In this document: positions 1-64,000 of the stretch, piece after piece
Layout: each line of letters opens with the position of its first letter
Numbering within the stretch: the first letter of the stretch is position 1
The notes under the pieces: generated by a model
What the model saw: the letters and a program-made list of their open reading frames with translations, nothing else
Databases searched by the model: none
Told to the model about the DNA's origin: nothing
From: Taibaiella lutea
Lineage (GTDB): Bacteria > Bacteroidota > Bacteroidia > Chitinophagales > Chitinophagaceae
Assembly: GCF_008629695.1 (NCBI RefSeq)
Contig: NZ_VWSH01000004.1
Span: 496,001-560,000, forward strand
Length of the DNA stretch: 64,000 nt
Reading direction: 5' to 3'
Made by a program: the position numbers and the translations under genes

Positions 1-256
1 TGAGAATAGATTGGGCAAGAATGCCCGGAATAATGATAGGCAGATAATTGTGTACATTGCCAGAGATGGCGCCGCCAAACAGATAGGTGAACATAAGCGT
101 GAAGAGGATGGGCTGCACTGTCACATCTACCAGTTGCTCCGGTGTGTAGCGTACTTTCAGTAAACCCCGGTAAGCCATCGTCAATGACTGCTGAATGGTT
201 TGTGCTACAGTAGGCCTTTTATTTAGTTGCTGTGCAGCAATTGTATTTATTTCCAT
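1..256 (-). CDS. ABC-2 type transporter permease, N-terminal part (cut by window edge)
   Basis: Reading the minus strand from an ATG at 256 gives an open frame to the window edge, 85 residues. It starts with a hydrophilic stretch of about 30 residues, then R-Y-T-P-E-Q-L and a first hydrophobic segment with QPILFTLMFTYLFGG. This is the usual N-terminus of DrrB-like ABC-2 permeases, which form the membrane channel of daunorubicin-type exporters. The start lies only 11 bases after the stop of the upstream ATPase gene on the same strand, so the two form one exporter operon. The C-terminal membrane segments lie outside the window. The substrate cannot be told from sequence. Confidence 0.85.
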   Translation of the reverse strand, partial: MEINTIAAQQLNKRPTVAQTIQQSLTMAYRGLLKVRYTPEQLVDVTVQPILFTLMFTYLFGGAISGNVHNYLPIIIPGILAQSIL

Positions 257-267
257 GATATTCTGAA

Positions 268-1251
268 TTATGCATTGATTGGTTTTTGTTTCTCTTTGCC
301 TGTAATGGCCATAAATACTTCATCGAGCGTTGGCGATTTTACACTTACTTCCACCAGTTCAATCTGATGCGTGCGGAACGCCATCAATATATCCGTGATT
401 AAGTCTGGATCGGCCAGCGGTGCGGTAATCCTGCCTTCGGGAGATATATGGCAATCGATTCCAAGTATCTGTCGGATGATATCATCTGCAGTTCCGGCAT
501 CATCCCGCGAACGTAACTGAAGCTCTAATGCTGCAATACCTATGGACGCTTTCAGTTCGGCGGGCGTGCCTTCTGCAATGACCTGCCCACTGTCTATTAC
601 GGCTATGCGATCGGCAAGCTGGTCAGCCTCTTCCAGGTATTGCGTAGTAAGCAATACGGTAGAACCTGAAGCTACCAGTTGCCGAATCGTGTCCCACATT
701 TGCAGGCGTGTCCTCGGGTCAAGTCCCGTAGTAGGTTCATCCAGAAAAATTAACGGCGGCTGAGCAATAAGACTCGCAGCAAGGTCAAGACGGCGACGCA
801 TACCACCCGAAAATTTAGACAGCGGACGCTTCGCAGCTTCCATAAGGTCAAATGATTCCAGTAAATCCGCCGATTTTTTCCTTGCATCCTTTTTGCTTAA
901 ACCCAACAGGCGGGAAAAAAGATAGAGATTTTCCGTAGCGGAGAGCTTTTCATCTACCGATGCATATTGGCCTGTTAATCCGATTAGCTGACGTACAATA
1001 TGTGCGTCGCGTACCGTATCGTAGCCGAAAACAGAGGCATGGCCGCCATCAGGCCGCAGCAAAGTGGAAAGCATACTTATTGTAGTGGTTTTTCCGGCTC
1101 CGTTAGGACCGAGCACGCCATAAATGCAGCCTGCTTCAATGTTGAGGCTTACGCCGTCCACCGCTTTATTATCACCGAAGTGTTTGATAAGCCCTGTAGC
1201 TTCGACTGCAAAGCGGGAATTTTTAATGAGAGATGAAATCGGATGTACCAT
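268..1251 (-). CDS. ABC transporter ATP-binding protein, daunorubicin-resistance (DrrA) type
   Basis: Cytoplasmic ATPase of a two-component exporter; it hydrolyses ATP to drive the permease encoded directly downstream. The 327 residues match the usual DrrA length. Walker A is GPNGAGKTT at about residues 48-56, the signature SGGMRRRLDLA lies near 148-158, and Walker B LIFLDEPTTGLDP follows. The C-terminal 100 residues correspond to the accessory domain typical of DrrA/CcmA-type exporters. The gene is first in the pair and overlaps nothing upstream. Family is certain from the motifs; a role in drug or lipid export is inferred from the DrrAB resemblance. Confidence 0.93.
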   Translation of the reverse strand: MVHPISSLIKNSRFAVEATGLIKHFGDNKAVDGVSLNIEAGCIYGVLGPNGAGKTTTISMLSTLLRPDGGHASVFGYDTVRDAHIVRQLIGLTGQYASVDEKLSATENLYLFSRLLGLSKKDARKKSADLLESFDLMEAAKRPLSKFSGGMRRRLDLAASLIAQPPLIFLDEPTTGLDPRTRLQMWDTIRQLVASGSTVLLTTQYLEEADQLADRIAVIDSGQVIAEGTPAELKASIGIAALELQLRSRDDAGTADDIIRQILGIDCHISPEGRITAPLADPDLITDILMAFRTHQIELVEVSVKSPTLDEVFMAITGKEKQKPINA

Positions 1252-1430
1252 ATTGTTGGTTAAATGATACGCAAATGTATATTGGCAGGCCTTCTGCCTG
1301 AAAAGATATTCGGTAAAATGTATCGGAATATCGGCGACCCGACAAGTTGTTCCGACGCAACACCCTGATGAATATTGGCAATGATATTAAGTTATAATAC
1401 CGGTTTGCACCCTACCTGCAATCCATCGCT

Positions 1431-1467
1431 AAAAAAAAGCAGCATATCATAAATATGACATGCTGCT
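1431..1467 (-). terminator. Rho-independent terminator after the T9SS-domain gene
   Basis: On the minus strand a stem built on AGCAGCAT and ATGCTGCT with an AT-rich inner part is followed by eight T residues. It lies about 50 bases past the stop of the gene at 1517-2284. Confidence 0.8.
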
Positions 1468-1516
1468 ACCGTTATGGATTTATGAAAAGCAATGATTTAT
1501 AACATAGAGGGAAATA

Positions 1517-2284
1517 CTATTTTTTTACAAACCTTAAAGAAGCATTTGTCGTTATTCCCCGGAAGTTTATAAAATAGGCTCCTGAGCTGATGCTGCTTAT
1601 ATCAAGGTTGCCTGCCGATTGCATATCCTCTTTCAATAACACCTTCCCGTTTATATCAATGACAGATATTGTTCCCGGTTCCGGCACCAAAATCTGAATG
1701 ATATTTATTGCAGGATTAGGCGATACCGAAAATGCAAGCGAAGCCCTTGAATTGTTTAATTTAACTACAGGAGAATACACAAATTTCCCGTTGATATCTA
1801 CCTGCTTCAGCCTGTAATAATTAATACCGTTTGCATAAGCTTCATCAGTATAGGAATAAGAAATCTTGCCTGCGCTGTTGCCACCGGGTGCTTTGGTAGC
1901 AACCCTGGTTATGGTAACAAACTTTATACCATCAATGCTGCGCTCAAGAGCAAAGTAATTATTGTTTTCCTCATGGTATGTTTCCCATAAAAGCAAGTTG
2001 GCATTTTCTTCCGCTTTGCCGCTGAAAGTCATTTGCACAGGTAAAGGCACGATATTCAGCGAAGGCTGATTGAAGCCCTGTGACATTATAGGATTGCTCC
2101 CTGCAGTGGTTATGATTGCCTCACCGGTTGTGAAAGTTAGGCTGTTACCGCCTGAAAGCATAGTCGTAGCTCCCGCAGAAGCAATGATATACTGATCAAC
2201 TGACTGACACATTCCTTGCTGCATTGAAAAACATAATGCAAAGAGTAAAGCCGGCAATTGTATAAATATGGACGAATTTTTCAT
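1517..2284 (-). CDS. Secreted protein with type IX secretion C-terminal sorting domain
   Basis: The 255-residue product begins with a Sec signal peptide (MKNSSIFIQLPALLFALCF..., cleavage near residue 26). The C-terminal 75 residues have the layout of a type A T9SS sorting domain: SVSPNPAINIIQI, then IDINGKVLL, then ISSGAYFINF and a basic end in RFVKK. Such domains send proteins through the outer membrane and are then cleaved or anchored to the surface. The middle (about 85-175) has a Tyr-rich beta pattern common in cell-surface proteins (YYRLKQVDINGKFVYS). No enzyme motif is visible. A strong terminator follows, and the upstream gene at 2324-3514 lies 39 bases away on the same strand, so the two may be co-transcribed. 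Confidence 0.88.
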   Translation of the reverse strand: MKNSSIFIQLPALLFALCFSMQQGMCQSVDQYIIASAGATTMLSGGNSLTFTTGEAIITTAGSNPIMSQGFNQPSLNIVPLPVQMTFSGKAEENANLLLWETYHEENNNYFALERSIDGIKFVTITRVATKAPGGNSAGKISYSYTDEAYANGINYYRLKQVDINGKFVYSPVVKLNNSRASLAFSVSPNPAINIIQILVPEPGTISVIDINGKVLLKEDMQSAGNLDISSISSGAYFINFRGITTNASLRFVKK

Positions 2285-2323
2285 AATATTTTAGTTTTTC
2301 AGGTTAGAAAATCCCGGTACCGG

Positions 2324-3514
2324 TTAGTTAATGTTAATACCTGCGCTGGCATAACCCGCTATTGTATTAACCAAATTGAGTCCGGAAGCGGTAGATGAAA
2401 AAACTAAAAGATAACGGTTGCCTGCAACCACAGGTATGCTCAATCCTGTTGTAATTCCTGTTGCAGTAGTGCCTATTGCCAGGCTCACGCCGGATAATCC
2501 CGGAGCAAGCGTTACAACTGCTCCCGGAACAGGTGAAAATGTATTGCTTCCTGATGGCGCACTGTATAATTGGGCATTGATATTAACGCTGGTACCTAAT
2601 AAAGATACAGCGGCAGTAAGGCTGAAGTGTGCAGTCATGGAGCTGATGGTTCCCGACCTTGGAGCTACAAAAGCAAAATTGAGTAAAGTACCACCTGCTC
2701 CGGTCAAATCAATAGTAGTACCTAAAAGGCTTACACCCGTAGCAGAACTGCCGAAGCCTACTAAAGATCCTGTACCGGCAAGCCCCCCCGCAACAGTAGT
2801 TACCACAACAGGTAAACCTGATGCAAAAGGAAGGATGGCTCCGGTACTGCTTATATCCGTACTGTTTGCAACCCTTACCCAGGCAGTGCCGTTATAATAA
2901 TAGAAGCCCGATGTATTATCTGTCTGATAAATCAATAAACCAGTTGCAGGAGTAGCAGGCCTGTTGGTGAATGTAATACGCGGAATCAGTATACCCGTAT
3001 TTGTGGAAGAAACATCCAGCTTGGCGCTTGTATTGGGCGTTCCGCCTATACCCACATTGCCTGTGTTATTGTTCACAATATTGCTGCCCGTAATACTCCA
3101 TCTGTTGTCGTTGCTTGTCAGTGCATTCAATGCATAAGGCACACTTACCAGCTGAACATTTGCAAGAGATTGGTAGGTCGTTCCTCCCGTAATATCAGCT
3201 TCTACCTGCAGGTACTTATTATTGGTGCCCCAGTTTATTGTATTAAAAGTTCCTGTTACAGGTGTTCCGCCTCCTATCTGTATGTTCACAAGCCCTAATG
3301 CATTAGTCGATAAAGATTGTGTTTCCTGGTAAAGCACCGTTCCGGTACTGGTGCCGTCATGGATGGTAAACCTCAATGATACCGTCTGGTTGGTAACCGG
3401 GTTTCCGGCCGCATTTCTTACTACTGCCTGATAGTTTACCAATTGGGGAGTCTGGCTGAATGTTACTCCGATAAACAAGATGAAAGCCGCTACGAGTAAT
3501 GTAATTTTTTTCAT
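2324..3514 (-). CDS. Secreted surface protein with BclB-like exosporium domain
   Basis: The 396-residue product has a signal peptide ([21 protein letters not shown]). Residues about 22-130 form a domain common in Bacteroidota surface proteins ([25 protein letters not shown] ... VPYALNA). A linker at about 150-215 ([19 protein letters not shown]) resembles tail-fibre and surface-protein linkers. The C-terminal 170 residues start with [20 protein letters not shown] and end with [12 protein letters not shown] recognise this as the BclB-type domain known from Bacillus exosporium glycoproteins. Function is unknown; a surface adhesive or coat role is inferred. It lacks an obvious T9SS sorting domain of its own. 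Confidence 0.8.
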
Positions 3515-4493
3515 AATCGTTAGTTTTTTTAGTTAGAAAAGATTTGAAACTATAATGGAAACGATTCTGAAATGTTTGTAAGATACTTGTATTAAAAATC
3601 ACATAAAGCAAATAAATAATTCAATAAATTAGCTAAACATTATAACATAACTGAAAATATCATATTTATTAAATAGTAAGTTTAATTAAGATTAAAAAGG
3701 CGTTTCATTTTGTAGAAAATTGTGAATTATGGATTTACAAACACATTGTTTAAAGTCAACAAAACAACATAGTTGTGTAGTTATGAATATTGAATGTTTT
3801 CATCTATATGTAAAAGAAGCATTTAATTATTCTATTGATTATACTGTTATAATTATGCAAAAACCACCAACAGGTCAGTGATGTTAAATAAAGATAGCAT
3901 GAGTGCAAATACATACGCTATCGGCCGCAAGTAACAGGTTATAGATGCCAATTACATAATGCGCTGAGGATAAATGTAAAACAATGGAGGATGAAGGCAA
4001 ACCTGCCCGCAATCGAAATACAATACATTGACATGCGGTATATAGACCATTGACGACATATACAAAATTTGGCGAGAGATACAGGTACTTTTTTTCTTTC
4101 AATTCATCGTAATTGAATATATTGTCAAATTCCTTGAAAATTACGAATCGAAAGGTTGCTTTGATTAATTGTTTCTACTGCGGCAACCTTCTGTTCGCTG
4201 AATGTAAAAGGCTGCTTTGGTACATCTTCACATTATCTATCGTAAAGGATTTCATATTCCCACATAGTCTCTCTAAGGGGATTTTGCGAAGCGTTTGTAC
4301 AAAAACATTAGCTTTGTAATATGTCTGTCAGAACAATATAGAAGCAACAGAATGATTGTTCCGGCCGAGGTATAATCATCCATAAACTTCCACATGGAGC
4401 TTACATATTTTCATATATAAAAACAAAGTAGATAACTAATTGATTATTAATTTATTCAGATAAAAATCAATAGCTTATTCTAAGCCATTATTA
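3515..4493. other. Long intergenic stretch without a convincing gene
   Basis: About 980 AT-rich bases. Short open frames at 3884-4102 (minus) and 4113-4319 (plus) have Cys-rich, low-complexity products with no family look and are probably chance. The BclB-domain gene's promoter should lie in the left 150 bases. A TAGCTTTG box occurs near 4309 on the plus strand but no gene follows it. Confidence 0.5.
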
Positions 4494-4853
4494 TCATACA
4501 ACTACCCAAACACCTTCCAAATAAAGTTTATAGCGCATGGGTTGCGTTTCGCCAAAAGCAAAAACAAGAATGGCATCATTTCTTTTACAGAAAAATAATC
4601 CTAAACCGCTGCTCCCCTTCAGCAAATGTAGGAAACCTTCATCAATGGTAAAATTGCCGGTCTTTAAAATAGCTTTATAATCAGCACTATCAATAGTGCC
4701 TTTCAGGTCTTCAAATCTGTTACCGGCAAAATCAGCTATCCGTACAGGGCCGCCTGCTTCGATGTGGGTATTCAATTCAAACGAACCTGCCAGGGCTTCC
4801 CCTTCGAAGCCGTCAAAGAGCAGCGATTTTTCAATGGCATATTTTGTAATCAT
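4494..4853 (-). CDS. Small cytosolic protein, candidate immunity factor for the TNT toxin
   Basis: 119 residues, no signal peptide and no membrane segment, acidic to neutral, beta-rich pattern. I do not recognise a family. It begins 10 bases after the stop of the TNT-domain gene on the same strand, so the two are almost certainly co-transcribed. TNT toxins are known to be paired with a small neutralising protein (IFT in Mycobacterium tuberculosis), and this gene has the position, size and cellular location expected of such a partner. The immunity role is inference from context only. Confidence 0.75.
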   Translation of the reverse strand: MITKYAIEKSLLFDGFEGEALAGSFELNTHIEAGGPVRIADFAGNRFEDLKGTIDSADYKAILKTGNFTIDEGFLHLLKGSSGLGLFFCKRNDAILVFAFGETQPMRYKLYLEGVWVVV

Positions 4854-4863
4854 AAATCAATAA

Positions 4864-5481
4864 CTACCGTGGCTGTGTTACGTCCGGTATATTCTGAAGG
4901 TAACCATTTTGTACCAAATCGTTGATGGTATAAGGCAATTGATATTGAAGACCCAGCCCAACCTGTCCAAACCATGGAATAGCGGTGCCTTCATTTACAT
5001 TCGGAATTGTTTTTATAATCCTGTAAACATGGTAAGGATATGTCCTTGCAGTATCTTGCAATGAACGATCCTTAAACGGTTCACCCGCCGGAGCCACAAA
5101 TCTTCCCCATTGATCGGTAAACACGCCGTCAACAACCTTGCCGCCATAGCGGTCAACAAGCACTCCTGAGTCGAGCGTTACTATTTTTGAATAAACAGCG
5201 CCATTATTGGGCGGCCATCCGCCATTCAGGTTGTTTACCTTGAACAAGGTTTCCAGTGTAGCCCATTGTTCCATTTTCCAGAGTTGCCAGGCAACGGCGG
5301 CTATGGTTTTCAGGCTGGTATCGGTTAATGCCGAAACAGCTTTAAAAGTGTCGAAGCTTACGCCCCGTACAATGGCAGACGATAAGGTTTTTGTTTGAAG
5401 TTTTGGCTGCGTGGTTTGTTGTGCCGTGGTCAAAAAAGGCATCAGCAGCGCTACGAACAGTAGTACTTTGAATTGTTTCAT
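4864..5481 (-). CDS. Secreted TNT-domain protein, predicted NAD+ glycohydrolase toxin
   Basis: The 205-residue product starts with a Sec signal peptide (MKQFKVLLFVALLMPFLTTA, cleavage about residue 20). Residues about 105-197 read as a TNT domain, the NAD+-hydrolysing fold of the tuberculosis necrotizing toxin: VDRYGG at 109-114, PAGEPFKDRSL at 131-141, YPYHVYRI at 148-155, and PWFGQVGLGLQYQLP at 169-183. Arg111, Arg139, His151 and Gln179 fall where the catalytic residues R757, R780, H792 and Q822 of TNT would be expected; R139-H151 is 12 residues as in TNT and H151-Q179 is 28 against 30. There is no T9SS sorting domain, PAAR or other delivery domain, so the export route beyond the inner membrane is unknown. 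The next gene is the probable immunity gene. Confidence 0.82.
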   Translation of the reverse strand: MKQFKVLLFVALLMPFLTTAQQTTQPKLQTKTLSSAIVRGVSFDTFKAVSALTDTSLKTIAAVAWQLWKMEQWATLETLFKVNNLNGGWPPNNGAVYSKIVTLDSGVLVDRYGGKVVDGVFTDQWGRFVAPAGEPFKDRSLQDTARTYPYHVYRIIKTIPNVNEGTAIPWFGQVGLGLQYQLPYTINDLVQNGYLQNIPDVTQPR

Positions 5482-5731
5482 TAGTTGGTGAATTGGTTAT
5501 TGATTTTTTTACGGGATAAATATAAGGCGGTTATATCTCTTTTCAAAGTACAATAGATATATTTTCATATATTATTTACCAAGCATTCAAACATCATTCC
5601 AATACACTGTTTTCCAAAGGTTTCTGATTATAAAGGAAGCATTCAATGTCATTACAGCCAATAATTATTAACTTCAATGCTTCTTTACACTCTTATCGGA
5701 TATCTTTATGATTAACACTTTAATCAACCGG

Positions 5732-6700
5732 ATGAAAAAAGTAATACTAATAGCCCTGATGCTCCTGCTCTTTCCTTTTATTTCTAAAAGTCAGAGCGGC
5801 AACGACAATACAAAGCAAAAGATTGACACGACGGAAGTAGCGGAAATCAATGGTATAAAACAGTTTATAAGCATAAAAGGAAATAACAGTGCACAGCCCA
5901 TACTGTTATTGCTACATGGCGGCCCCGGAACGTCTTTAGCAGAAAGCGCTGAAAGCTTTACAGACAAGCTGAAAGATGAATTTATAGTAATCAACTGGGA
6001 TCAGCGGCAGACGGGAGAAACTGCAAAGCTAAATGCAGGAAACCAACCCTTAAGTGTTGACTTAATGATAAGCGATGCGGAACAGATAATTCAGTATATA
6101 CTGCATCAATATAACCGCCAAAAGCTGTATCTGGTTTCACATTCCTGGGGTTCTGTACTTGGCTTCGACATTGCACGAAACCATCCGGAACTGCTGTATG
6201 CCTATGTAGGCATCAGCCCGATTGTAGACGAAGGCAAAGCTGAAGTATTAACACTGCATATGCTGAAAGACTGGGCAAAAAATACAGGCGATTCAACCGC
6301 TTTGAATGAAATAAATCAAATAAACCTGCCGCTGGAAACAACAAAGGATTTATTCACTTTCCAAAAATGGCTGTTTATTAAGAACGATGTTGAATTTGCG
6401 CGCAAAGACGACTTCAAAACCAATTACTATAATTGGATGAATATATGGTTCCGGTTATGGAAAGAGTCTGTGAGAGTAAGCATGTTCGACCATTCAAAAA
6501 CTTATGATTGCCCGGTTTACTTTATTGAAGGAAATGCGGATAAATACGAATCGCATAATCTGGTGAAAGACTATTACGATTATTTCAAAGCCCCTCAAAA
6601 AGATCTTTACTGGATGAAAAAATCGGGACATACCGTATTCAATACCGAGCCGGATAAGCTTCAGGAAACAATTATTAAAATAAAGAAGAAAACGATGTAA
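5732..6700 (+). CDS. Alpha/beta hydrolase, secreted, proline-iminopeptidase-like
   Basis: Hydrolase of unknown substrate. The start at 5732 is preferred over an in-frame ATG at 5708 because it puts the signal peptide (MKKVILIALMLLLFPFISKS) at the N-terminus and because a -7-like box overlaps 5708. The oxyanion motif LLLHGGPGTS and the nucleophile elbow SHSWGS are clear; an Asp in EGNADKY and the His in KKSGHTVF complete a plausible triad. HGGPG is typical of the prolyl aminopeptidase branch. About 322 residues, normal for the family. Periplasmic location inferred from the signal peptide. The lipoprotein gene follows after 30 bases. Confidence 0.85.
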   Translation: MKKVILIALMLLLFPFISKSQSGNDNTKQKIDTTEVAEINGIKQFISIKGNNSAQPILLLLHGGPGTSLAESAESFTDKLKDEFIVINWDQRQTGETAKLNAGNQPLSVDLMISDAEQIIQYILHQYNRQKLYLVSHSWGSVLGFDIARNHPELLYAYVGISPIVDEGKAEVLTLHMLKDWAKNTGDSTALNEINQINLPLETTKDLFTFQKWLFIKNDVEFARKDDFKTNYYNWMNIWFRLWKESVRVSMFDHSKTYDCPVYFIEGNADKYESHNLVKDYYDYFKAPQKDLYWMKKSGHTVFNTEPDKLQETIIKIKKKTM

Positions 6701-6730
6701 GCAGCAATTCTGATTTGAATATTTAACACC

Positions 6731-7282
6731 ATGATTTTAAACCCGATAAAAAGGCTTTTGTGTGTTTTAGTTTTGGGGCCTTTGTTGCTGCTCCTTTCGT
6801 GTAATCAGCAAACACCCGCTCAAACCGAATCTATTGCTTCGGACAATAACAATAATACTCAACACAGTTTTGGGCAATATTGCAATAGCCGTTTTGGCTT
6901 TTGCATCGATTACCCGAAGGATATACTTGAAATGCAATCTGAAAGCCAGAGCGGTGATGGCAATGATTTTATGGACAATAAAAATGTTGTGGTTTTAACT
7001 GTATTTGGCAGAAGAAATGAAACGCCTGATGGCGACGAAATAAGTCTTTCGGATCAATTTAAAAACGACATACAAGAACTTGACACTACCGGCAGCGATA
7101 TCACTTATCAAAAACTCGGCAAAAAGCTATATGTTATTTCAGGCCTGAAGAACAATAAAATTTTTTACCGAAAGACAATCTTGTTAAAGGAAGCTTTTGC
7201 TTTTGCAATAATGGAATACCAACAAAGCGATTCGCTTATTTACAATCCATTGGTTGCCTCTGTTTCCAATTCATTCAAATAA
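6731..7282 (+). CDS. Predicted lipoprotein of unknown function
   Basis: 183 residues with a lipoprotein signal peptide: basic start, hydrophobic core LLCVLVLGPLLLLL and lipobox ending SC at residue 24. The mature part has no family I recognise; it includes Cys-bearing YCNSRFGFCIDYP at about 55-67, a pattern seen in small Bacteroidota lipoproteins. It lies 30 bases after the hydrolase gene and probably shares its transcript. Confidence 0.7.
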   Translation: MILNPIKRLLCVLVLGPLLLLLSCNQQTPAQTESIASDNNNNTQHSFGQYCNSRFGFCIDYPKDILEMQSESQSGDGNDFMDNKNVVVLTVFGRRNETPDGDEISLSDQFKNDIQELDTTGSDITYQKLGKKLYVISGLKNNKIFYRKTILLKEAFAFAIMEYQQSDSLIYNPLVASVSNSFK

Positions 7283-7376
7283 GCCAAACCAACTATTAAT
7301 TTCACCACTTTACAAGCGAAAGGATATAGAAAAGAACAAATGGCTCCGTTAAAGGTTATTAAAAGAAAATCAACTG

Positions 7377-8909
7377 ATGGAACATTCATCAATCCATAAA
7401 ACGCAGGTAGTGATAGCAGGTGCTGGGCCTACGGGCTTGAGCCTGGCTGCCCAGCTAATAAGGCACAATATTGATTTTATAATACTTGAAAGGAATGAAG
7501 CGACCACTCATCTATCCAAAGCGGTAGTGGTACAGGCGCGTAGCCTTGAAATATTTGAGGAGCTTGGCATTATTGAAGAAGCTATGAAACTAGGCCGTGA
7601 AACGACCGGCATGAATCTATTCTATAAAGGCAAACGCAAAGCGGCCATAGACCTCAAGGATCTGGGCGAAGGCGTGAGCAGGTTTCCTTTTGCACTTTCG
7701 CTTGAACAAAGTAAAACTGAACATCTCTTGGCAGCATATCTTTCTCAGAAAGGAAAACAGGTGCAATGGAAATCGGAAGTGATATATTTTGACCAGCAAG
7801 CAGACAAGGTGCTGGTTTATTATAAAGATAGCAGCGGCAGAGCACAAGAAATAGAGGCTGATTATCTGGTGGGTTGTGACGGCGCAGGCAGTGTAGTACG
7901 GCATCAGCTGAACCTCACATTTTCGGGAAGTACAAAACCCAAATTGTTTTATGTAGCGGATGTAGTGCTTTCCAGTACGGTAATTAATGAAGATAACCTG
8001 TACATGTATATGATAAAGAAGGGGTTTGTACTTTTTTTTCCGATGGAAGGTGCGGGACATTATCGTATTGTGGGTATTGTACCGGAACATCAGCAGACTA
8101 AAGCCGAATATACTTTTGAAGACATAAAGCCGCTTATTACGAAAGAAATCGTTTCTCCGATAGAGTTTACGGAACTAAGATGGTTTTCAACTTATAAAGT
8201 GCACAGCCGCATGGCAGATGCTTTTATGGACAAACGATGCTTTGTGGCGGGAGATGCGGCACATATTCATACGCCTGCAGGCGGACAGGGCATGAACACT
8301 GGGATACAAGATGCTTACAATTTAGCATGGAAAATTGCTTACACATTAACAGGTGAGGTAAATGACAATGTATTAAAAACCTATAATACCGAACGCTGCG
8401 GGAATGCAAAACATCTGCTGCAAACCACCGACAGGATGTTTGATGTGATATCGGGCGTTAATCCTTTCTGGAACACCATCAGGCTTGCTTTCTTTCCCTT
8501 GTTCCTTTCCGTACTTTCAAAAAGCAGGTTTATAAAACAGCGGATTTTTCCATTGCTATCACAAACAGGCATTGCTTATCCTGAAAGTTACCTGACTTTA
8601 GAAAGCGCTGTCGAAAAAGTAAGGGCCGGCGACCGGATGCATTACTTTGTGTTTGCCGATGGCAAACACATATTCAGTTATCTGACAGAGCCCGTTTTCA
8701 AATTACTGTTTTTCGGGAAAAAAGATATTCAGAATCCATTGAAAGATGCTCCTATCAAAATGACATTTCATGCCTTCAATGAAATTCCTGCCACGCTTTT
8801 TGGAAACAATACTGAATTTTATATCTTATTACGCCCGGACAATCACATTTCATATATCGGGAAGGATATAGATGCCTGCAGGAAAATGACAGAGAAAATA
8901 AGCAATTGA
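7377..8909 (+). CDS. FAD-dependent aromatic-type monooxygenase (PHBH/UbiH fold)
   Basis: 510 residues of the class A flavoprotein hydroxylase family (phenol or pentachlorophenol hydroxylase-like). The N-terminal Rossmann motif VVIAGAGPTGLSLAAQL (GxGxxG at 15-20) binds FAD, VGCDGAGSVVR is the middle DG motif, and VAGDAAHIHTPAGGQGMNTG near 290-308 is the GD motif that contacts the FAD ribityl chain. Residues beyond about 400 form the shorter C-terminal region; the full thioredoxin-like domain of phenol hydroxylases seems reduced. These enzymes use NAD(P)H and O2 to hydroxylate aromatic or polyketide substrates; the substrate is not predictable here. Confidence 0.9.
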   Translation: MEHSSIHKTQVVIAGAGPTGLSLAAQLIRHNIDFIILERNEATTHLSKAVVVQARSLEIFEELGIIEEAMKLGRETTGMNLFYKGKRKAAIDLKDLGEGVSRFPFALSLEQSKTEHLLAAYLSQKGKQVQWKSEVIYFDQQADKVLVYYKDSSGRAQEIEADYLVGCDGAGSVVRHQLNLTFSGSTKPKLFYVADVVLSSTVINEDNLYMYMIKKGFVLFFPMEGAGHYRIVGIVPEHQQTKAEYTFEDIKPLITKEIVSPIEFTELRWFSTYKVHSRMADAFMDKRCFVAGDAAHIHTPAGGQGMNTGIQDAYNLAWKIAYTLTGEVNDNVLKTYNTERCGNAKHLLQTTDRMFDVISGVNPFWNTIRLAFFPLFLSVLSKSRFIKQRIFPLLSQTGIAYPESYLTLESAVEKVRAGDRMHYFVFADGKHIFSYLTEPVFKLLFFGKKDIQNPLKDAPIKMTFHAFNEIPATLFGNNTEFYILLRPDNHISYIGKDIDACRKMTEKISN

Positions 8910-9000
8910 AATCAGCGGTAAAAACTCAACGTCATTAATCTAAGCTTCAAAGCTTTGCTATCCTGAACTGCTTTTTTCTTTTACAGACCTTAATGCTATG

Positions 9001-9025
9001 TGCCTATCCCGCCAGGCGGGATAAG
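9001..9025. repeat. Perfect palindrome between convergent genes
   Basis: TATCCCGCC A GGCGGGATA, a 9-base perfect stem with a one-base centre at 9003-9023, between the stops of the monooxygenase and the usher-like gene. GC-rich against its AT-rich surroundings; it may be a dispersed repeat or a terminator remnant. Confidence 0.5.
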
Positions 9026-9167
9026 TCGTGTTTAATTAAACCACATAGATACATAGACAACCAGTGTCAGATAAAGATTGTGTTGAAAGAATAAGATAGA
9101 AAACAAGTTTTAAACATAGTCAATCCTTAAGGTAATGGCATTGGTAAAAACTTATTAGAGTAAGCCG

Positions 9168-11975
9168 CTACTTCTGCTTACCGAACTTCTTGATTTCCAC
9201 CTTTCGCTGCTTGACCTTGAGGATAAAGTCAACACCATTTATGATTTTGCCAGATTCAACCTGAAGCGGTTGCACATTATTGTTTTTCAACAGCAATTCA
9301 ACCTGATTGGGAAGATTTTCAACATTAATCGTATAAGTACCTACAGGCAGATAAAGATTATAATCACCATTTTCGTCTGTTTTGGTTTCAAATCTTTGTC
9401 CGTCTTTATTTGTTGCTACTATACTTTGCCAGGCTTTATCCTTTGTCATCGAAATACTGTAGGTAGAATCAAACTGATAATTAATATTTCCATGCACGGT
9501 ACCCGTCTGGCTTAATGCTATGTAGAAAGATTTGCTTTCTTTTTCTTTAAGCGGAATAAACAAATCGTGGCCGTACCATCCGTTTTGGGTAGGCATAAAA
9601 ACCGAATAATTGCCGGGAGGTAGCTTGTTGTACGTTAGTTTCCCGTCTCCACCCGACATCATAATAGCCTTGCCGATGTGTACGACAATACCGGAAGCCA
9701 GGGAATCGCCTTTATCGTAATTGCCGTTCATATTCAGATCGTAGAATAAGAACAATTCAATCTTGCCTTTATTGATATTTTTTCCGGGCTGGCTTTCAGG
9801 CAGATAATAATTGACACCAAATTGAATATTCCTGTAATAATGCGAATTACCATAAATATTATACTGCACGTTTGAATAGAATGCCATCGGCCCCAGATTA
9901 AACAGCAGGTTAAAGTTCATCAGAAAGCTTTTGGAATAATAATCTTTGTTATAAGCAATGCCGCCATCTACTCTTAAAGCCCTATTGAAAAGAAAAGCAG
10001 TCATGGAAGGCGCAATATTTAGCCTGAATGAATTGTAAGTGGCAAAATGCTCCTGAAAGGCTTCTCCCAGATAAAAGTTGCCCTGCTGAAGGTTGCCGGT
10101 CAGCCTGAAACTCCTGTAGCTGTAAGAGAGCATACTTCTGAATTGCATTTTCTTCTCATTGCTGAATCCTGTTTTATAAAGGCCGACATCTGTTTTTAAG
10201 AAAAGATTTTGCTGCATTTTCACGGGGTTGAAAGTAATAAGCGCAGACATACGCTCTGCGGTCATTGTTCCTTCCTGAATAACATTGTTATAAAACCAGT
10301 TGCCTCTTTCGGTATAATATTCAGGTGTAAGTGAAAAGCCGAATGCACCCATTGTCAATCCATAAGTAAGATCAAGTGTGGTATTGGTGTTTTCACTGTT
10401 TATCAGGTTAGCCTGATTCAAGTATTTTGGTGATGCATTTGAATAAACAACAGAAGTGCTGATGGTAGATTTATCAAGACGTAAAAAGGCTGCTTCATTT
10501 AAATATAAAGTACCCCGCCTTGTACCCGGATAATAGGCTGTTGCATAAGAGTTGTTACCTGTAAGATTCAGCTTTTTAAAGAAATAAGCGTAGTAATTGA
10601 ATGCACCAGACATGGACTTGTACGACAGGTTATTGCCAATGGTAGAAGTACTGTTGGCTACAGCAGCTTTCGCATCAGCAGAAAAATGCTCGCTTGATTT
10701 CCAGGAAAGATTGCTTACTACCAGATCATTATTAATGTTTGCAGCTTCATCCACATCATGCGTGAAAGAGGTAAAACTGGTAAGGGTCTGTTTTTCATAT
10801 TTATAACCCGCCCATGCGGACCTGCCGTAACTTGTCTGCCCGTCGCTGGAATAAATATTGACAGACTTGTCCATATAACCTGCCACTACCTTGTTATGAT
10901 GCGCTGAATCTGCATAGGCAAAAACTTCTGCGCCTGTACCGGCAAAGCTGATTTCGCCTCCCTGCGTAATATTACCTACACGCATACCTACGCGCTTATA
11001 GGTCAAATCCAAGTTGGTGCCGTTGATAGTAAGGGTTTTGACACCTTCCTTATATTTCATCAGGTTAAAGTTATACCCTACTGTTCCATCTTTAATATCA
11101 TAAAACCCTCTGGCACGTATATTATAGGTTTCACCCGCATCAAAAGCATTCTGGACACCCAACGAAATAACGTTATTGTGCATGCTGTTTTCGTTCAGGT
11201 TCTGGTCAAAGCTTCTTTTGCTTGACAAATCCTGAAAAGTAATCAGGTTGGTCGCAAATATATTACCGTCATCATAAATGCCGTTAATGGTCACGTTCAT
11301 ATAGCCGAGCTTCGACATATTGCGCGAAACTTTCCGTTGAAAAACAATTACGGTATCTTTAAAAGGCTCGAGCCTGAAATAAATGGAACGGTTGGTTTTA
11401 TCTTTCAAAACAGATGGAAAAGCAATTACAATTATACCTCCTTCCGTAACGTTACCACGGTTATTTATCCTGATAGGGATATTCAGGTAAGAGCCCACTC
11501 TCGGAAGTACCATGTCTTCGTTATCAATACTTGCGGTAAGGAGCCTGCTGGGTGCAAGAATAAGCTTGAGTGTAATGGTATCAATTGTAATCTGATTCGG
11601 AGTACGCAAAGCTATACCTACATATATATTGCCTTCCTGCGTACCCTGGTTGACATAAATTTTAGATGGAACGTAAATCTCCTGACCTGCCTGCAGGTTA
11701 ACGGGAACACTGTCTTTTGTTGCTACTTTTGCACCTTTGGCGCTGTGCAGATAAAGATATCCTTTAAAGGGTTGCGTATCCGAATTTTTAACATGGACAG
11801 TAATATCTTTAAGATCTTTATTATCAACTTTCAGTGTTGTTTCGGAAATGCTTATTGCTATTTTTTTTGAATCAAGAGAATCCTGGGTATAGCCATAAAC
11901 AACATGCAGCATCATAAAAAATAAGATGCAGATGGGTTTGATGCTGAATTTCCTCTTCTTAAAAATCGATAACAT
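9168..11975 (-). CDS. Usher-like outer-membrane assembly protein of the pilus locus
   Basis: 935 residues. A signal peptide (ending near VVYGYTQ, about residue 31) is followed by beta-sandwich segments at about 32-250 (VHVKNSDTQPFKGYLYL; RINNRGNVTEGG), a long run of alternating aromatic and polar strands at about 260-735 typical of a large outer-membrane beta-barrel, and two Ig-like or plug-like end domains at about 738-810 (FLFYDLNMNGNYDKGDSLAS ... LPPGNYSV) and 825-920 (TDENGDYNLYLPVGTYTI). Canonical FimD/PapC ushers have the same order: N-terminal domain, 24-stranded barrel, C-terminal domains. I do not see the classic usher signatures, so usher-like is an inference backed by the adjacent chaperone and pilin genes. 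Last gene of the minus-strand operon. Confidence 0.72.
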   Translation of the reverse strand: MLSIFKKRKFSIKPICILFFMMLHVVYGYTQDSLDSKKIAISISETTLKVDNKDLKDITVHVKNSDTQPFKGYLYLHSAKGAKVATKDSVPVNLQAGQEIYVPSKIYVNQGTQEGNIYVGIALRTPNQITIDTITLKLILAPSRLLTASIDNEDMVLPRVGSYLNIPIRINNRGNVTEGGIIVIAFPSVLKDKTNRSIYFRLEPFKDTVIVFQRKVSRNMSKLGYMNVTINGIYDDGNIFATNLITFQDLSSKRSFDQNLNENSMHNNVISLGVQNAFDAGETYNIRARGFYDIKDGTVGYNFNLMKYKEGVKTLTINGTNLDLTYKRVGMRVGNITQGGEISFAGTGAEVFAYADSAHHNKVVAGYMDKSVNIYSSDGQTSYGRSAWAGYKYEKQTLTSFTSFTHDVDEAANINNDLVVSNLSWKSSEHFSADAKAAVANSTSTIGNNLSYKSMSGAFNYYAYFFKKLNLTGNNSYATAYYPGTRRGTLYLNEAAFLRLDKSTISTSVVYSNASPKYLNQANLINSENTNTTLDLTYGLTMGAFGFSLTPEYYTERGNWFYNNVIQEGTMTAERMSALITFNPVKMQQNLFLKTDVGLYKTGFSNEKKMQFRSMLSYSYRSFRLTGNLQQGNFYLGEAFQEHFATYNSFRLNIAPSMTAFLFNRALRVDGGIAYNKDYYSKSFLMNFNLLFNLGPMAFYSNVQYNIYGNSHYYRNIQFGVNYYLPESQPGKNINKGKIELFLFYDLNMNGNYDKGDSLASGIVVHIGKAIMMSGGDGKLTYNKLPPGNYSVFMPTQNGWYGHDLFIPLKEKESKSFYIALSQTGTVHGNINYQFDSTYSISMTKDKAWQSIVATNKDGQRFETKTDENGDYNLYLPVGTYTINVENLPNQVELLLKNNNVQPLQVESGKIINGVDFILKVKQRKVEIKKFGKQK

Positions 11976-12012
11976 GGTGCCGGGCGCCGTAAAATTAAAA
12001 GGTTTATAGGAC

Positions 12013-13116
12013 TCAGAGCGGATTCATTATGAATGTGACCTGAGTGGTATAGACCCCCGACTCTATGCCTATAAATGCCGATTGGTTGGAATTATATTTC
12101 GTGCTGTAGTTCAGATTATAATAATTAACACGCCCTTCTGAGCCTAAATTGGTTATAAGCGTTTGCTGGCTGCTGCTCAGGTTTACAGGAGTATAGGTAG
12201 AAGTCGATATTACCGTACTGCCCTGGGTCGGCGTTAGTTTTAAAGTATTGACAGGAATGGTGGTTAAAGCACCCGACTTGCTGAAATAATTTGCAGCAGC
12301 CTGCACCTTGATTTCATAACGGCCGTCATTGGAAGACACTTTTAATCCATCGCTGACGGTTGCTTCGACACCCTGGGAAAAAGACAGGTCGGAAGAAAAA
12401 CCAAGTGATACGTTACCGCTGCCGTTCTGTAATTGTATCAGATTAGGGTATTGCGGCACGTTTACGGGAATACTGTTGTACTGAGGCCATATACCTAATT
12501 GCAGGTTGAGGTCATATTGGCTCAACAGGGTATTGCTCTGGTTATATAGCCTGACTCTTAGTACAACGGAGTAATTATCTCTGTGCAACAAAAGCATCTG
12601 ACGGTTTCCCAACAAAACAAAATCATAAGCCATACTGAAATAATCACTTGCTACCATTGCATAATTAGATTGCTGTACCAGTGTCAGTTCAGATCCTGAA
12701 AGCGGAATAGTGGAAGAAACGGCACCTATCAGATTAGTAGAATTACCATTGCTCCATGAGCTTTGTGAATTGCCGGGATTGAATTTTACTCCGAAATATT
12801 TTATGGGCCAGTTGGGTGCAGGACCAAACTGGGCAACTTCGCTCGATGTCTGTGCGGGAATCAGATAAGCTGTTAATGGCTGGATAGTCATTTTCCAGTT
12901 GGGCAATACCGCTCCGCCGCCATAGCAACTAATTTTGAATACTACGGGAAAGGTTGCACCATACACCAATTGGGATGTATCGCTTATGGTTACGTAATTT
13001 TGGGTATTTGCCTGAACAGATTGTGCAGTAGCGGCCTTCTCAAAGCCTGCTAAAAGTAAAAGGCAAAGAAATGGCTTATAAAAACACACATTATAAAGAG
13101 ATTTTCTATGAGCCAT
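12013..13116 (-). CDS. Two-domain pilus subunit, candidate tip adhesin
   Basis: About 367 residues with a signal peptide ending near ATAQS. Start at the ATG 13116; an in-frame TTG at 13140 would overlap the upstream stop. The N-terminal half (about 40-205) is a unique beta-rich domain with Trp and Tyr residues. The C-terminal part (about 230-367) resembles the pilins: DGRYEIKVQAAANYF corresponds to their GAYKVKATLSNDL, and the end SGVYTTQVTFIMNPL corresponds to TGSFTANVVYTIEAN. A lectin-like domain joined to a pilin domain is the design of tip adhesins such as FimH; the ligand is unknown. It lies between the chaperone and usher-like genes in one operon. Confidence 0.68.
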   Translation of the reverse strand: MAHRKSLYNVCFYKPFLCLLLLAGFEKAATAQSVQANTQNYVTISDTSQLVYGATFPVVFKISCYGGGAVLPNWKMTIQPLTAYLIPAQTSSEVAQFGPAPNWPIKYFGVKFNPGNSQSSWSNGNSTNLIGAVSSTIPLSGSELTLVQQSNYAMVASDYFSMAYDFVLLGNRQMLLLHRDNYSVVLRVRLYNQSNTLLSQYDLNLQLGIWPQYNSIPVNVPQYPNLIQLQNGSGNVSLGFSSDLSFSQGVEATVSDGLKVSSNDGRYEIKVQAAANYFSKSGALTTIPVNTLKLTPTQGSTVISTSTYTPVNLSSSQQTLITNLGSEGRVNYYNLNYSTKYNSNQSAFIGIESGVYTTQVTFIMNPL

Positions 13117-13136
13117 TTCTTCAAAAAATTTTAATA

Positions 13137-13943
13137 TCAATAATCAAAGTCTATCTCAGCAATTTTTAGCTCATCACTTTGACCATAGTTAATAATAGCG
13201 GTTGTAGTATATTTTCCTTTTTCCATTCCTTTCGGAAGCGCCGTATCATAAATTCTTTTATCGCCGGGTAGTGTATAAAACTCAACAGGGTCCAGTTTGT
13301 ACTTTTTACCGGTTCCTTTGTTCAGAAATTCAAATTTGATAGTGCCGCTTGTCCAAAGCTGACCGGTATTATCAAAATTCAATCTCAACCCTTTTACTGC
13401 ACCATTTTCATCTTTAGTTTCAAGATTGGAAATTTCCAGCTCAGGTATTGCTCCTACTTTAGATGAATAGTAAATTTTTATACCCATCCTTACAGTTACC
13501 TTGATAGCAGCGCCGTTTTCATTTTTACCATCACCCGGATTTAACTGAGTAAGATATAGCATTGCTGTCCTTACAGGAATATTTGCATCTTCCGGAACGC
13601 CGGCTGTAGAAATAATCACATTTTTTGATTCACCGGGGGCTAAGGTGAAAAATGCAGATGGAAGAATTTTAATATATTTTGCACAGGAGTTATCTAATTC
13701 GCCTGCGGTATATATCACATTGTTTCCCAAAGAGTCATATTTCCAGTCATTGAGCGTAATACCAACCTCAAGATTTTTGTCACTGCTCGGATTAACAACT
13801 GTTATTGTTTGTTCCGATTTATTTCCCGGGCTAAAAAACAATCTGCTTGGAGATGCAGTTATACCCGCCTGAGCAAAAACGTCTGCCGTCGAAAAAAACA
13901 GGGTCACCAATAGAATACTTATTCTAAACAGGATACTTTTCAT
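13137..13943 (-). CDS. PapD-like periplasmic pilus chaperone
   Basis: 268 residues from the ATG at 13943 (an upstream in-frame ATG at 14006 would precede the signal peptide by 21 residues). The signal peptide KSILFRISILLVTLFFSTADVFAQ is followed by ITASPSRLFFSPGNKSEQTITVVNPS, the first strands of a PapD-type domain as in archaic (Csu-type) chaperones. FFTLAPGESKNVIIST and VRTAMLYLTQLNP match the F-G region and the strand that normally donates to subunits. A second beta domain (about 170-268) completes the two-domain boomerang fold. It would bind pilins in the periplasm and pass them to the usher-like protein. Confidence 0.8.
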   Translation of the reverse strand: MKSILFRISILLVTLFFSTADVFAQAGITASPSRLFFSPGNKSEQTITVVNPSSDKNLEVGITLNDWKYDSLGNNVIYTAGELDNSCAKYIKILPSAFFTLAPGESKNVIISTAGVPEDANIPVRTAMLYLTQLNPGDGKNENGAAIKVTVRMGIKIYYSSKVGAIPELEISNLETKDENGAVKGLRLNFDNTGQLWTSGTIKFEFLNKGTGKKYKLDPVEFYTLPGDKRIYDTALPKGMEKGKYTTTAIINYGQSDELKIAEIDFDY

Positions 13944-14035
13944 AAATTTTGGCTTATTGAGAATGGTAAATTTCACGAAAAATAAATAAAAAAAACAACT
14001 TTTCATAGAATTAGAAAAAGTTCAATCTATTTTTC

Positions 14036-14581
14036 TTACTCCACCTCAATGGTATAAACAACAGTCCCGTCTAAATTCCCGTTATGTACGTCCTGGTTAC
14101 TCAAGCCGGAGGCATAATATTCTATTTCAAAAGAATTATTAAGAGCACCGGAAGTCTGGGCGTGAATGAGGTCCTTCGGCTTGTTCAAAGTCAGGTTAAC
14201 ATCCTTTTCAAATCTGTAATCCGAAGGACTGTAAGAACTGTGTGCAATAGCTCCTGAACTTACATACACCGACGAAGCAGGAATTTCCGGACCGTCAATA
14301 TCGTGAAAATCATCTCTTGCGCTTACTTTCAATACAAATTTACCGAGGCTGAAAACATTTACCTGGTTAATCCGTCCAATCTGAACATTATTGTTATTAT
14401 CAATATTGTCCGAAATATTATGGGGAGAAGTACTCGTATCAGGATTGATAACTAAACTTTGCATGGAAGAAACAAAAACCGTAATGTTAGTTTTACTTTC
14501 ATTTATCTGAGCAAATAATAAACGGGGCAATATTATTATTGCCGTCATTATTATTATTTGGAAAAATAAACGCTTTTTCAT
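14036..14581 (-). CDS. Minor pilin-like subunit
   Basis: 181 residues with a signal peptide ending in LLFAQ near residue 25. The mature protein starts with an alternating strand INESKTNITVFVSSMQSLVI, contains FVLKVSARDDF like the KVKATLSNDL of the major pilins, and ends in TVVYTIEVE, nearly the same as their VVYTIEAN. It is the first gene of the chaperone-adhesin-usher operon, 92 bases upstream of the chaperone start. A -7 box TACATTTG lies about 50 bases before its start. Probable adaptor or initiator subunit; the exact position in the fibre is unknown. Confidence 0.7.
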   Translation of the reverse strand: MKKRLFFQIIIMTAIIILPRLLFAQINESKTNITVFVSSMQSLVINPDTSTSPHNISDNIDNNNNVQIGRINQVNVFSLGKFVLKVSARDDFHDIDGPEIPASSVYVSSGAIAHSSYSPSDYRFEKDVNLTLNKPKDLIHAQTSGALNNSFEIEYYASGLSNQDVHNGNLDGTVVYTIEVE

Positions 14582-14624
14582 TGAAAGAGATGCTAAAACT
14601 ATTATTGGCAGGTTATTTGTTAAT

Positions 14625-14640
14625 GCTATGACAAATGTAT
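14625..14640 (-). promoter_or_regulatory. Promoter -7 box of the pilus assembly operon
   Basis: The minus strand reads ATACATTTGTCATAG here, matching the Bacteroidota -7 consensus TAnnTTTG about 50 bases ahead of the minor pilin start. Confidence 0.55.
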
Positions 14641-14847
14641 GCTGTTTCTGATAAAGACATACCTATAATATATGAACAAAAGAAAACCGGAAGATGGTTC
14701 AGGAAAATGTAATGATGCATTTAAAGTAAGATAACATCGCTGTAACTCCGAATTGAAATTCAAATCTACGCTTCAAGCCAACTTACAGTAAATACATCAT
14801 TTCATTTAATAAAGCCTGAAAAGCTGTATTAAGAATCCTTTTTGCAA

Positions 14848-14888
14848 AAAATGCTCACGATATCTTTATACCGCAAGCATTTTTTTTT
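14848..14888 (-). terminator. Terminator of the first major pilin gene
   Basis: Stem AAAAAATGCT / AGCATTTTTT with a second inner stem (GGTAT/ATATC). It sits 29-69 bases after the pilin stop and would separate the pilin gene from the assembly operon. Confidence 0.65.
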
Positions 14889-14916
14889 ATAAAGAGCTTG
14901 AAAATTAAACCGCGGC

Positions 14917-15507
14917 TTAGTTAGCTTCGATTGTATAAACCATAGTGTTTGTAAAAGAACCTACAGCCAAGTTAACAACATCTGTAAAACTACTTAATAA
15001 ATAAGCTACGTTGAAAGTTGTACCTCTTGTACCGCCTGTTGCAGCAGGAGAAGCGACAAGCTCTGTAAGCTCACTGCCACCATCAGCAAAAGTTCTGAAT
15101 GAATTATTAGGGGTTGCAGCAGTTTCTCCTGATGAAGCAGCCGGAGTACCATTAACCTTAATACCTAATGCTGTACCTGGAATATTTTTTCTACCTGCTC
15201 CTGTTGCAGTTGTAGTCAAATTTCCTTGAAGCGCAGCTTTAACTTTATAACCGCCTCTCGATACCACTTTAATTTGTGTTTCAACATCAGGTACGATACC
15301 TGTTGCAGTTGCAGCATTGTTATAGTCATCAGCAGTAGCAAGCGTAAATGTTGCGTGATCGCCGGAAAGGATTTCTATCGTTTTAACATCAGATACGTTT
15401 ACACCGATAGTAGCAGTTTTGCTCGTATCTAAAACTCCTGGTTGCTGAGCATTAGCAACTACGGCGCCTGTAAGAACGATTGCGGATAAAATTAATAACT
15501 TTTTCAT
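14917..15507 (-). CDS. Major pilin-like subunit, paralogue 1
   Basis: 196 residues with a Sec signal peptide (MKKLLILSAIVLTGAVVANAQ). The mature protein has no cysteine. It has a short N-terminal alternating strand (SKTATIGVNVSDVKTIEI) that could act as the donor strand, a VSRGGYKVKAALQGNL motif near the middle, and the C-terminal end GSFTNTMVYTIEAN. It is the most diverged of the three tandem paralogues. It has its own promoter block and terminator, so it is transcribed apart from the assembly genes, as expected for an abundant structural subunit. I do not recognise a named family; the pilin role comes from the shared C-terminal strand and the neighbouring chaperone and usher-like genes. Confidence 0.72.
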   Translation of the reverse strand: MKKLLILSAIVLTGAVVANAQQPGVLDTSKTATIGVNVSDVKTIEILSGDHATFTLATADDYNNAATATGIVPDVETQIKVVSRGGYKVKAALQGNLTTTATGAGRKNIPGTALGIKVNGTPAASSGETAATPNNSFRTFADGGSELTELVASPAATGGTRGTTFNVAYLLSSFTDVVNLAVGSFTNTMVYTIEAN

Positions 15508-15589
15508 TTTTGTTGTTTTTAGTTTTGGTTAATTATTGTTAGTTGGTTAATTCTTTTTAAGACTGGGTAAATCTTGTTCTTTTTTGATA

Positions 15590-15720
15590 ATGCAAAGATG
15601 CAACGGCTTCTACTTTGAGAAAAGTCAAATCATAACTAAAAAAGATACTTTTCATCTTACTTTATCAGTGTATTTTAGCATTTAACCAAAATACTGATAA
15701 TCCCTTTTAGAAATAGTCAA
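15590..15720 (-). promoter_or_regulatory. Conserved pilin promoter region 1
   Basis: ATGCAAAGATGCAAC at 15590-15604 (minus strand CATCTTTGC, a -7-type box) lies 83 bases before the pilin start. Upstream it is followed by TAAAAAAGATA near 15638 and CTGATAATCC near 15696. The same blocks in the same order occur before the two other pilin genes. Confidence 0.65.
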
Positions 15721-16147
15721 ATTGTACAATTGACATTACATTACGGAAAAGGTTTTCACTTGCTTACAAATTATATGAAATTGTACTTAACAAAGCATTG
15801 GCACGGCTATAACAATTCTTATTTTATAGCACCTGCTACAACATTCTGGCAACTCTTTAACTTAATATTACACGAAGAAGAATATACCATACTAAAATAT
15901 GTTATGGTTTATTCTGTTTTTTTCCATATTCAGTCAGGTAAAATCTCACTTCGGGCAGGTATATATTTTTTACGGACTTAACTCCGCTTCATGTAATTAA
16001 AGCTTAAACGTTATGGTATTTTCAACTACTGTTCCATTAGATGCAATTTACATTTACCTGAATGAGCCCTGTTCCAATACTCGTAATTTGTGATTCACGT
16101 AAGTAAGCTTTGAGCTATCTATTTACAACAATGTAATTTTTTCTGAT

Positions 16148-16183
16148 AAAAAAAATGCCTGCAAAGAATCGCAGACATTTTCT
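16148..16183 (-). terminator. Terminator of the second major pilin gene
   Basis: Hairpin CTGC/GCAG flanked by AAATG/CATTT, ending in a T run on the minus strand. The same hairpin sequence recurs after the third pilin gene. Confidence 0.7.
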
Positions 16184-16219
16184 TAACTGAACCTAAAAAA
16201 CCTAATTTATGAAGAATGT

Positions 16220-16795
16220 TTAGTTTGCTTCAATAGTATATACCACATTTGCGGTGAATGAACCCGTAGCAAGGTTAATAACACCCGGGAAGTTACCCAA
16301 TTTGTAGTTAACGCTAAATGTTGTTCCTAATGTACCGCCCACATTTCCTGCACTTGCAGTTTTAATGATATCGGCAATAGTTCCGCCGCCATTTGTAAAA
16401 ACGGTATTGGTACTGATAACAGTCGGAGCCGTTTCACCCGATTGGGTTGTAGCGCCAGATACGCTGATGCCTAATTTACTTCCGGGAATGGAACTTGCAC
16501 CGTTTGTAGCTGTTGCGTTTGTAAGGTCATTGCTCAAAGTAGCCTTTACCTTATAAGCGCCTCTTGACACGACAGTAACATTCGTAGGCGTAGAAGCTGA
16601 CAAACCGGTAGCGCCCGAAACTGCTGTGTAATCTGCAGTAGAAGCTAATGCAAACGCAGGAGCAGCGCCGGAATTAATAGTAATTGTTTTTACATCACTC
16701 ACTGTAACACTAAGGTTTGCAGTTTGGGATGTTTGTGCCTGAGATACTGCTGCTCCTGAAACTATCAGTGTGGCAAGCATTAAGATCTTTTTCAT
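16220..16795 (-). CDS. Major pilin-like subunit, paralogue 2
   Basis: 191 residues with a signal peptide ending in VSQAQ (residue 21). It aligns without any gap to paralogue 3; by eye about 30 of 191 positions differ. No cysteine. Predicted all-beta, with the N-terminal strand ANLSVTVSDVKTITI, a VSRGAYKVKATLSNDL motif and the C-terminal strand SFTANVVYTIEAN. Small residues and Thr/Ser/Asn are enriched, as in secreted fibre subunits. It probably forms the shaft of the pilus together with or alternately with its paralogues. Own promoter and terminator. Confidence 0.74.
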   Translation of the reverse strand: MKKILMLATLIVSGAAVSQAQTSQTANLSVTVSDVKTITINSGAAPAFALASTADYTAVSGATGLSASTPTNVTVVSRGAYKVKATLSNDLTNATATNGASSIPGSKLGISVSGATTQSGETAPTVISTNTVFTNGGGTIADIIKTASAGNVGGTLGTTFSVNYKLGNFPGVINLATGSFTANVVYTIEAN

Positions 16796-16861
16796 TTTTT
16801 TGTTGATTTATTAATTAGTTCAATGGTTTTTGCTTGACGCAATTCTTGCTGTTGTTTGGTA

Positions 16862-16985
16862 ATGCAAAGATGCAACTCCCTTAAACGTTATAATTGTGTG
16901 AAATGGATTAAAAAAGATAAAATTGATCTCAGTTTATCCACGAATTAATATTTTTAAACAAAAAATTGATAATCCTTTGTTTCGG
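16862..16985 (-). promoter_or_regulatory. Conserved pilin promoter region 2
   Basis: ATGCAAAGATGCAAC at 16862-16876, 67 bases before the start, followed upstream by TTAAAAAAGATA, CTCAGTTTA and TTGATAATCC, the same series as at the other pilin genes. Confidence 0.65.
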
Positions 16986-17096
16986 TAACTTTTAAGAGCT
17001 GTATTCTCCCGAAAAATAACATAATAATCAAAAGCGGATATTTATAGATAGTAAAATAGTAGCGAAGACAATATCAAATGTTCAAATTCATATAAA

Positions 17097-17133
17097 AGAA
17101 AAATGCCTGCAAAAATTTGCAGACATTTTCTTA
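17097..17133 (-). terminator. Terminator of the third major pilin gene
   Basis: Hairpin with arms CTGCAAA and TTTGCAG, flanked by AATG/CATT and a T run on the minus strand; nearly the same as the terminator at 16148-16183. Confidence 0.75.
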
Positions 17134-17166
17134 TGAACCTAATTCTAAAATCACCATATTTAAAAC

Positions 17167-17742
17167 CTAATTCGCTTCAATGGTATAAACCACATTTGCA
17201 GTAAAGGATCCTGTTGCCAGGTTAATAACACCCGGAAAATTTGCTAATTTATAATTGACATTAAAAGTAGTACCTAAAGTACCCCCGGCATTACCCGTAC
17301 TCGAAGTTTTTACGATATCGGCAATAGTGCCACCGCCAACAGTGAAAACAGTATTTGCACTTATGACTGTCGGAGCTGTTTCACCCGATTGTGTTGTTGC
17401 TCCAGATACGCTGATACCTAATTTGTTTCCCGGGATAGTTCCTGCTCCGTTAGTAGCGGTAGCATTGGTAAGATCGCCGCTCAAAACCGCTTTTACTTTA
17501 TAAGCACCTCTTGATACAACAGTGATATTTGTTGCAGTACTTGCTGCTAATCCTGTAGCACCTGAAACTGCAGTAAAATTTGCTGCTGAGTTGATTGCAA
17601 AACCGGGGGCAGCGCCTGAATTAATAGTAATGGTTTTAATATCACTTACAGTGACGCTTATATTTGCGGTCTGTGAAGTCTGAGCATTAGATGCAGCAAC
17701 ACCCGAGACTAAAAGCGTGGCAAGCATTAATAACTTTCTCAT
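17167..17742 (-). CDS. Major pilin-like subunit, paralogue 3
   Basis: 191 residues, signal peptide ending in ASNAQ (residue 21), no cysteine. The C-terminal half is almost the same as paralogue 2, and the last 26 residues are identical (NFPGVINLATGSFTANVVYTIEAN region). The signal peptide and N-terminal strand differ most. It is the gene nearest the 3' edge of the locus, preceded by its own copy of the shared promoter blocks. A recent tandem duplication with paralogue 2 is the simplest explanation; possible uses are dosage, antigenic variation or recombination. Confidence 0.74.
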   Translation of the reverse strand: MRKLLMLATLLVSGVAASNAQTSQTANISVTVSDIKTITINSGAAPGFAINSAANFTAVSGATGLAASTATNITVVSRGAYKVKAVLSGDLTNATATNGAGTIPGNKLGISVSGATTQSGETAPTVISANTVFTVGGGTIADIVKTSSTGNAGGTLGTTFNVNYKLANFPGVINLATGSFTANVVYTIEAN

Positions 17743-17800
17743 TTATTATTGATTGATTGGTTCGGTTAAAATTTACTGGTACTCTTGCGTTTGTTGTTCG

Positions 17801-17925
17801 ATGCAAAGATGCAACCACTATTTAACTAACAGAAGATAATAAAGGCCAAAAAAGGATATATTTCAACTCAGTTTAAAAGCTGATAAGTAGATTTAAACGA
17901 AAAACTGATATTTGGCTGTTTGGCA
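17801..17925 (-). promoter_or_regulatory. Conserved pilin promoter region 3
   Basis: ATGCAAAGATGCAAC at 17801-17815, 59 bases before the start, followed upstream by CAAAAAAGGATA, CTCAGTTTA and AAAAACTGATA. Confidence 0.65.
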
Positions 17926-18086
17926 TGAAGTTTTAGTTAAAGAAATTACAATGCTTTTTACCGAAATCGGATATTATGGAAATGAAGTAGGAATTTAAAT
18001 GCATGAATATTCTTACAGCTTTTTAATAAGGCAATTTCTTTATCCTGTAATAGAGTAAAAGTAATTTTGGCGCGCTGTCGCCGTAC

Positions 18087-18094
18087 TATATTTG
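18087..18094 (+). promoter_or_regulatory. Promoter -7 box of the LLM monooxygenase gene
   Basis: TATATTTG with a TTTG element 17 bases upstream (18066-18069); fits the Bacteroidota promoter pattern. Confidence 0.6.
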
Positions 18095-18122
18095 TATCTT
18101 ATTAAAATAAGAAAATCAGATA

Positions 18123-19112
18123 ATGGGAAAAATAAAATTGTCGGCATTAGACCTTTCGGTTGTAACAGCAGGCGGAAATTATCAGAGTGCTATAGAAAGA
18201 ACGGTGGAAGTGGCCCAACATATTGAAAAACTGGGTTTTCAACGTTTATGGCTTGCCGAGCACCATAATATGCAACACATTGCAAGCTCTGCTACAGCGG
18301 TCATGATTGGACATGTTGCGGGGAAAACAAATTCTTTACGAATTGGTTCCGGTGGCATTATGCTGCCAAATCACGCACCATTGGCAATTGCTGAGCAATT
18401 CGGCACATTGGAAACAATGTACCCCAACCGGATTGAGCTTGGATTAGGCCGTGCACCAGGTACAGACCCGGCTGCAGCAATGGCATTGCGCAAAAATTTC
18501 GCTAATAAGCCCTACGATTTTGCACCAAATATACTGGAGCTTCAAAGTTATTTTCAGAATACAAATGAAAAAACACTTGTAAGGGCTTTTCCGGGAGAAG
18601 GCGCCAATGTGCCGATATGGATTTTAGGTTCAAGCACAGACAGTGCCTATGTAGCTGCGGCCTTTGGCCTACCCTATGCTTTTGCATCTCATTTTGCACC
18701 TACCGATTTAATGACTGCCATTTCAATATACAGAAAAAACTTCAAGCCTTCCAAACAGTTGCAACAGCCTTACGTAATGCCATGTATCAATGTAATTGCT
18801 GCCGATACGGATAAAGAAGCCAACAGACTGGCAACAAGCATTTACCAGATGTTTCTCGGAATCATAACCAATAACAGAAGACCATTGCAACCTCCTGTCG
18901 ATTCTATGGATGGCTTATGGGATTTACAGGCACAGGCTACAGTGGCACAAATGACAAAATACACTTTTGCCGGAAGCAAAGAAACCTTGCGTCAAAGATT
19001 AAGTGCTTTTCTTGAAGATACGCAAGCCAATGAATTAATGATAAACACCAATGTGTTTGATCTGGATGCCAGATTACATTCGTTCAGTATCCTGAATGAG
19101 GTATTTGAATAA
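18123..19112 (+). CDS. LLM-class flavin-dependent monooxygenase (luciferase-like)
   Basis: 329 residues, a single luciferase-like TIM barrel. Typical motifs are SALDLSVVTAGG at the start, GFQRLWLAEHHNMQHIASSA near 38-57, IRIGSGGIMLPNHAPLAIAEQFGTLETMYPNRIELGLGRAPG near 78-119, and GSSTDSAYVAAAFGLPYAFASHF near 169-191. This is the E. coli YhbW/MsnO8 type, which uses FMNH2 and O2; physiological substrates are mostly unknown. Stand-alone gene with its own promoter, ending at a bidirectional terminator shared with gap. Confidence 0.9.
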   Translation: MGKIKLSALDLSVVTAGGNYQSAIERTVEVAQHIEKLGFQRLWLAEHHNMQHIASSATAVMIGHVAGKTNSLRIGSGGIMLPNHAPLAIAEQFGTLETMYPNRIELGLGRAPGTDPAAAMALRKNFANKPYDFAPNILELQSYFQNTNEKTLVRAFPGEGANVPIWILGSSTDSAYVAAAFGLPYAFASHFAPTDLMTAISIYRKNFKPSKQLQQPYVMPCINVIAADTDKEANRLATSIYQMFLGIITNNRRPLQPPVDSMDGLWDLQAQATVAQMTKYTFAGSKETLRQRLSAFLEDTQANELMINTNVFDLDARLHSFSILNEVFE

Positions 19113-19125
19113 TTCAATTATACAA

Positions 19126-19167
19126 ATAATAATAAAGGGCTTCCGATGGAAGCCCTTTATTATTATA
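19126..19167. terminator. Bidirectional terminator between the LLM gene and gap
   Basis: Strong hairpin AAAGGGCTTCC / GGAAGCCCTTT with A/T runs on both sides, lying between two convergent stops. Confidence 0.9.
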
Positions 19168-19182
19168 ATCAGGTGTTGAATC

Positions 19183-20193
19183 TTATTTAATGATACCTGC
19201 AAAGTATTTAACGGTACGAACTAACTGAGAAACATAGCTCATTTCGTTATCGTACCAGCTAACTGTTTTAACCAATTGGTAATCGCCGACAGTTACAACT
19301 TTAGTTTGTGTAGCATCGAACAAAGAACCGAAATGTGTACCGATAATATCGCTTGATACGATTTCATCTTCGTTATAACCGAATGATTCGTTTGCAGCAG
19401 CTTTCATTGCAGCATTGATTTCTTCAGCTGTAACTTTTGCACCCAGAATAGTATTCAATTCTGTCAAAGAACCGGTAACGGTAGGAACACGTTGTGCGCC
19501 ACCATCCAATTTACCTTTCAAATCAGGAATAACCAGACCGATTGCTTTTGCAGCACCGGTAGAGTTTGGAACAATGTTTTCCGCAGCAGCACGGGCACGA
19601 CGCAAATCACCTTTCGCATGTGGTGCATCCAATGTATTCTGGTCATTTGTATAAGCGTGAACCGTAGTCATCTGACCTGCTTTGATTTCATATTTATCGT
19701 GCAATACTTTAGCCATTGGGGCAAGGCAGTTGGTAGTGCAGGAAGCGCAACTGATAACAGTTTCAGAACCATCAAGGATATCGTGGTTTACATTGAAAAC
19801 AACTGTTTTCAAATCGCCTGTAGCCGGTGCGGAAATTACAACACGTTTTGCCCCGGCAGTAATATGTGCTTTTGCTTTTTCAGCATCAGTAAAGAAACCT
19901 GTACATTCCAAAACCACATCTACTTCATGCTGACCCCATGGAATCTGAGCAGGATCACGCTGAGCATAGATTTTAATTTCATGACCATTAACAGTAATAG
20001 CATTTTCAGAATGACTTACTTGTTGGTCAAAACGGCCTTGGGCAGTATCATATTTAAGAAGGTGTGCTAAAACTTTTGGTTCAGTAAGATCATTGATCGC
20101 TACAACATCAATACCTTCCATATTGAAGATCTGACGAAATGCAAGGCGGCCAATGCGCCCGAAACCATTAATGGCAACTTTAACTTTACTCAT
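19183..20193 (-). CDS. gap: Glyceraldehyde-3-phosphate dehydrogenase, type I
   Basis: Glycolytic enzyme that oxidises glyceraldehyde 3-phosphate to 1,3-bisphosphoglycerate with NAD+ in the cytoplasm. 336 residues, normal length. NAD-binding INGFGRIGR at 8-16, catalytic Cys152 in [12 protein letters not shown], and His in the usual TVHAYTNDQ stretch. The C-terminal [16 protein letters not shown] is canonical. The -7 box TACCTTTG (minus strand, about 20233-20240) gives a short leader, consistent with a highly expressed gene. Single gene between a terminator and the tRNA. Confidence 0.97.
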
Positions 20194-20320
20194 GATTATT
20201 TGTTGGATTTTTGCTTGTTAATAAAAAATCGGTGCAAAGGTACTTCCAACCTTATGAATTTCCAATTATTGCTTAACTCTAAAATGGTGTAAATTTATTT
20301 TTATTTTTTTCTTACCTTTT

Positions 20321-20353
20321 TTTGGAAAATAAATCAAGAGGTTCTACCTTTGC
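20321..20353 (+). promoter_or_regulatory. Promoter of tRNA-Glu
   Basis: TTTG at 20321-20324 and TACCTTTG at 20345-20352, 20 bases apart, ending 17 bases before the tRNA; a very good match to the Bacteroidota -33/-7 pattern. Confidence 0.75.
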
Positions 20354-20368
20354 ACTCCCAAAGTAAAC

Positions 20369-20440
20369 GGCGCGTTGGTCAAGGGGTTAAGACGCCTCCC
20401 TTTCACGGAGGAATCACGGGTTCGATTCCCGTACGTGCTA
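20369..20440 (+). tRNA. tRNA-Glu (anticodon TTC)
   Basis: Full cloverleaf: acceptor GGCGCGT / ACGTGCT (20369-20375 with 20433-20439), anticodon stem CCTCC/GGAGG with loop CTTTCAC and anticodon TTC at 20402-20404, T stem ACGGG/CCCGT with loop TTCGATT, discriminator A at 20440. The CCA end is not encoded. Confidence 0.95.
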
Positions 20441-20462
20441 CAAGAAACATTACCAAAAGCTT

Positions 20463-20504
20463 TAAAAAAACCTGCAAATCTTGGATTTGCAGGTTTTTTT
20501 ATTT
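20463..20504 (+). terminator. Terminator after tRNA-Glu
   Basis: Hairpin AAAAACCTGCAAATC / GATTTGCAGGTTTTT followed by T residues, 22 bases past the tRNA. Confidence 0.9.
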
Positions 20505-20608
20505 TAGCCAGATAGTCAAGCTTTTCAATAATGCGTAAAGTTTAATTGTGTCTTTTATAGCGTCCTTAAAATTTTCAAAGCACGAGCTGTTGACTGCTGT
20601 TATGATTT

Positions 20609-21037
20609 TTAATAATTGGGGTCAAATTCCACGATCCATTCAATACCATATTTGTCACGGAACATTCCGGCGTAAGTTCTCCAGGGGCTGTCGCCAATCG
20701 GCCCTTCAATATCGCCGTTAGCTGATAATCCGTTAAATATTCTGTCCGCTTCTTCGCGGCTTTCAGCATTAACGACTATTTTTGATCTGTTTTCGTTTTC
20801 GTTTACACGCCCCATAAATTCGGGAACATCATTAGCTAATAATACATTGTGCTTGCCAAGCGGTAAAGCAATGTGCATTATTTTATTTGCTTCGTTTTCC
20901 GGTACCTGAAATTCATCGCTCGCCAAGTCCTTAAAGCGAACGATCTTCGTAAACTCGCCGCCAAAAACTGATTTGTAAAAAGTAAATGCTTCTTCAGCAT
21001 TTCCGTTGAAGTTGATCCAGGGATTAATTGCTTTCAT
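20609..21037 (-). CDS. PhnB-like VOC family protein
   Basis: 142 residues of the glyoxalase/bleomycin-resistance fold, PhnB type. NPWINFNGNAEEAFTFYKSVFGGEFT at the N-terminus and GDSPWRTYAGMFRDKYGIEWIVEF at the C-terminus are hallmarks. Such proteins are metal-linked but most have no known reaction. It is the third gene of an operon ArsR - AHSA1 - PhnB-like (39 bases after the AHSA1 stop), so it is probably under the same ArsR control. Confidence 0.88.
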   Translation of the reverse strand: MKAINPWINFNGNAEEAFTFYKSVFGGEFTKIVRFKDLASDEFQVPENEANKIMHIALPLGKHNVLLANDVPEFMGRVNENENRSKIVVNAESREEADRIFNGLSANGDIEGPIGDSPWRTYAGMFRDKYGIEWIVEFDPNY

Positions 21038-21076
21038 AATTTTTTTTAAATTTTAATGTGAGTGTGAATTTTCTTT

Positions 21077-21577
21077 TTATGATTTCTGTGATAAAGAGGT
21101 CAACAATTCTTCCAGATTTTTTAAAGTAATGGTGAATCCTATTTTGAAGCCCTCCAATAATCTTTCCAAACGCTCAAACGATTCATTGAAAATAATGATG
21201 TGTACTTTGGTTTTGCCATTTTGTTCGCTGAAATTGTAATCCCATTCAGAACCAGGCAATTCGCGGTTTTCATCTTTATCTGAAAACGCGTTGTACATCT
21301 TAAAATTGGTTTTCGGGGTAATAGATGTAAATTCCTGAACCGACCACCGCTCCTGCCCGTCGGGGCTTATCATCGCGTAAAATCGCCGCCCTCCCACTTC
21401 AAAATTCATATACTTTGTTTTGGCGCGCATAGGTGCAGGTGCACCCCATTGATCCAGTAGCTCGGCTTTAGTAAAGGCATCCCATACCAAGGATTGCCCG
21501 GCGTTAAATTCCCTGGTTATGTAAACCGTTTTGGTGGTTTTGTCAACGTTAAAATCAAATAACAGATCGTTGTTCAT
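21077..21577 (-). CDS. SRPBCC (AHSA1-type) protein
   Basis: 166 residues of the START-like AHSA1 fold: [25 protein letters not shown] at the N-terminus, [18 protein letters not shown], and a C-terminal helix [17 protein letters not shown]. These bind hydrophobic ligands; the ligand is unknown. Its ATG overlaps the stop of the ArsR gene by one base (TAATG), so translation is coupled. Confidence 0.88.
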
Positions 21578-21894
21578 TATTTCTGTGTTTTAATTGTGGT
21601 TAATAATTGGTCGAGTTGGTTAAATTGATTTTCCCAGTTTTGCCTGAACTGTGCCAGCCAATGATCAAATTCCTGCATCTTTTTGGCATTAAAGTGATAG
21701 TAGATCTCCCTTCCGCTATGCTCAGGTTTAATTAATTCGCATTCGTGCAATACTTTAATATGTTTTGATACCGCCTGACGGGTCATATCAAATTTTTCCG
21801 CCATTGCATTTGGGGTCAACGCCTGAATTGCCAGTAACGTTAAAATGGCCCTGCGGGTCGGATCGGCTATGGCTTGAAATATGTCTTGTTTCAT
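21577..21894 (-). CDS. ArsR-family transcriptional regulator
   Basis: 105 residues, winged helix: [16 protein letters not shown] at 7-22, [23 protein letters not shown] recognition region, then [15 protein letters not shown] wing. No metal-binding cysteines are visible, so it belongs to the metal-independent ArsR type usually found with AHSA1 partners. It most likely represses its own operon through two dyads that flank the -7 box at 21927-21934. Confidence 0.93.
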
Positions 21895-21911
21895 TTCTAA
21901 TTATCAATTGA

Positions 21912-21953
21912 GCAACTCTCAGGTTGCAAATATATACGCAACTTTTGAGTTGC
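21912..21953 (-). promoter_or_regulatory. Promoter with paired ArsR operators
   Basis: The -7 box TATATTTG (minus strand, 21927-21934) lies between two dyads, GCAACTCTCAGGTTGC (21912-21927) and GCAACTTTTGAGTTGC (21938-21953). The location just ahead of the ArsR gene suggests autorepression. Confidence 0.65.
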
Positions 21954-22164
21954 GCAAATTTATTGCAATTATTTTTCACAATAGTGAACTGGAAGAAAGT
22001 AGGATGTGAGTTACATTAGTGTAAAAACAGGAAAGGTTTGAGGACTTTTTCGGACGAAAGGGATTGCCGAAACAAATTATTCCTGAATTTTTAGATTATT
22101 GTTTTGACCATTTTGGATTTAAGAGAATATTTCTAAGGACGCACCAGTCAAACAAATCAACCAA

Positions 22165-23265
22165 CTAATCGGCCTTGATGACAGATCCTCCTGCAAAGCC
22201 GTCGTCCCAGATAATTTTATGACCATTTGACATCGCCTGGCCGCTATTTGCTGAATAATGCTGGACGAAGGCTACTCCTTTGGGGTTATTTTCTTTAAAG
22301 TTCAACAGAAAATCGAAGTTAAAATCTTTGAAGCTGAAAGAATCCCATACGCGATAGGAAGCATTTGTGAAATAGGTTTTTACTTCATTTATGGTTTTAT
22401 CCGGTACATTATAGTCTACAATCTGATATGCGGGATTATTTCCATTTCTCGTGTTCAGACCGGGAGCGATATCAATGTAAGAAATTATAGTTTTGTTATG
22501 CGTGATCAGCCTGTAATCGTTCATATGTGTATGCCCGGCCAGTTGAAATTTGATAATCGGGGCATATTTCTTTATTGTATCAATGTACATTTCCTGGATA
22601 GCTTGATGCCAGGACTGACTGTTATTATACCTGTCGATACCGGGAGGGACATGATATACGATCCAAACCTTCCGGTTTGTCTGGAGGGCATTTTGTAATG
22701 CCGCTCCCAACCAGCATAGTTCTTGTTTTGCCGCAGAGTCCTGTCCGTGCACAAAAGAAGCAAAAAGCAAAGTATTAAGCACAATGACCGACAGATCGTC
22801 TTTGGTGTATTGATAATAACCTCCTTTTTTAAAGGTTTTGTATATGCTACTGTCTTTGTCGATCCTCTTTAACGCTGACCCATAAAACACTTCGTAGGTC
22901 ATATCATCCGGTGTATTATGAGCCATACAATCATTATTTCCCAAAGCAGGTAAAATAATAGCGTCTTTATCCAGGTTTTGCACATGTTCAATTACGTATT
23001 CAAGTGTTTTTTTCATACTGGCAGTGTCATGCGCATTGCCGTGTGGCATAAGATCGCCCGGCATAATGATAAAGGGAAATTTTTGCGCTCCCACACTTTT
23101 GACAGCAGCTGTAAATAGCATGGTATCTGCGTCTTTGTCAGCCGGGTTGGCCTCTGCCGGGCTCAACTCAACATGCACGTCCGATAACACAAGTATCGAG
23201 TTCGTTTGGCAGAGGCTCTGCAACGACGGCACTATTAAAAGCAGGAGGAAAGCTAACTTTTTCAT
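22165..23265 (-). CDS. Secreted calcineurin-like metallophosphoesterase
   Basis: 366 residues with a signal peptide (MKKLAFLLLLIVPSLQSLCQ). All metal-binding blocks are present: LSDVHVE near 27-33, MPGDLMPHGNAH near 68-79, LGNNDCMAH near 107-115, YHVPPG and LAGHTHMNDY near 243-252. The arrangement with a C-terminal tail recalls acid sphingomyelinase-like phosphodiesterases. Acts in the periplasm or outside the cell on an unknown phosphoester. Single gene. Confidence 0.88.
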   Translation of the reverse strand: MKKLAFLLLLIVPSLQSLCQTNSILVLSDVHVELSPAEANPADKDADTMLFTAAVKSVGAQKFPFIIMPGDLMPHGNAHDTASMKKTLEYVIEHVQNLDKDAIILPALGNNDCMAHNTPDDMTYEVFYGSALKRIDKDSSIYKTFKKGGYYQYTKDDLSVIVLNTLLFASFVHGQDSAAKQELCWLGAALQNALQTNRKVWIVYHVPPGIDRYNNSQSWHQAIQEMYIDTIKKYAPIIKFQLAGHTHMNDYRLITHNKTIISYIDIAPGLNTRNGNNPAYQIVDYNVPDKTINEVKTYFTNASYRVWDSFSFKDFNFDFLLNFKENNPKGVAFVQHYSANSGQAMSNGHKIIWDDGFAGGSVIKAD

Positions 23266-23819
23266 TTCTAACTGAATTTGTGATTAAGTGTTTACAGGCA
23301 AGGGGAGCACTAAGTTACCTAAAATTGTATGTGATATCAATGGATAAGATAATATTATTCATAACTTAATGAGGATACAGAATTACTAAAGAAGAAACTC
23401 ATTTAAGGATATACTTTTCCGTAAACTTTTGAATCGAAAATTTCAATCCAGCGGATAATAATCTTATTATTGTTTCATTAGGAAATACAATGTTTTCGGG
23501 CAAAATATTGATGGCTTCTTTACTTATATTCTATATATAATGATGGATTTTATCCATCGCTATTCTAATTCGCCCTTTCCCAGTTGCTTTTTCAGCCAGA
23601 TCATATATTGTTCCGTAACACCTGTATGTCGCTCCCGTAGGTTCATGTACCGATCCCGCAGGAGAATGTATCGTTTGGACAGTTTCGTGTAACATTAACG
23701 GATACGTATCCATATTTTGATTCTATTCCTATTACTGCCCTTGCGACTAATAGAAGAGGTTGCGTTTATTAATTATAATACTTGAAGAAAAATCTATGCA
23801 GGCAATGTTTTAATCGAAC
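23266..23819. other. Intergenic region with one doubtful small frame
   Basis: 550 AT-rich bases between two minus-strand genes. The only candidate is a 60-codon frame at 23531-23713 listed separately. No RNA gene or strong terminator was seen. Confidence 0.45.
23531..23713 (-). CDS. Doubtful 60-residue hypothetical protein
   Basis: Open frame from an ATG at 23713. The product (MDTYPLMLHETVQTIHS... ending IRIAMDKIHHYI) has a natural-looking residue mix and GC content above its flanks, but there is no family match, no signal peptide and no clear ribosome site. It may be the remnant of a longer gene or a chance frame. Confidence 0.3.
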   Translation of the reverse strand: MDTYPLMLHETVQTIHSPAGSVHEPTGATYRCYGTIYDLAEKATGKGRIRIAMDKIHHYI

Positions 23820-24887
23820 TCACTTTCTCGGCCTGTCTATAAAATCGTAGAAAAACCAAATGCCGGTCTGTTGTTGTAGTTGTTTTTTCGCCTCATCAAT
23901 TTTGTAAGATTGCAGGTATATTTTCTGTCGGTTTTGTTCTATAATATCGATAGACTGATCGGAAACAACCCCTTTTCGTAGTTCATCAGGCAGGATATAA
24001 TAATACAAGTCTTTTTTGCTGATATTACAATCATCCCATGAATTTTCGTTATGCTGATTCCATAAGGTACTGGTCACTTCAAGAATAGCATATTCCTTAG
24101 GCTGCAAATAACCGTTCAACACTGCCTGCCACAATTGCTCTTTGTATTTCCAGAATGAACATTTAGAATGGATAAAGACAGATAATGCATATTTTGATAA
24201 AAGATCATAGTCCTGTTTGTATTCATCGTCTGTTACAAATCCTATGGAACCGTATAAATCTTTCTTATGAAAATACCGGAGATTGGCTTCGTACATGGAA
24301 TCAGTTGCAATACCTATAATCCGCTCGCCGGGAAACAGGCCTTTTGAAAGATATTGTTTGAAGATATATTCCCTGAAGCCGTTTTCTTCCTTAAACCATT
24401 GCTGCCGTATCAGAGAATCACGTCCGATTTTCAATTTTATACTGTCGGACTCATAACAAAACAACCATATTGTTCTTTGTGCCGCTATATCTGTTTTTTT
24501 AATGTTTTTGTCTTTGTCATACAACGCACATATTGAAGGATAGAAATCGGTTTTATTGATATAACGAAGAATGGGCGCACTACGTATCGAGCTTAATGGC
24601 AGCCCGTTTTTAAAACAAATATCAAAGTAATGAAACATAGCCATTGTATCCTTGAGATAACAGGCAATTTCAGCAGCTATGTAAGCATCTTTTACAAAAG
24701 GTTCGTCAAAAATACTGAAAGCAGAATCATAATATTTAAAGCATTCCCTATTCCCGTGATTTACGAATTCAGTTTCTGCACGATTGATAATTTCATAATA
24801 GTGATTATAGTTTCCTTTTGCATTACTTAAATGAGAAATAAAAAGTAACAGCAAGAAAATAATAAATCGAGGTTTACATTTATTCAT
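23820..24887 (-). CDS. Secreted hypothetical protein, possible TPR-like helical
   Basis: 355 residues with a signal peptide (PRFIIFLLLLFISHLSNAKG). The body is rich in Tyr, Phe, Lys and Asp and has the helical periodicity of Bacteroidota proteins that begin with a TPR-like region (YYEIINRAETEFVNHGNRECFKYYDSAF; AYIAAEIACYLKDTMAMFHYFDICFKNG). The C-terminal part (about 220-345) resembles a repeated LLSKYALSVF module. No catalytic motif seen. Function unknown. Single gene. Confidence 0.75.
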   Translation of the reverse strand: MNKCKPRFIIFLLLLFISHLSNAKGNYNHYYEIINRAETEFVNHGNRECFKYYDSAFSIFDEPFVKDAYIAAEIACYLKDTMAMFHYFDICFKNGLPLSSIRSAPILRYINKTDFYPSICALYDKDKNIKKTDIAAQRTIWLFCYESDSIKLKIGRDSLIRQQWFKEENGFREYIFKQYLSKGLFPGERIIGIATDSMYEANLRYFHKKDLYGSIGFVTDDEYKQDYDLLSKYALSVFIHSKCSFWKYKEQLWQAVLNGYLQPKEYAILEVTSTLWNQHNENSWDDCNISKKDLYYYILPDELRKGVVSDQSIDIIEQNRQKIYLQSYKIDEAKKQLQQQTGIWFFYDFIDRPRK

Positions 24888-25052
24888 ACCTATAGCTTGT
24901 TATCGCTACATAGACGGGAAGGGAGAAAAATGAGTTTGCTTAAAAAAAGTAAGATAGTTGTTAACGGATGCTGTTCATTCACGTAGCCTGTCAGATGGGG
25001 TTTTAAAAATAAAATCGATTTATCTGGCTACCGGAAGATCTGCAAATAACAT

Positions 25053-25910
25053 TTATGTTTTAGCCAGCAAAAACACTTCCCCACTCGCCGGTGAAAAATT
25101 GTCTGTCCTGCCTGCAAAATAAAGTGCCTCCAGATCCTTTGTCGATATAGTTCGGGCATCTTTAAATCCTGCTTCATTAGCTAACTCCAATATTTCCTCC
25201 GGTGTAAAAAAGCTTACAAATGGTGTACCAGCTTGTCTGGTACCCTTTTCCGCTATCTCCTGTAAAGGTTGATCTTCTTTGTCAAGCAAATTCATCGGCA
25301 GATAAAAAGTCATGGCAAGTGTCGAACCAGGTGCAAGTGTTGCTATTTGTTTTAAAGTCGTAATAATGGCGTCTTTTGTAAGGTACAAGCTGACACCTGT
25401 ACAGACAACAACTGTCGGTTTACCCGTATCAAATCCTGCTTTCAATAATGCGGCCCACCAGGATGAAGTTTCAAAATTGACGGAAACAAAGTGCAATTGC
25501 TTTGAGATGCCAAAGCCCGTTTCAAGCAGACGATGTTGCTTCCATGTCTGCGTATCGGGTTGGTCAATCTCAAATATCTGAAGGTTAGAAGCAATATCAG
25601 GATAGCGTTGCGCAAAGGTATCAAGCCCTGCACCGAGTATAACATATTGGCTGATTCCTTTCTTATACTCTTCAATAACCAAATCTTCCGTAAAACGTGC
25701 ACGCGCTACAATGGAAGCACGTAGCCGCCTGGTAAATTCCGGATGCATATCGGGACGTTGCTTCCACCCTTCATCCGGCGCTATCAATTTCAGCCCTGTT
25801 TCATCTTCAATTATATGCGGTGGGGCATCCACCTCAACATGCAATGCACGCCATAAAGCGGTCCTTACGGCCGTATTATCAGGCTGCTTCATCTCTTTAT
25901 GCTGTTCCAT
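25053..25910 (-). CDS. Class I SAM-dependent methyltransferase, leucine carboxyl methyltransferase type
   Basis: 285 residues of the TIGR00027/PpmT-like family. YVILGAGLDTFAQRYPD near 91-107 is the SAM-binding loop, FEIDQPDTQTWKQHRL near 113-128 is the next strand with the acidic residue, and VCTGVSLYLTKDAI near 169-182 is the family's third motif. Many members methylate O- or carboxyl groups in secondary metabolism; substrate unknown. It sits 22 bases after the DUF4256 gene on the same strand, so co-transcription is likely. Confidence 0.88.
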   Translation of the reverse strand: MEQHKEMKQPDNTAVRTALWRALHVEVDAPPHIIEDETGLKLIAPDEGWKQRPDMHPEFTRRLRASIVARARFTEDLVIEEYKKGISQYVILGAGLDTFAQRYPDIASNLQIFEIDQPDTQTWKQHRLLETGFGISKQLHFVSVNFETSSWWAALLKAGFDTGKPTVVVCTGVSLYLTKDAIITTLKQIATLAPGSTLAMTFYLPMNLLDKEDQPLQEIAEKGTRQAGTPFVSFFTPEEILELANEAGFKDARTISTKDLEALYFAGRTDNFSPASGEVFLLAKT

Positions 25911-25932
25911 TTCATCTTTTATTTTACTAAAC

Positions 25933-26499
25933 CTAAACTCTTAGCATGCCACGAAAGCCTCTGGCAGCATAATAGGATTCTGCACCATTATGATACAGGA
26001 AGACGGTATCGTAACGCCTGTCACAAAAAAGAGCGCCGCCCAGTTTTCTGATATCATCAGGCGTTTGCACCCAGCTGGATGTTTTAGTATCGAATTTACC
26101 CAATTGCTGCAGGTTGCGATATTCCTCTTCTGTCAAAAGTTCTATACCCATTGCTTCTGCCATATCCATAGCGCTGTCCTTGGGTTTATGCTCTTTTCTT
26201 GAATGGTGTGCTTCACGATCATAACACAAACTTCTGCGGCCTTTAGGACTTTCTGCCGAACAATCGCAAAAAAGGTATTCGTCCTTCTTTTTATCATAAC
26301 CTATAACATCGGGCTCTCCGCCGGTTATTTCCATTTCATCAAGCGACCATAGTTTTGCAGGATGTGCTTCAAGCCTGGCTTGTACTTTATTCCATTCAAG
26401 GCCTTTATGGCGACTCTTGTTTTTTTCAAAGCGGGCTTTTAATTCACTTAATAATGATGCAGCCTGTTCCTGTGACAATTTCTTTTTCGTACTGGTCAT
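25933..26499 (-). CDS. DUF4256 family protein
   Basis: 188 residues. LEWNKVQARLEAHPAKLWSLDEMEITGGEPDVIGYD and FCDCSAESPKGRRSLCYDREA, followed by MAEAMGIELLTEEEYRNLQQLGKFDTKTSSWV, are the conserved blocks of DUF4256. Function unknown; cytosolic. It lies 16 bases after a GNAT gene and 22 before a methyltransferase gene on the same strand. Confidence 0.88.
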   Translation of the reverse strand: MTSTKKKLSQEQAASLLSELKARFEKNKSRHKGLEWNKVQARLEAHPAKLWSLDEMEITGGEPDVIGYDKKKDEYLFCDCSAESPKGRRSLCYDREAHHSRKEHKPKDSAMDMAEAMGIELLTEEEYRNLQQLGKFDTKTSSWVQTPDDIRKLGGALFCDRRYDTVFLYHNGAESYYAARGFRGMLRV

Positions 26500-26515
26500 G
26501 CTTATAATTTTTAGT

Positions 26516-26953
26516 TCAAATAGTAAATTTATTGTGCGTCAATTTAAAGCCGAGGCTTTCATAAACATTTACATTTTCTGTCCTTCTTTTATTAGAAGTT
26601 ACTTCAAGGCCTTTCAGTTGATGTTCTGCTGCATATTGCTTTACTTCATCCATTAACTGCCGGCCAATGCCTTTGCCTCTGTAATCCTTGTCAATATAAA
26701 ATTCCTGTACTTCGCCAACTGTTCCGCAATGATGCAAAAGTTGCTGTATTTGTAAACTGATAAATCCGACAACTTTATTTTCTGTCTCCGCAACAATATA
26801 AAAACAGTATTTGCTTTTTAGGTTTTCTTCGTAAATCCCGGAAAAAATATCATGCTCAAATATATCATTTTCAAGTTCACAAATTAACCTGTAAACATCC
26901 GATAAGTCTGCCGGAATTGCTTTCCTGATTATAATGCCGGAATTGCTATTCAT
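26516..26953 (-). CDS. GNAT-family N-acetyltransferase
   Basis: 145 residues. VQEFYIDKDYRGKGIGRQLMDEVKQYA (about 79-105) is the acetyl-CoA binding motif A with the R-G-K-G-I-G loop; LEVTSNKRRTENVNVYESLGF is motif B. The acceptor is unknown. First gene of a probable three-gene operon with DUF4256 and the methyltransferase. Confidence 0.9.
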   Translation of the reverse strand: MNSNSGIIIRKAIPADLSDVYRLICELENDIFEHDIFSGIYEENLKSKYCFYIVAETENKVVGFISLQIQQLLHHCGTVGEVQEFYIDKDYRGKGIGRQLMDEVKQYAAEHQLKGLEVTSNKRRTENVNVYESLGFKLTHNKFTI

Positions 26954-27011
26954 TATAGAAATGGATTTTATTGAACTGTAAATTAAGATTACTATATATT
27001 ATTTAACAGGC

Positions 27012-27031
27012 AGATAGGGTTGCACCCTATC
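27012..27031. terminator. Hairpin between operons
   Basis: GATAGGGT TGC ACCCTATC, an 8-base perfect stem 63 bases past the stop of the YdeI-family gene on the minus strand. Little U run; possible terminator. Confidence 0.5.
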
Positions 27032-27093
27032 CTATTCTTTGTCGTCCTTGCAGGAATTTAATATTGGTCCCAACACATATATAGTTACCAAAA

Positions 27094-27681
27094 TTAATCA
27101 TCCAACCCTTTGCCGGCAAGAATTTTCGGTATGCTTTTCTCAATTCTTGATTCCCTGGTTTTGGACTGTTTCGGTTGAGAGAAATGAAAAAGATAGGCTC
27201 TTTGTCTTCCGGGTGTCAATGCTTTAAAAGCTTTCTTCAAAGCGGCATTATCATTCAGTTTGTTTTGAAACTCTTCAGGAACAGGATATTCCGAAGTCTT
27301 TTTAAGCGCTACTTTTAACCCTGCTTTTTCCACAGCAATAGCTCCGTAAATATAAGTTTTCAGAATAGCCTCCATCCTGACTATTTCCCTGTAATCGGTG
27401 AACCGTATCTGCCTTGCCGCCTGTACATTTTCCGTTTGCTGAATCAGGATACCATCGGCATCATTCAGCAAGACTCCTTTGAAAAATAAAAGCGCACAAT
27501 ATTCTTTGAAAACATGTATCAGGACAATATTGTTTTTGCCGAAAGTATAGCATGGACAACCCCATTTCAACTCTTCCGTCAGTCCGCAATCAAGAACAAT
27601 TTTTCTTAATTGCGCTGTTTCTTCATACCACTTCTGGGTCTTATCAAAGTAAAAATCAACTTTAGGATTCATGTCATTCAT
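27094..27681 (-). CDS. YdeI/OmpD-associated family protein with DUF1801 domain
   Basis: 195 residues. Residues about 8-110 form a DUF1801-like domain (LTEELKWGCPCYTFGKNNIVLIHVFKEYCALLFFKG). The C-terminal part (PVPEEFQNKLNDNAALKKAFKALTPGRQRAYLFHFSQPKQSKTRE) is the OmdA motif. Cytosolic protein, function unclear. Last gene of the operon ArsR - SRPBCC - DoxX-like - YdeI; its start is directly next to the DoxX-like stop. Confidence 0.88.
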   Translation of the reverse strand: MNDMNPKVDFYFDKTQKWYEETAQLRKIVLDCGLTEELKWGCPCYTFGKNNIVLIHVFKEYCALLFFKGVLLNDADGILIQQTENVQAARQIRFTDYREIVRMEAILKTYIYGAIAVEKAGLKVALKKTSEYPVPEEFQNKLNDNAALKKAFKALTPGRQRAYLFHFSQPKQSKTRESRIEKSIPKILAGKGLDD

Positions 27682-28068
27682 TTACTGATTAACCAAAATA
27701 ATTTTTCTGTCCGCAGGTCTGCAATACCACGACAAAATAATAAAAATAGTCTGCATTAATGGTCCTAATAATGCTTTAACGGCATAATCGCCGCTGGCCA
27801 GATGGGAAATAAATGCTCCCGTCATCAGAAAAAAGAAGCCTGCATAAGCCCATTCTTTGAGGAGTTTAAATTTAGGAACCAGAATGGCTATTACACCCAA
27901 TACTTTCCACACACCAATGATGTACAGGAAGTACAAAGGGTAACCCAGCGGAACAACCAGGTCAATCATAGCTTTGACATGAAATATTTGAGCAAGGCCG
28001 CTTCCCAGCATGCCGAAAGCCAGTAGCAGGGTTGCAACCCAATAAATAATCAGTTTTCCTTTTTGCAT
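27682..28068 (-). CDS. DoxX-like membrane protein
   Basis: 128 residues, four hydrophobic helices. Typical features are IYWVATLLLAFGMLGSGLAQIFHV, a P-L-G-Y-P-L-Y loop and IGVWKVLGVIAIL. DoxX-like proteins are inner-membrane, sometimes redox-linked; the role here is unknown. Third gene of the operon, 6 bases after the SRPBCC gene and abutting the YdeI-family gene. Confidence 0.85.
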   Translation of the reverse strand: MQKGKLIIYWVATLLLAFGMLGSGLAQIFHVKAMIDLVVPLGYPLYFLYIIGVWKVLGVIAILVPKFKLLKEWAYAGFFFLMTGAFISHLASGDYAVKALLGPLMQTIFIILSWYCRPADRKIILVNQ

Positions 28069-28074
28069 AATGTG

Positions 28075-28542
28075 TTATTTTAATTTGTTTACGATGTCTT
28101 GTAAGCGGTTATGTGCCATATTGAGACCCTGCGCAAAAGGCAGCTTCAATACCTGATCCCTACAGGCAACCGATTTATAAACTATTTGCATGGTAAGTTT
28201 GCTGGTATCGTCCGTAAGTGATTCAAATTCGAGGAACTCAAGCTGTACGGGAAAAGCTGCGTTCTCCATTTCAAACGTCCGTGTGATTTTGTGGTTCGGA
28301 ACAAATTCATGGATAGTACCATTGGCCTGAAATACTACATTCCCATTGGCGTCGCTGGTTTCAAAACGGTAACCACCGTGTGCTTTATTTTCAAGTTTCA
28401 ACACTTTTGTACCCATCCATTGTTCCACAATTTCAGGATCCTCATAAGCTTTAAACAATAATTCCAACGGCAAATCAAATTCGCGTGTAATTACCAACTC
28501 CTGTTTGCCGTCCCCGGCATTGATTTTTGTTTTTAGTTCCAT
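28075..28542 (-). CDS. SRPBCC (AHSA1-type) protein, second copy
   Basis: 155 residues with VITREFDLPLELLFKAYEDPEIVEQWMG at the start and HKITRTFEMENAAFPVQLEFLEFE, followed by a C-terminal amphipathic helix. Same fold as the gene at 21077-21577 but only moderately similar. Second gene of the ArsR operon, 6 bases after the ArsR stop. Confidence 0.88.
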   Translation of the reverse strand: MELKTKINAGDGKQELVITREFDLPLELLFKAYEDPEIVEQWMGTKVLKLENKAHGGYRFETSDANGNVVFQANGTIHEFVPNHKITRTFEMENAAFPVQLEFLEFESLTDDTSKLTMQIVYKSVACRDQVLKLPFAQGLNMAHNRLQDIVNKLK

Positions 28543-28548
28543 GTTCTG

Positions 28549-28872
28549 TTATTTTTTTGGTTTGTATTGCTTCATGATAGATTCCAGTTTATTAAATCGT
28601 TCATCCCACATCTGGCGGAATGGCTCGATAAAGTCGGCTACTTCTTTCATTTTTTTTGCATTAATGTGATAGTAAATTTCCCTGCCGTTCTGTTCCTGCT
28701 CCAGCAATTCGCATTCGGCAAGAATCTGTATGTGTTTGGAAACAGTAGGCCTTGCCGTATCAAAGTTGGAGGCTATTGCGCCTGCTGTCATGGATTGTGA
28801 AGCAACCAATAGCAGTATGGCGCGCCTTGTAGGATCTGCTATGGCTTGAAAAACATCTCGTCTCAGGTTCAT
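28549..28872 (-). CDS. ArsR-family transcriptional regulator, second copy
   Basis: 107 residues. [56 protein letters not shown]; no thiol ligand cluster, so metal-independent. Closely related to the regulator at 21577-21894. It leads the operon ArsR - SRPBCC - DoxX-like - YdeI and most likely binds the two repeats that flank its own -7 box at 28891-28898. Confidence 0.93.
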
Positions 28873-28874
28873 TA

Positions 28875-28918
28875 TGTAGTTATTTGACTACAAATGTAAG
28901 TGTAGCTATTTGACTACA
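28875..28918 (-). promoter_or_regulatory. Promoter with two identical-type ArsR operators
   Basis: TGTAGTTATTTGACTACA (28875-28892) and TGTAGCTATTTGACTACA (28901-28918) differ by one base and are dyads with TGTAG/CTACA arms. The -7 box TACATTTG (minus, 28891-28898) lies between them. Confidence 0.7.
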
Positions 28919-29010
28919 CAAATTTTTTGACACTTTTTTTTGTGAGAAAGAAATGTTTTAACAGAAAGTTTGATATTTATTGAAAGAGCTGCGCTGTACT
29001 ACGCTGTTAC

Positions 29011-29592
29011 TTATTTTTTCTTGTACTTATTATCCTTCCATTGGTTGGTGCCATTTGCACTGTCTTCAATAAGGCTTTTTAACCTCTTTGTTTGAGTAGA
29101 TGCCTGCTTCGCACTCATAACCCAGTGTATGGATACTTTTTGATAAGATGCTGCAAGCAATTGAAAGTATTCCCATGCGTTTTTATTTGCCTTAAATTGC
29201 TTTTCAAACTCAGGCATAAATTTTACATTTTCTGTTTCGTGCGAATATATCTTCGACCTTTCTTCTTTGCGCATTTCAAATGCCGCAATTCCTGCCGGAT
29301 ACATAAGTCCCTGCTCCTTTAATTTTTCAACCTTTTTAATATTTATCGCACTCCATATGCTTGACGGCTTGCGTTGCGAAAAACGAATCTGATAGCTATC
29401 CTTGTCTATGGATTTACGGACACCATCTATCCATCCGAAGCAAAGCGCTTCATCAACCGATTCAGACCAGGTCATGCTTGGCTTGCCGCTATCTACCTTA
29501 TAAAAGCCCACAAGCAGTTCTGTTTCCTTCTCATGATGCTGCTTCAGCCATTTCCTGAAGCCTGACTGTTTTTCAAAAAATACAGGTGCCAT
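29011..29592 (-). CDS. YdeI/OmpD-associated family protein
   Basis: 193 residues. FRKWLKQHHEKETELLVGFYKVDSGKPSMTWSESVDEALCFGWIDGVRKSIDKDSYQIRFSQRKPSSIWSAINIKKVEKL is the classical YdeI block. The C-terminus is lysine-rich. Function unknown; related to stress and bacteriocin protection in some bacteria. Single gene. Confidence 0.88.
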   Translation of the reverse strand: MAPVFFEKQSGFRKWLKQHHEKETELLVGFYKVDSGKPSMTWSESVDEALCFGWIDGVRKSIDKDSYQIRFSQRKPSSIWSAINIKKVEKLKEQGLMYPAGIAAFEMRKEERSKIYSHETENVKFMPEFEKQFKANKNAWEYFQLLAASYQKVSIHWVMSAKQASTQTKRLKSLIEDSANGTNQWKDNKYKKK

Positions 29593-29743
29593 TATTATTT
29601 TTAAAAAGTATCATTTCACTTATGATATTATCGGAATGATTTGCTTAGCAATCATTTTCAATAATAAGAAACAGGTCTTAATATGGATTGAAAATAATCA
29701 ATCTTCTTATGATTTTATATTTAGTGATAAAAAGAACCAAACA

Positions 29744-29783
29744 AAAGAAAAAGGCCTTCCCTTGCGGAAAAGCCTTTTCTTAT
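29744..29783 (-). terminator. Terminator of ilvE
   Basis: Hairpin AAAAGGC / GCCTTTT with inner TTTCC/GGGAA, ending in a T run on the minus strand, just past the ilvE stop. Confidence 0.8.
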
Positions 29784-29802
29784 TATTCACTTAAACTTAA
29801 AC

Positions 29803-30873
29803 TCAGATTTTAAATCTCCAATCGTATTTATCATCCACACGGCCATAACGGATGTCGTCTAACTGTGCTTTGATTTTTGGGGATATCTTCCACTCAGATA
29901 CTTCCGGCAAATCCAGTTGCTCTCCTTTATAAGTAAGGTTTGCAATGAAAGACATGGAGGCCGCAGTACCACTACCAAAAGCTTCTTGTAGTTTACCTGC
30001 TTTATGGGCTGCTTCCAGCTCATCCATGCTGATAGGACGTTCTTCTACAGTAATGCCATTTTCTTTCAGCAAAGTAATAATACTATCACGGGTAACACCT
30101 GCAAGGATAGTACCGCTATTCAAATCAGGCGTTAAGGCAACACCGTCAACGATAAAGAAAACATTCATTGTACCGATTTCCTGTACATATTTGTTTTCAA
30201 CCGCGTCTGTCCAAAGGTTTTGGTCATAACCCATTTTCTTAACCTCGGCAGCCGGCAACATGCTTGCGCCATAGTTACCTGCAGCTTTAGTAAAACCAAT
30301 ACCGCCTTTTGCAGCACGGACATATTTGTCCTGTACATAAATACGTACCGGCTTATTGTAATAAGCACCCGCAGGGCTTGTAATAATTGCAAAACGGTAT
30401 GTTTCGGAAGAACGCACACCAATGAATTCATCCATTGCAATCATGAACGGACGGATATATAAAGAAGTCTCTGCTTCACCCGGTACCCAGGCTGCGTCTA
30501 ATTCGATTAGCTGACGCATGCCTTCCATAAAAATTTCTTCAGGAATATCAGGCATGCCCATTCTGTGAGCAGAAACATTCATACGTTTCCAGTTGTCAAC
30601 AGGACGGAAAATTGAAATGGAACCATCAGGCTGGCGATAAGCTTTAATACCTTCGAAAATAGCCTGGCCATAATGCATAAAAGAAGTTGCAGGGCTCATG
30701 CTGAAATTTCCGTAAGGAAGTATTTCCGGAGTACCCCACTCTCCATCTTTGTAATCACAAACCAACATATGGTCCGCGTATTCTTTACCAAAAACCAGAT
30801 TATCCTTGGTTAAAGGATGAATTCGGCTGTTCTCAGTTTTACTTACTTTAATGTTAAGCTCTGAAACGTTCAT
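29803..30873 (-). CDS. ilvE: Branched-chain amino acid aminotransferase
   Basis: 356 residues of the fold-type IV PLP aminotransferase, group II. It transfers amino groups between glutamate and the 2-keto acids of Leu, Ile and Val. SFMHYGQAIFEGIKAYRQPDGSISIFRP near 64-91, the PLP Lys in GGIGFTKAAGNYGAS, EIGTMNVFFIVDG near 232-244, and LLKENGITVEERPISMDEL are conserved. The -7-like CCTTTGC box before the start gives a short leader. Single gene. Confidence 0.95.
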   Translation of the reverse strand: MNVSELNIKVSKTENSRIHPLTKDNLVFGKEYADHMLVCDYKDGEWGTPEILPYGNFSMSPATSFMHYGQAIFEGIKAYRQPDGSISIFRPVDNWKRMNVSAHRMGMPDIPEEIFMEGMRQLIELDAAWVPGEAETSLYIRPFMIAMDEFIGVRSSETYRFAIITSPAGAYYNKPVRIYVQDKYVRAAKGGIGFTKAAGNYGASMLPAAEVKKMGYDQNLWTDAVENKYVQEIGTMNVFFIVDGVALTPDLNSGTILAGVTRDSIITLLKENGITVEERPISMDELEAAHKAGKLQEAFGSGTAASMSFIANLTYKGEQLDLPEVSEWKISPKIKAQLDDIRYGRVDDKYDWRFKI

Positions 30874-31000
30874 AGTTAAATTGATTTACTCTTTTAATTG
30901 ATTATCGTTCTACAACACAATCCTTTATCTTTGAGGTTGCAAAGGAACGAAATTTTTTTGTCCTTTAAGTAAACACTAACCATTAAATTCCAATACGTTA

Positions 31001-31453
31001 ATGTTAAATAATGAATATAGCAATTTAAATAAAGTGTTATTCAATAATAGCAAGCTGATTGAAAATAAAAATAACATTGAAAAAAATATTAGTGAGGGGT
31101 TACTAACCTTTAGGACTTTGGTTATCATAAGTCCTTTTATCAATGAAACGGAAGAATCGGCTCAATTAGAAAAAATTCTTGCTGCCTGCAAATTACAAAG
31201 TAACGATTACAATGTTTCGGTATTAACAAATGACTGGTCTTATTTCAGAAATGCAGCATCCATTAAAGAGATTCTTCTTTTCGGTGTTTCCGAAAAAGAT
31301 CTTAATCTGAATATCCTGATGCCTTTTAATCAGGTCATCAGGTTTGACAACAGAGTCTGGATCAAATCTTCTTCTATTGCAGAAATGATGAAAAGCCAGG
31401 AAATTAAAAACAATCTTTGGCAGAACGCGTTGAAACCTCATTTCCTCGGTTAA
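31001..31453 (+). CDS. Conserved hypothetical protein upstream of rdgB
   Basis: 150 residues, cytosolic, no signal peptide. Mixed alpha/beta pattern: RTLVIISPFINETEESAQLEKILAACKLQSNDYNVSVL, then IKEILLFGVSEKDLNLNIL and FNQVIRFDNRVWI. The order ‘acquire strand - helix - FGVSxxxLxL’ recalls UDG-like folds and the clamp-loader subunit HolD (psi), but I cannot prove it. It is 11 bases upstream of rdgB on the same strand, so one transcript is likely, which links it loosely to nucleotide or DNA metabolism. Confidence 0.72.
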   Translation: MLNNEYSNLNKVLFNNSKLIENKNNIEKNISEGLLTFRTLVIISPFINETEESAQLEKILAACKLQSNDYNVSVLTNDWSYFRNAASIKEILLFGVSEKDLNLNILMPFNQVIRFDNRVWIKSSSIAEMMKSQEIKNNLWQNALKPHFLG

Positions 31454-31464
31454 AATTTAGATAA

Positions 31465-32067
31465 ATGAATTTAATATTTGCTTCTAACAATAAAGGTAAA
31501 ATAACTGAGATTCAAAGTTTAATACCTGCTGAAATAACGGTAACTTCTATGAAGGATGCAGGAATAGATGCAGAGATTCCCGAACCCTTTTATACTTTCA
31601 GGGACAATGCAAAGGCCAAAGCAGACTATATCAAAAACCGGACGGGCCAGAACTGTTTCTCGGAAGATAGTGGACTGATTGTACCTGCACTGAATGGAGA
31701 GCCCGGTGTTTTCAGTGCCAGATACGCAGGGGAGCCAAGTAATGATGACAACAATAACAGGAAACTATTAACGGAAATTCAAAAGGTAACTGACAAACGG
31801 GCTCATTATAAATCCGTTATTTGTCTGTTGCTGAATGACGAAATACATTATTTTGAGGGAAAATGTGAGGGCCACATTACAGATGCGCCTAAAGGAAACG
31901 GTGGATTTGGCTATGATCCCTTGTTTGTTCCTGAAGGCTACGGGCAAACATTTGGCGAGTTACCCCTGGAAATAAAAAACACCTTAAGCCACCGTGGAAA
32001 AGCAATGAAATTATTTACGGAATTTCTGCACAAATATATTGCTGAGGAGAAACGGCATATATTTTAA
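31465..32067 (+). CDS. rdgB: XTP/dITP diphosphatase (non-canonical purine NTP pyrophosphatase)
   Basis: Removes deaminated purine nucleoside triphosphates (dITP, XTP) by cutting them to the monophosphate and pyrophosphate, which keeps them out of DNA. 200 residues as usual. FASNNKGKITEIQ (substrate and Mg contact), FSEDSGLIVPALNGEPGVFSARYAG, GGFGYDPLFVPEGYGQTFGEL and LSHRGKAMKLF are the family's conserved blocks. Coupled with the unknown gene upstream. Confidence 0.95.
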   Translation: MNLIFASNNKGKITEIQSLIPAEITVTSMKDAGIDAEIPEPFYTFRDNAKAKADYIKNRTGQNCFSEDSGLIVPALNGEPGVFSARYAGEPSNDDNNNRKLLTEIQKVTDKRAHYKSVICLLLNDEIHYFEGKCEGHITDAPKGNGGFGYDPLFVPEGYGQTFGELPLEIKNTLSHRGKAMKLFTEFLHKYIAEEKRHIF

Positions 32068-32210
32068 TATACTAAGCCATAAAGGCATCTGCCATCTATC
32101 GTAAGTAGTGTTGATTCCTTGACATAACTTATTCAGATTCCTTAGAGTAAGGGTATCTGATCCCTTTGGTATCTTATACTGATATCTTAAATTAAATATC
32201 ATTTACAAAC

Positions 32211-32975
32211 ATGAAAATAGCCGATCCAGCTTTCAACTATGATAAATTCGGACATACTTATTCAGGCCACAGACAAACTGACCCACGTATTGCAGCCTAT
32301 GTAAATACAGCATTGGAACATGCAAAAACCATATTGAATGTTGGTGCAGGAGGCGGTTCTTATGAGCCTGACGATCATTATGTTGTAGCAGTTGAGCCTT
32401 CGTTCGTAATGCGTGAACAAAGAAAAGCCAATAACAAAGTTCCGGGAATCAACGCAAAAGCCGATCACCTGCCTTTTGACGACAACGCATTCGACGCTTC
32501 TATGGCGATGGTAACAGTACATCATTGGCCTGATATAGCCAAGGGATTGCAGGAATTACGAAGAGTTACAAAAGAACAGGTCATCATCATGACTTTTGAC
32601 CCTGATGCACTGGATGAATTCTGGAATGCGCAATATTTTCCGGAGCTGATAGCCGTTGAAAAAGCCCGCTACCCTACCGTAGATTTTATCAGTAATGCCT
32701 TAGGCGGCAATATTGAAGTGATACCGGTCCCCATACCTTTGGATTGTACGGATGGTTTTCAGGAAGCATTTTATGGAAGGCCGGAAGCATTTTTACAAAA
32801 AGAAGTCCGCCAGTCACAATCGGCATGGGGATTTCTACCCGAAGCAACAGCATCTGAATTGGTTAAAAGATTGGAAGATGATTTACTTTCGGGAGAATGG
32901 AACAGAAAATACGGACATTTCAGGACTCAGGCATTTTTTACAGGTGCATTGCGGTTGATTATCTCGCGTCCATAG
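32211..32975 (+). CDS. Class I SAM-dependent methyltransferase (ubiE-like)
   Basis: 254 residues. ILNVGAGGGSYEP near 44-56 is the SAM-binding loop, VAVEPSFVMREQR motif post-I, HLPFDDNAFDASMAMVTVHHW near 88-108 is the second and third motif, and ELRRVTKEQVIIMTFDP follows. Small-molecule methyltransferase of the UbiE/Coq5 branch, substrate unknown. Single gene. Confidence 0.9.
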   Translation: MKIADPAFNYDKFGHTYSGHRQTDPRIAAYVNTALEHAKTILNVGAGGGSYEPDDHYVVAVEPSFVMREQRKANNKVPGINAKADHLPFDDNAFDASMAMVTVHHWPDIAKGLQELRRVTKEQVIIMTFDPDALDEFWNAQYFPELIAVEKARYPTVDFISNALGGNIEVIPVPIPLDCTDGFQEAFYGRPEAFLQKEVRQSQSAWGFLPEATASELVKRLEDDLLSGEWNRKYGHFRTQAFFTGALRLIISRP

Positions 32976-33092
32976 ATTTTGCGGCTTAAGAAATGGTAAC
33001 AAGGAAATGTTTAAATTGATTATAAATATACAGGTTGCTGTCGGGCCTCCCATAACAATACAACCTAAAGGACAATGTAAAGCACATTGAAA

Positions 33093-33635
33093 ATGAATAG
33101 AATAGAAATTCCATTAAGCAAGACAAAAATATTACTCACGATTGTGGGGTCAATTTTGTTTGTAATAGCAGGGTTTTACTTAATGAATACCATAGCGAAC
33201 CAACAGACAAAGGTTAATCTGACAATCGTAAAAGGCGTTGGTATAGCTGCTATTCTATTCTTTACTACAATAGGTATTTATGCAATAAAGAAATTGTTTG
33301 ATAAAAAAACAGGGCTGATAATTGATGAAAATGGAATTTTAGACAATACAAATGCTTCCAGCATCGGACTTATAAAATGGACAGATATTACAGTAATAAA
33401 AACGGAACAAATTGCCTCAACAAAATTCCTGTTGATTTACACTATAAACCCCGGCTTTTATCTTGACAAGGCAAAAGGGCTTACAAAAAAACTAATGGCT
33501 GGGAACAACAGCATGTATGGAACGCCGCTATCCATTACTTCCGGGGCTTTAAAATGCAACTTCAATAACCTGGAGAAGCTGATAAATGACAGGTTTGATG
33601 AACATAAGGGAATAAGACAGAACGCAGGGAGTTAG
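33093..33635 (+). CDS. STM3941-family membrane protein
   Basis: 180 residues from the ATG at 33093; the codon two positions upstream is TTG. IEIPLSKTKILLTIVGSILFVIAGFYL at the start, a second hydrophobic helix near 45-70 and LIIDENGILDNTNASSIGLIKWTDI match the STM3941 family of PH-like membrane proteins. Function unknown; inner membrane with a cytosolic beta domain. Followed by a strong bidirectional terminator. Confidence 0.78.
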   Translation: MNRIEIPLSKTKILLTIVGSILFVIAGFYLMNTIANQQTKVNLTIVKGVGIAAILFFTTIGIYAIKKLFDKKTGLIIDENGILDNTNASSIGLIKWTDITVIKTEQIASTKFLLIYTINPGFYLDKAKGLTKKLMAGNNSMYGTPLSITSGALKCNFNNLEKLINDRFDEHKGIRQNAGS

Positions 33636-33685
33636 AAACATTCACATATATACAAAAGAAAGCTTTACAGTAATGAAGCATACCT

Positions 33686-33723
33686 AAAAATGAGAGGCGG
33701 CTTAAAAAACCGCCTCTCATTTT
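33686..33723. terminator. Bidirectional terminator
   Basis: AAAATGAGAGGCGG / CCGCCTCTCATTTT with an 8-base loop between convergent genes. Confidence 0.9.
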
Positions 33724-33798
33724 GTATATATTATAAAGCTACTGCTTATACATTGCTTTGAACAACACTTATTAAATTGACATTCCCGGCAAAAGATA

Positions 33799-34917
33799 CT
33801 ATGCCATTACTTCCAAAGGACGTTTCTGAATAGCCAATACGTTTTCAGGGCGTTTACCCAATTCTTTAATAAAACGGAAGTGCGAGTTAATGGCGGTAGT
33901 CATTTTGGGAATACTGTTATAAGTAATGCCAAACTCCTTGCATTTAGCTTCCACTATCTTGCTGATGGCAGGATAATGTACATGACTGATACGTGGGAAC
34001 AAATGGTGTTCAATCTGGAAATTAAGTCCGCCTACAAACCAATTAATGATTTTGCTCTCAGGAGAAAAGTTGGCAGTGGTTTTTATCTGATGAATGGCCC
34101 ATTCATTTTCAATATGCTTGAAGTCTGAAATATCAACATATTCAAACTCTGTCTCCTCCACCACATGTGCCAATTGAAATACGATAGAAAGCGTAAATCC
34201 TAAAGCAAAATGCATGCAAAGGAAACCAACCAACCATGGTAACATGCCTACAGTATAGATTGGCAAGGCAATATAAAATGCCAGATACAGAATTTTACTT
34301 ACCCAAAAGATGATATGCTCTTTGGTATCCATTTTAGGCAATGGCGTGGTATAAACTTTCTTGGTAGCATATTTAACTGGGTCTTGTACGAATACCCAGA
34401 AAATAGAACCCAGCATGTATAGAAAAGGAAGATAGATATGCTGATATTTATGTGCAGGCACCCATTTTTGTGTATTGCACATTCTTATCATCGGGCTTTT
34501 AGCGATGTCATCATCAACGCCATCCACATTTGTATAGGTATGATGGATGATATTATGCTTTTGTTTCCAGAAAAAAGCATTGCCGCCCAATACATTCAAA
34601 GTAAGGCCAAGTATTTCATTTACCCATTTTTTTGTAGAATAACTGCCATGGCAAGCATCATGCATTACATCAAAGCCAACTCCGGCAAGGGTTACTCCGA
34701 ACAGAATACTCAACCCGATTCCTGCTATTGCGGTTAAAGGAATGAATACAAGTGTATAATATAATGCTGCTGATAACAGTAACAACACTACAGTTTTAAT
34801 ATACAATTTCCAATTACCTGTCTTCTTCAATTGTCGGGTTGTAAAATAGTCCTCGACTGCCTTCTTCAATGATGGAAAAAAAACTGCGTTCTTATTGTTA
34901 TAGGTTACTTTGGGCAT
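33799..34917 (-). CDS. Membrane fatty acid desaturase (acyl-CoA / acyl-lipid type)
   Basis: 372 residues with the three histidine boxes of membrane di-iron desaturases: HDACHG near 106-111, HNIIHHTYTN near 141-150 and QIEHHLFP near 311-318. Four hydrophobic helices anchor it in the inner membrane; the active site faces the cytosol. It introduces a cis double bond into a fatty acyl chain using O2 and electrons from ferredoxin or cytochrome b5. Likely delta-5, -6 or -9 type, position unknown. Promoter box TATCTTTG on the minus strand at 34985-34992. Confidence 0.92.
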   Translation of the reverse strand: MPKVTYNNKNAVFFPSLKKAVEDYFTTRQLKKTGNWKLYIKTVVLLLLSAALYYTLVFIPLTAIAGIGLSILFGVTLAGVGFDVMHDACHGSYSTKKWVNEILGLTLNVLGGNAFFWKQKHNIIHHTYTNVDGVDDDIAKSPMIRMCNTQKWVPAHKYQHIYLPFLYMLGSIFWVFVQDPVKYATKKVYTTPLPKMDTKEHIIFWVSKILYLAFYIALPIYTVGMLPWLVGFLCMHFALGFTLSIVFQLAHVVEETEFEYVDISDFKHIENEWAIHQIKTTANFSPESKIINWFVGGLNFQIEHHLFPRISHVHYPAISKIVEAKCKEFGITYNSIPKMTTAINSHFRFIKELGKRPENVLAIQKRPLEVMA

Positions 34918-35057
34918 TCAAATATTTGTTTATTGTTATCAATCACAGTGAAAACTTATTCACTATCCGTTTCTGCAAAGTTGCCAAAGATAATCAAAAA
35001 AGCGCAAAGTAAATGTCAAACTATGTATGACAAATGTAGGTCCGCAAAGAAAAAATC

Positions 35058-35090
35058 AAAAAGCCGCAAACCTTTCGGATTGCGGCTTTT
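35058..35090 (-). terminator. Terminator of rplY
   Basis: Hairpin AAAAGCCGCAA / TTGCGGCTTTTT with a T run on the minus strand, 23 bases past the rplY stop. Confidence 0.85.
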
Positions 35091-35112
35091 AAGCTTTATT
35101 TCAATTAAGAAA

Positions 35113-35694
35113 TTATTTACCTTTCTTAGTTTCAGTTTCAGCTTGACGAAGCGCACGGGTCATAACTACAGAAGCAATCGGCTGACGAAGCGGGTTCATC
35201 AATTCTGCGTTTTCGATTTTTACATCTTCAACACGGATATTACCGTTCAGCTGAAGGTTAGTGATATCAACATCAATGCTTGATACTAAGTTTTCAGGCA
35301 TAGTACGCAATTTCAATGATTTCATTTTGATAACCAGACGACCACCGGCTTTAACACCTTCAGACTGGCCTACAAAATTCAATGGAAGATTTGCAATTAC
35401 TTTTCTGTCACTAACCAATTCAAGGAAATCAATATGATTCAAAGAATCTGTTACAACATCAAATTGTTTGTCTTTCAAAATAGTGCGGTAAGATTTACCG
35501 TCAACTTTGATTTCTGCAATCTGGAATTCCGGAGTGTAAACCAACGGGCGGAAAGCCAACTGAGGTGCAGAGAAATGAATTTCTTCTTTACCACCATAAA
35601 TTACACCTAATACTTGTCCTGATGAACGCAAATCACGAGCTGCTTTTTTACCCGTGTCGGTTCTTAATTGTCCTTCGATAACGACAGTTTTCAT
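35113..35694 (-). CDS. rplY: 50S ribosomal protein L25 / general stress protein Ctc
   Basis: Binds 5S rRNA in the large ribosomal subunit. 193 residues, the long Ctc form with an N-terminal L25 domain (about 1-90: IEGQLRTDTGKKAARDLRSSGQVLGVIYGG) and a C-terminal TL5-like domain (about 95-180: PLNFVGQSEGVKAGGRLVIKMKSLKLRTMPENL). It follows prs by 180 bases, a neighbourhood common in many phyla. Confidence 0.95.
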   Translation of the reverse strand: MKTVVIEGQLRTDTGKKAARDLRSSGQVLGVIYGGKEEIHFSAPQLAFRPLVYTPEFQIAEIKVDGKSYRTILKDKQFDVVTDSLNHIDFLELVSDRKVIANLPLNFVGQSEGVKAGGRLVIKMKSLKLRTMPENLVSSIDVDITNLQLNGNIRVEDVKIENAELMNPLRQPIASVVMTRALRQAETETKKGK

Positions 35695-35874
35695 TTTTTG
35701 TACTTGTTTTTACCTTTCAAAGCCAAATGAATATTCGGGTGAACATCTAACTATGAACTGTGATTAATTTAATTTTTTTAAAGAACTAACGGCATTGGCC
35801 GACCCGTATTTTTTTGCTTAAACAGTCATTTTATTATTCCCGCCGGAAAGTGCTTTTCCTGCGGGCACTCAATA

Positions 35875-36822
35875 TTACTTTTTTCTTTGGCTATGTATGA
35901 ACAACGAGTGAATAGATTTATTTTCAAACGTGTTACGGATAGCAACGGCAAATAATTCCGCGGTGCTGCAAACTTCAATCTTACTGCTTTCCTGGCGCAA
36001 TGGAATTGTATCGCAAACAACCATGCTTTCCAAAACAGAATTCTCAATATTTGCATAAGCATTGCCACTCAATACCGGATGGGTACAAAATGCACGAACA
36101 CTTAAAGCACCCCTTTCTTTCAATATTGCTGCTGACTTGGACAATGTACCTGCAGTATCGCAAATATCATCAATCAATACAACGTTTCTGCCTGTAACAT
36201 CACCAATAACCGTCATGGATGCAATTTCATTTGCACGCTTTCTTTGCTTGTCGCAAATTACCATTTCAGCATTGAAATAACTGGCCACTTCACGCACACG
36301 ATTCGTGCTTCCTACGTCAGGGGACGCAAAGGTAAGGTTTTCTAAATTCAGTTTTTCAATATACGGAATAAAAATAGCCGAGCTATCCAGGTGATCCACC
36401 GGAATATCGAAGAAACCCTGAATCTGCGGCGCGTGTAAATCCATAGTCATCACGCGGTCTGCACCTGCAACGGTAAGCAAATTAGCTACCAGTTTTGATG
36501 CAATTGAAACACGTGGCTTGTCTTTTCTATCCTGACGTGCGAATCCGAAATAGGGGATTACAGCAGTGATGTAACCGGCAGAAGCACGCTTTGCAGCATC
36601 AATCATCATAAGCAGTTCCATCAGGTTGTCTGAAGGTGCAAACGTAGACTGGACAAGGAAAACATAATCTCCACGAATCGATTCCAGATAAACAGGCTGG
36701 AACTCGCCGTCACTGAATTTCTGGATTTTAATGTTGCCTAATTCTTTACCGAAAGATCTGGCAATCTGTGTAGCCAGGTATTCTGAATTAGTACCGGAAA
36801 AAATTTTAACCTCAGGTTGCAT
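35875..36822 (-). CDS. prs: Ribose-phosphate pyrophosphokinase
   Basis: Makes PRPP from ribose 5-phosphate and ATP for nucleotide, His and Trp synthesis. 315 residues, normal. The flexible-loop and ATP region FARQDRKDKPRVSIASKLVANLL near 97-119, metal site DLHAPQIQGFFDIPVDHL near 132-149, and PRPP-binding VVLIDDICDTAGTL near 217-230 are conserved. The -7 box TACCTTTG (36846-36853, minus) is followed by GCGCCCTTAA, shared with rplK. Confidence 0.96.
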   Translation of the reverse strand: MQPEVKIFSGTNSEYLATQIARSFGKELGNIKIQKFSDGEFQPVYLESIRGDYVFLVQSTFAPSDNLMELLMMIDAAKRASAGYITAVIPYFGFARQDRKDKPRVSIASKLVANLLTVAGADRVMTMDLHAPQIQGFFDIPVDHLDSSAIFIPYIEKLNLENLTFASPDVGSTNRVREVASYFNAEMVICDKQRKRANEIASMTVIGDVTGRNVVLIDDICDTAGTLSKSAAILKERGALSVRAFCTHPVLSGNAYANIENSVLESMVVCDTIPLRQESSKIEVCSTAELFAVAIRNTFENKSIHSLFIHSQRKK

Positions 36823-36836
36823 CTATGGATGGTTGA

Positions 36837-36853
36837 TTAAGGGCGCAAAGGTA
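36837..36853 (-). promoter_or_regulatory. Promoter of prs
   Basis: Minus strand TACCTTTGCGCCCTTAA: a -7 box plus initially transcribed bases. The same 17 bases occur before rplK at 40775-40791. Confidence 0.65.
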
Positions 36854-37009
36854 ATAATAATTATCTCAATAAGATTAGACTGTATTATTTTTTTGTTAGG
36901 GAAAATCCGGAGGCCCGAAATTTATTGATTTACATTATGAAATACAGTGCCGTTTGGCTAACTACTTTTATAGAAGGTTGAGTTTTCGAATTTGAGTTCT
37001 AATGTGGGG

Positions 37010-37044
37010 AAACCTGTGAGGTTTCAAAAACCTCACAGGTTTTA
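37010..37044. repeat. Hairpin repeat past lpxR-like gene
   Basis: AAACCTGTGAGGTTT with its inverse AAACCTCACAGGTTT, a 15-base perfect stem around a short loop. Probably the terminator of the LpxR-like gene or a dispersed palindromic repeat. Confidence 0.55.
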
Positions 37045-37090
37045 TAATGATCTGAACTTATTCTGCTATCAAATTTCAGCATCTTTTTTA

Positions 37091-38080
37091 TCAAAAAGCA
37101 ACCTGAACTGCCAGGCTGCCAACCCTTTGATGTTGTAAACCATCCTCCAGGCGAGACATGGTGGTTTGGGAAAAAGATAGACCAACCGGGCCAAAACTAA
37201 GAGAAAGACCATATTCAATGGAACGTGAAACATCATGATTTGCCTTTAAAGCATTGCTGTCTTTATAATAATCTGATTTACCTTCAAAAACACCACCCTG
37301 CAATACTGCATCATAAGCAATCCATTCAAGCATAGGTTTTGCAAAAAGATAAAACTGCAAATGATTTTTTTGCCCGAAAGGTTTTGCAAACCTGGAAATA
37401 AAATTATCGAAATAAGGAACCATCTTCCCCACTCTGATATAACTATATGCAGAAGCTCCATCCAGCATAGTACCTAACATTGCATTTCCGCCGCCTAATA
37501 TTTCAAGATAAGGAGCGCTCCAGATTGCATGTTCATAATTCAGGTTAATATTCAACAAAACGTCTGTAGGATAAGTTTTACCCCACCCTGAAGGTTTATC
37601 GGATGCAATAAAAGAATGAATAAACGTTTGCATTTGTTTTGTCAATGCACCTTTGCCCATGACACCTGAAACTATCTCGGATGAAATCTTGTATTTTTTA
37701 AGTGGATTGTAAGAATGCAGGCTATGCGTGAAATATAAAGCGCCTGAATATGGCCAATCTCTGACATCGGGCTGAGAAGTGCTGATATCAGAAGGAGTGT
37801 ACATATCTTGCGTCACACTTATGCCAAAGGTATTTATAGCTTCAGCCTCGGCTTTTGGCATCCATTTATCCAGGAAAAATCGGGAGGTATGATCTTTGGT
37901 ATAATAAAATTCAATGCCGGTTCCATTGGTATATCCTTTATCTGAAACATCTCCCAGCAATTTAAAAATATCATTATTGTCATACACCCTGAACATATGA
38001 TGATATACGCTGTCTTTTTGGGCTTTGGCAGCAAGTGCAAGACATAGTAATGCACATAAAATTTTAATGAAGCGGAGCAT
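37091..38080 (-). CDS. LpxR-family lipid A deacylase (DUF2219)
   Basis: 329 residues with a signal peptide (FIKILCALLCLALAAKA). Outer-membrane beta-barrel pattern throughout. The N-terminal DNNDIFKLLGDVSDKGYTNGTGIEFYY carries the Asn-Asp and Thr-Asn-Gly positions of the LpxR active site, and YFTHSLHSYNPLKKYKISSEIVSGVMGKG with the following Q-x-F-I-H-S resembles the catalytic-His region. LpxR removes the 3'-acyloxyacyl chain of lipid A with Ca2+. Activity here is inferred. Located directly downstream of the ribosomal cluster, behind a terminator. Confidence 0.85.
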   Translation of the reverse strand: MLRFIKILCALLCLALAAKAQKDSVYHHMFRVYDNNDIFKLLGDVSDKGYTNGTGIEFYYTKDHTSRFFLDKWMPKAEAEAINTFGISVTQDMYTPSDISTSQPDVRDWPYSGALYFTHSLHSYNPLKKYKISSEIVSGVMGKGALTKQMQTFIHSFIASDKPSGWGKTYPTDVLLNINLNYEHAIWSAPYLEILGGGNAMLGTMLDGASAYSYIRVGKMVPYFDNFISRFAKPFGQKNHLQFYLFAKPMLEWIAYDAVLQGGVFEGKSDYYKDSNALKANHDVSRSIEYGLSLSFGPVGLSFSQTTMSRLEDGLQHQRVGSLAVQVAF

Positions 38081-38214
38081 TTTGGTTTTGGCCTGTTAGA
38101 GATGTCAAAGGTAAAAACAGGAAAAGCAATCACTTCATTAATTCATTCATATTGAGATAGAAAGAATTTATTGCAATCATGCACATTAATATTGTAAAAG
38201 AAAATATCATCAAC

Positions 38215-38243
38215 AAAAAAGCCCTCCGTTTGGAGGGCTTTTC
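38215..38243 (-). terminator. Terminator of the rplKAJL cluster
   Basis: Hairpin AAAAGCCCTCC / GGAGGGCTTTTTT with a T run on the minus strand, 30 bases past the rplL stop. It ends the cluster before the LpxR-like gene; no rpoB follows. Confidence 0.88.
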
Positions 38244-38273
38244 AAAAATATAAACTAGAAGTCTGTGTTACAA

Positions 38274-38642
38274 TTAAGCAACTTCAACGTCAGCACCTGC
38301 TTCTTTCAATTTACCAGCGATATCGTCAGCTTCAGCTTTAGAGATTTTCTCTTTAACAGCTTTAGGAGCGCCATCAACTAATTCTTTAGCTTCTTTCAAA
38401 CCTAAACCTGTAAGATCTTTAACGATTTTTACAACGTTTAATTTAGAAGCACCTGCGCCTTTCAAGATAACGTCAAATTCAGTTTTTTCTGCTGCTGCTT
38501 CTGTGCTTGGACCTGCCATAACAACTGCTGCTGCTGCTGCTGGTTCGATACCATATTCAGCTTTAAGAACGTCAGCAAGTTCCTGAACTTCTTTAACTGT
38601 TAAGTTTACTAATGATTCGGCTAATGATTTTACGTCTGCCAT
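38274..38642 (-). CDS. rplL: 50S ribosomal protein L7/L12
   Basis: 122 residues, the ribosomal stalk protein that recruits translation factors. N-terminal dimerisation domain ([26 protein letters not shown]), Ala-rich hinge near 36-50, and the C-terminal domain ([69 protein letters not shown] in shorter form). Fourth gene of the cluster; a palindromic repeat lies between it and rplJ. Confidence 0.97.
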
Positions 38643-38770
38643 TTTTATAAGATTTTGAATTTTTTAAAATTAGTTTACTAAAAATATAATGAGCTTGGAA
38701 GCCAATTTAATTGTGGTGCCGGACAATCACCATTGTTTAATGTCCATTTTGAATTCTTTGTCCGTAGTGG

Positions 38771-38815
38771 TTTCGACAAGCTCAGCCACTGCGTCGGTCA
38801 TGGAGCTTGTCGAAA
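38771..38815. repeat. Inverted repeat inserted between rplJ and rplL
   Basis: Perfect 13-base arms TTTCGACAAGCTC (38771-38783) and GAGCTTGTCGAAA (38803-38815) with a 19-base spacer. The spacer and flanks are GC-richer than nearby DNA. Looks like a dispersed palindromic (REP-like) element. Confidence 0.65.
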
Positions 38816-38839
38816 TGACACACTCAATATTCTGACAAA

Positions 38840-39418
38840 TTATTCAGCAGCAGGAGCGTCAGCCTCTGGTGCTTCAGGAGCAGCTGTTGGAGCTTCCGGC
38901 GCAACTTCTTCAGTTGCAGCATCAGCACCACCTTTTGCTTCCTGGTTTTGCAAAGCAGCAATTACGCGACGGATTGGAGATTGCAATAGACCAATAACCT
39001 CACCGATAAGTTCGTTTTTGGTTTTGATGTTTTTAAGAGCAGTCAATTGATTATCTCCGAAGAAAACATCTTCACCGATCAACGCAGCTTTCAATGCCGG
39101 TTTTTCGCCTTTTGCTCCACGGAAATCACTCAATATTACAGCTGGTTCTTTTGGAGAATCAGAGAACATTAAAGCAGTTACACCATGAAGAGCGTCGTAG
39201 ATACCTGCATATTTCTCGTCGTTAAAGCTTTCTAATGCTTTTTTGATCATAGTGTTCTTAGCCACTTTCATCTCAACGCCTTTTTCGAAGCAGGTTCTGC
39301 GCAACTGACTGATTTGTTCTACAGTCAGAGACTCAGTATTTGTAACATAAAAATTACTGTACTGAGAAAATTTATTTTTTAAAAGCTCAATCGCTTCTGA
39401 TTTTTGAGCAGTGTTCAT
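38840..39418 (-). CDS. rplJ: 50S ribosomal protein L10
   Basis: Anchors L7/L12 dimers to the ribosome. Start at the ATG 39418 (MNTAQKSEAIELL); an earlier in-frame start at 39457 would add an atypical 13-residue leader. The core KSEAIELLKNKFSQYSNFYVTNTESLTVEQISQLRRTCFEKGVEMKVAKNTMIKKAL is canonical. The C-terminus carries an Ala/Glu/Pro-rich tail of about 30 residues (EVAPEAPTAAPEAPEADAPAAE), common in Bacteroidota. The L10-L12 gap is 197 bases and includes a palindromic repeat. Confidence 0.96.
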   Translation of the reverse strand: MNTAQKSEAIELLKNKFSQYSNFYVTNTESLTVEQISQLRRTCFEKGVEMKVAKNTMIKKALESFNDEKYAGIYDALHGVTALMFSDSPKEPAVILSDFRGAKGEKPALKAALIGEDVFFGDNQLTALKNIKTKNELIGEVIGLLQSPIRRVIAALQNQEAKGGADAATEEVAPEAPTAAPEAPEADAPAAE

Positions 39419-39521
39419 TGTTTGAAAATTTTGGACCCAAACGGGACGGTTATACAATTTCGATTAACAACAACCCTTATGCCGTGGTTTGTGTCTTCAC
39501 AAACCGCTTCACAAAAGTTTA

Positions 39522-40217
39522 TTAGTTCGCTACAGATTTAGTATCGATTGCTAAACCAGGACTCATAGTGGAAGCCATGCTCACACCTTTTACGTAGATA
39601 CCTTTAGCAGTGCTTGGTTTCATACGGATAAGTGTATTGATTAGCTCCTGAGCGTTTTCAGCGATTTTGTTTGGTTCGAAAGAAACACGACCGATGGAAG
39701 CATGAATAATACCGGCTTTATCAACTTTGAACGCAATTTTACCACCTTTTACATCATTAACCGCACCGGCAACATCATTAGTTACAGTACCGGTTTTAGG
39801 GTTTGGCATCAGGTTACGTGGTCCTAATACTTTACCTAATTTACCAATCTTAGGCATTACGGATGGTGTTGCAACGATAACGTCAACGCCAGTCCAGCCA
39901 CCTTCGATTTTTTGAATGAATTCATCCAGACCTACGAAATCAGCACCGGCAGCTTTTGCTTCAGCTTCTTTGTCAGGAGGACAAAGTACCAAAACAGATT
40001 TTGTTTTACCTGTACCGTGAGGAAGGGTTACTGTACCACGCAAAGCCTGATCAGCTTTTTTAGGATCGATACCCAAACGGATGTGAACATCTACTGAGCT
40101 ATCAAATTTTGTGGTATTTATTTCTTTTACTACCTGAGCAGCTTCTGCTAAAGTGTAAACTTTGTTTTTATCAAGTTTAGCTTCTACAGCTTTTCTTTTT
40201 TTATTTAAAGATGCCAT
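39522..40217 (-). CDS. rplA: 50S ribosomal protein L1
   Basis: 231 residues. Part of the L1 stalk at the E site; in E. coli it also represses its own operon translation. [54 protein letters not shown] and [42 protein letters not shown] are canonical L1 blocks. Lies 40 bases after rplK. Confidence 0.97.
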
Positions 40218-40257
40218 TGCAACAATAATTTAAATGAGGTGAAACAATAGGGAATTA

Positions 40258-40698
40258 TTAAGCCCAAGGAGCAGTTCCTTCAACAGTAAGACCCATGCTA
40301 CGAGCTGTACCGGCAACCATTTTCATAGCGCTTTCGGTAGTGAAGCAGTTAAGATCCGCCATTTTATCTTTAGCGATTTCTTCTACTTGTGCCCAGGTTA
40401 CTTTACCTACTTTGTTACGGTTTGGCTCTTTAGATCCGCTTTTAATTTTAGCAGCTTCCATCAACTGAACTGGTGCTGGAGGCGTTTTAATTACGAATTC
40501 AAAAGATTTGTCTGTGAAAACTGTGATCAAAACCGGCAATACTTTACCTGGTTTGTCTTGAGTACGAGCGTTGAATTGTTTACAGAATTCCATGATGTTT
40601 ACACCTTTGGAACCTAACGCTGGACCGATTGGCGGAGCCGGATTGGCTTGGCCACCTTTACATTGGAGCTTTACATAGCCCGAAATTTCTTTAGCCAT
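40258..40698 (-). CDS. rplK: 50S ribosomal protein L11
   Basis: 146 residues. Binds the GTPase centre of 23S rRNA and takes part in stringent signalling. [41 protein letters not shown], the Pro-rich linker and the C-terminal [18 protein letters not shown] are canonical. It is the first gene of the cluster here; nusG and secE, usual upstream partners, are absent. Confidence 0.97.
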
Positions 40699-40774
40699 TG
40701 CTTAAAATTTTTGGTATTAACGAGTTAAACTAAATCTCTCCCAAATCCTGATTTACAGAAAAGAGCATCTTTAA

Positions 40775-40791
40775 TTAAGGGCGCAAAGGTA
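40775..40791 (-). promoter_or_regulatory. Promoter of the rplKAJL cluster
   Basis: Minus strand TACCTTTGCGCCCTTAA, -7 box TACCTTTG at 40784-40791. Identical over 17 bases to the prs promoter. Confidence 0.65.
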
Positions 40792-40889
40792 GGAATTGTT
40801 TTTGAAAAAATAACATCCGATGAAAAAATATTTTATTTGAAGGATGTTGGAGGGGCATTTTTACCGATAAAGTCAATCTGTAGGGCAGA

Positions 40890-41170
40890 TTACAACTTAT
40901 CAGGATTCAAATTAGTATTAAAAACCCGGATGATATACACCGTCTTATCATCGAACCTGTAAGTAATGATAAAGGGAAAATCAGCCATCACTTTATATCG
41001 GATGTCATTGTGGAAATAGAAGCTGCCTGAGGTATGCGTAATATTTTATCAAAAGTTTGTTTGACAGCTTCTTCAAATCTTTTGCCTAATCCTGGTTGCT
41101 GCCTGTTATAATATTTTGCGCCTTCCTGCAAATCTTGTTCTGTAATTGGTGATACTCTAATTCTCAGCAT
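40890..41170 (-). pseudogene. ParE/RelE-family toxin with a frameshift
   Basis: The intact frame from ATG 41170 runs MLRIRVSPITEQDLQEGAKYY...ILRIPQAA and then reads through 14 wrong residues to a stop near 40988. In another frame the sequence continues SFYFHNDIRYKVMADFPFIITYRFDD...IIRVFNTNLNPDKL and ends at 40890-40892. Together these make a normal ParE toxin of about 94 residues. One missing base near 41030 explains it. Either a real knockout of the toxin or a sequencing error. The start overlaps the antitoxin stop. Confidence 0.8.
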
Positions 41171-41385
41171 GCGTCCCAATCTATCCTATGTTTTACCTCT
41201 TCCCAGTCCAGCATATAATTTGGGTCGTCTTTGGCTTTTTGCACTTCAATATCTACCAAATCCATTTGGTGCCGGGTAAGCGGATTACGTTCTGCTTTTT
41301 CAGTTGAATTTACAAAACCAAGGCTATTGACCAATTCCATAAAAAAAGCCAGTCTGTTTTCAGGTATATCTAATACTACTTGCAT
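41164..41385 (-). CDS. Antitoxin of a ParDE-like pair
   Basis: 73 residues, small and acidic at the C-terminus. VVLDIPENRLAFFMELVNSLGFV followed by HQMDLVDIEVQKAKDDPNYMLDWEEVKHRID is a known type of addiction-module antitoxin in Bacteroidota. Its stop overlaps the toxin start (ATGCTGA), which is typical for coupled toxin-antitoxin genes. It would neutralise the ParE-like toxin and repress the pair. Confidence 0.82.
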   Translation of the reverse strand: MQVVLDIPENRLAFFMELVNSLGFVNSTEKAERNPLTRHQMDLVDIEVQKAKDDPNYMLDWEEVKHRIDWDAC

Positions 41386-41529
41386 TTCTATTCATTTATT
41401 TGCTACGTCCAAAAATCACATGACAAATTTAATTAAAAATACCGAAAGGGTCTTTATTTGAGACTTTACTTAACTCTTTCTAAAAATATTTTTTGTTTCT
41501 TTACCTGATTATAAAAGTGATCTAATATT

Positions 41530-41847
41530 ATGTTCATCCTCCACGGTCAACGCAACGCACTTATCAAAAAACATAATGAATACCAACATCAGTGCGAAAA
41601 TTGTAAAGATTTCGATTTCACAGTAAAAGTTTATATGGATTATTACCACATTTTCTTTATCCCAATCTGCCCAATTGGAAATAAAAGTGTTTCGATAAAT
41701 TGCAGTTCTTGCAATAATCCTTTAAGGCTCTATTCTTTACAGAAAGAATACGAAGAAAAAAGCAGGGCTCCATTTTATCTATATGCTATCCCTTTAATTA
41801 TAGGAATACTAATAGGCTCAGCTTTTCTTTCTCATCTCCTTAGATAA
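41530..41847 (+). CDS. Small zinc-ribbon membrane protein
   Basis: 105 residues. Two Cys pairs (CENCKDF near 22-28 and CSSCNNP near 58-64) form a zinc ribbon, and a C-terminal helix YLYAIPLIIGILIGSAFLSHLL crosses the membrane. Similar to Bacteroidota zinc-ribbon domain proteins of unknown function. It lies 12 bases upstream of the next gene on the same strand. Confidence 0.75.
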   Translation: MFILHGQRNALIKKHNEYQHQCENCKDFDFTVKVYMDYYHIFFIPICPIGNKSVSINCSSCNNPLRLYSLQKEYEEKSRAPFYLYAIPLIIGILIGSAFLSHLLR

Positions 41848-41859
41848 TTAAAGATACTT

Positions 41860-42543
41860 ATGATATTCAGGAAAAGAAGTTTACGGATTTCATTGCCCGA
41901 ACCATGCCAGGAGCAATGGAAAGAAATGTCTCTTACAAAAAAAGGTAGGTTCTGTCACAATTGCCAAAAAGAAGTAATTGATTTTACAAACATGACAGAT
42001 ACTGAAATTTTTCGTTTTGCGAAGGAAAACAAATTCAATTTCTGTGGCAGTTTTCGCGAATCGCAGCTTGACAGGGATTTAGTATTGCCTACAAAACAAA
42101 GCGTATTCAGCTACAAGAAAATTGCTGCAAGTATTGTAGCATTATTAAGCTTTAAATTTTCATCAGGCCAATCACTTCAAAAACCGGACACTAAGATTGT
42201 TTCTACTTCCCAAAAAGATTTAAAGAATAATACACAAAATGATATTATTCCGACAGAATACATCATTTCTGGCAAAGTGTCTTTGTCTTTAAGTAATCCT
42301 GCAGAATTAGCTAATGTAATCATTAAAATAGGAAGCGAGGACCTAATTTATCATACTGACAAGAACGGCAACTACAGAATAACATTAAAAGAAAGCCAAA
42401 TCAGCACTTACACTATTATTTCCTTCTATCATCCATTGTTAAAAAGAGAAACCAGAACGATTCATAAAACAGGGTTTCCTGCTACTTTAGATATTTATTT
42501 AGATTTTGCAGAAAGGAGATTAGGAGGAGCGCCACAGTTTTAA
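41860..42543 (+). CDS. Bacteroidota zinc-finger-like protein with carboxypeptidase-regulatory-like domain
   Basis: 227 residues. The N-terminal 70 residues contain LPEPCQEQWKEMSLTKKGRFCHNCQKEVIDFTNMTDTEI, a cytosolic Cys motif common near TonB-linked genes in Bacteroidota. One membrane helix near 85-100 (YKKIAASIVALLSFKFSS) is followed by an outside domain (about 133-220) of the CarboxypepD_reg fold (SGKVSLSLSNPAELANVIIKIGSEDLIYHTDKNGNYRITL). A signalling or anchoring role is likely, unknown in detail. Probably co-transcribed with the zinc-ribbon gene. Confidence 0.72.
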   Translation: MIFRKRSLRISLPEPCQEQWKEMSLTKKGRFCHNCQKEVIDFTNMTDTEIFRFAKENKFNFCGSFRESQLDRDLVLPTKQSVFSYKKIAASIVALLSFKFSSGQSLQKPDTKIVSTSQKDLKNNTQNDIIPTEYIISGKVSLSLSNPAELANVIIKIGSEDLIYHTDKNGNYRITLKESQISTYTIISFYHPLLKRETRTIHKTGFPATLDIYLDFAERRLGGAPQF

Positions 42544-42571
42544 CTCAGGCTATACTTTTAACCTATTCCAG

Positions 42572-42907
42572 TCACAAATACTTGACTATCTCAGCAGAAT
42601 TAATGGCATGATGAGAAGATGAATATGCCACCTTTCTATTCTTTAAAATGATTATTTGCGGCGACTGGTGTGTTAGACCCAAAGTTTGTGCAATATAACC
42701 TGAAACAGAACGATATTGTAACAAATCAAGATAATGCAGATCTGCCTTTCCCTCCATTAAATGATATCCGTCTTTCAATCTCTCTTTTGCATGAGCGCTG
42801 ATACCACACGTCAGGCTATCTTTAAAAATCAATTGAGGTTTTATCTCTGAAGCTTCTATAATTTTATTGACATCTTCTTCTGAAGTTATTTGTTTCCAGT
42901 TTTGCAT
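42572..42907 (-). CDS. ytxJ: Bacilliredoxin-like protein YtxJ
   Basis: 111 residues of the YtxJ (DUF2847) family of monothiol thioredoxin-like proteins that reduce mixed disulphides with bacillithiol. The active Cys is in DSLTCGISAHAKERL at about residue 33-36, and LGLTHQSPQIIILKNRKVAYSSSHHAIN is the cis-Pro region and following strand. Implies that this organism uses bacillithiol, which is typical of many Bacteroidota. Confidence 0.88.
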   Translation of the reverse strand: MQNWKQITSEEDVNKIIEASEIKPQLIFKDSLTCGISAHAKERLKDGYHLMEGKADLHYLDLLQYRSVSGYIAQTLGLTHQSPQIIILKNRKVAYSSSHHAINSAEIVKYL

Positions 42908-42955
42908 ATTGCAATAATAGGAAACAATAGGAAAACTGCAATTCTATGTGACAAC

Positions 42956-43531
42956 TTATTTTCCTGTAACCTCCCCTACTCTTTCCTTCAAAAACGGCAA
43001 CACTTCCTCGCCAAACCATTTATTTTTCGCCTGCCAGATATTGTTGCGGGGAGACGGATGCGGCAAAGGCAGGTATTCAGGTAAATATTCTGCAAAGCAC
43101 CTCACTGTTTCAGTCAGCGTAGCCTTAACCCTATCTTTCAGATAATAGTTCTGGGCATATTGCCCGATGAGCAGCGTAAGCTCCTTTTCTTTCATCATTT
43201 TAAGCAAAGAGCTGTGCCATAACGGAGCACATTCTTTCCGGGGCGGCAAATCACCCGATTTTCCTTTACCTGGATAACAAAAACCCATTGGCATCAACGC
43301 AAAGATATTATCATTGTAAAAAGTAGCCTTATCCACCCCCAACCATGCTCTTAAATTGTCGCCGCTTTTGTCATTCCACGGAATACCCGTGTTATGAACG
43401 ATGCGTCCAGGTGCCTGACCAATAACCACAATCTTACTTCGGAGGCTTGCAACGATAACAGGGTTCACACCATATTCCAGATAAGGCAGGCATACTTTAC
43501 AATCTTTTATTTCTTCTAAAAGCTTATCCAT
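42956..43531 (-). CDS. Uracil-DNA glycosylase family protein
   Basis: 191 residues of the UDG fold. GQAPGRIVHNTGIPWNDKSGDNLRAW (motif 1 region) and LPHPSPRNN (motif 2 HPSP) are clear; LTLLIGQYAQNYYL is the strand before it. The first motif resembles family 4-like glycosylases, but the four Cys of an iron-sulphur cluster are absent. Likely removes uracil or other bases from DNA; substrate range is unknown. Cytoplasmic. Single gene. Confidence 0.85.
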   Translation of the reverse strand: MDKLLEEIKDCKVCLPYLEYGVNPVIVASLRSKIVVIGQAPGRIVHNTGIPWNDKSGDNLRAWLGVDKATFYNDNIFALMPMGFCYPGKGKSGDLPPRKECAPLWHSSLLKMMKEKELTLLIGQYAQNYYLKDRVKATLTETVRCFAEYLPEYLPLPHPSPRNNIWQAKNKWFGEEVLPFLKERVGEVTGK

Positions 43532-43642
43532 TCCGGTGTCTTAAAAATATCAAATATGCTCCAAATATAGATCATGTCTGTTTCTACAGATATACGAAAG
43601 TTAAAAATACTATTTATTGCAACCAAACCTATATTTGCAAAA

Positions 43643-44248
43643 ATGGATCAATTAATGTTTGACCGGTTTAAAAATAAATTTCCGCTCGATGATGATAAAT
43701 GGATGCAATACCTAAGCTATTTCAAACGTATGGATGTTGCAGCAAAAACCACTCTTTTAAGGGAAGGGGAAATTGCAAAAAAAATGTTTTTGGTTGAAAA
43801 GGGATGTTTACGTGCCTGGTTTAATAATGATGGCAAAGACCTTACGTTCCAGTTCTTTCTGGAAAACAGTACTGTAGCTTCTCTCGAAAGCTTCAGAAAA
43901 GAAATTCCGAGCCCTATAACCCTCGAAACTATTGAACCGAGCGTACTATGGTATGCCCATAAAAAAGATATTGAGAAAATCATTGCAGAGATAAGTGAAG
44001 TACCTACGTTAAGGGATAAATTCATCAATTCGATATTTGAACGGACGTTTGATTATATGAAGCATTTCTTTTCTTTTATAAAAGATACGCCGGAACAACG
44101 TTACCTTAACCTCATTGAAGAAAAACCGGAAATAATCAAACGTGTGCCACAGCATTATATCGCTTCGTTTTTAGGCATCAGTACGGTGCATCTGAGCCGT
44201 ATCAAAAGCAAACTTGCCAGAGAAAAACAGCCGTCACAAGGAAAATAA
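43643..44248 (+). CDS. Crp/Fnr-family transcriptional regulator
   Basis: 201 residues from the ATG at 43643; the longer in-frame start at 43574 would add 23 unusual residues and is followed by a TATATTTG -7 box at 43631-43638, so the shorter start is more likely and the mRNA nearly leaderless. N-terminal cyclic-nucleotide-binding-like barrel (LLREGEIAKKMFLVEKGCLRAWF) and C-terminal helix-turn-helix (VPQHYIASFLGISTVHLSRIKSKL). It lacks a cAMP-binding PRAA loop, so the ligand is unknown. It may control the downstream dehydrogenase. Confidence 0.88.
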   Translation: MDQLMFDRFKNKFPLDDDKWMQYLSYFKRMDVAAKTTLLREGEIAKKMFLVEKGCLRAWFNNDGKDLTFQFFLENSTVASLESFRKEIPSPITLETIEPSVLWYAHKKDIEKIIAEISEVPTLRDKFINSIFERTFDYMKHFFSFIKDTPEQRYLNLIEEKPEIIKRVPQHYIASFLGISTVHLSRIKSKLAREKQPSQGK

Positions 44249-44254
44249 GTCTGT

Positions 44255-44294
44255 AATAAAGAAACGATTGCATGAGGAGTCGTTTCTTTATTTT
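44255..44294 (+). terminator. Terminator after the Crp/Fnr gene
   Basis: Stem AATAAAGAAACGA / TCGTTTCTTTATT, 13 bases perfect, followed by T residues. Confidence 0.85.
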
Positions 44295-44307
44295 AATAAC
44301 AAATGTT

Positions 44308-44353
44308 ATTGCCCGCGGCAATGCTGCTATATAATTTTGCCTTATAAAATTAT
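44308..44353 (+). promoter_or_regulatory. Promoter with two dyads upstream of the dehydrogenase gene
   Basis: Dyad ATTGCCCGCGGCAAT at 44308-44322, -7 box TAATTTTG at 44332-44339, and a second dyad ATAATTTT...AAAATTAT at 44331-44353 overlapping the box. The start codon is at 44360. Confidence 0.5.
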
Positions 44354-44359
44354 AGAAAC

Positions 44360-45331
44360 ATGAAAGCAGCAGTAATTTACAACAAAGGCGAAATGCCGCA
44401 ATACACCGACTTTCCCGAACCGGAAATTGAAAATGACGAGCAAATCTTAATGACAGTCAAAGCATCTGCCATTAAGCATCTGGACAAAAGCAAGGCAAGT
44501 GGCAAACATTATTCTTCGGCAGCGGATAATAAAAACGGGAAAATACCCGGCGGCGACGGTGTTGGCGTATTGGCGGATGGTACAAGAGTATATGCTTTAG
44601 GTGTCAACGGAATGATGGCAGAAAAAGCTATTGTTGAAAAGAGAAGAATGGTAAAACTACCCGAAGGTATTGATAACAATATTGCCGCTTCTTTGCCCAA
44701 TGCAGTGGCAGGCTCCGCCATCGCATTACGTTTCAGAGCCGGGATGCAAAAAGGCGAAACCGTGCTCATAAACGGCGCTACCGGATTTACCGGTAAGGTT
44801 GCCGTTCAGATTGCAAAATATTATGGGGCTAAAAGAGTAATTGCGATCGGAAGGAATGGGCAATCTTTACAATCGTTACTGGCTTTAGGCGTAGATGAAA
44901 TTATATCCGTTCGGCAGGATGATGAAGCATTTATAGCACAGATAAAAAAGATTCACAATGAAACGCCCATTGACATTATTATTGATTACTTATGGGGCCA
45001 TACTGCCGAACTCCTTCTTGACGCATTAAAAGGTACAGGCTCTTATACGCATAAAACAAGGTTTGTTTCAATCGGAGCGATGTCGGGAGACAATATTCAA
45101 TTATCGGCACAGACACTGCGCAGCTTTGACCTTCAGTTATCAGGCTCAGGATTAGGTAGCTGGTCGAGGGAAGAGGTAGAGAAACTATTCAAAGAAATAT
45201 TACCGGAAATGTTTGAGCTTGCCGCCTCCGGTCAACTAAAAGTGGAAACAATAGATGTGAAGCTGGAAGACATTGAAAAATTATGGGAGATGGATGTGGA
45301 AGGTGGCAAAAGACTGGTGGTAACGATGTAA
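44360..45331 (+). CDS. Zinc-independent MDR-type alcohol dehydrogenase / quinone oxidoreductase
   Basis: 323 residues of the medium-chain dehydrogenase family. GHVLINGATGFTGKVAVQIAKYYGAKRVIAIGRN-type region (VLINGATGFTGKVAVQIAKY near 135-154) binds NADPH, and the N-terminal GDGVGVLADGTRVYALG is the GroES-like domain. No zinc-ligand Cys set is seen, so it is of the quinone-oxidoreductase type. Probably detoxifies quinones or enals. Its promoter has two dyads, suggesting control by a neighbouring regulator. Confidence 0.88.
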   Translation: MKAAVIYNKGEMPQYTDFPEPEIENDEQILMTVKASAIKHLDKSKASGKHYSSAADNKNGKIPGGDGVGVLADGTRVYALGVNGMMAEKAIVEKRRMVKLPEGIDNNIAASLPNAVAGSAIALRFRAGMQKGETVLINGATGFTGKVAVQIAKYYGAKRVIAIGRNGQSLQSLLALGVDEIISVRQDDEAFIAQIKKIHNETPIDIIIDYLWGHTAELLLDALKGTGSYTHKTRFVSIGAMSGDNIQLSAQTLRSFDLQLSGSGLGSWSREEVEKLFKEILPEMFELAASGQLKVETIDVKLEDIEKLWEMDVEGGKRLVVTM

Positions 45332-45337
45332 TTACGT

Positions 45338-45370
45338 TTCCTCAGGTTTCATATTCTGAAATCTGAGGAA
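45338..45370. terminator. Hairpin terminator after the dehydrogenase gene
   Basis: TTCCTCAG...TTTCA / TGAAA...CTGAGGAA, an imperfect 13-base stem just past the stop. Confidence 0.6.
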
Positions 45371-45447
45371 GCCATTTCAGAACTCAAAATACGAAACCAT
45401 TGCTTTTTTTGTTACAAATCAGTCATCCTGACTTTTAGAAACAAAAA

Positions 45448-45819
45448 TCATTGCTCTTTATTCTGTTCTTTTACAATTTTCTGAAGGTCTGTCCACGCTC
45501 CGCCGTTATATACTTTTTTAAAACCGCGTTCTTTTAACAGGCTTTCTGCTTTCACACTTCGCAATCCATGCGAGCAAGTAGTAATATAGGTTTTTGTACT
45601 GTCAAACTCTATATACCTTTCCCGTATTGTCCCTAATGAAATATTGACTGAACCGTCAATATGACCCGTTTTATATTCATCCGTAGTTCTGACATCCAAT
45701 ATTATAGCACCGTTTGCAATTTTGGAACCCAGTCCTTCTGCTATTGTCATAAACCGATACGTTCTGTATCCTATATAGAGCACCACTAATGAAGATAGTA
45801 TTATTAAAATGACTTTCAT
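45448..45819 (-). CDS. Membrane-anchored rhodanese-like protein
   Basis: 123 residues. N-terminal membrane anchor (VILIILSSLVVLYIGYRTY) followed by a single rhodanese domain; the active Cys is in TTCSHGLRS. NGAIILDVRTTDEYKTGHIDGSVNIS is the classical start. Transfers sulphur or acts in redox sensing. Last gene of an operon; its ATG overlaps the DUF3817 stop by one base. Confidence 0.9.
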   Translation of the reverse strand: MKVILIILSSLVVLYIGYRTYRFMTIAEGLGSKIANGAIILDVRTTDEYKTGHIDGSVNISLGTIRERYIEFDSTKTYITTCSHGLRSVKAESLLKERGFKKVYNGGAWTDLQKIVKEQNKEQ

Positions 45820-46133
45820 TATTTGCCGGTATTGAGGTTTTTCAAAAATCTGTAATCAATATAAAAAGTTCCGAACGGTATAAAACAAGCTACCAGTATT
45901 TTCCAGGTAATAGTTTTAAACTTCCAATTTTGTTCAATGCTTACGCTTAATGTATTGAGCACAAAAAGTAAGAAAATTGCTCCGTGAACAGGTCCGAGAT
46001 ATTTAGACAATTCAGGATTATGAAAAATGTATTTCATAGGTGCTGCTATCAGAAGCAATACCAAAAGAGAAAGCCCCTCCATAAAACCGACAATACGTAA
46101 CCGACCCAGCTTTGTTGTGAATAATTGTATCAT
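45819..46133 (-). CDS. DUF3817 membrane protein
   Basis: 104 residues, three hydrophobic helices. KLGRLRIVGFMEGLSLLVLLLIAAPMKYIFHNPELSKYLGPVHGAIFLLFVLNTL is the DUF3817 signature. Function unknown, inner membrane. One base from the upstream gene. Confidence 0.88.
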   Translation of the reverse strand: MIQLFTTKLGRLRIVGFMEGLSLLVLLLIAAPMKYIFHNPELSKYLGPVHGAIFLLFVLNTLSVSIEQNWKFKTITWKILVACFIPFGTFYIDYRFLKNLNTGK

Positions 46134-46134
46134 A

Positions 46135-46614
46135 TTATCTGAAGTAAGGTCTTTTAGCTAAAGGTGAAAATGGCCAGGGAATAGCTATGAAAATGATGAT
46201 CAATGCAAGAGAAAACCAAATCAACATTACTTTGAATTTTCCGCTGTCTGTCTTCATGCGCTTTGCTTTTGCAGAACCAATTGTCAGTACAGTAATTGCA
46301 GTCAGCATTAGTGAACCATGGATAAGCCCAAAGAAAACTGTATCGGAATTCTTAATCGCTTCTTTAAAGTCTGACATAAAATATTTAATGACCGGACTTT
46401 GAAAATAAAGTATAATACCAATCATCAATTGAATGTGTGCAATAGTTGCAGTCCAATGCCTTACAGCATTATCAGTTCTGGAAAATACAGCCTTTGAAAT
46501 ATATCCTTTGCAGGCTCTGTATATGGCGTACAATAAGCTTGCCAAAACAAACCATCTTGTGAGGTTGTGATAAAATGTAAATGTCTGATACATCTCTTTT
46601 AAGATTGTTTGCAA
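46135..46614 (-). CDS. Cytochrome-b-like integral membrane protein
   Basis: 159 residues, four membrane helices with the family-typical FYHNLTRWFVLASLLYAIYRA and AHIQLMIGIILYF. Conserved His residues (HNLTRW, HWTATIAHIQ, HGSLM) suggest heme or quinone binding but this is not proven. Common in Bacteroidota, function unknown. First gene of the three-gene operon; a large dyad sits 7 bases upstream. Confidence 0.75.
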   Translation of the reverse strand: MQTILKEMYQTFTFYHNLTRWFVLASLLYAIYRACKGYISKAVFSRTDNAVRHWTATIAHIQLMIGIILYFQSPVIKYFMSDFKEAIKNSDTVFFGLIHGSLMLTAITVLTIGSAKAKRMKTDSGKFKVMLIWFSLALIIIFIAIPWPFSPLAKRPYFR

Positions 46615-46620
46615 AGGTAT

Positions 46621-46650
46621 CTAAAAACATACCAATTAGTATGTTTTTAG
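46621..46650. promoter_or_regulatory. Long palindrome between tetR and the membrane operon
   Basis: Near-perfect dyad with 12-base arms CTAAAAACATAC / GTATGTTTTTAG around C-AATT-A, one asymmetric pair only. Candidate TetR operator; as a hairpin it could also end the tetR message. Confidence 0.65.
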
Positions 46651-46660
46651 AGAAAAAAAA

Positions 46661-47248
46661 TTATTTCAAAGAATTCAGGTAATGCTTAAGCTCTCTTAAA
46701 TAGGACGTGTAAGCTTTTTTACCGTTCAATAATTTTCCAAAATTCCGGACACCCCAATAACCCGACATTACAAACATGGCAACCTGTTTTGCATCTGTTT
46801 CCTTACGGACCGTTCCATTTTCCTTTCCTTTTTCTATAGTAGTTGCTATTGTCTTAAGCCATTGCTTTGTAATTTCATTTAAAGCTTTAGTGAAATCAAT
46901 ATTCCAGGGAGTCATTTCCTGTGTGAAATTAGAAGCAGGACATCCGTATTCAACTTTTAAAAAGCTATTCTCCATTAAGAGATGATGCATTAAGTTGTAA
47001 ATGGCATCTAATGGGTTTTCGTTTTGTAAGGGTGCGATAAAGCTGCTGGTGAGTGCAGGTTTCATCAATTCATTGATGATGGCCATTCCCATTTCATCTT
47101 TATTTTTGAAATGATAATAAAAAGCACCTTTAGTCACCCGAGTCGTGGCAAGAATATCGTCAATACTTGTAGTTTGATAACCTTTTACATAAATCAGTTC
47201 AAAAGCCTTTTGTAAAATAGTCAACCGTGTTGTTTCCGCTTTCTTCAT
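46661..47248 (-). CDS. TetR-family transcriptional regulator
   Basis: 195 residues. RLTILQKAFELIYVKGYQTTSIDDILATTRVTKGAFYYHFKNKDEMGMAII at 7-56 is the DNA-binding domain; the rest is the ligand-binding part with YGCPASNFTQEM, a loop often seen in aldehyde or redox sensors with a Cys. It probably represses itself and the three-gene membrane operon through the palindrome 11 bases past its stop. Confidence 0.9.
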   Translation of the reverse strand: MKKAETTRLTILQKAFELIYVKGYQTTSIDDILATTRVTKGAFYYHFKNKDEMGMAIINELMKPALTSSFIAPLQNENPLDAIYNLMHHLLMENSFLKVEYGCPASNFTQEMTPWNIDFTKALNEITKQWLKTIATTIEKGKENGTVRKETDAKQVAMFVMSGYWGVRNFGKLLNGKKAYTSYLRELKHYLNSLK

Positions 47249-47388
47249 AAAAAGATCTCATCGGGTATTTTTACAAAGTAAATGAAACAATATTTTCTAT
47301 ACAAGTTTAAATCAGGAAGAATCCCTTGCCGGATTTTCTTTGTACAGTTTTAATTTGTTATTTTGAATTGCCGAAACTCCAGCCCTAT

Positions 47389-47913
47389 ATGCACTTCTTT
47401 GTAGAAACCGAAAGACTAATAATGCGAGAGATGTTACCGACCGACGATGCCGGCATGTTTCAACTCGATTCAGATCCTGATGTACATCTTTATATCGGAC
47501 GCAAGCCTGTGCAGTATATTGAACAGAGCAGGGAGGTTATTGAAATAGTCAGAAAACAATATGAAATCAATGGCATAGGGCGCTGGGCTGTAATAGAAAA
47601 AGAAACCGGAGCATTTATAGGCTGGTCAGGGCTCAAATTAATAACCGAACCTATCAATGGCCGCAAAAACCATTTAGATCTCGGCTATCGCTTTATCAAA
47701 CAATACTGGGGTAAAGGTTATGCCAAAGAAACGGCCATCGCTTCTGCTGCTTATGCCTGGGATGTGCTGAATGCCAAAGAACTTTGTGGCATTGTACATA
47801 TTCATAATATTGCTTCACGCAAAACACTCCAAAGCGTAGGGCTCAGGTATGTAGAAAATTTTGATTACGATGGCAGCCCTTATGAATGGTATGAAATGAA
47901 ACGCCAGGACTAA
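47389..47913 (+). CDS. GNAT acetyltransferase, RimJ/RimL type
   Basis: 174 residues from the ATG at 47389 (FFVETERLIMREMLPTDDAGMFQLDSDPDVHLYIG); an earlier start at 47326 would add 21 unlikely residues. LGYRFIKQYWGKGYAKETAIASAAYA is the acetyl-CoA binding motif; NIASRKTLQSVGL follows. The substrate is unknown, likely an amino group of a protein or small molecule. Single gene with a terminator. Confidence 0.9.
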   Translation: MHFFVETERLIMREMLPTDDAGMFQLDSDPDVHLYIGRKPVQYIEQSREVIEIVRKQYEINGIGRWAVIEKETGAFIGWSGLKLITEPINGRKNHLDLGYRFIKQYWGKGYAKETAIASAAYAWDVLNAKELCGIVHIHNIASRKTLQSVGLRYVENFDYDGSPYEWYEMKRQD

Positions 47914-47950
47914 AGAGGAATGTTTTTTTAACATTCCTCTTTTATTTTTT
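47913..47950 (+). terminator. Terminator after the GNAT gene
   Basis: AAGAGGAATGT / ACATTCCTCTT with a long T run. Confidence 0.88.
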
Positions 47951-48076
47951 CTCAAGTCAGGAGATACCTGAATAATCCGGAAAAGAGCATTTGTATACAA
48001 ATAACCTTCTTTTGTGTTAACACTACCCTCTGCGTTCAGCGGACCTTTGTACTGTAATTTTAAAGCAATAAAAAAA

Positions 48077-48892
48077 ATGAAAAAGACAATCTTAATTACA
48101 GGTGCGAGCAGTGGTATTGGAAAAGAAACTGCAAAATTATTTAACGCAAATGGCTGGAATGTAATTGCAACAATGCGTAATCCGGAAAATGAAACTGAAT
48201 TAACTCAATTGCAGGATGTGCACGTTACCAAACTTGATGTATTGGATTTACAATCCATTCAGGATGCTGTAGCCGGAGGCATTCAAAAATTCGGGAAAAT
48301 CGATATATTGCTCAATAATGCAGGTTATGGGGCATACGGACCATTGGAATCTTTTTCGAGGGAAAAAATAATACGGCAGTTCAATACCAACGTAATCGGA
48401 CTTCTGGACGTAACAAAAGCCATGCTGCCCCATTTCAGACAAAATAAAAGTGGTATCATTATCAATGTATCTTCTGTAGGAGGAAAAGTAGCTTTCCCTT
48501 TAGGCACGTTATATCATGGAACCAAGTTTGCAGTGGAAGGCATTTCCGAAGCCCTGAATTATGAAGTGGAACAATTCGGCGGACAGGTGAAAATTGTAGA
48601 ACCGGGCGCCATAGCTACGGATTTTGCAGGTCGTTCCTTTGACTTTAACAATGATGAAACTTTGGCAGCGTATCAGGATACAGTAGCAAAACTATTTGCA
48701 GTAATGCCTGCAATGATGGATAAGGCTTCGCCTGCAAGCCTGGTTGCTGACGTTATTTTTGAGGCTGCTACTGATGGCAAAAATCAGATAAGGTACATTG
48801 CCGGAGCAGATGCCGAAGCAATATTAGCAGGCCGTAAAGAGCATGATGATGCAACATTCATTGGCGGAATCAAATCACAATTCGGATTGTAA
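48077..48892 (+). CDS. Short-chain dehydrogenase/reductase
   Basis: 271 residues from the ATG at 48077. TILITGASSGIGKETA binds NADP(H), NNAGYGAYGPLE, the catalytic Ser in NVSSVGG and the YHGTK active-site pair are all present. Oxidoreductase of unknown substrate, classical SDR with no membrane part. Followed by a perfect hairpin and then the AraC gene. Confidence 0.9.
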   Translation: MKKTILITGASSGIGKETAKLFNANGWNVIATMRNPENETELTQLQDVHVTKLDVLDLQSIQDAVAGGIQKFGKIDILLNNAGYGAYGPLESFSREKIIRQFNTNVIGLLDVTKAMLPHFRQNKSGIIINVSSVGGKVAFPLGTLYHGTKFAVEGISEALNYEVEQFGGQVKIVEPGAIATDFAGRSFDFNNDETLAAYQDTVAKLFAVMPAMMDKASPASLVADVIFEAATDGKNQIRYIAGADAEAILAGRKEHDDATFIGGIKSQFGL

Positions 48893-48902
48893 ATCTGACA
48901 GC

Positions 48903-48929
48903 AGAGCTATTGCTTAAGCAATAGCTCTG
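48903..48929. terminator. Hairpin between the SDR and AraC genes
   Basis: AGAGCTATTGCTTAAGCAATAGCTCT, a perfect 13+13 palindrome 10 bases past the SDR stop; the AraC -7 box TACATTTG (48930-48937) follows right after it. Confidence 0.65.
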
Positions 48930-48937
48930 TACATTTG
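48930..48937 (+). promoter_or_regulatory. Promoter -7 box of the AraC-family gene
   Basis: TACATTTG, 29 bases ahead of the ATG at 48967. Confidence 0.55.
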
Positions 48938-48966
48938 TACAGGCTATCTGTCAAACATAGAGAAAT

Positions 48967-49872
48967 ATGAGCAAGATATTACACTTACATAGCATTACGG
49001 AGATCAATTCATTTATGGATCATAAAGTCAGGCATCCGCTTGTAGAGGTAATTGACTTCAGTCAAAGAGAGGAACGTTTTGAAGGAGGCACAAGTATAAC
49101 CTGTGACTTTTACATAGTCATGTTTAAAAATTATTGTGGCAATAAACTCCGCTATGGCAGGAAACCTCATGATTTTCAGGATGGCAGCCTGCTTTGCGTT
49201 GCGCCAAAGCAGTTGCTGACGTTGGACAACGAAAGAGAGGACAGACAGGATATGATGGGTTGGGGCTTGTTCTTTCATCCTGATCTTATTCGTGGCACCT
49301 CCCTGGGAGCCAAGATGAAAGACTATTCCTTTTTCTCTTATGAAACCAATGAAGCCCTGCATTTATCAGATAAGGAAAAACATATACTCTACGAGATTGT
49401 GCAAAAAATAGATGCCGAATTAACGGAGAATATCGACAAACATAGCCAGACACTGATCACTTCGAATATTGAACTCCTTCTGAACTATTGTACAAGATAT
49501 TATGACAGGCAATTCATTACAAGAAAAACCACCAACCAGGACATCCTTACAAGAATTGAACTTGCTCTGACAAATTATTTCCAATCTGCAGACATACGTG
49601 AAAAAGGTTTGCCAAACGTTAAGTACTTAGCAGAACAGGTACATTTGTCGCCCAACTATTTAAGCGATCTCCTGAAAAGAGAAACAGGCATGAATGCCAA
49701 AGATCGCATTCATTACTACCTTATTGAAGAGGCAAAAAATCTGCTGTTGAGTACAAACAAAACAATTGGAGAATTGGCATTTGATCTGGGCTTTGAATAC
49801 CCTCAATATTTTTCAAGGCTATTTAAATCAAAAACAGGAATGACACCGATTGAATACAGGAGTCTGAACTGA
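48967..49872 (+). CDS. AraC-family transcriptional regulator
   Basis: 301 residues. N-terminal cupin-like sensing region (about 1-180), C-terminal double helix-turn-helix: LPNVKYLAEQVHLSPNYLSDLLKRETG and TIGELAFDLGFEYPQYFSRLFKSKTGMTPIEYR. Located downstream of an SDR gene on the same strand, which is a common pairing; it probably activates that or a nearby oxidoreductase. Confidence 0.92.
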   Translation: MSKILHLHSITEINSFMDHKVRHPLVEVIDFSQREERFEGGTSITCDFYIVMFKNYCGNKLRYGRKPHDFQDGSLLCVAPKQLLTLDNEREDRQDMMGWGLFFHPDLIRGTSLGAKMKDYSFFSYETNEALHLSDKEKHILYEIVQKIDAELTENIDKHSQTLITSNIELLLNYCTRYYDRQFITRKTTNQDILTRIELALTNYFQSADIREKGLPNVKYLAEQVHLSPNYLSDLLKRETGMNAKDRIHYYLIEEAKNLLLSTNKTIGELAFDLGFEYPQYFSRLFKSKTGMTPIEYRSLN

Positions 49873-50042
49873 AGGCAGCAGGCTTATGACTGCAAAAAGG
49901 ATCATATGTGATATGGTGTTACTTTAGCATGACTTTATAACAAAGCACACAATAAATTATATACGATGAAGTGATTGAGTTTCTTTATTATCCAAAAGCG
50001 TAGTCAAAAAATACATCATTTTATACGCCATAGATAAAACTT

Positions 50043-50082
50043 ATAAAGGCTAAATAGACAAATCTGTCTGTTTAGCCTTTAT
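50043..50082 (+). promoter_or_regulatory. TetR operator overlapping the promoter of the efflux operon
   Basis: Long inverted repeat: ATAAAGGCTAAA (50043-50054) with TTTAGCCTTTAT (50071-50082), and inner AGAC/GTCT. The -7 box TATCTTTG begins at 50080, inside the right arm. Confidence 0.7.
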
Positions 50083-50091
50083 CTTTGCATC

Positions 50092-50655
50092 ATGAAACAA
50101 AGAGGACAAGTTGTAATTGACAAAATACTCGATACGGCAGAAAGGCTCTTCTATTCTCAAGGCTATAATGCTACCGGTATCAACCAGGTAATAGAAGAAG
50201 CTGATATTGCAAAGGCTTCACTGTACAAACACTTTGAGACAAAGACAGATTTGCTGGTGGCTTACGTTCAGCGTACACATGAAAAATGGTATCAGAGGCT
50301 CGAAGCTGCTATCAGTAAAGTTGCAGACCCAAAAGATAAATTACTGGCACTTTTTGACCATCATACAGAACGACAGGAAATCAGACAGTTTGGTGGCTGT
50401 CCATTCATAAAGGCAAACGATGAAGCAGGAATGAGTGACCCGCGCGTACTGACAGAAATACAGCAGGCAAAGCAGCATAGCAAAGATTTTATAAAAACAC
50501 TTGTAGCTAAGTCGGGGCATAAAAAGCTGTTGTCAGATAAAGAATTGACTGAAGTAATATTCCTCACGTTAGAAGGTGCAATAGCCGCCGCTTCCGTATT
50601 TAAACAGCCTGCCGAAATACAAACTGCAAAAAAAATAATCCAAAAACTTATCTGA
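50092..50655 (+). CDS. TetR-family regulator of the adjacent MFS exporter
   Basis: 187 residues. KILDTAERLFYSQGYNATGINQVIEEADIAKASLYKHFETKTDLLVAYVQ is the DNA-binding domain; FGGCPFIKANDEAG is the characteristic loop of the YcdC/TetR_C family. The start lies only 4 bases after the -7 box, so its mRNA is nearly leaderless. The MFS gene starts one base after its stop, so one operon; a long dyad upstream is its probable operator. Confidence 0.92.
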   Translation: MKQRGQVVIDKILDTAERLFYSQGYNATGINQVIEEADIAKASLYKHFETKTDLLVAYVQRTHEKWYQRLEAAISKVADPKDKLLALFDHHTERQEIRQFGGCPFIKANDEAGMSDPRVLTEIQQAKQHSKDFIKTLVAKSGHKKLLSDKELTEVIFLTLEGAIAAASVFKQPAEIQTAKKIIQKLI

Positions 50656-50656
50656 A

Positions 50657-52126
50657 ATGAAAGAAATTAAAAACAAGTGGTTAGAGCTTGTGATCGTACT
50701 ATCCGCGCCTTTACTTTCTGTAATAGATGTATTCATTATCAACGTAGCGATACCATCCATCAAAAAGGGCGTTCATGCTACGGATGCAGAAGTTCAGATG
50801 GTTATAGCCGGTTATTTGCTTGGATATGCCGCCTTCCTTATAACCGGAGGAAGAGCCGGTGACCATTTCGGACGTAAGAAAGTATTCTTCTGGGGAATGT
50901 TTGCATTCACGCTTGCATCCTGTTTATGCGGTTTGTCAGCTTCTGCTTTACAGTTAAATGTGACAAGGTTTTTTCAGGGATTAAGCGCCTCATTTATGGT
51001 ACCGCAAACTATAGCTTTTATACAAGTGCTTTTCACCGATATCAAGGAAAGAGCAAAAGCATTCGCCCTTTACGGAATAACGCTTGGTACGGCTGCCGCA
51101 ATCGGACAAGCTTTAGGCGGTTATTTATCAGATACACATTGGGCCATAGAAGGATGGAGATTAATATTCTTTATCAACCTGCCCATAGGCATACTGACAC
51201 TCTGGGCAACACATAAATACGTAACGGAGACTAAAAAACATCAGGGAACAAAATTTGATTACACCGGAATACTGATACTGACCTTAGGTCTCTTTTCATT
51301 GATCTATCCGTTGATTCAGGGGCGCGAAGCAGGCTGGCCTCTATGGAGCATAGCTTTGATTATTTTTTCATTCGGCATTTTTGCATTCTTCATTTACAAC
51401 CAAAAAAGAAAACTTGCCGGAAATGGAAATCCATTGATAGATGTAAGGCTGTTTAAAATAAAGGATTTCAATATAGGCTTAGTTGCAGTATTGTTTCATT
51501 TCATGCTGCACACAGCTTACCTCTTATTGAGTGCAGTGTATCTTCAAAATGGTCTTGGTGTTTCAGCTTTGGACTGCGGACTGTATTTTATAGTACCGGG
51601 ATTCTTATTTGTTGCTTCTTCTGTAATGGCATCGCGAATGATAGTAAAGTTCGGTAAGCGCGTTTTACAAGTGGGTGTCATTATTCTGGCTGCAGCATTT
51701 TATTTGCAAATGAGACTTTGGGAACCGGGAACAAGTGTATGGCTGATTATTGGATTAATGGGGTTATGGGGCCTTGGAAACGGACTCGTGCTTCCGTCAT
51801 TGATGAATCTTGCACTTAAAAATGTGCCGCCGCAATATGCAGGTGCTGCCGCAGGTGTATACTCAACCTTTCAGCAGACAGCCTCCGCATTGGGTGTAAG
51901 TATCATTGGAGGTATATTCTTTTATTTTTCCGGACAAAGCTGGGAAGCTGCTTATCATGCCGGTGTAATAGGTTTGCTTGTATGCGTGGCATTGGTAGGA
52001 ATCATGTTATTCTTACTTCCAGATGGAAAAACAACAAGTAAAAATCAAAGAGAAGATGGAGCATCTTCAGATAATAACCTGTCAGCAACCACAACAAACA
52101 CGGAACAGTTTATAGCTATGGATTAA
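50657..52126 (+). CDS. MFS drug exporter, DHA2 (EmrB/QacA) family
   Basis: 489 residues with about 14 membrane helices. The N-terminal APLLSVIDVFIINVAIPSI and GRAGDHFGRKKVFF loops, RFFQGLSASFMVPQ and GAAAGVYSTFQQTASALGVSI are the EmrB/QacA signatures. Proton-driven efflux of drugs or dyes across the inner membrane; exact substrates unknown. Controlled most likely by the TetR upstream. The C-terminal 40 residues are hydrophilic. Confidence 0.92.
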   Translation: MKEIKNKWLELVIVLSAPLLSVIDVFIINVAIPSIKKGVHATDAEVQMVIAGYLLGYAAFLITGGRAGDHFGRKKVFFWGMFAFTLASCLCGLSASALQLNVTRFFQGLSASFMVPQTIAFIQVLFTDIKERAKAFALYGITLGTAAAIGQALGGYLSDTHWAIEGWRLIFFINLPIGILTLWATHKYVTETKKHQGTKFDYTGILILTLGLFSLIYPLIQGREAGWPLWSIALIIFSFGIFAFFIYNQKRKLAGNGNPLIDVRLFKIKDFNIGLVAVLFHFMLHTAYLLLSAVYLQNGLGVSALDCGLYFIVPGFLFVASSVMASRMIVKFGKRVLQVGVIILAAAFYLQMRLWEPGTSVWLIIGLMGLWGLGNGLVLPSLMNLALKNVPPQYAGAAAGVYSTFQQTASALGVSIIGGIFFYFSGQSWEAAYHAGVIGLLVCVALVGIMLFLLPDGKTTSKNQREDGASSDNNLSATTTNTEQFIAMD

Positions 52127-52146
52127 TTACTTTTAGTCTTTAGTTT

Positions 52147-52200
52147 TATATCAATTGAAAGGAGCGAAACTCAATAGTTTCGCTCCTTTCAATTGATATA
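52147..52200. terminator. Exceptional perfect hairpin between convergent genes
   Basis: Perfect 24-base stem (left arm 52147-52170, right arm 52177-52200) with a 6-base loop TCAATA. Very strong; GGAGCGAAAC / GTTTCGCTCC centre. It can stop transcripts from both sides. Confidence 0.88.
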
Positions 52201-52224
52201 TGATCTTATATATTACCTGACCGA

Positions 52225-53495
52225 CTATCGTTCCAGTATCATCGTTGACCCCTGTCCTCTTGCAGCACAAACCGAGATGAGTCCACGGCCGCTGCCCTTC
52301 ATGTACAACAGCTTTGCCAAAGTAGAAACAACCTTTCCGCCTGTAGCTGCAAAAGGATGTCCTGTTGCAAGGCTGCTGCCCGCTACATTTAAACGTTCCA
52401 TATCTATCTTACCAAGCGCTCCGGGCAAACCGAATTGTCTGGAGAGTTCATCATCTCCCCATATCTTCAATGTAGCAAGTACCTGTGCGGCAAAAGCCTC
52501 ATGGATCTCATAAAAATCAAAATCCTGCAATTTCAGGTTTGCTTTCTCCAACATACGTGGCGCAACGATCACCGGTGCCAATAGAAGATTATGCTGATTC
52601 CTGACATACTCAATAGCGCCGGTTTCTGCATAAGTTACATAAGCCAGTACAGGCAGATTGTGTTTGGCAGCCCATTCTTCGGAGGCTAACAATATACCTG
52701 AAGCACCATCCGTAAAATTCGTTGAGTTACCCGCAGTCATCGTCTGGCCCGTTTTAGGAAATGCGGGCTTTAGCTTACCAAGTTTTTCCATACTCGTATC
52801 CCTTCGTAGCGTATTATCCTGTGATAACCCTGCAAATGGAGTTACTATGTCATCGTAGAAGCCCTCATCATATGCTTTTGTAAGGTTCAGGTGACTCTTC
52901 AATGCCAGCTCATCTTGCTGCTGCCGTGTTATACCATAATAAGCCGCAGTCAACTCAGTATGTTCACCCATTGTAAGGCCGGTTTCAGGTTCCTGCCCCC
53001 GATAAGGTACCGGTTTTAAATCCTTCAGGCTAAGAGCAGAGAATATCTTTATCTTTTCAATAAAAGACTTTGCGCTGTTAGCCTTCAATAATGCCTTCCT
53101 GTATTTATCTGAAATGCCTATAGGCAAGTTGCTCATAGAATCTACGCCACCTGCAATCCCTGCTTCAATTTGACCTTGTGCTATCTTGTTTGCAATTGTT
53201 ATAACTGCTTCTATACCGGTAGTACATGCTTTCTGTATGTCTATACCCGGTGTTTCAGGATCGAGTGCAGTTTTCAATACCGCCTCCCTCACCATATTGC
53301 TTTCGTTCGAATGCTTGACAACGGCTCCCGCTGCAACCTCTCCAACCGTTGTCCATGTAATTTGTACTTGTCTACCAGACCATTCAATGCAGCTACCAAA
53401 AGGTCCTGGTTACTATAACCCGCGTAAGCAGTATTGTATCTTGCAAACGGGATTCTGTTATATCCCACTATAGCTACCTTTCTATTGGTGCCCAT
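52225..53495 (-). pseudogene. Thiolase (acetyl-CoA C-acyltransferase) interrupted by a frameshift
   Basis: The N-terminal part (53495 to about 53344) reads RKVAIVGYNRIPFARYNTAYAGYSNQDLLVAALNGLVDKY; the rest in another frame reads GEVAAGAVVKHSNESNMVREAVLKT ... Together they make a full thiolase of about 423 residues. Loss of one G in a GG(G) run near 53344 explains the break. The nucleophile Cys is in IQKACTTGIEA; HEAFAAQV, GHPFAATGGK and VCAARGQGSTM are the other conserved blocks (FadI-like). Thiolases cut or form beta-ketoacyl-CoA. If not a sequencing error, the protein is dead. Divergent from an HxlR gene. Confidence 0.82.
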
Positions 53496-53547
53496 AATTG
53501 TTATTTTTAATAGCGTTGTTAATTAAACTTTCAGAACAAAATTATGA

Positions 53548-53569
53548 AAGTAGTAGCAATTTACTACTT
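53548..53569. promoter_or_regulatory. Candidate HxlR operator at the thiolase promoter
   Basis: Dyad AAGTAGTA (53548-53555) and TACTACTT (53562-53569) with a 6-base spacer. It lies right next to the minus-strand -7 box TAATTTTG of the thiolase gene (53538-53545) and upstream of the divergent HxlR gene. Confidence 0.6.
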
Positions 53570-53667
53570 CTTTTTTTATAACTTAGCATCGAAATTCCTG
53601 ATGCGGACAGGAATGGATTTGAAACACATCATTGATAATAGAGACAGATAACAGGAGGAAGGCATTT

Positions 53668-54072
53668 ATGAAAACAGCGACAATGAGATCGGCTTGCCCT
53701 ATCAGTTGTACATTAGATGTATTAGGTGATAAATGGAGCCTGCTAATCATGAGAGATTTATTATTATTCGGGACAAATTCTTTTGGCGAATTCCTTCTTT
53801 CGGATGAAAAAATAGCCAGGAATATCCTTGCGGACAGGCTGGAAGTTTTGGTGAAAGAAGCCTTTATTGTCAAAGAAGTTTCCCCCGACAATAAATCGAA
53901 GTTCCTGTATTATCCGACTAAAAAAGGTGTTGACCTGGTTCCCATGCTGCTACAGTTAGCCGCATGGAGCCAAAAGCATAATCCCTCTTGCAAACCTAAA
54001 AAAGAGGTGGCGGCATATACAGATAGTAAAGGGAAAGCTATGCGCGATCTTAAAAAGAGAATCCGTCAATAA
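53668..54072 (+). CDS. HxlR-family transcriptional regulator
   Basis: 134 residues from the ATG at 53668, chosen because AGGAGG stands 8-13 bases before it, a rare clear Shine-Dalgarno here. CPISCTLDVLGDKWSLLIMRDLLLFGTNSFGEFLLSDEKIARNILADRLEVL is the HxlR winged helix; the Cys at CPISC may be the redox or aldehyde sensor. Divergent from the thiolase gene and separated by a dyad, so it probably represses it. Confidence 0.9.
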   Translation: MKTATMRSACPISCTLDVLGDKWSLLIMRDLLLFGTNSFGEFLLSDEKIARNILADRLEVLVKEAFIVKEVSPDNKSKFLYYPTKKGVDLVPMLLQLAAWSQKHNPSCKPKKEVAAYTDSKGKAMRDLKKRIRQ

Positions 54073-54113
54073 AAACCATAGGATTCATTTATATCATCCT
54101 GAAAATTGATACT

Positions 54114-54695
54114 ATGCAAGCAGCAGAAATATTGAAGCAACATTTACTCAAGACAGCAACACTTACAGACGAACAGTTTGATTACATATTTTCACATTTC
54201 AGGCCAATTTCCTTTAAAAAAGGACAGGTTATCATATCGCCGGGAGACAAGGTGGATGCCGAATATTTTGTCATTAGCGGTTGCTTAAAATCGTTCTATA
54301 TGAATGATGACCTGAAAATGTTTATCCTTCAATTTGCAATGCCTACCTGGTGGGCTTCAGATTATAATGCATTGTTTTATCAGGTGAAAGCCACGATAAC
54401 GGTTGACTGTGTAACAGATGCAGAAGTCCTTTGCCTTAGCAGCGATGACAGAGAAAAGTTGTGCAACGAAATACACCAGTTCGAACGCTTCTTCCGGTGG
54501 AGAACAAATAAAGGATATGTAGCGGCGCACAAACGGTTGCTTTCATTTATGGATAATGATGCAAAAGGCAGGTATGAAGATCTGCTGAGGCTTTATCCCG
54601 AACTTTATAATATGGTCCCTAAACAGTTGATAGCTGCTTATCTTGGCGTTTCAAGGGAAACACTAAGTCGCTTGAATTATAAGAGACATACTTAG
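54114..54695 (+). CDS. Crp/Fnr-family transcriptional regulator, second copy
   Basis: 193 residues. N-terminal barrel (FKKGQVIISPGDKVDAEYFVISGCLKSFY) and C-terminal helix-turn-helix (VPKQLIAAYLGVSRETLSRLNYKR). Same type as the gene at 43643. It lies 41 bases after the HxlR gene; whether they share a transcript is unclear. Confidence 0.9.
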   Translation: MQAAEILKQHLLKTATLTDEQFDYIFSHFRPISFKKGQVIISPGDKVDAEYFVISGCLKSFYMNDDLKMFILQFAMPTWWASDYNALFYQVKATITVDCVTDAEVLCLSSDDREKLCNEIHQFERFFRWRTNKGYVAAHKRLLSFMDNDAKGRYEDLLRLYPELYNMVPKQLIAAYLGVSRETLSRLNYKRHT

Positions 54696-54757
54696 TATCA
54701 AAAAGCCACAGGTGCTTTGACTATTGAAAGCGTAAAATACTTACACACTCCAAGCCG

Positions 54758-54798
54758 AAAAGCTGTGAAATCATTTTATGGATTTCACAGCTTTTTTG
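54758..54798. terminator. Strong hairpin terminator
   Basis: AAAAGCTGTGAAATC / GATTTCACAGCTTTT, a 15-base perfect stem followed by T residues, between convergent genes. Confidence 0.9.
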
Positions 54799-54811
54799 AT
54801 TACCCTGATAA

Positions 54812-55618
54812 TTATTTACCAACCGAAAATAATCCCTGAAGTTTGCCGATAGGCATAGCATTTTCGCTGAATACATCTGAGTCCCCGTCTTCCAGAAATG
54901 CTTTTGCGGCACTCGCGGCCGTTTGCCATACAAGCTGCGATACGCCTGTACCCGCACTTAACCTTTTTACGCCCAAATCTGCAAGCCTGTCCGCTTTTGG
55001 CAAGCCGGGCATTGCCATTACATTTAAAGGCAATGTAGTATTATCCGCTATGTTGGCAATCTCTTCTCCGTTTACAATAACCGGCACAAATAGCCCGCTT
55101 GCTCCTGCCGCCGCATATTGTTTTCCTCTCCTTATTACCTCTGCTGCGCGTTCTTCATCCGGTAAAAGTGAAGCTAAATAGACATCGGTCCTTGCATTGA
55201 TATATAATTTCGAACCGTAGTTTTCTGCGACATTTCGAATGGCTTCTATTTTTCTTGCCAACAGGTCCGGACTGTCTCTCCCGTCTTCAATATTAATTCC
55301 GGCAACACCTGCATCAAGCAGCATCTTTACATTTGCGGCAACAGTAAGCGGATCATCACTATAGCCATTCTCAAAATCCACGGAAAGAGGCACACTTATC
55401 ACACGGGCTATGTTCCCCGCTACCTGTGCATTTAATGCGGCATCCATCTTATATCCGTCAGGATAACCAAGAGACCATGCCACTCCCGCGCTCGTGGTAG
55501 CAATGGCAGGCGCACCAAGGTCTTCAATAATTTTTGCGCTTGCCGCATCCCATGCGTTAGGGAGTATCAGCGGTCTGCTTTGCCTGTGCAGGCTTATAAA
55601 TTTTTCATCTGTGTTCAT
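54812..55618 (-). CDS. Isocitrate lyase / phosphoenolpyruvate mutase family protein
   Basis: 268 residues from the ATG at 55618; the longer frame to 55747 would overlap the upstream SDR gene. LPNAWDAASAKIIEDLGAPAIATTSAGVAWSLGYPDG, SVDFENGYSDDP (Mg-binding acidic residues), GVAGINIEDG and KLYINARTDVYL are conserved. The family includes PEP mutases, methylisocitrate lyases and oxaloacetate hydrolases; the conserved KKCGH Cys loop of true isocitrate lyases is not seen. Substrate unknown. Follows an SDR gene by 64 bases. Confidence 0.9.
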   Translation of the reverse strand: MNTDEKFISLHRQSRPLILPNAWDAASAKIIEDLGAPAIATTSAGVAWSLGYPDGYKMDAALNAQVAGNIARVISVPLSVDFENGYSDDPLTVAANVKMLLDAGVAGINIEDGRDSPDLLARKIEAIRNVAENYGSKLYINARTDVYLASLLPDEERAAEVIRRGKQYAAAGASGLFVPVIVNGEEIANIADNTTLPLNVMAMPGLPKADRLADLGVKRLSAGTGVSQLVWQTAASAAKAFLEDGDSDVFSENAMPIGKLQGLFSVGK

Positions 55619-55682
55619 AACACCATCTGTTTTTGCAATTAGTTTATAAATACATCTAAACTCAACTTGTTCATAGCAAGGC

Positions 55683-56501
55683 TTACAGCCCATGTGCTTC
55701 ATCCGAAACCTGTTTCCATGCGTCCCATTCCGCCCAGCGCGATTCATAGTTTTGCTTAACGAAGGGATAAGATATTTTTCCGAGGAATAATCTTAAAGGT
55801 GGGTTTGCGCTGTCAACCAATTTCAAAACGGCATTGCTTGTTGCTTTCGGGTCGCCAAAGAAATCAGGCGTAAAACTTGCAAACAATTCACCTTTCACCT
55901 TTTCATAAAGTGGGTTAGGATCTGTATGTACCGCAGATGTGCCGCCCCAGTCTGTTGAAAATGCATTCGGCTCTATCATAGAAACCTTGATGCCAAATGG
56001 GGCTATTTCCTGTACAAGAGACTCAGTCAGGCCTTCTACTGCAAATTTAGATGCGTTATATATACCTAATGTCGGAAATGTTACCACGCCCAAAACACTT
56101 GATAATTGAATAATGTGGCCACCTTTCTGCTCACGCATGATGGGTATAACAGCTTGTGTTGCCCACAGCAATCCAAAGAAGTTGGTTTCAAACTGAGCAC
56201 GGGCCTGCTGTTCAGTAGTTTCTTCAATAGCCCCAAACAGTCCGTAGCCGGCATTATTTATCAGAACATCAATCCTTCCGAAATGATCCTTTCCGGCATT
56301 TACAGCGGCAAACACTTCTTCACGATTATTTACATCCAGTTTAAGCGGGAAAACACTTTCACCATACTGCCGGACCAGATCGTCCAGCGTATCAAGGTTG
56401 CGTGCTGTTGCTATTACTTTATCACCACGTTTTAAGAACGCCTCTGCCCAGATTTTACCAAATCCTTTTGAAGCACCTGTAATTAAAATTGTCTTTGACA
56501 T
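55683..56501 (-). CDS. Short-chain dehydrogenase/reductase
   Basis: 272 residues. ILITGASKGFGKIWAEAF binds NADP(H), NNAGYGLFGAIEE, Ser in QLSSVLG and YNASK are the active site. Classical SDR of unknown substrate. First of two co-directional genes with the PEP-mutase-like gene. Two CRP-type boxes are 176-228 bases upstream of its start. Confidence 0.92.
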   Translation of the reverse strand: MSKTILITGASKGFGKIWAEAFLKRGDKVIATARNLDTLDDLVRQYGESVFPLKLDVNNREEVFAAVNAGKDHFGRIDVLINNAGYGLFGAIEETTEQQARAQFETNFFGLLWATQAVIPIMREQKGGHIIQLSSVLGVVTFPTLGIYNASKFAVEGLTESLVQEIAPFGIKVSMIEPNAFSTDWGGTSAVHTDPNPLYEKVKGELFASFTPDFFGDPKATSNAVLKLVDSANPPLRLFLGKISYPFVKQNYESRWAEWDAWKQVSDEAHGL

Positions 56502-56939
56502 TGTTTTAAATTTTTGTTTTTAAAGAAATTCAGATAACGCTATCAGGATTGGAAATGAAGAGAAAACAGACTGTATTTTTATCCGACGTAGAAGCTTCTG
56601 TACGTTGAATGTCATTATTTCTATCCTCTTTTTATCCCGATTACAACAAAGGTGGTTTGTAAAAATGAGGTGATTGTGTGACGCGCGTCACATTTAATAA
56701 CTTGCTCCGATTATGTGACCTGCGTCACATTTTCAGTAGTGTTTTTATAAATAAACAGGAAGTGTGTGGATATTTCGGACGAAGCATAAAAACTGATTCC
56801 GGATTAGTTTTTGTGCCGTTTTTATAATATCAATTGAAAATTGATTTTATTTGCTTTCTTATAAATGGAATTTCATCCATTTTATCTTTTAATTATTGGT
56901 GGTCTGGTATTTTTCAGCTTTCTAAATTTCATTAGTTAG
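56502..56939. other. Divergent intergenic region with two CRP-type boxes
   Basis: 440 bases between the SDR and the sensor kinase gene. Besides the two dyads at 56677-56729 listed separately, the right half is AT-rich with a TATCTTTT box near 56883. Confidence 0.55.
56677..56729. promoter_or_regulatory. Two Crp/Fnr-type operator boxes
   Basis: TGTGACGCGCGTCACA at 56677-56692, a perfect palindrome, and TGTGACCTGCGTCACA at 56714-56729, differing by two bases in the centre. Both fit TGTGA-N6-TCACA. Centre spacing is 37 bases. Confidence 0.7.
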
Positions 56940-59852
56940 ATGCATTATAGGTCTATATGGATTGTTATGTTATTTGTGTCTCTTTCTTGTTTTTTTTCAG
57001 GAGTTAATGCACATTTATTAACCTATAAGACTATTTCAACTGACAATGGGTTGCCAAGTAATGAAATTCATTACATCATGCAGGATTCTAAGGGTTATGT
57101 ATGGATTGGCACTAAAAATGGTCTTTGCAGATGGGATAGTAAGAATTTTGAATATTTCACAGTCACAGATGGTTTGCCCAACAATGAGGTGCTGTATCTG
57201 TATGAAGATTCTAAAGGCAGAATCTGGATTTCCTGTTTCAGTGCGGAGCTTTGTTATTTTTTTAATGGCAGTATTCATAACACAAGAAATACTTCATTTC
57301 TAAATCGTATCAAAAATTATCCCGGCACAATGCTTACAGAGCTCAACAATGAACTCTATTATACCTCCATTGACGGAAAGCTGAACATCTTTAACTTTCT
57401 GACTCAAAAGATGACCGCTTATGATAAATTAGGTACGCTTCCTACATTCTCCTATCTGCAATATAAGGGTAAAATCTGGGGAGTTCAGGATGTACGGATA
57501 AGAGATTCTTTGATTGCTAAAAATGCAAAAACGCTTACATGGTTTAAAGATTCCAGTTATTATACCCCTTATTATTATTATCCGAACCTGCCCAGGCTGG
57601 ATATTGTAACCCGCATGGACTTTAAGAACAGGGAATATGCCTTTCAATATGGAATGGATACACCATTTTATCATGCAGCCTTCACTGATAAAGACCTGCA
57701 GACGGCGATATATAATGATGGGAAAGTGTTGGAGATATATAAAGACCACATAATACAAAAGAAGGATAATTACGTTTTGAAAGTTAAATATGCGAACCGC
57801 GCTCATGTTTTTCCTATAAACAAGAACTTATATATCGGGTCGACCTCCGGTTTATTATTCTGCCCTCAAATACCTATACTCGAGTTTAATCAGGATCAAA
57901 ATATTAATAATACCGCCAGATTTATTTTCAGGTACGCCAACAATACTTATGTTGTCAATAGCGAATATCAACTGATAAACATTGATAATCAAAAACAGGT
58001 TAACCAATTAAATGAAAACGCAGTCAATTTATACAACATACTATATTTTAAAAACAAATTTTATCTAACCACCTCATTTGATATTTTCAGTTTAAGCAAC
58101 CCTAACGGAATTATAGAAAAGTATAAAAACACGAACCCGCTAATTGTACCTAATTTTAAATACATAACGCCCAGCAAAAAAAACAACTCTTTTTTTGTTG
58201 CAAACGGAGGAAGGAACGGTATCCTCTTTGTTGACTTCAAGACAAATATTTCCAAACCTCTTATGGTCGATATTGCTATGAAGGTATACAGCATATACGA
58301 AGACGGCCAATCACGTTTATGGTATTCCACCACCAATAAGGTTTATTATACGGATGAATATTACAACGGGATAAAAAACAGCAGGGAGTTTGTGCTCGAC
58401 CCTTCAAACGCTGTATTTTGCAAGAGTATCCAGGAAGATAAAAGAGGGAATCTTTTTTTCACCACGAACGGCGGTGTTTTTGTATATGACGGGAAGCATA
58501 AGTACAGGATAGACCGGAGCAATCTTTTGAGCGACAATGAATGCAATAAAATACTTATTGACACCCTTCGCAGCTGTTTCTGGGTGGCTACCAAGGACGG
58601 ATTGGACCGGATTGGCTACTTTAAAGAAAACGGTGGGTTGAAGTTTAAGGCTTTAAGTAAGTTTTTTGCATCAGACGGCTTAAGGTCTGACAATATCAAC
58701 GACATATTGATGGACAGCAACAAACTGTACATAGCTACAGACAAAGGTGTTAATATCCTGGACGATATAAATTATCGCCCTGATACCATGTCAATACCTG
58801 TTTACATTAAGCTTACAGCCATAAACGCTGTAGCAGATAAAGGTTATGACACGATAAAAACTATCAGCCTGGAACATGACCGGAACAATTTAACCATCGG
58901 GTTCTCAGCATTGTATTTTTTAAGGCGCGACCGTTTAAAAATAAAAGCTTACCTGTACAGGAACAACAACCTTGTTTCACAAAGTGAGATAACGGGAGAC
59001 AAGATAGATTATTACTCCTTAAATGATGGAGACTACAAACTTATCCTTTATGCCTTTGACCAGGATTACCGCTACCTCAATGGGCGTTCTGCACCATTTG
59101 AGTTTACCATAAAGCCTCCTTATTACAAGACCTGGTGGTTCATCTTGGGTTCGGGCCTGCTGATAATCGTAATCAGTACAAGCCTGTTATTATGGAGCCA
59201 GAACCGGCGCAAGAAACGTGCCCTGCAACAGGCCGAGCTACAAGCTAAATTGAATGAATCGACGCTTAAGTCTTTGCAGAGCCAGATGAACCCCCATTTT
59301 GTTTTCAACTCGCTTAATACCATACAGTCTTTTATTACGGAAAAGAATGAAGAAGGCGCTATTGATTACCTTTCGGATTTCAGCGGCCTCATACGTGAGA
59401 TACTGGAGCAGTCTGTGCATACCTTTATAAGCCTTGAGAACGAAATTCAATTCCTCCGGCATTATGTTCAGCTTGAAATCACCCGGTTCAAGAGCAAGTT
59501 TGATGTGGTATGGACTATTGAGCTGGATGAAGACGACTTAGCCGATATATATATACCCACTATGCTTATCCAACCGATCGTAGAGAACGCAGTAAAACAT
59601 GGTGTATCGAGCCTCAATGACATTGAAGGTCACATAGAAATAAGCATTGACTTAGTTCATGACAACCTGTTGAGGGTAGTAGTTAAGGACAATGGCCGGC
59701 CGGTTCCCCATAAGAAATTCAAGGGTAATTCAATAGCAGTGCAGACCATTAAGGACCGTTTGAATATTTACACGAAGAATAAGCTGAAAGGAGAGTACCA
59801 TTTGGTGATATCCGAAACCGGCGCCACCGCAACTATAACAATCCCTATTTAG
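56940..59852 (+). CDS. Two-component-propeller sensor histidine kinase (LytS type)
   Basis: 970 residues. A signal peptide is followed by two-component-regulator propeller repeats (GLPSNEIHYIMQDSKGYVWIGTKNGL and similar, about 30-640) that would sense a ligand outside the inner membrane, a Y_Y_Y-type beta domain (about 650-722), a membrane helix at about 732-752 and a cytosolic LytS-type kinase. The phosphorylated His is in NPHFVFNSLNTIQSF (H786), and the ATPase N-box is ENAVKH at 882-887. No LytTR response regulator lies next to it. Two CRP-type boxes are upstream. Confidence 0.92.
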   Translation: MHYRSIWIVMLFVSLSCFFSGVNAHLLTYKTISTDNGLPSNEIHYIMQDSKGYVWIGTKNGLCRWDSKNFEYFTVTDGLPNNEVLYLYEDSKGRIWISCFSAELCYFFNGSIHNTRNTSFLNRIKNYPGTMLTELNNELYYTSIDGKLNIFNFLTQKMTAYDKLGTLPTFSYLQYKGKIWGVQDVRIRDSLIAKNAKTLTWFKDSSYYTPYYYYPNLPRLDIVTRMDFKNREYAFQYGMDTPFYHAAFTDKDLQTAIYNDGKVLEIYKDHIIQKKDNYVLKVKYANRAHVFPINKNLYIGSTSGLLFCPQIPILEFNQDQNINNTARFIFRYANNTYVVNSEYQLINIDNQKQVNQLNENAVNLYNILYFKNKFYLTTSFDIFSLSNPNGIIEKYKNTNPLIVPNFKYITPSKKNNSFFVANGGRNGILFVDFKTNISKPLMVDIAMKVYSIYEDGQSRLWYSTTNKVYYTDEYYNGIKNSREFVLDPSNAVFCKSIQEDKRGNLFFTTNGGVFVYDGKHKYRIDRSNLLSDNECNKILIDTLRSCFWVATKDGLDRIGYFKENGGLKFKALSKFFASDGLRSDNINDILMDSNKLYIATDKGVNILDDINYRPDTMSIPVYIKLTAINAVADKGYDTIKTISLEHDRNNLTIGFSALYFLRRDRLKIKAYLYRNNNLVSQSEITGDKIDYYSLNDGDYKLILYAFDQDYRYLNGRSAPFEFTIKPPYYKTWWFILGSGLLIIVISTSLLLWSQNRRKKRALQQAELQAKLNESTLKSLQSQMNPHFVFNSLNTIQSFITEKNEEGAIDYLSDFSGLIREILEQSVHTFISLENEIQFLRHYVQLEITRFKSKFDVVWTIELDEDDLADIYIPTMLIQPIVENAVKHGVSSLNDIEGHIEISIDLVHDNLLRVVVKDNGRPVPHKKFKGNSIAVQTIKDRLNIYTKNKLKGEYHLVISETGATATITIPI

Positions 59853-59864
59853 ACAGAACAAATA

Positions 59865-60221
59865 TTATTTCCCGACAATTTTCTTCCGGTGTACAATGCC
59901 CCAATCTGAAAGTTCAGTAATGATGGCTTGCAGCGTATTGCCGTGTTCCGTCAATTCATATTCAACCGTTATGGGTTGCGTATTCAAAACGGTTCGTTTT
60001 ATCAGCTGGTTTATTTCCAGTTCTTTTAATTCTTTGCTCAGCATTCTGTTGGAAACTCCTTCAACATCATTCAGAATATCAGTAAACCTTCTTTTGCCGT
60101 AACAGCAAATAGAAGAGATTATAGCTATCTTCCATTTCCCGTTCAGCGCGTCCATCGCATCCTGAACAGATCGCATCCTTTTCTTTTGTTCCTGCTGGAA
60201 CTCCGTTATTTCACACCTCAT
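59865..60221 (-). CDS. HxlR-family transcriptional regulator, second copy
   Basis: 118 residues. SVQDAMDALNGKWKIAIISSICCYGKRRFTDILNDVEGVSNRMLSKELKELEINQLIKRTVL is the HxlR winged helix. It is divergent from an SDR gene; a dyad AAGTTA...TAACTT covers its own -7 box TAACTTTG (60264-60271) and lies just upstream of the SDR promoter. Probably represses both. Confidence 0.9.
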   Translation of the reverse strand: MRCEITEFQQEQKKRMRSVQDAMDALNGKWKIAIISSICCYGKRRFTDILNDVEGVSNRMLSKELKELEINQLIKRTVLNTQPITVEYELTEHGNTLQAIITELSDWGIVHRKKIVGK

Positions 60222-60263
60222 AAGTTTACTTAGTTACACCTGTGTTACCATTACTTTTCGGCA

Positions 60264-60300
60264 CAAAGTTACTAAAAATAACTTGCGCAGTCTACCTTTG
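60264..60300. promoter_or_regulatory. Divergent promoters sharing an HxlR operator
   Basis: Dyad AAGTTA (60266-60271) / TAACTT (60279-60284). Minus -7 box TAACTTTG at 60264-60271; plus -7 box TACCTTTG at 60293-60300. One bound dimer could block both directions. Confidence 0.65.
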
Positions 60301-60325
60301 TCTCTCAATCTTAAAAAAAGAACTC

Positions 60326-61078
60326 ATGAGTAAATTAAAGAATAAAGTAGCAGTTATTACAGGCGGTAATAGCGGCATCGGATTAGGTATTGCCGAAGCA
60401 TTTAAAAATGAAGGTGCAATGGGTGCAATTGTCGGCAGAAACCAGGATACTTTAGACAGTGCTGTAGCTCAGCTTGGCGATAATTTTATAGCCATAAATG
60501 CAGATGTAACCAATGTTGCCGATCTGGAAAGAGTGTTTAGAGAAACATCGGAAAAATTTGGCAAGATAGACGTGATTGTGGCCAATGCGGGTGGTGGAAC
60601 TATAGGAACTGTGGCAGATATCAGCGAAGCAGACTATGACAAAACGATGGATTTAAACCTGAAGAGTGTTTACTTCACTGTCCAGAAAGCATTGCCTCAT
60701 ATGAATGACGGTGGCTCTGTTATTCTTATCGGCTCAAATGCAGCACATCGGGCATATGCTTCCTTTACACTGTATGGTGCTGCAAAGGCCGCTGTTATCT
60801 ATTTGGCAAAAGGGCTTTCAAGCGATCTTTTAGATAGAAAAATCAGGGCAAATGTAATAACACCGGGCACAACAGACACACCGGCATTTGACAAGTTTGT
60901 TCCCGCAGAACAAATTGAAGCTGTAAAAAAACACTATGCAGGCGTAATGCCGACAGGCAGAATCGGACAACCATCTGACATTGGCAAAGCAGCCGTTTTC
61001 CTGGCCTCTGATGATGCTGCATTTATGCTTGGCGCCGAACTTCTCGTTGATGGTGGCATGACCTATCTGGCTAAATAA
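60326..61078 (+). CDS. Short-chain dehydrogenase/reductase
   Basis: 250 residues from the ATG at 60326. VAVITGGNSGIGLGIAEAF, VIVANAGGG, Ser in LIGSNAAH and YGAAK form the SDR core; the C-terminal SDDAAFMLGAELLVDGGM is typical of glucose dehydrogenase-like and 3-oxoacyl reductases. Controlled by the divergent HxlR. Followed by a second SDR gene after 54 bases. Confidence 0.92.
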   Translation: MSKLKNKVAVITGGNSGIGLGIAEAFKNEGAMGAIVGRNQDTLDSAVAQLGDNFIAINADVTNVADLERVFRETSEKFGKIDVIVANAGGGTIGTVADISEADYDKTMDLNLKSVYFTVQKALPHMNDGGSVILIGSNAAHRAYASFTLYGAAKAAVIYLAKGLSSDLLDRKIRANVITPGTTDTPAFDKFVPAEQIEAVKKHYAGVMPTGRIGQPSDIGKAAVFLASDDAAFMLGAELLVDGGMTYLAK

Positions 61079-61132
61079 TTAACCCTCACATTGGCACAAA
61101 TTTGTAACCCGTGCTATCAAATAATTCTTAAA

Positions 61133-61891
61133 ATGAGTAGATTAAAAAACAAAGTAGCAGTAGTTACCGGCGCTTCAAAAGGAATAGGCGCATCTATCGC
61201 AAAGCATTTTGCGGCAGAAGGCGCAAAGGTTGTTGTGAATTATGCTTCAAGCAAAGAAGGAGCAGATAAAGTAGTTAGAGAGATAACAGGTAATGGAGGC
61301 ACAGCCATAGCGGTGCAGGCCGATGTATCGAACGAAGCCGATGTAATCAGGCTGTTTGACGAAGCAAAAAAGGCTTTCGGCACATTGGATATTTTGGTAA
61401 ACAACGCAGTCTTTCAGCAATTTTTGCCTATCGAACAGGCATCGGCAGAAGCTTTCCATCAGCATTTCAACGTCAATGTTTTGGGGCCGGTACTTACTAT
61501 TCAGGCGGCTCTGAAACTGTTTGGCGATAAAGGAGGCAATATCATCAATATCAGTTCCGGCGCAAGCAAATATCCGCTCCCGGCTGCCTCGTTGTATTCT
61601 GCAACTAAAGCGGCATTAGATGCCATCACAATTTCTTTATCAAAAGAACTGGGTGCAAAGAACGTTCGTATCAATTCCATCTTGCCGGGCGCTACGGAAA
61701 CAGAAGGTGCAACCAGTGCAGGTGTTACTGCCGGCAGCGATTATGAAAAAATGTTTATTGCCAATACCCCGCTTGGTCGCAGAGGCCAGCCGGAAGATAT
61801 TGCGAAAGCCGCCGTATTTCTTGCTTCCGGTGATGCAGCATGGATTACAGGCGAGCAGATTTCCGTTTCGGGTGGCATGTATGGCTTTTAA
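61133..61891 (+). CDS. Short-chain dehydrogenase/reductase
   Basis: 252 residues from the ATG at 61133. VAVVTGASKGIGASIAKHF, LVNNAVFQ (with Val instead of the usual Gly), Ser in NISSGASK and YSATK. Second SDR of an operon with the gene at 60326; the duplicated order suggests two steps on related ketones or polyols. Strong terminator follows. Confidence 0.92.
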   Translation: MSRLKNKVAVVTGASKGIGASIAKHFAAEGAKVVVNYASSKEGADKVVREITGNGGTAIAVQADVSNEADVIRLFDEAKKAFGTLDILVNNAVFQQFLPIEQASAEAFHQHFNVNVLGPVLTIQAALKLFGDKGGNIINISSGASKYPLPAASLYSATKAALDAITISLSKELGAKNVRINSILPGATETEGATSAGVTAGSDYEKMFIANTPLGRRGQPEDIAKAAVFLASGDAAWITGEQISVSGGMYGF

Positions 61892-62301
61892 AACGAAAAA
61901 ACGAAAAACACAATAATCGTCCCCAAAGTATTAATCCCTGTTTCTTCTGAAACAGGGATTTTTAATTACATCAAAAAATTGCTGACACTGTGGAGATAGA
62001 TACCGTCCGTCAATGAGAACACCCACAAATTGATATTCTCCCAAAAAGACTTCTGTTATGTAAGTTCATTTAAAAACTATCAATATTATTTATACTCCAA
62101 ATGCCTGCCGGTATAAAACGATAGTCATAAAGATGCCTACATTTGGGTCTTATATACCCTACCCCAAAATGAGTCTTTATAACAGCTCATCGCATTACGA
62201 AGAAAATTAAACAAACTACCGGCTACAAGCCGGTAGATTTAGTAGAAGCTGAATAAATTCAGCTTTCTCCAAGCGATGCTTAGTACCAACAATGACCCAC
62301 A
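61892..62301. other. Intergenic region with hairpins ahead of the transposase region
   Basis: About 410 bases. After the terminator at 61933 there is no gene. Two perfect hairpins (62215-62236 and 62249-62270) stand near the right end and could mark the left end of the mobile element. Confidence 0.5.
61933..61963 (+). terminator. Terminator of the SDR operon
   Basis: AATCCCTGTTTC / GAAACAGGGATT with T residues after it. Confidence 0.9.
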
Positions 62302-62520
62302 CTAATTTTTGTCTAACAACTTAGATAGTATAGCTAATAGCGCTCCAACTACTATAAAGATTACATGTTTTACAAGAAAGGCAATGATAAACCACATTAT
62401 CAGAAACCCTATGAAACTAAGTAAGTCATTAGGATGTATTTTCTGCCAAGCAACATAACCTGTAGCAACAGTAAATATAATAGTTAAGCATCCCATCAAG
62501 GATTTCCCGTTTTCATTCAT
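62302..62520 (-). CDS. Small membrane protein
   Basis: 72 residues from the ATG at 62520 (MNENGKSLMGCLTIIFTVATGYVAW); the longer frame to 62637 runs into an inverted-repeat region and is unlikely. Two hydrophobic helices. No family recognised. It lies inside the suspected mobile element. Confidence 0.5.
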   Translation of the reverse strand: MNENGKSLMGCLTIIFTVATGYVAWQKIHPNDLLSFIGFLIMWFIIAFLVKHVIFIVVGALLAILSKLLDKN

Positions 62521-62885
62521 TTTTGTGGTAGTTTTTGGACATAAGAAAGGGTGTAACTGAAATTCTCCTGCTGTCCTGGCCCTACCACGGGCTTCAAATA
62601 CAAAAGACACAATTACACCCCTTTCAAGGTGTATCATATCTATACATTGTATTTGATGCTGTTTTATGTGGTAGTTTAGGACAGCAATACTATAGTACGA
62701 TACTATGGATAATATTTTACGTTTTTATTTATTTCATTCAATTTTTATTTATGATTACGAAAACAGTAAACATACATGAGGGGCGTGATAGACATATACA
62801 CGTTCACAAGTATTATTTATTTGATAAGATACTAATCTGGAAAGTAAAGATAGTATATCTCTTACATACTATGGATAAGAAGTTC
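62521..62885. other. Non-coding stretch with alternating inverted repeats
   Basis: Contains three copies of GTGGTAG-N3-5-GGACA in alternating orientation (see repeat entry), plus the direct repeat ATACTATGGATAA at about 62699 and 62867. No gene is seen. Confidence 0.5.
62525..62688. repeat. Alternating GTGGTAG...GGACAGCA repeats
   Basis: Copy 1 (plus) starts near 62525 with GTGGTAGTTTTTGGACATA; copy 2 (minus) ends near 62588, read inverted as GTGGTAGGGCCAGGACAGCA; copy 3 (plus) starts near 62669 with GTGGTAGTTTAGGACAGCA. Neighbouring copies can pair into long hairpins. Near GAAAGGGTGTAA is an inverse TTACACCCC. Confidence 0.6.
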
Positions 62886-63086
62886 TCATAAATTCCTTGA
62901 CTCTACAATCCTATTGATATTGTTGTTTAGATTTCTAACAGCATCTTCTAAAGTTGAAATTCTATAAGCTAAAGAGTAAAAGATAGCCTGAGTAAGCTCT
63001 TCATTAGATACATGTGTACCTCTTAACAACAAGTCAGCTTTATATCTTTCAATAATTTCAATTGGAATCTGTAAGTCTATTTGCAT
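62886..63086 (-). CDS. Small protein divergent from the transposase
   Basis: 66 residues from an ATG at 63086 (an earlier start at 63119 would add 11 residues). MQIDLQIPIEIIERYKADLLLRGTHVSNEELTQAIFYSLAYRISTLEDAVRNLNNNIN: a short N-terminal strand, helical middle and C-terminal coiled-coil-like helix. No named family. Divergent from tnpA with a 57-base gap; it may be an accessory or regulator of the element. Confidence 0.5.
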   Translation of the reverse strand: MQIDLQIPIEIIERYKADLLLRGTHVSNEELTQAIFYSLAYRISTLEDAVRNLNNNINRIVESRNL

Positions 63087-63143
63087 AATTTTTATATTTG
63101 ATTTATTCACAAAATACACATCTTAAACCAAAAACAAAAACCT

Positions 63144-63578
63144 ATGCAACATTACAGAAAAGGTGCCCACACAGTTTATGATTTGAAATACCATATTGTA
63201 TGGATTACTAAGTATAGAAAGCCTGTGTTAACTGGTGAAGTAGCTATAAGAGTAAGGGAATTAGTAAGAGAGATTTGTAAAGCTAATGATATAGAGATTA
63301 TAAAAGGTCATGTATCAAAAGACCATGTTCATCTCTTTATCTCTGCTCCACCTCACCTATCTATCAGTAAGATAGTTCAGTTCTTAAAAGGTAAAAGTTC
63401 AAGGAAAATTCTTAGTAGCTTTGTAGAGATGCAAAAACAATTTTGGGGCAGACACTTTTGGGCAAGAGGATATTTTGTAGCAAGTTCTGGTAATATTACA
63501 GATGAAGTAATTATGAAGTATATAGAAGAACAAGAGCTTGAAGATGAAGACCAAAATTTCAAGATAGGTCAACAATAA
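63144..63578 (+). CDS. tnpA: IS200/IS605-family Y1 transposase TnpA
   Basis: 144 residues, single-domain HUH transposase. YDLKYHIVWITKYRKPVLTG is the family start, HVSKDHVHLFISAPP carries the His-hydrophobic-His metal site (about 58-65), and the catalytic Tyr is in EVIMKYIEEQELE near 126-131. It cuts single-stranded DNA at hairpin ends. Full length, no frameshift, so potentially active. No tnpB/IscB partner is next to it. Confidence 0.92.
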   Translation: MQHYRKGAHTVYDLKYHIVWITKYRKPVLTGEVAIRVRELVREICKANDIEIIKGHVSKDHVHLFISAPPHLSISKIVQFLKGKSSRKILSSFVEMQKQFWGRHFWARGYFVASSGNITDEVIMKYIEEQELEDEDQNFKIGQQ

Positions 63579-63625
63579 TATAAAGAGTAGTAAAGATATT
63601 CAATCTTTCCTACTCTATTTTTTAA

Positions 63626-63652
63626 CTAAAGTCTTCGCCTAAAGGCGAGGGT
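63626..63652 (+). terminator. Hairpin after the transposase gene
   Basis: TCGCC-TAAA-GGCGA followed by GGGTTTTT; either the right-end foot of the element or its terminator, or both. Confidence 0.6.
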
Positions 63653-63687
63653 TTTTAAATCCCCGAAAGTGGACAATAAATATACAG

Positions 63688-64000
63688 ATGAAGAAAATAG
63701 GTTTTTTATCGTTTGGACATTGGGCAAACCACCCCTCTTACAGTACAAAAACGGCAGGCGATACCTTGCTCCAATCTATTGATTTAGCAGTAGCGGCAGA
63801 AGAATTGGGTATTGACGGCGCTTATTTCCGTGTACACCACTTTGCCAGGCAACTGGCATCCCCCTTCCCCTTATTAGCAGCTATCGGTGCCAAAACCAGC
63901 AAAATCGAAATTGGTACAGGTGTCATTGATATGCGTTACGAAAATCCGTTGTATATGGTAGAAGATGCGGGCGCCGCCGATTTAATTTCCCGCGGCCGTC
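63688..64000 (+). CDS. LLM-class flavin-dependent oxidoreductase, N-terminal part (cut by window edge)
   Basis: The frame is open from the ATG at 63688 to the edge, 104 residues. IGFLSFGHWANHPSYSTKTAGDTLLQSIDLAVAAEELGIDGAYFRVHHFARQLASPFPLLAAIGAKTSKIEIGTGVIDMRYENPLYMVEDAGAADLISRGR is the start of the luciferase-like barrel with the usual HHF and GTGVID blocks. Only 36 bases separate it from the transposase hairpin, so its promoter may have been replaced by the element. Confidence 0.9.
   Translation, partial: MKKIGFLSFGHWANHPSYSTKTAGDTLLQSIDLAVAAEELGIDGAYFRVHHFARQLASPFPLLAAIGAKTSKIEIGTGVIDMRYENPLYMVEDAGAADLISRGR

Follow-up and report, generated by a model that had tools for sequence, protein, structure and literature searches.

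The pili for which Bacteroidota are known are those of type V (FimA/Mfa1), and the question raised by the locus considered here is whether it encodes a fibre of another kind, assembled with the help of a periplasmic chaperone as in the chaperone-usher pathway, and what then occupies the place of the usher. The initial annotation of the window, that is, of the whole analysed stretch of 64,000 nucleotides from Taibaiella lutea, proposed seven minus-strand genes at 9168–17742, and the ORF list contains all seven at these coordinates and on this strand (Table 1). The set is confirmed: four pilins (three major, one minor), a chaperone with two Ig domains, a tip candidate of two domains and a barrel-like protein. 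The Sec signals claimed for the subunits are seen by eye at the start of all seven proteins, most of them ending in AQ.

Table 1. Genes, promoter-like elements and hairpins of the locus, in window coordinates
Feature	Coordinates	Strand	Basis
Major pilin 1, 191 aa	17167..17742	-	pilin profile, 4.0e-37 in its own genome; N-terminal strand pattern
Major pilin 2, 191 aa	16220..16795	-	84% identity to pilin 1
Major pilin 3, 196 aa	14917..15507	-	49% identity to pilin 2
Minor pilin, 181 aa, adjoining the chaperone gene	14036..14581	-	pilin profile search
Predicted two-Ig periplasmic chaperone, 289 aa	13137..14006	-	hhalign against 8 known chaperones; column counts
Tip adhesin candidate, 375 aa	12013..13140	-	pilin profile match; domain identities
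Usher-like protein, 935 aa	9168..11975	-	predicted domains; with the chaperone in 24/24 loci
Promoter-like element GTTGCATCTTTGCAT, upstream of pilin 1	17801..17815	-	exact repeat
Promoter-like element GTTGCATCTTTGCAT, upstream of pilin 2	16862..16876	-	exact repeat
Promoter-like element GTTGCATCTTTGCAT, upstream of pilin 3	15590..15604	-	exact repeat
Terminator-like hairpin after pilin 1, part of repeat D5	17099..17130	-	found by scan
Second copy of D5, after pilin 2	16148..16185	-	terminator-like by eye only; absent from scan list
Inverted repeat I5, after pilin 3	14846..14885	-	terminator-like by eye only; absent from scan list

Gene linkage and promoter-like elements

The chaperone, pilin and barrel genes stand together in all 24 loci read, and 13 of the 24 also contain a gene of the tip family. 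Of 47 chaperone places, that of the window and the 18 ranking next were examined with their surroundings. The minor pilin has relatives at the equivalent position in two loci, L014 and L015, and the genes of the tip candidate and the chaperone overlap by 4 bases. A barrel profile built without loci L052–L063 recovers the barrel in 11 of 11 loci (L052, L054–L063) at 1e-37 or better. In separate scans of 395 genomes, a profile match is seen in 68 genomes for the chaperone and in 20 for the barrel, and each of the 17 full-length barrel places lies at most 1.5 kb from a chaperone place; nine of these places are new, being outside the alignments. One of the three congeners has no barrel match, and neither the barrel protein of the window nor the TLP-type pilin has a match among the plasmids searched.

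A 13-base element has four copies in the genome, three of them before the large pilin genes and the fourth not upstream of a gene. This pilin-specific element and the homologous gene sets in all 24 loci make the set more than a chance assembly. Of the promoter scans, the exact repeated element alone is informative: the sigma-70 scan of the locus found 25 candidates against 29.7 expected from shuffles, and the pattern TTTG-N17-23-TAnnTTTG occurs in the window at the chance level (6 found, 5.1 expected). Invertible promoters were considered and rejected, as the 13 inverted-repeat pairs in 14400–18300 are 14–29 bases long and scattered.

The chaperone and its barrel-like partner

For the chaperone and the pilins, searches of Pfam, NCBIfam and PDB with single sequences were uninformative, and family profiles were needed. 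The hhalign comparison of the chaperone family with eight known chaperones yields P 1.7e-10 with both domains covered (1.5e-7 in another run), in agreement with the PapD-like chaperone of the initial annotation. By class, the values are 2.1e-7 for the classical and 5.7e-6 for the EcpB-type chaperones, the yardstick being 0.013 for a comparison of these two classes with each other. In the controls, P was 0.0074 when the profile of the barrel protein was aligned with known chaperones, and two further comparisons gave 0.015 and 0.21. Part of the signal may be common to Ig domains in general, since the chaperone profile matches the Ig domains of the barrel protein (2.1e-7) about as well as it does the classical chaperones, and in Pfam WxLIP_PGBD (PF06030) is matched by 18 of the 24 homologues (best 1.3e-7) and fn3_5 by 17 (best 1.5e-9). 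PapD_N is matched in six (best 0.01), and the NCBIfam fimbrial chaperones produce weak matches, TcfA in two of the 24 (best 0.0015) and StfD in one (8.5e-4). The best PDB matches of the family profile are WxLIP chains (1.4e-4), and there are no pilus chaperones among its nine matches up to E 10.

The putative G1 donor strand occupies residues about 166–180, around IKVTVRMGIKIYY. In the window protein each of the six G1 positions holds a hydrophobic residue; in the family the alternation is uneven, with hydrophobic residues in 24, 14, 21, 20, 24 and 24 of 24 sequences at positions 168, 170, 172, 174, 176 and 178, respectively. The available text of PMC4654587 describes the subunit-anchoring residues and the superfamily proline of chaperones, and gives Arg89, Tyr196 and Arg174 of CsuC as the archaic anchor. 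As read from the hhalign output, R55, K177 and P116 of the window protein fall at the classical Arg, Lys and Pro positions; they are kept in 15, 7 and 17 of the 24 family members, respectively. The sequence comparisons support the assignment of the 289-residue protein as a predicted periplasmic chaperone of the chaperone-usher (PapD) superfamily with a putative hydrophobic G1 strand.

The 935-residue protein starts with two Ig-like domains (residues about 35–250), followed by a barrel-like region (about 265–735) and a C-end with SdrD_B-like (742–800) and CarboxypepD_reg-like (852–886) stretches, both under the Pfam cut-off, and a basic tail. Single-sequence searches with this protein produced these end-domain matches under the cut-off and nothing else. 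A crude alternation scan finds 28 amphipathic peaks in residues 265–735, which fits a large barrel, the end domains producing such peaks as well. The family was grouped from ORFs of 850–1300 residues only, and its alignment holds 22 of 24 proteins, the other two running off the contig stretch.

PF00577 is not found in this family by Pfam. The profile comparison with ushers, suggested in the initial annotation, gave no detectable similarity to either the classical FimD-type or the alternative, EcpC-type ushers; as a yardstick, these two classes match each other at 2.8e-5, whereas EcpC-type ushers fail to match FimD alone (P 0.15). At E 0.01 there is no PF00577 match in EcpC either; its domains include TcfC (PF16967), which is absent from the Pfam families of the 22 barrel members, and a CarboxypepD_reg-like stretch at the C-terminus. 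A TonB receptor, the other identity raised for the barrel, is rejected, as no such family is among the 17 Pfam families in the 22 members at E 0.1. Of the initial reading, the donor-strand fibre with a PapD-type chaperone is supported, and the 935-residue protein may or may not be an usher by descent, no sequence relation to ushers having been detected.

Pilins, tip candidate and TLP filaments

All four pilins have the VVYTIE-like ending noted earlier as common to the subunits (VVYTIEAN, VVYTIEAN, MVYTIEAN, VVYTIEVE), while the tip candidate, with VTFIMNPL, follows it loosely. In the alignment of 34 out of 50 complete pilin-type ORFs (10 second small subunits and 6 near-copies were left out), the strand behind the signal peptide has large hydrophobic residues at columns 28, 30, 32 and 38 in 34, 33, 34 and 33 sequences, and at the in-between columns 27, 29, 31 and 33 in only 0, 0, 10 and 2. 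At the C-terminal columns 180, 184 and 186 such residues are present in all 34 pilins. An N-terminal donor-strand pattern is supported, and an incomplete Ig fold is predicted. The comparison with 11 known pilins, also suggested initially, revealed no sequence relation (P 0.0048 across 16 columns). The window pilins contain no cysteine beyond residue 25, and hence no lipobox cysteine there.

The pilin profile matches the tip candidate at 3.4e-18, in profile positions 38–179 only. The protein is formed by a variable N-domain and a C-terminal pilin domain without the N-terminal donor strand, and among its relatives each of 10 comparisons beyond Taibaiella shows greater similarity in the C-domain than in the N-domain. 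The tip profile has a single PDB match, with E 1.3, and the window member has no Pfam family. The anatomy agrees with the two-domain tip adhesin suggested initially, the adhesin role being putative.

TLP is presumably a name from the CryoSeek work. TLP-1 and TLP-2, which we take to be donor-strand-exchange fibrils, reportedly come from pond water, with strand exchange at the N-terminus linking protomers n and n+4. These filaments (PDB 9ikj, 9ikk) belong to the same family as the pilins of the chaperone/barrel loci. The whole-family pilin profile matches TLP-2 and TLP-1 at 3.1e-20 and 4.3e-19, and a single pilin of one such locus (L052:8913-9701) matches them at 1.1e-40 and 1.8e-38, over nearly the whole chain (residues 3–235/236); the chain start of TLP-1/2 is, by eye, close to the expected signal peptide cut site of this pilin. 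The profile of the window clade matches TLP-2 with E 0.12 only, but in a small ORF set it recovers the eight long pilins of TLP type that the loci contain (1.6e-10 to 4.2e-8). The clade is linked to TLP-1/2 through intermediates only, and its pilins, about 170 residues when mature against 236–237 in TLP-1/2, appear to be distant relatives. For a filament type seen in structures, the locus family provides a chaperone and a candidate gate, to which some of the loci add a tip candidate, so that its assembly becomes testable by gene deletion.

Proposed assembly and alternative readings

Quite likely, the product of the locus is an adhesive fibre on the cell surface, built through donor-strand exchange and with a division of labour of the chaperone-usher type. 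Sec would carry the subunits into the periplasm, where each pilin would have its incomplete Ig fold filled by the G1 strand of the 289-residue chaperone. The 935-residue protein, presumably situated in the outer membrane, would take up the chaperone–pilin complexes and secrete the fibre. At this protein, each arriving pilin would use its N-terminal strand (around ANLSVTVSDV) to displace the chaperone strand from the pilin before it. The 375-residue protein would occupy the fibre tip, its C-terminal pilin domain accepting a strand and having none to donate, and its N-domain, variable between genera, would bind the target. The shaft would be supplied by three pilin transcription units, and the machine by the tight chaperone–tip–barrel block.

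The alternative and archaic chaperone-usher systems, Ecp and Csu, have the same gene set, a two-Ig chaperone, the N-terminal donor-strand pattern and a tip with a pilin domain, and the C-end of EcpC resembles that of the window barrel protein in its CarboxypepD_reg-like stretch. On the other hand, the window barrel and pilins are unrelated to theirs by sequence, and the barrel starts with two Ig-like domains. Archaic systems are listed for Proteobacteria, Cyanobacteria and Deinococcus-Thermus in the available text of PMC4654587, from which the word Bacteroidetes is absent. Among the entries listed by our literature searches, none described a chaperone-usher system in Bacteroidota, consistent with the poorly described branch suspected initially. 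The data support a chaperone-usher-like assembly with a different candidate outer-membrane gate.

To our knowledge, type V pili have no dedicated chaperone or usher. An ordinary type V pilus or type IX secretion would follow a route already known in the phylum for fibres or for secretion, according to the available texts of PMC7835359, PMC5789003 and PMC4793230, and the former are, similar to our proposal, Bacteroidota fibres with proposed strand exchange; but their precursors are lipidated and lose the first strand to a protease (PMC7835359, available text). Such an origin is highly improbable here: the type V pilus is rejected, as PF06321, the one type V family searched, has no match in the genome, and the lack of cysteines beyond residue 25 in the four pilins points the same way, while no type IX C-terminal model is among the NCBIfam matches of the seven proteins. 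The chaperone-like protein could also be a structural or anchoring Ig part of the fibre, comparable to WxLIP of Gram-positive bacteria, the pilins polymerising without a dedicated chaperone. The frequent PF06030 matches and the WxLIP chains at the top of the PDB search agree with this, but the both-domain match to known chaperones and the weak TcfA and StfD matches make it unlikely. In every locus read, the chaperone gene adjoins that of a large barrel-like protein, a partner that sets these loci apart from the WxLIP/WxL clusters, and no WxL family is among the Pfam matches shown for pilins, tips and barrels. The available text of PMC10599100, on WxL, is free of the terms chaperone, pilus, PapD, immunoglobulin and donor.

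For the donor-strand fibre assembled by a chaperone, the origin of the gate has to be considered, which may be a replacement and not an usher by descent. Inheritance of the chaperone-usher pathway throughout, with the barrel being a FimD/EcpC-type usher that has diverged strongly and exchanged its N-domain for Ig domains, has somewhat less than an even chance. It is a sharper form of the donor-strand explanation, and the mechanism above is compatible with it. The chaperone is related to known ones; EcpC, too, escapes PF00577 and shares the C-terminal stretch; and the known usher classes barely find each other. Against this, the barrel matches neither class, although the two classes did match each other, its N-terminal domains resemble chaperone Ig domains, and the TcfC domain of EcpC is missing. 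Alternatively, an independent barrel with chaperone-like Ig domains in its own N-terminus may have taken the usher's place, which we regard as possible, if on the doubtful side. If true, it would mean that pilus secretion guided by a chaperone arose a second time, the same assembly principle being realised through another gate; this second type would extend across Bacteroidota and perhaps into Deinococcota, and the TLP-1/2 filaments would be made by its relatives.

Conserved gene set and its distribution

The locus represents what we consider a real, conserved gene set of the Bacteroidota, predicted to build a chaperone-guided donor-strand pilus; it is linked to known filaments, while the descent of its gate is unproven. 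Among the papers listed by literature searches, mostly without subscription journals, none describes by title or start of the abstract a chaperone-usher system in this phylum. All seven minus-strand ORFs were found where the initial annotation had placed them. The chaperone, tip and barrel genes are tightly packed, with a 4-base overlap and a next gap of 37 bases. A scan of ten further proteins of the window showed none that looks related to pili. The host genome contains one barrel place and, in the profile search, one full chaperone place; a second chaperone match, from a single-sequence search, is a fragment with stops (E 0.014). Pilin-profile matches with E < 0.4 in this genome are the four pilins and the C-terminal domain of the tip candidate, and nothing else.

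Coordinates of the features considered
Feature	Sequence	Position	Strand	Size	Remark
Pilus locus	window	9168-17742	-	seven genes	
Barrel protein	window	9168-11975	-	935 residues	chaperone-like stretch at residues about 30-250
TNT-domain protein	window	4864-5481	-	205 residues	C-terminal TNT domain (Pfam TNT, 3.4e-27)
Small ORF after the TNT-domain gene	window	4494-4853			could be an immunity protein, judged by position
Regulator-propeller protein	window	56940-59852	+	970 residues	regulator-propeller repeats and histidine kinase domain
Chaperone and adjoining protein, locus L067	Deinococcus sp. D7000 plasmid p_2	6963-12565		1018 residues (adjoining protein)	both annotated as hypothetical

The closest named relatives found by chaperone identity are Taibaiella koreensis (56%), T. 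helva (55%) and Chryseobacterium lacus (38%), which places the genome in or near Taibaiella. Among 59 relatives, the barrel protein had matches at 1e-3 in 10 genomes, four of them strong: the window's own genome, two of the three congeners and genome G020 of the same family. The remaining congener had no match in this single-protein search. The distribution is patchy.

We assembled 24 loci: the window, three loci of the named relatives, two from the barrel search and 18 chaperone places from a class-wide search that had matches in 43 of 295 genomes; of the 47 places it listed, these 18 scored best, the window's own excepted. ORFs were predicted with a script and assigned to families with iterated HMMs. 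The chaperone, the barrel protein and at least one pilin are present in all 24 loci, complete barrel proteins having 925-1219 residues. The two-domain tip type (TIP) is seen in 13 loci; in five of these a larger TIP (457-493 residues) is encoded, in three of the five 3' of the barrel gene. Since iterated profiles can drift, a barrel profile was built from the 13 loci other than L052 and L054-L063; it recovered the barrel protein in all eleven omitted loci (1e-37 to 1e-71), in seven of them with one continuous match that covers almost the full length.

As the loci had been selected mostly via the chaperone, each of the two profiles, barrel and chaperone, was in addition run on its own against 395 genomes of the phylum. 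The barrel search, scoring just two candidates per genome, yielded 25 places in 20 genomes. Seventeen of these, in 12 genomes, are full-length, and each lies at most 1.5 kb from a chaperone place; eight were loci already in the alignments and nine are new. Three of the eight fragments, in genomes outside the class (G351, G553, G599), adjoin a chaperone place. In the chaperone search, 68 genomes had a match; many of the chaperone-like matches, mostly weak, had no barrel match at the threshold used.

Pilins, tip candidate and upstream regions

In the 34 aligned pilins, the strand following the signal peptide has large hydrophobic residues at columns 28, 30 and 32 (in 34, 33 and 34 proteins) and none at columns 27 and 29; the last strand alternates too, with columns 180, 184 and 186 large and hydrophobic in all 34. 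The profile of this alignment matches two PDB filament subunits, TLP-2 (9ikk, 3.1e-20) and TLP-1 (9ikj, 4.3e-19), the third match being at 0.84. One pilin of L052, a locus with chaperone and barrel protein, used alone as query, matches them at 1.1e-40 and 1.8e-38, respectively, and the TLP chain starts approximately where the mature L052 pilin should begin. The profile of the window's own pilin clade reaches TLP-2 at 0.12, no better, but finds nine pilins of L052-L063 (1.6e-10 to 4.2e-8), including the eight long TLP-type ones; hence homology to the TLP subunits is via intermediates. Eleven known chaperone-usher pilins, in turn, match the family in a 16-column C-terminal stretch alone (P 0.0048).

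In the CryoSeek study of pond fibrils, the N-terminal strand of one protomer reportedly completes the Ig domain four protomers away, and the source organism is said to have been unknown at that time. We take the two PDB entries to come from that work (Wang et al., PNAS 2024). What is added here is that the neighbours of TLP-type pilins are a chaperone and a barrel-like protein of large size. Eight loci (L052, L054, L055, L056, L058, L059, L061, L062) have a four-gene layout of chaperone, one pilin (236-272 residues), one second subunit (200-226 residues) and barrel protein; a TIP-type gene was not found in these eight.

In the 375-residue protein, the pilin profile is matched by the C-terminal part (3.4e-18), from profile position 38 onward only, so the match leaves out the signal and the donor strand. 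Outside Taibaiella (10 of 12 comparisons), the C-domain retains 22.7-28.1% identity and the N-domain 7.8-20.5%; within the genus, the N-domain is slightly more similar (59% versus 54%). Its make-up is that of a candidate tip adhesin.

The three large pilin genes share one upstream region, present in a copy before each of them, and each is followed by a 3' inverted repeat; one of these repeats was scored as a terminator by the scan. The 15-base core GTTGCATCTTTGCAT has three exact copies in the window, one ahead of each of these genes; at up to two mismatches there are four matches, equalled by none of 100 shuffles, although the recurrence partly reflects common descent of the copies by duplication. 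Of a 13-base part of the core, the 4.27 Mb genome holds four copies: three in the pilin upstream regions and one within a 457-codon ORF, probably a peptidase gene by its appearance. The same 13 bases precede a pilin in T. koreensis and T. helva. We read this arrangement as a putative separate, strong supply of pilin.

Chaperone and barrel protein

The window chaperone has no PapD_N match; E. coli EcpB likewise has none at E 0.01, whereas PapD_N is matched by an EcpB-like chaperone from Enterobacter mori (6.2e-5). In profile-profile comparison, the 24-member family matches five E. coli chaperones (P 1.5e-7) and eight known chaperones (P 1.7e-10), the latter over both domains and with GIKIYYS placed over RIKLYYRP of FimC. 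By class, the values are 2.1e-7 for classical and 5.7e-6 for EcpB-type chaperones, compared to 0.013 between these two classes. In the control comparisons, known chaperones scored 0.0074 against the barrel protein profile, and the Ig part of the barrel protein scored 0.015 and 0.21 against the classical and EcpB-type classes. Along the putative G1 strand, positions 168, 170, 172, 174, 176 and 178 carry hydrophobic residues in 24, 14, 21, 20, 24 and 24 members; the window chaperone has them at all six. By our own mapping, the Arg, Lys and Pro of classical chaperones are conserved in 15, 7 and 17 members, and the window chaperone has all three. On the other hand, several observations count against the chaperone reading: the profile also matches the two N-terminal Ig-like domains of the barrel protein (P 2.1e-7), WxLIP_PGBD is found in 18 members (best 1.3e-7) and fn3_5 in 17 (best 1.5e-9), with PapD_N in just six (best 0.01), and the PDB search with the profile yields WxLIP (1.4e-4) and no pilus chaperone.

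The chaperone-like N-terminus of the barrel protein possibly arose by gene fusion. It is followed by a region with 28 alternation peaks in a crude scan, by C-terminal domains resembling SdrD_B (16 of 22 members) and CarboxypepD_reg (18 of 22), and by a basic tail. In the alignment of the 22 proteins this tail is conserved around K-x-R-K-I-x-x-K-K-F-G. Linkage and this anatomy are the basis for considering the protein, a candidate outer-membrane barrel, as the putative gate. Neither the whole protein nor its N-terminal, middle or C-terminal part matches classical or EcpC-type ushers in profile comparison, while these two classes match one another (2.8e-5). However, EcpC-type ushers do not match FimD alone (0.15), and EcpC resembles the barrel protein in having no PF00577 match and in carrying a stretch similar to CarboxypepD_reg; descent from ushers is thus possible.

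For Deinococcus-Thermus, chaperone-usher systems of the archaic type have been reported (PMC4654587). The chaperone of the Deinococcus plasmid locus L067 matches our family full-length (5.6e-33). The adjoining protein matches the barrel family in the Ig-like and SdrD_B-like end parts only, its barrel region giving no match, and no confident pilin was found at this locus. Two other Deinococcus plasmids encode relatives of this protein over 97% of its length.
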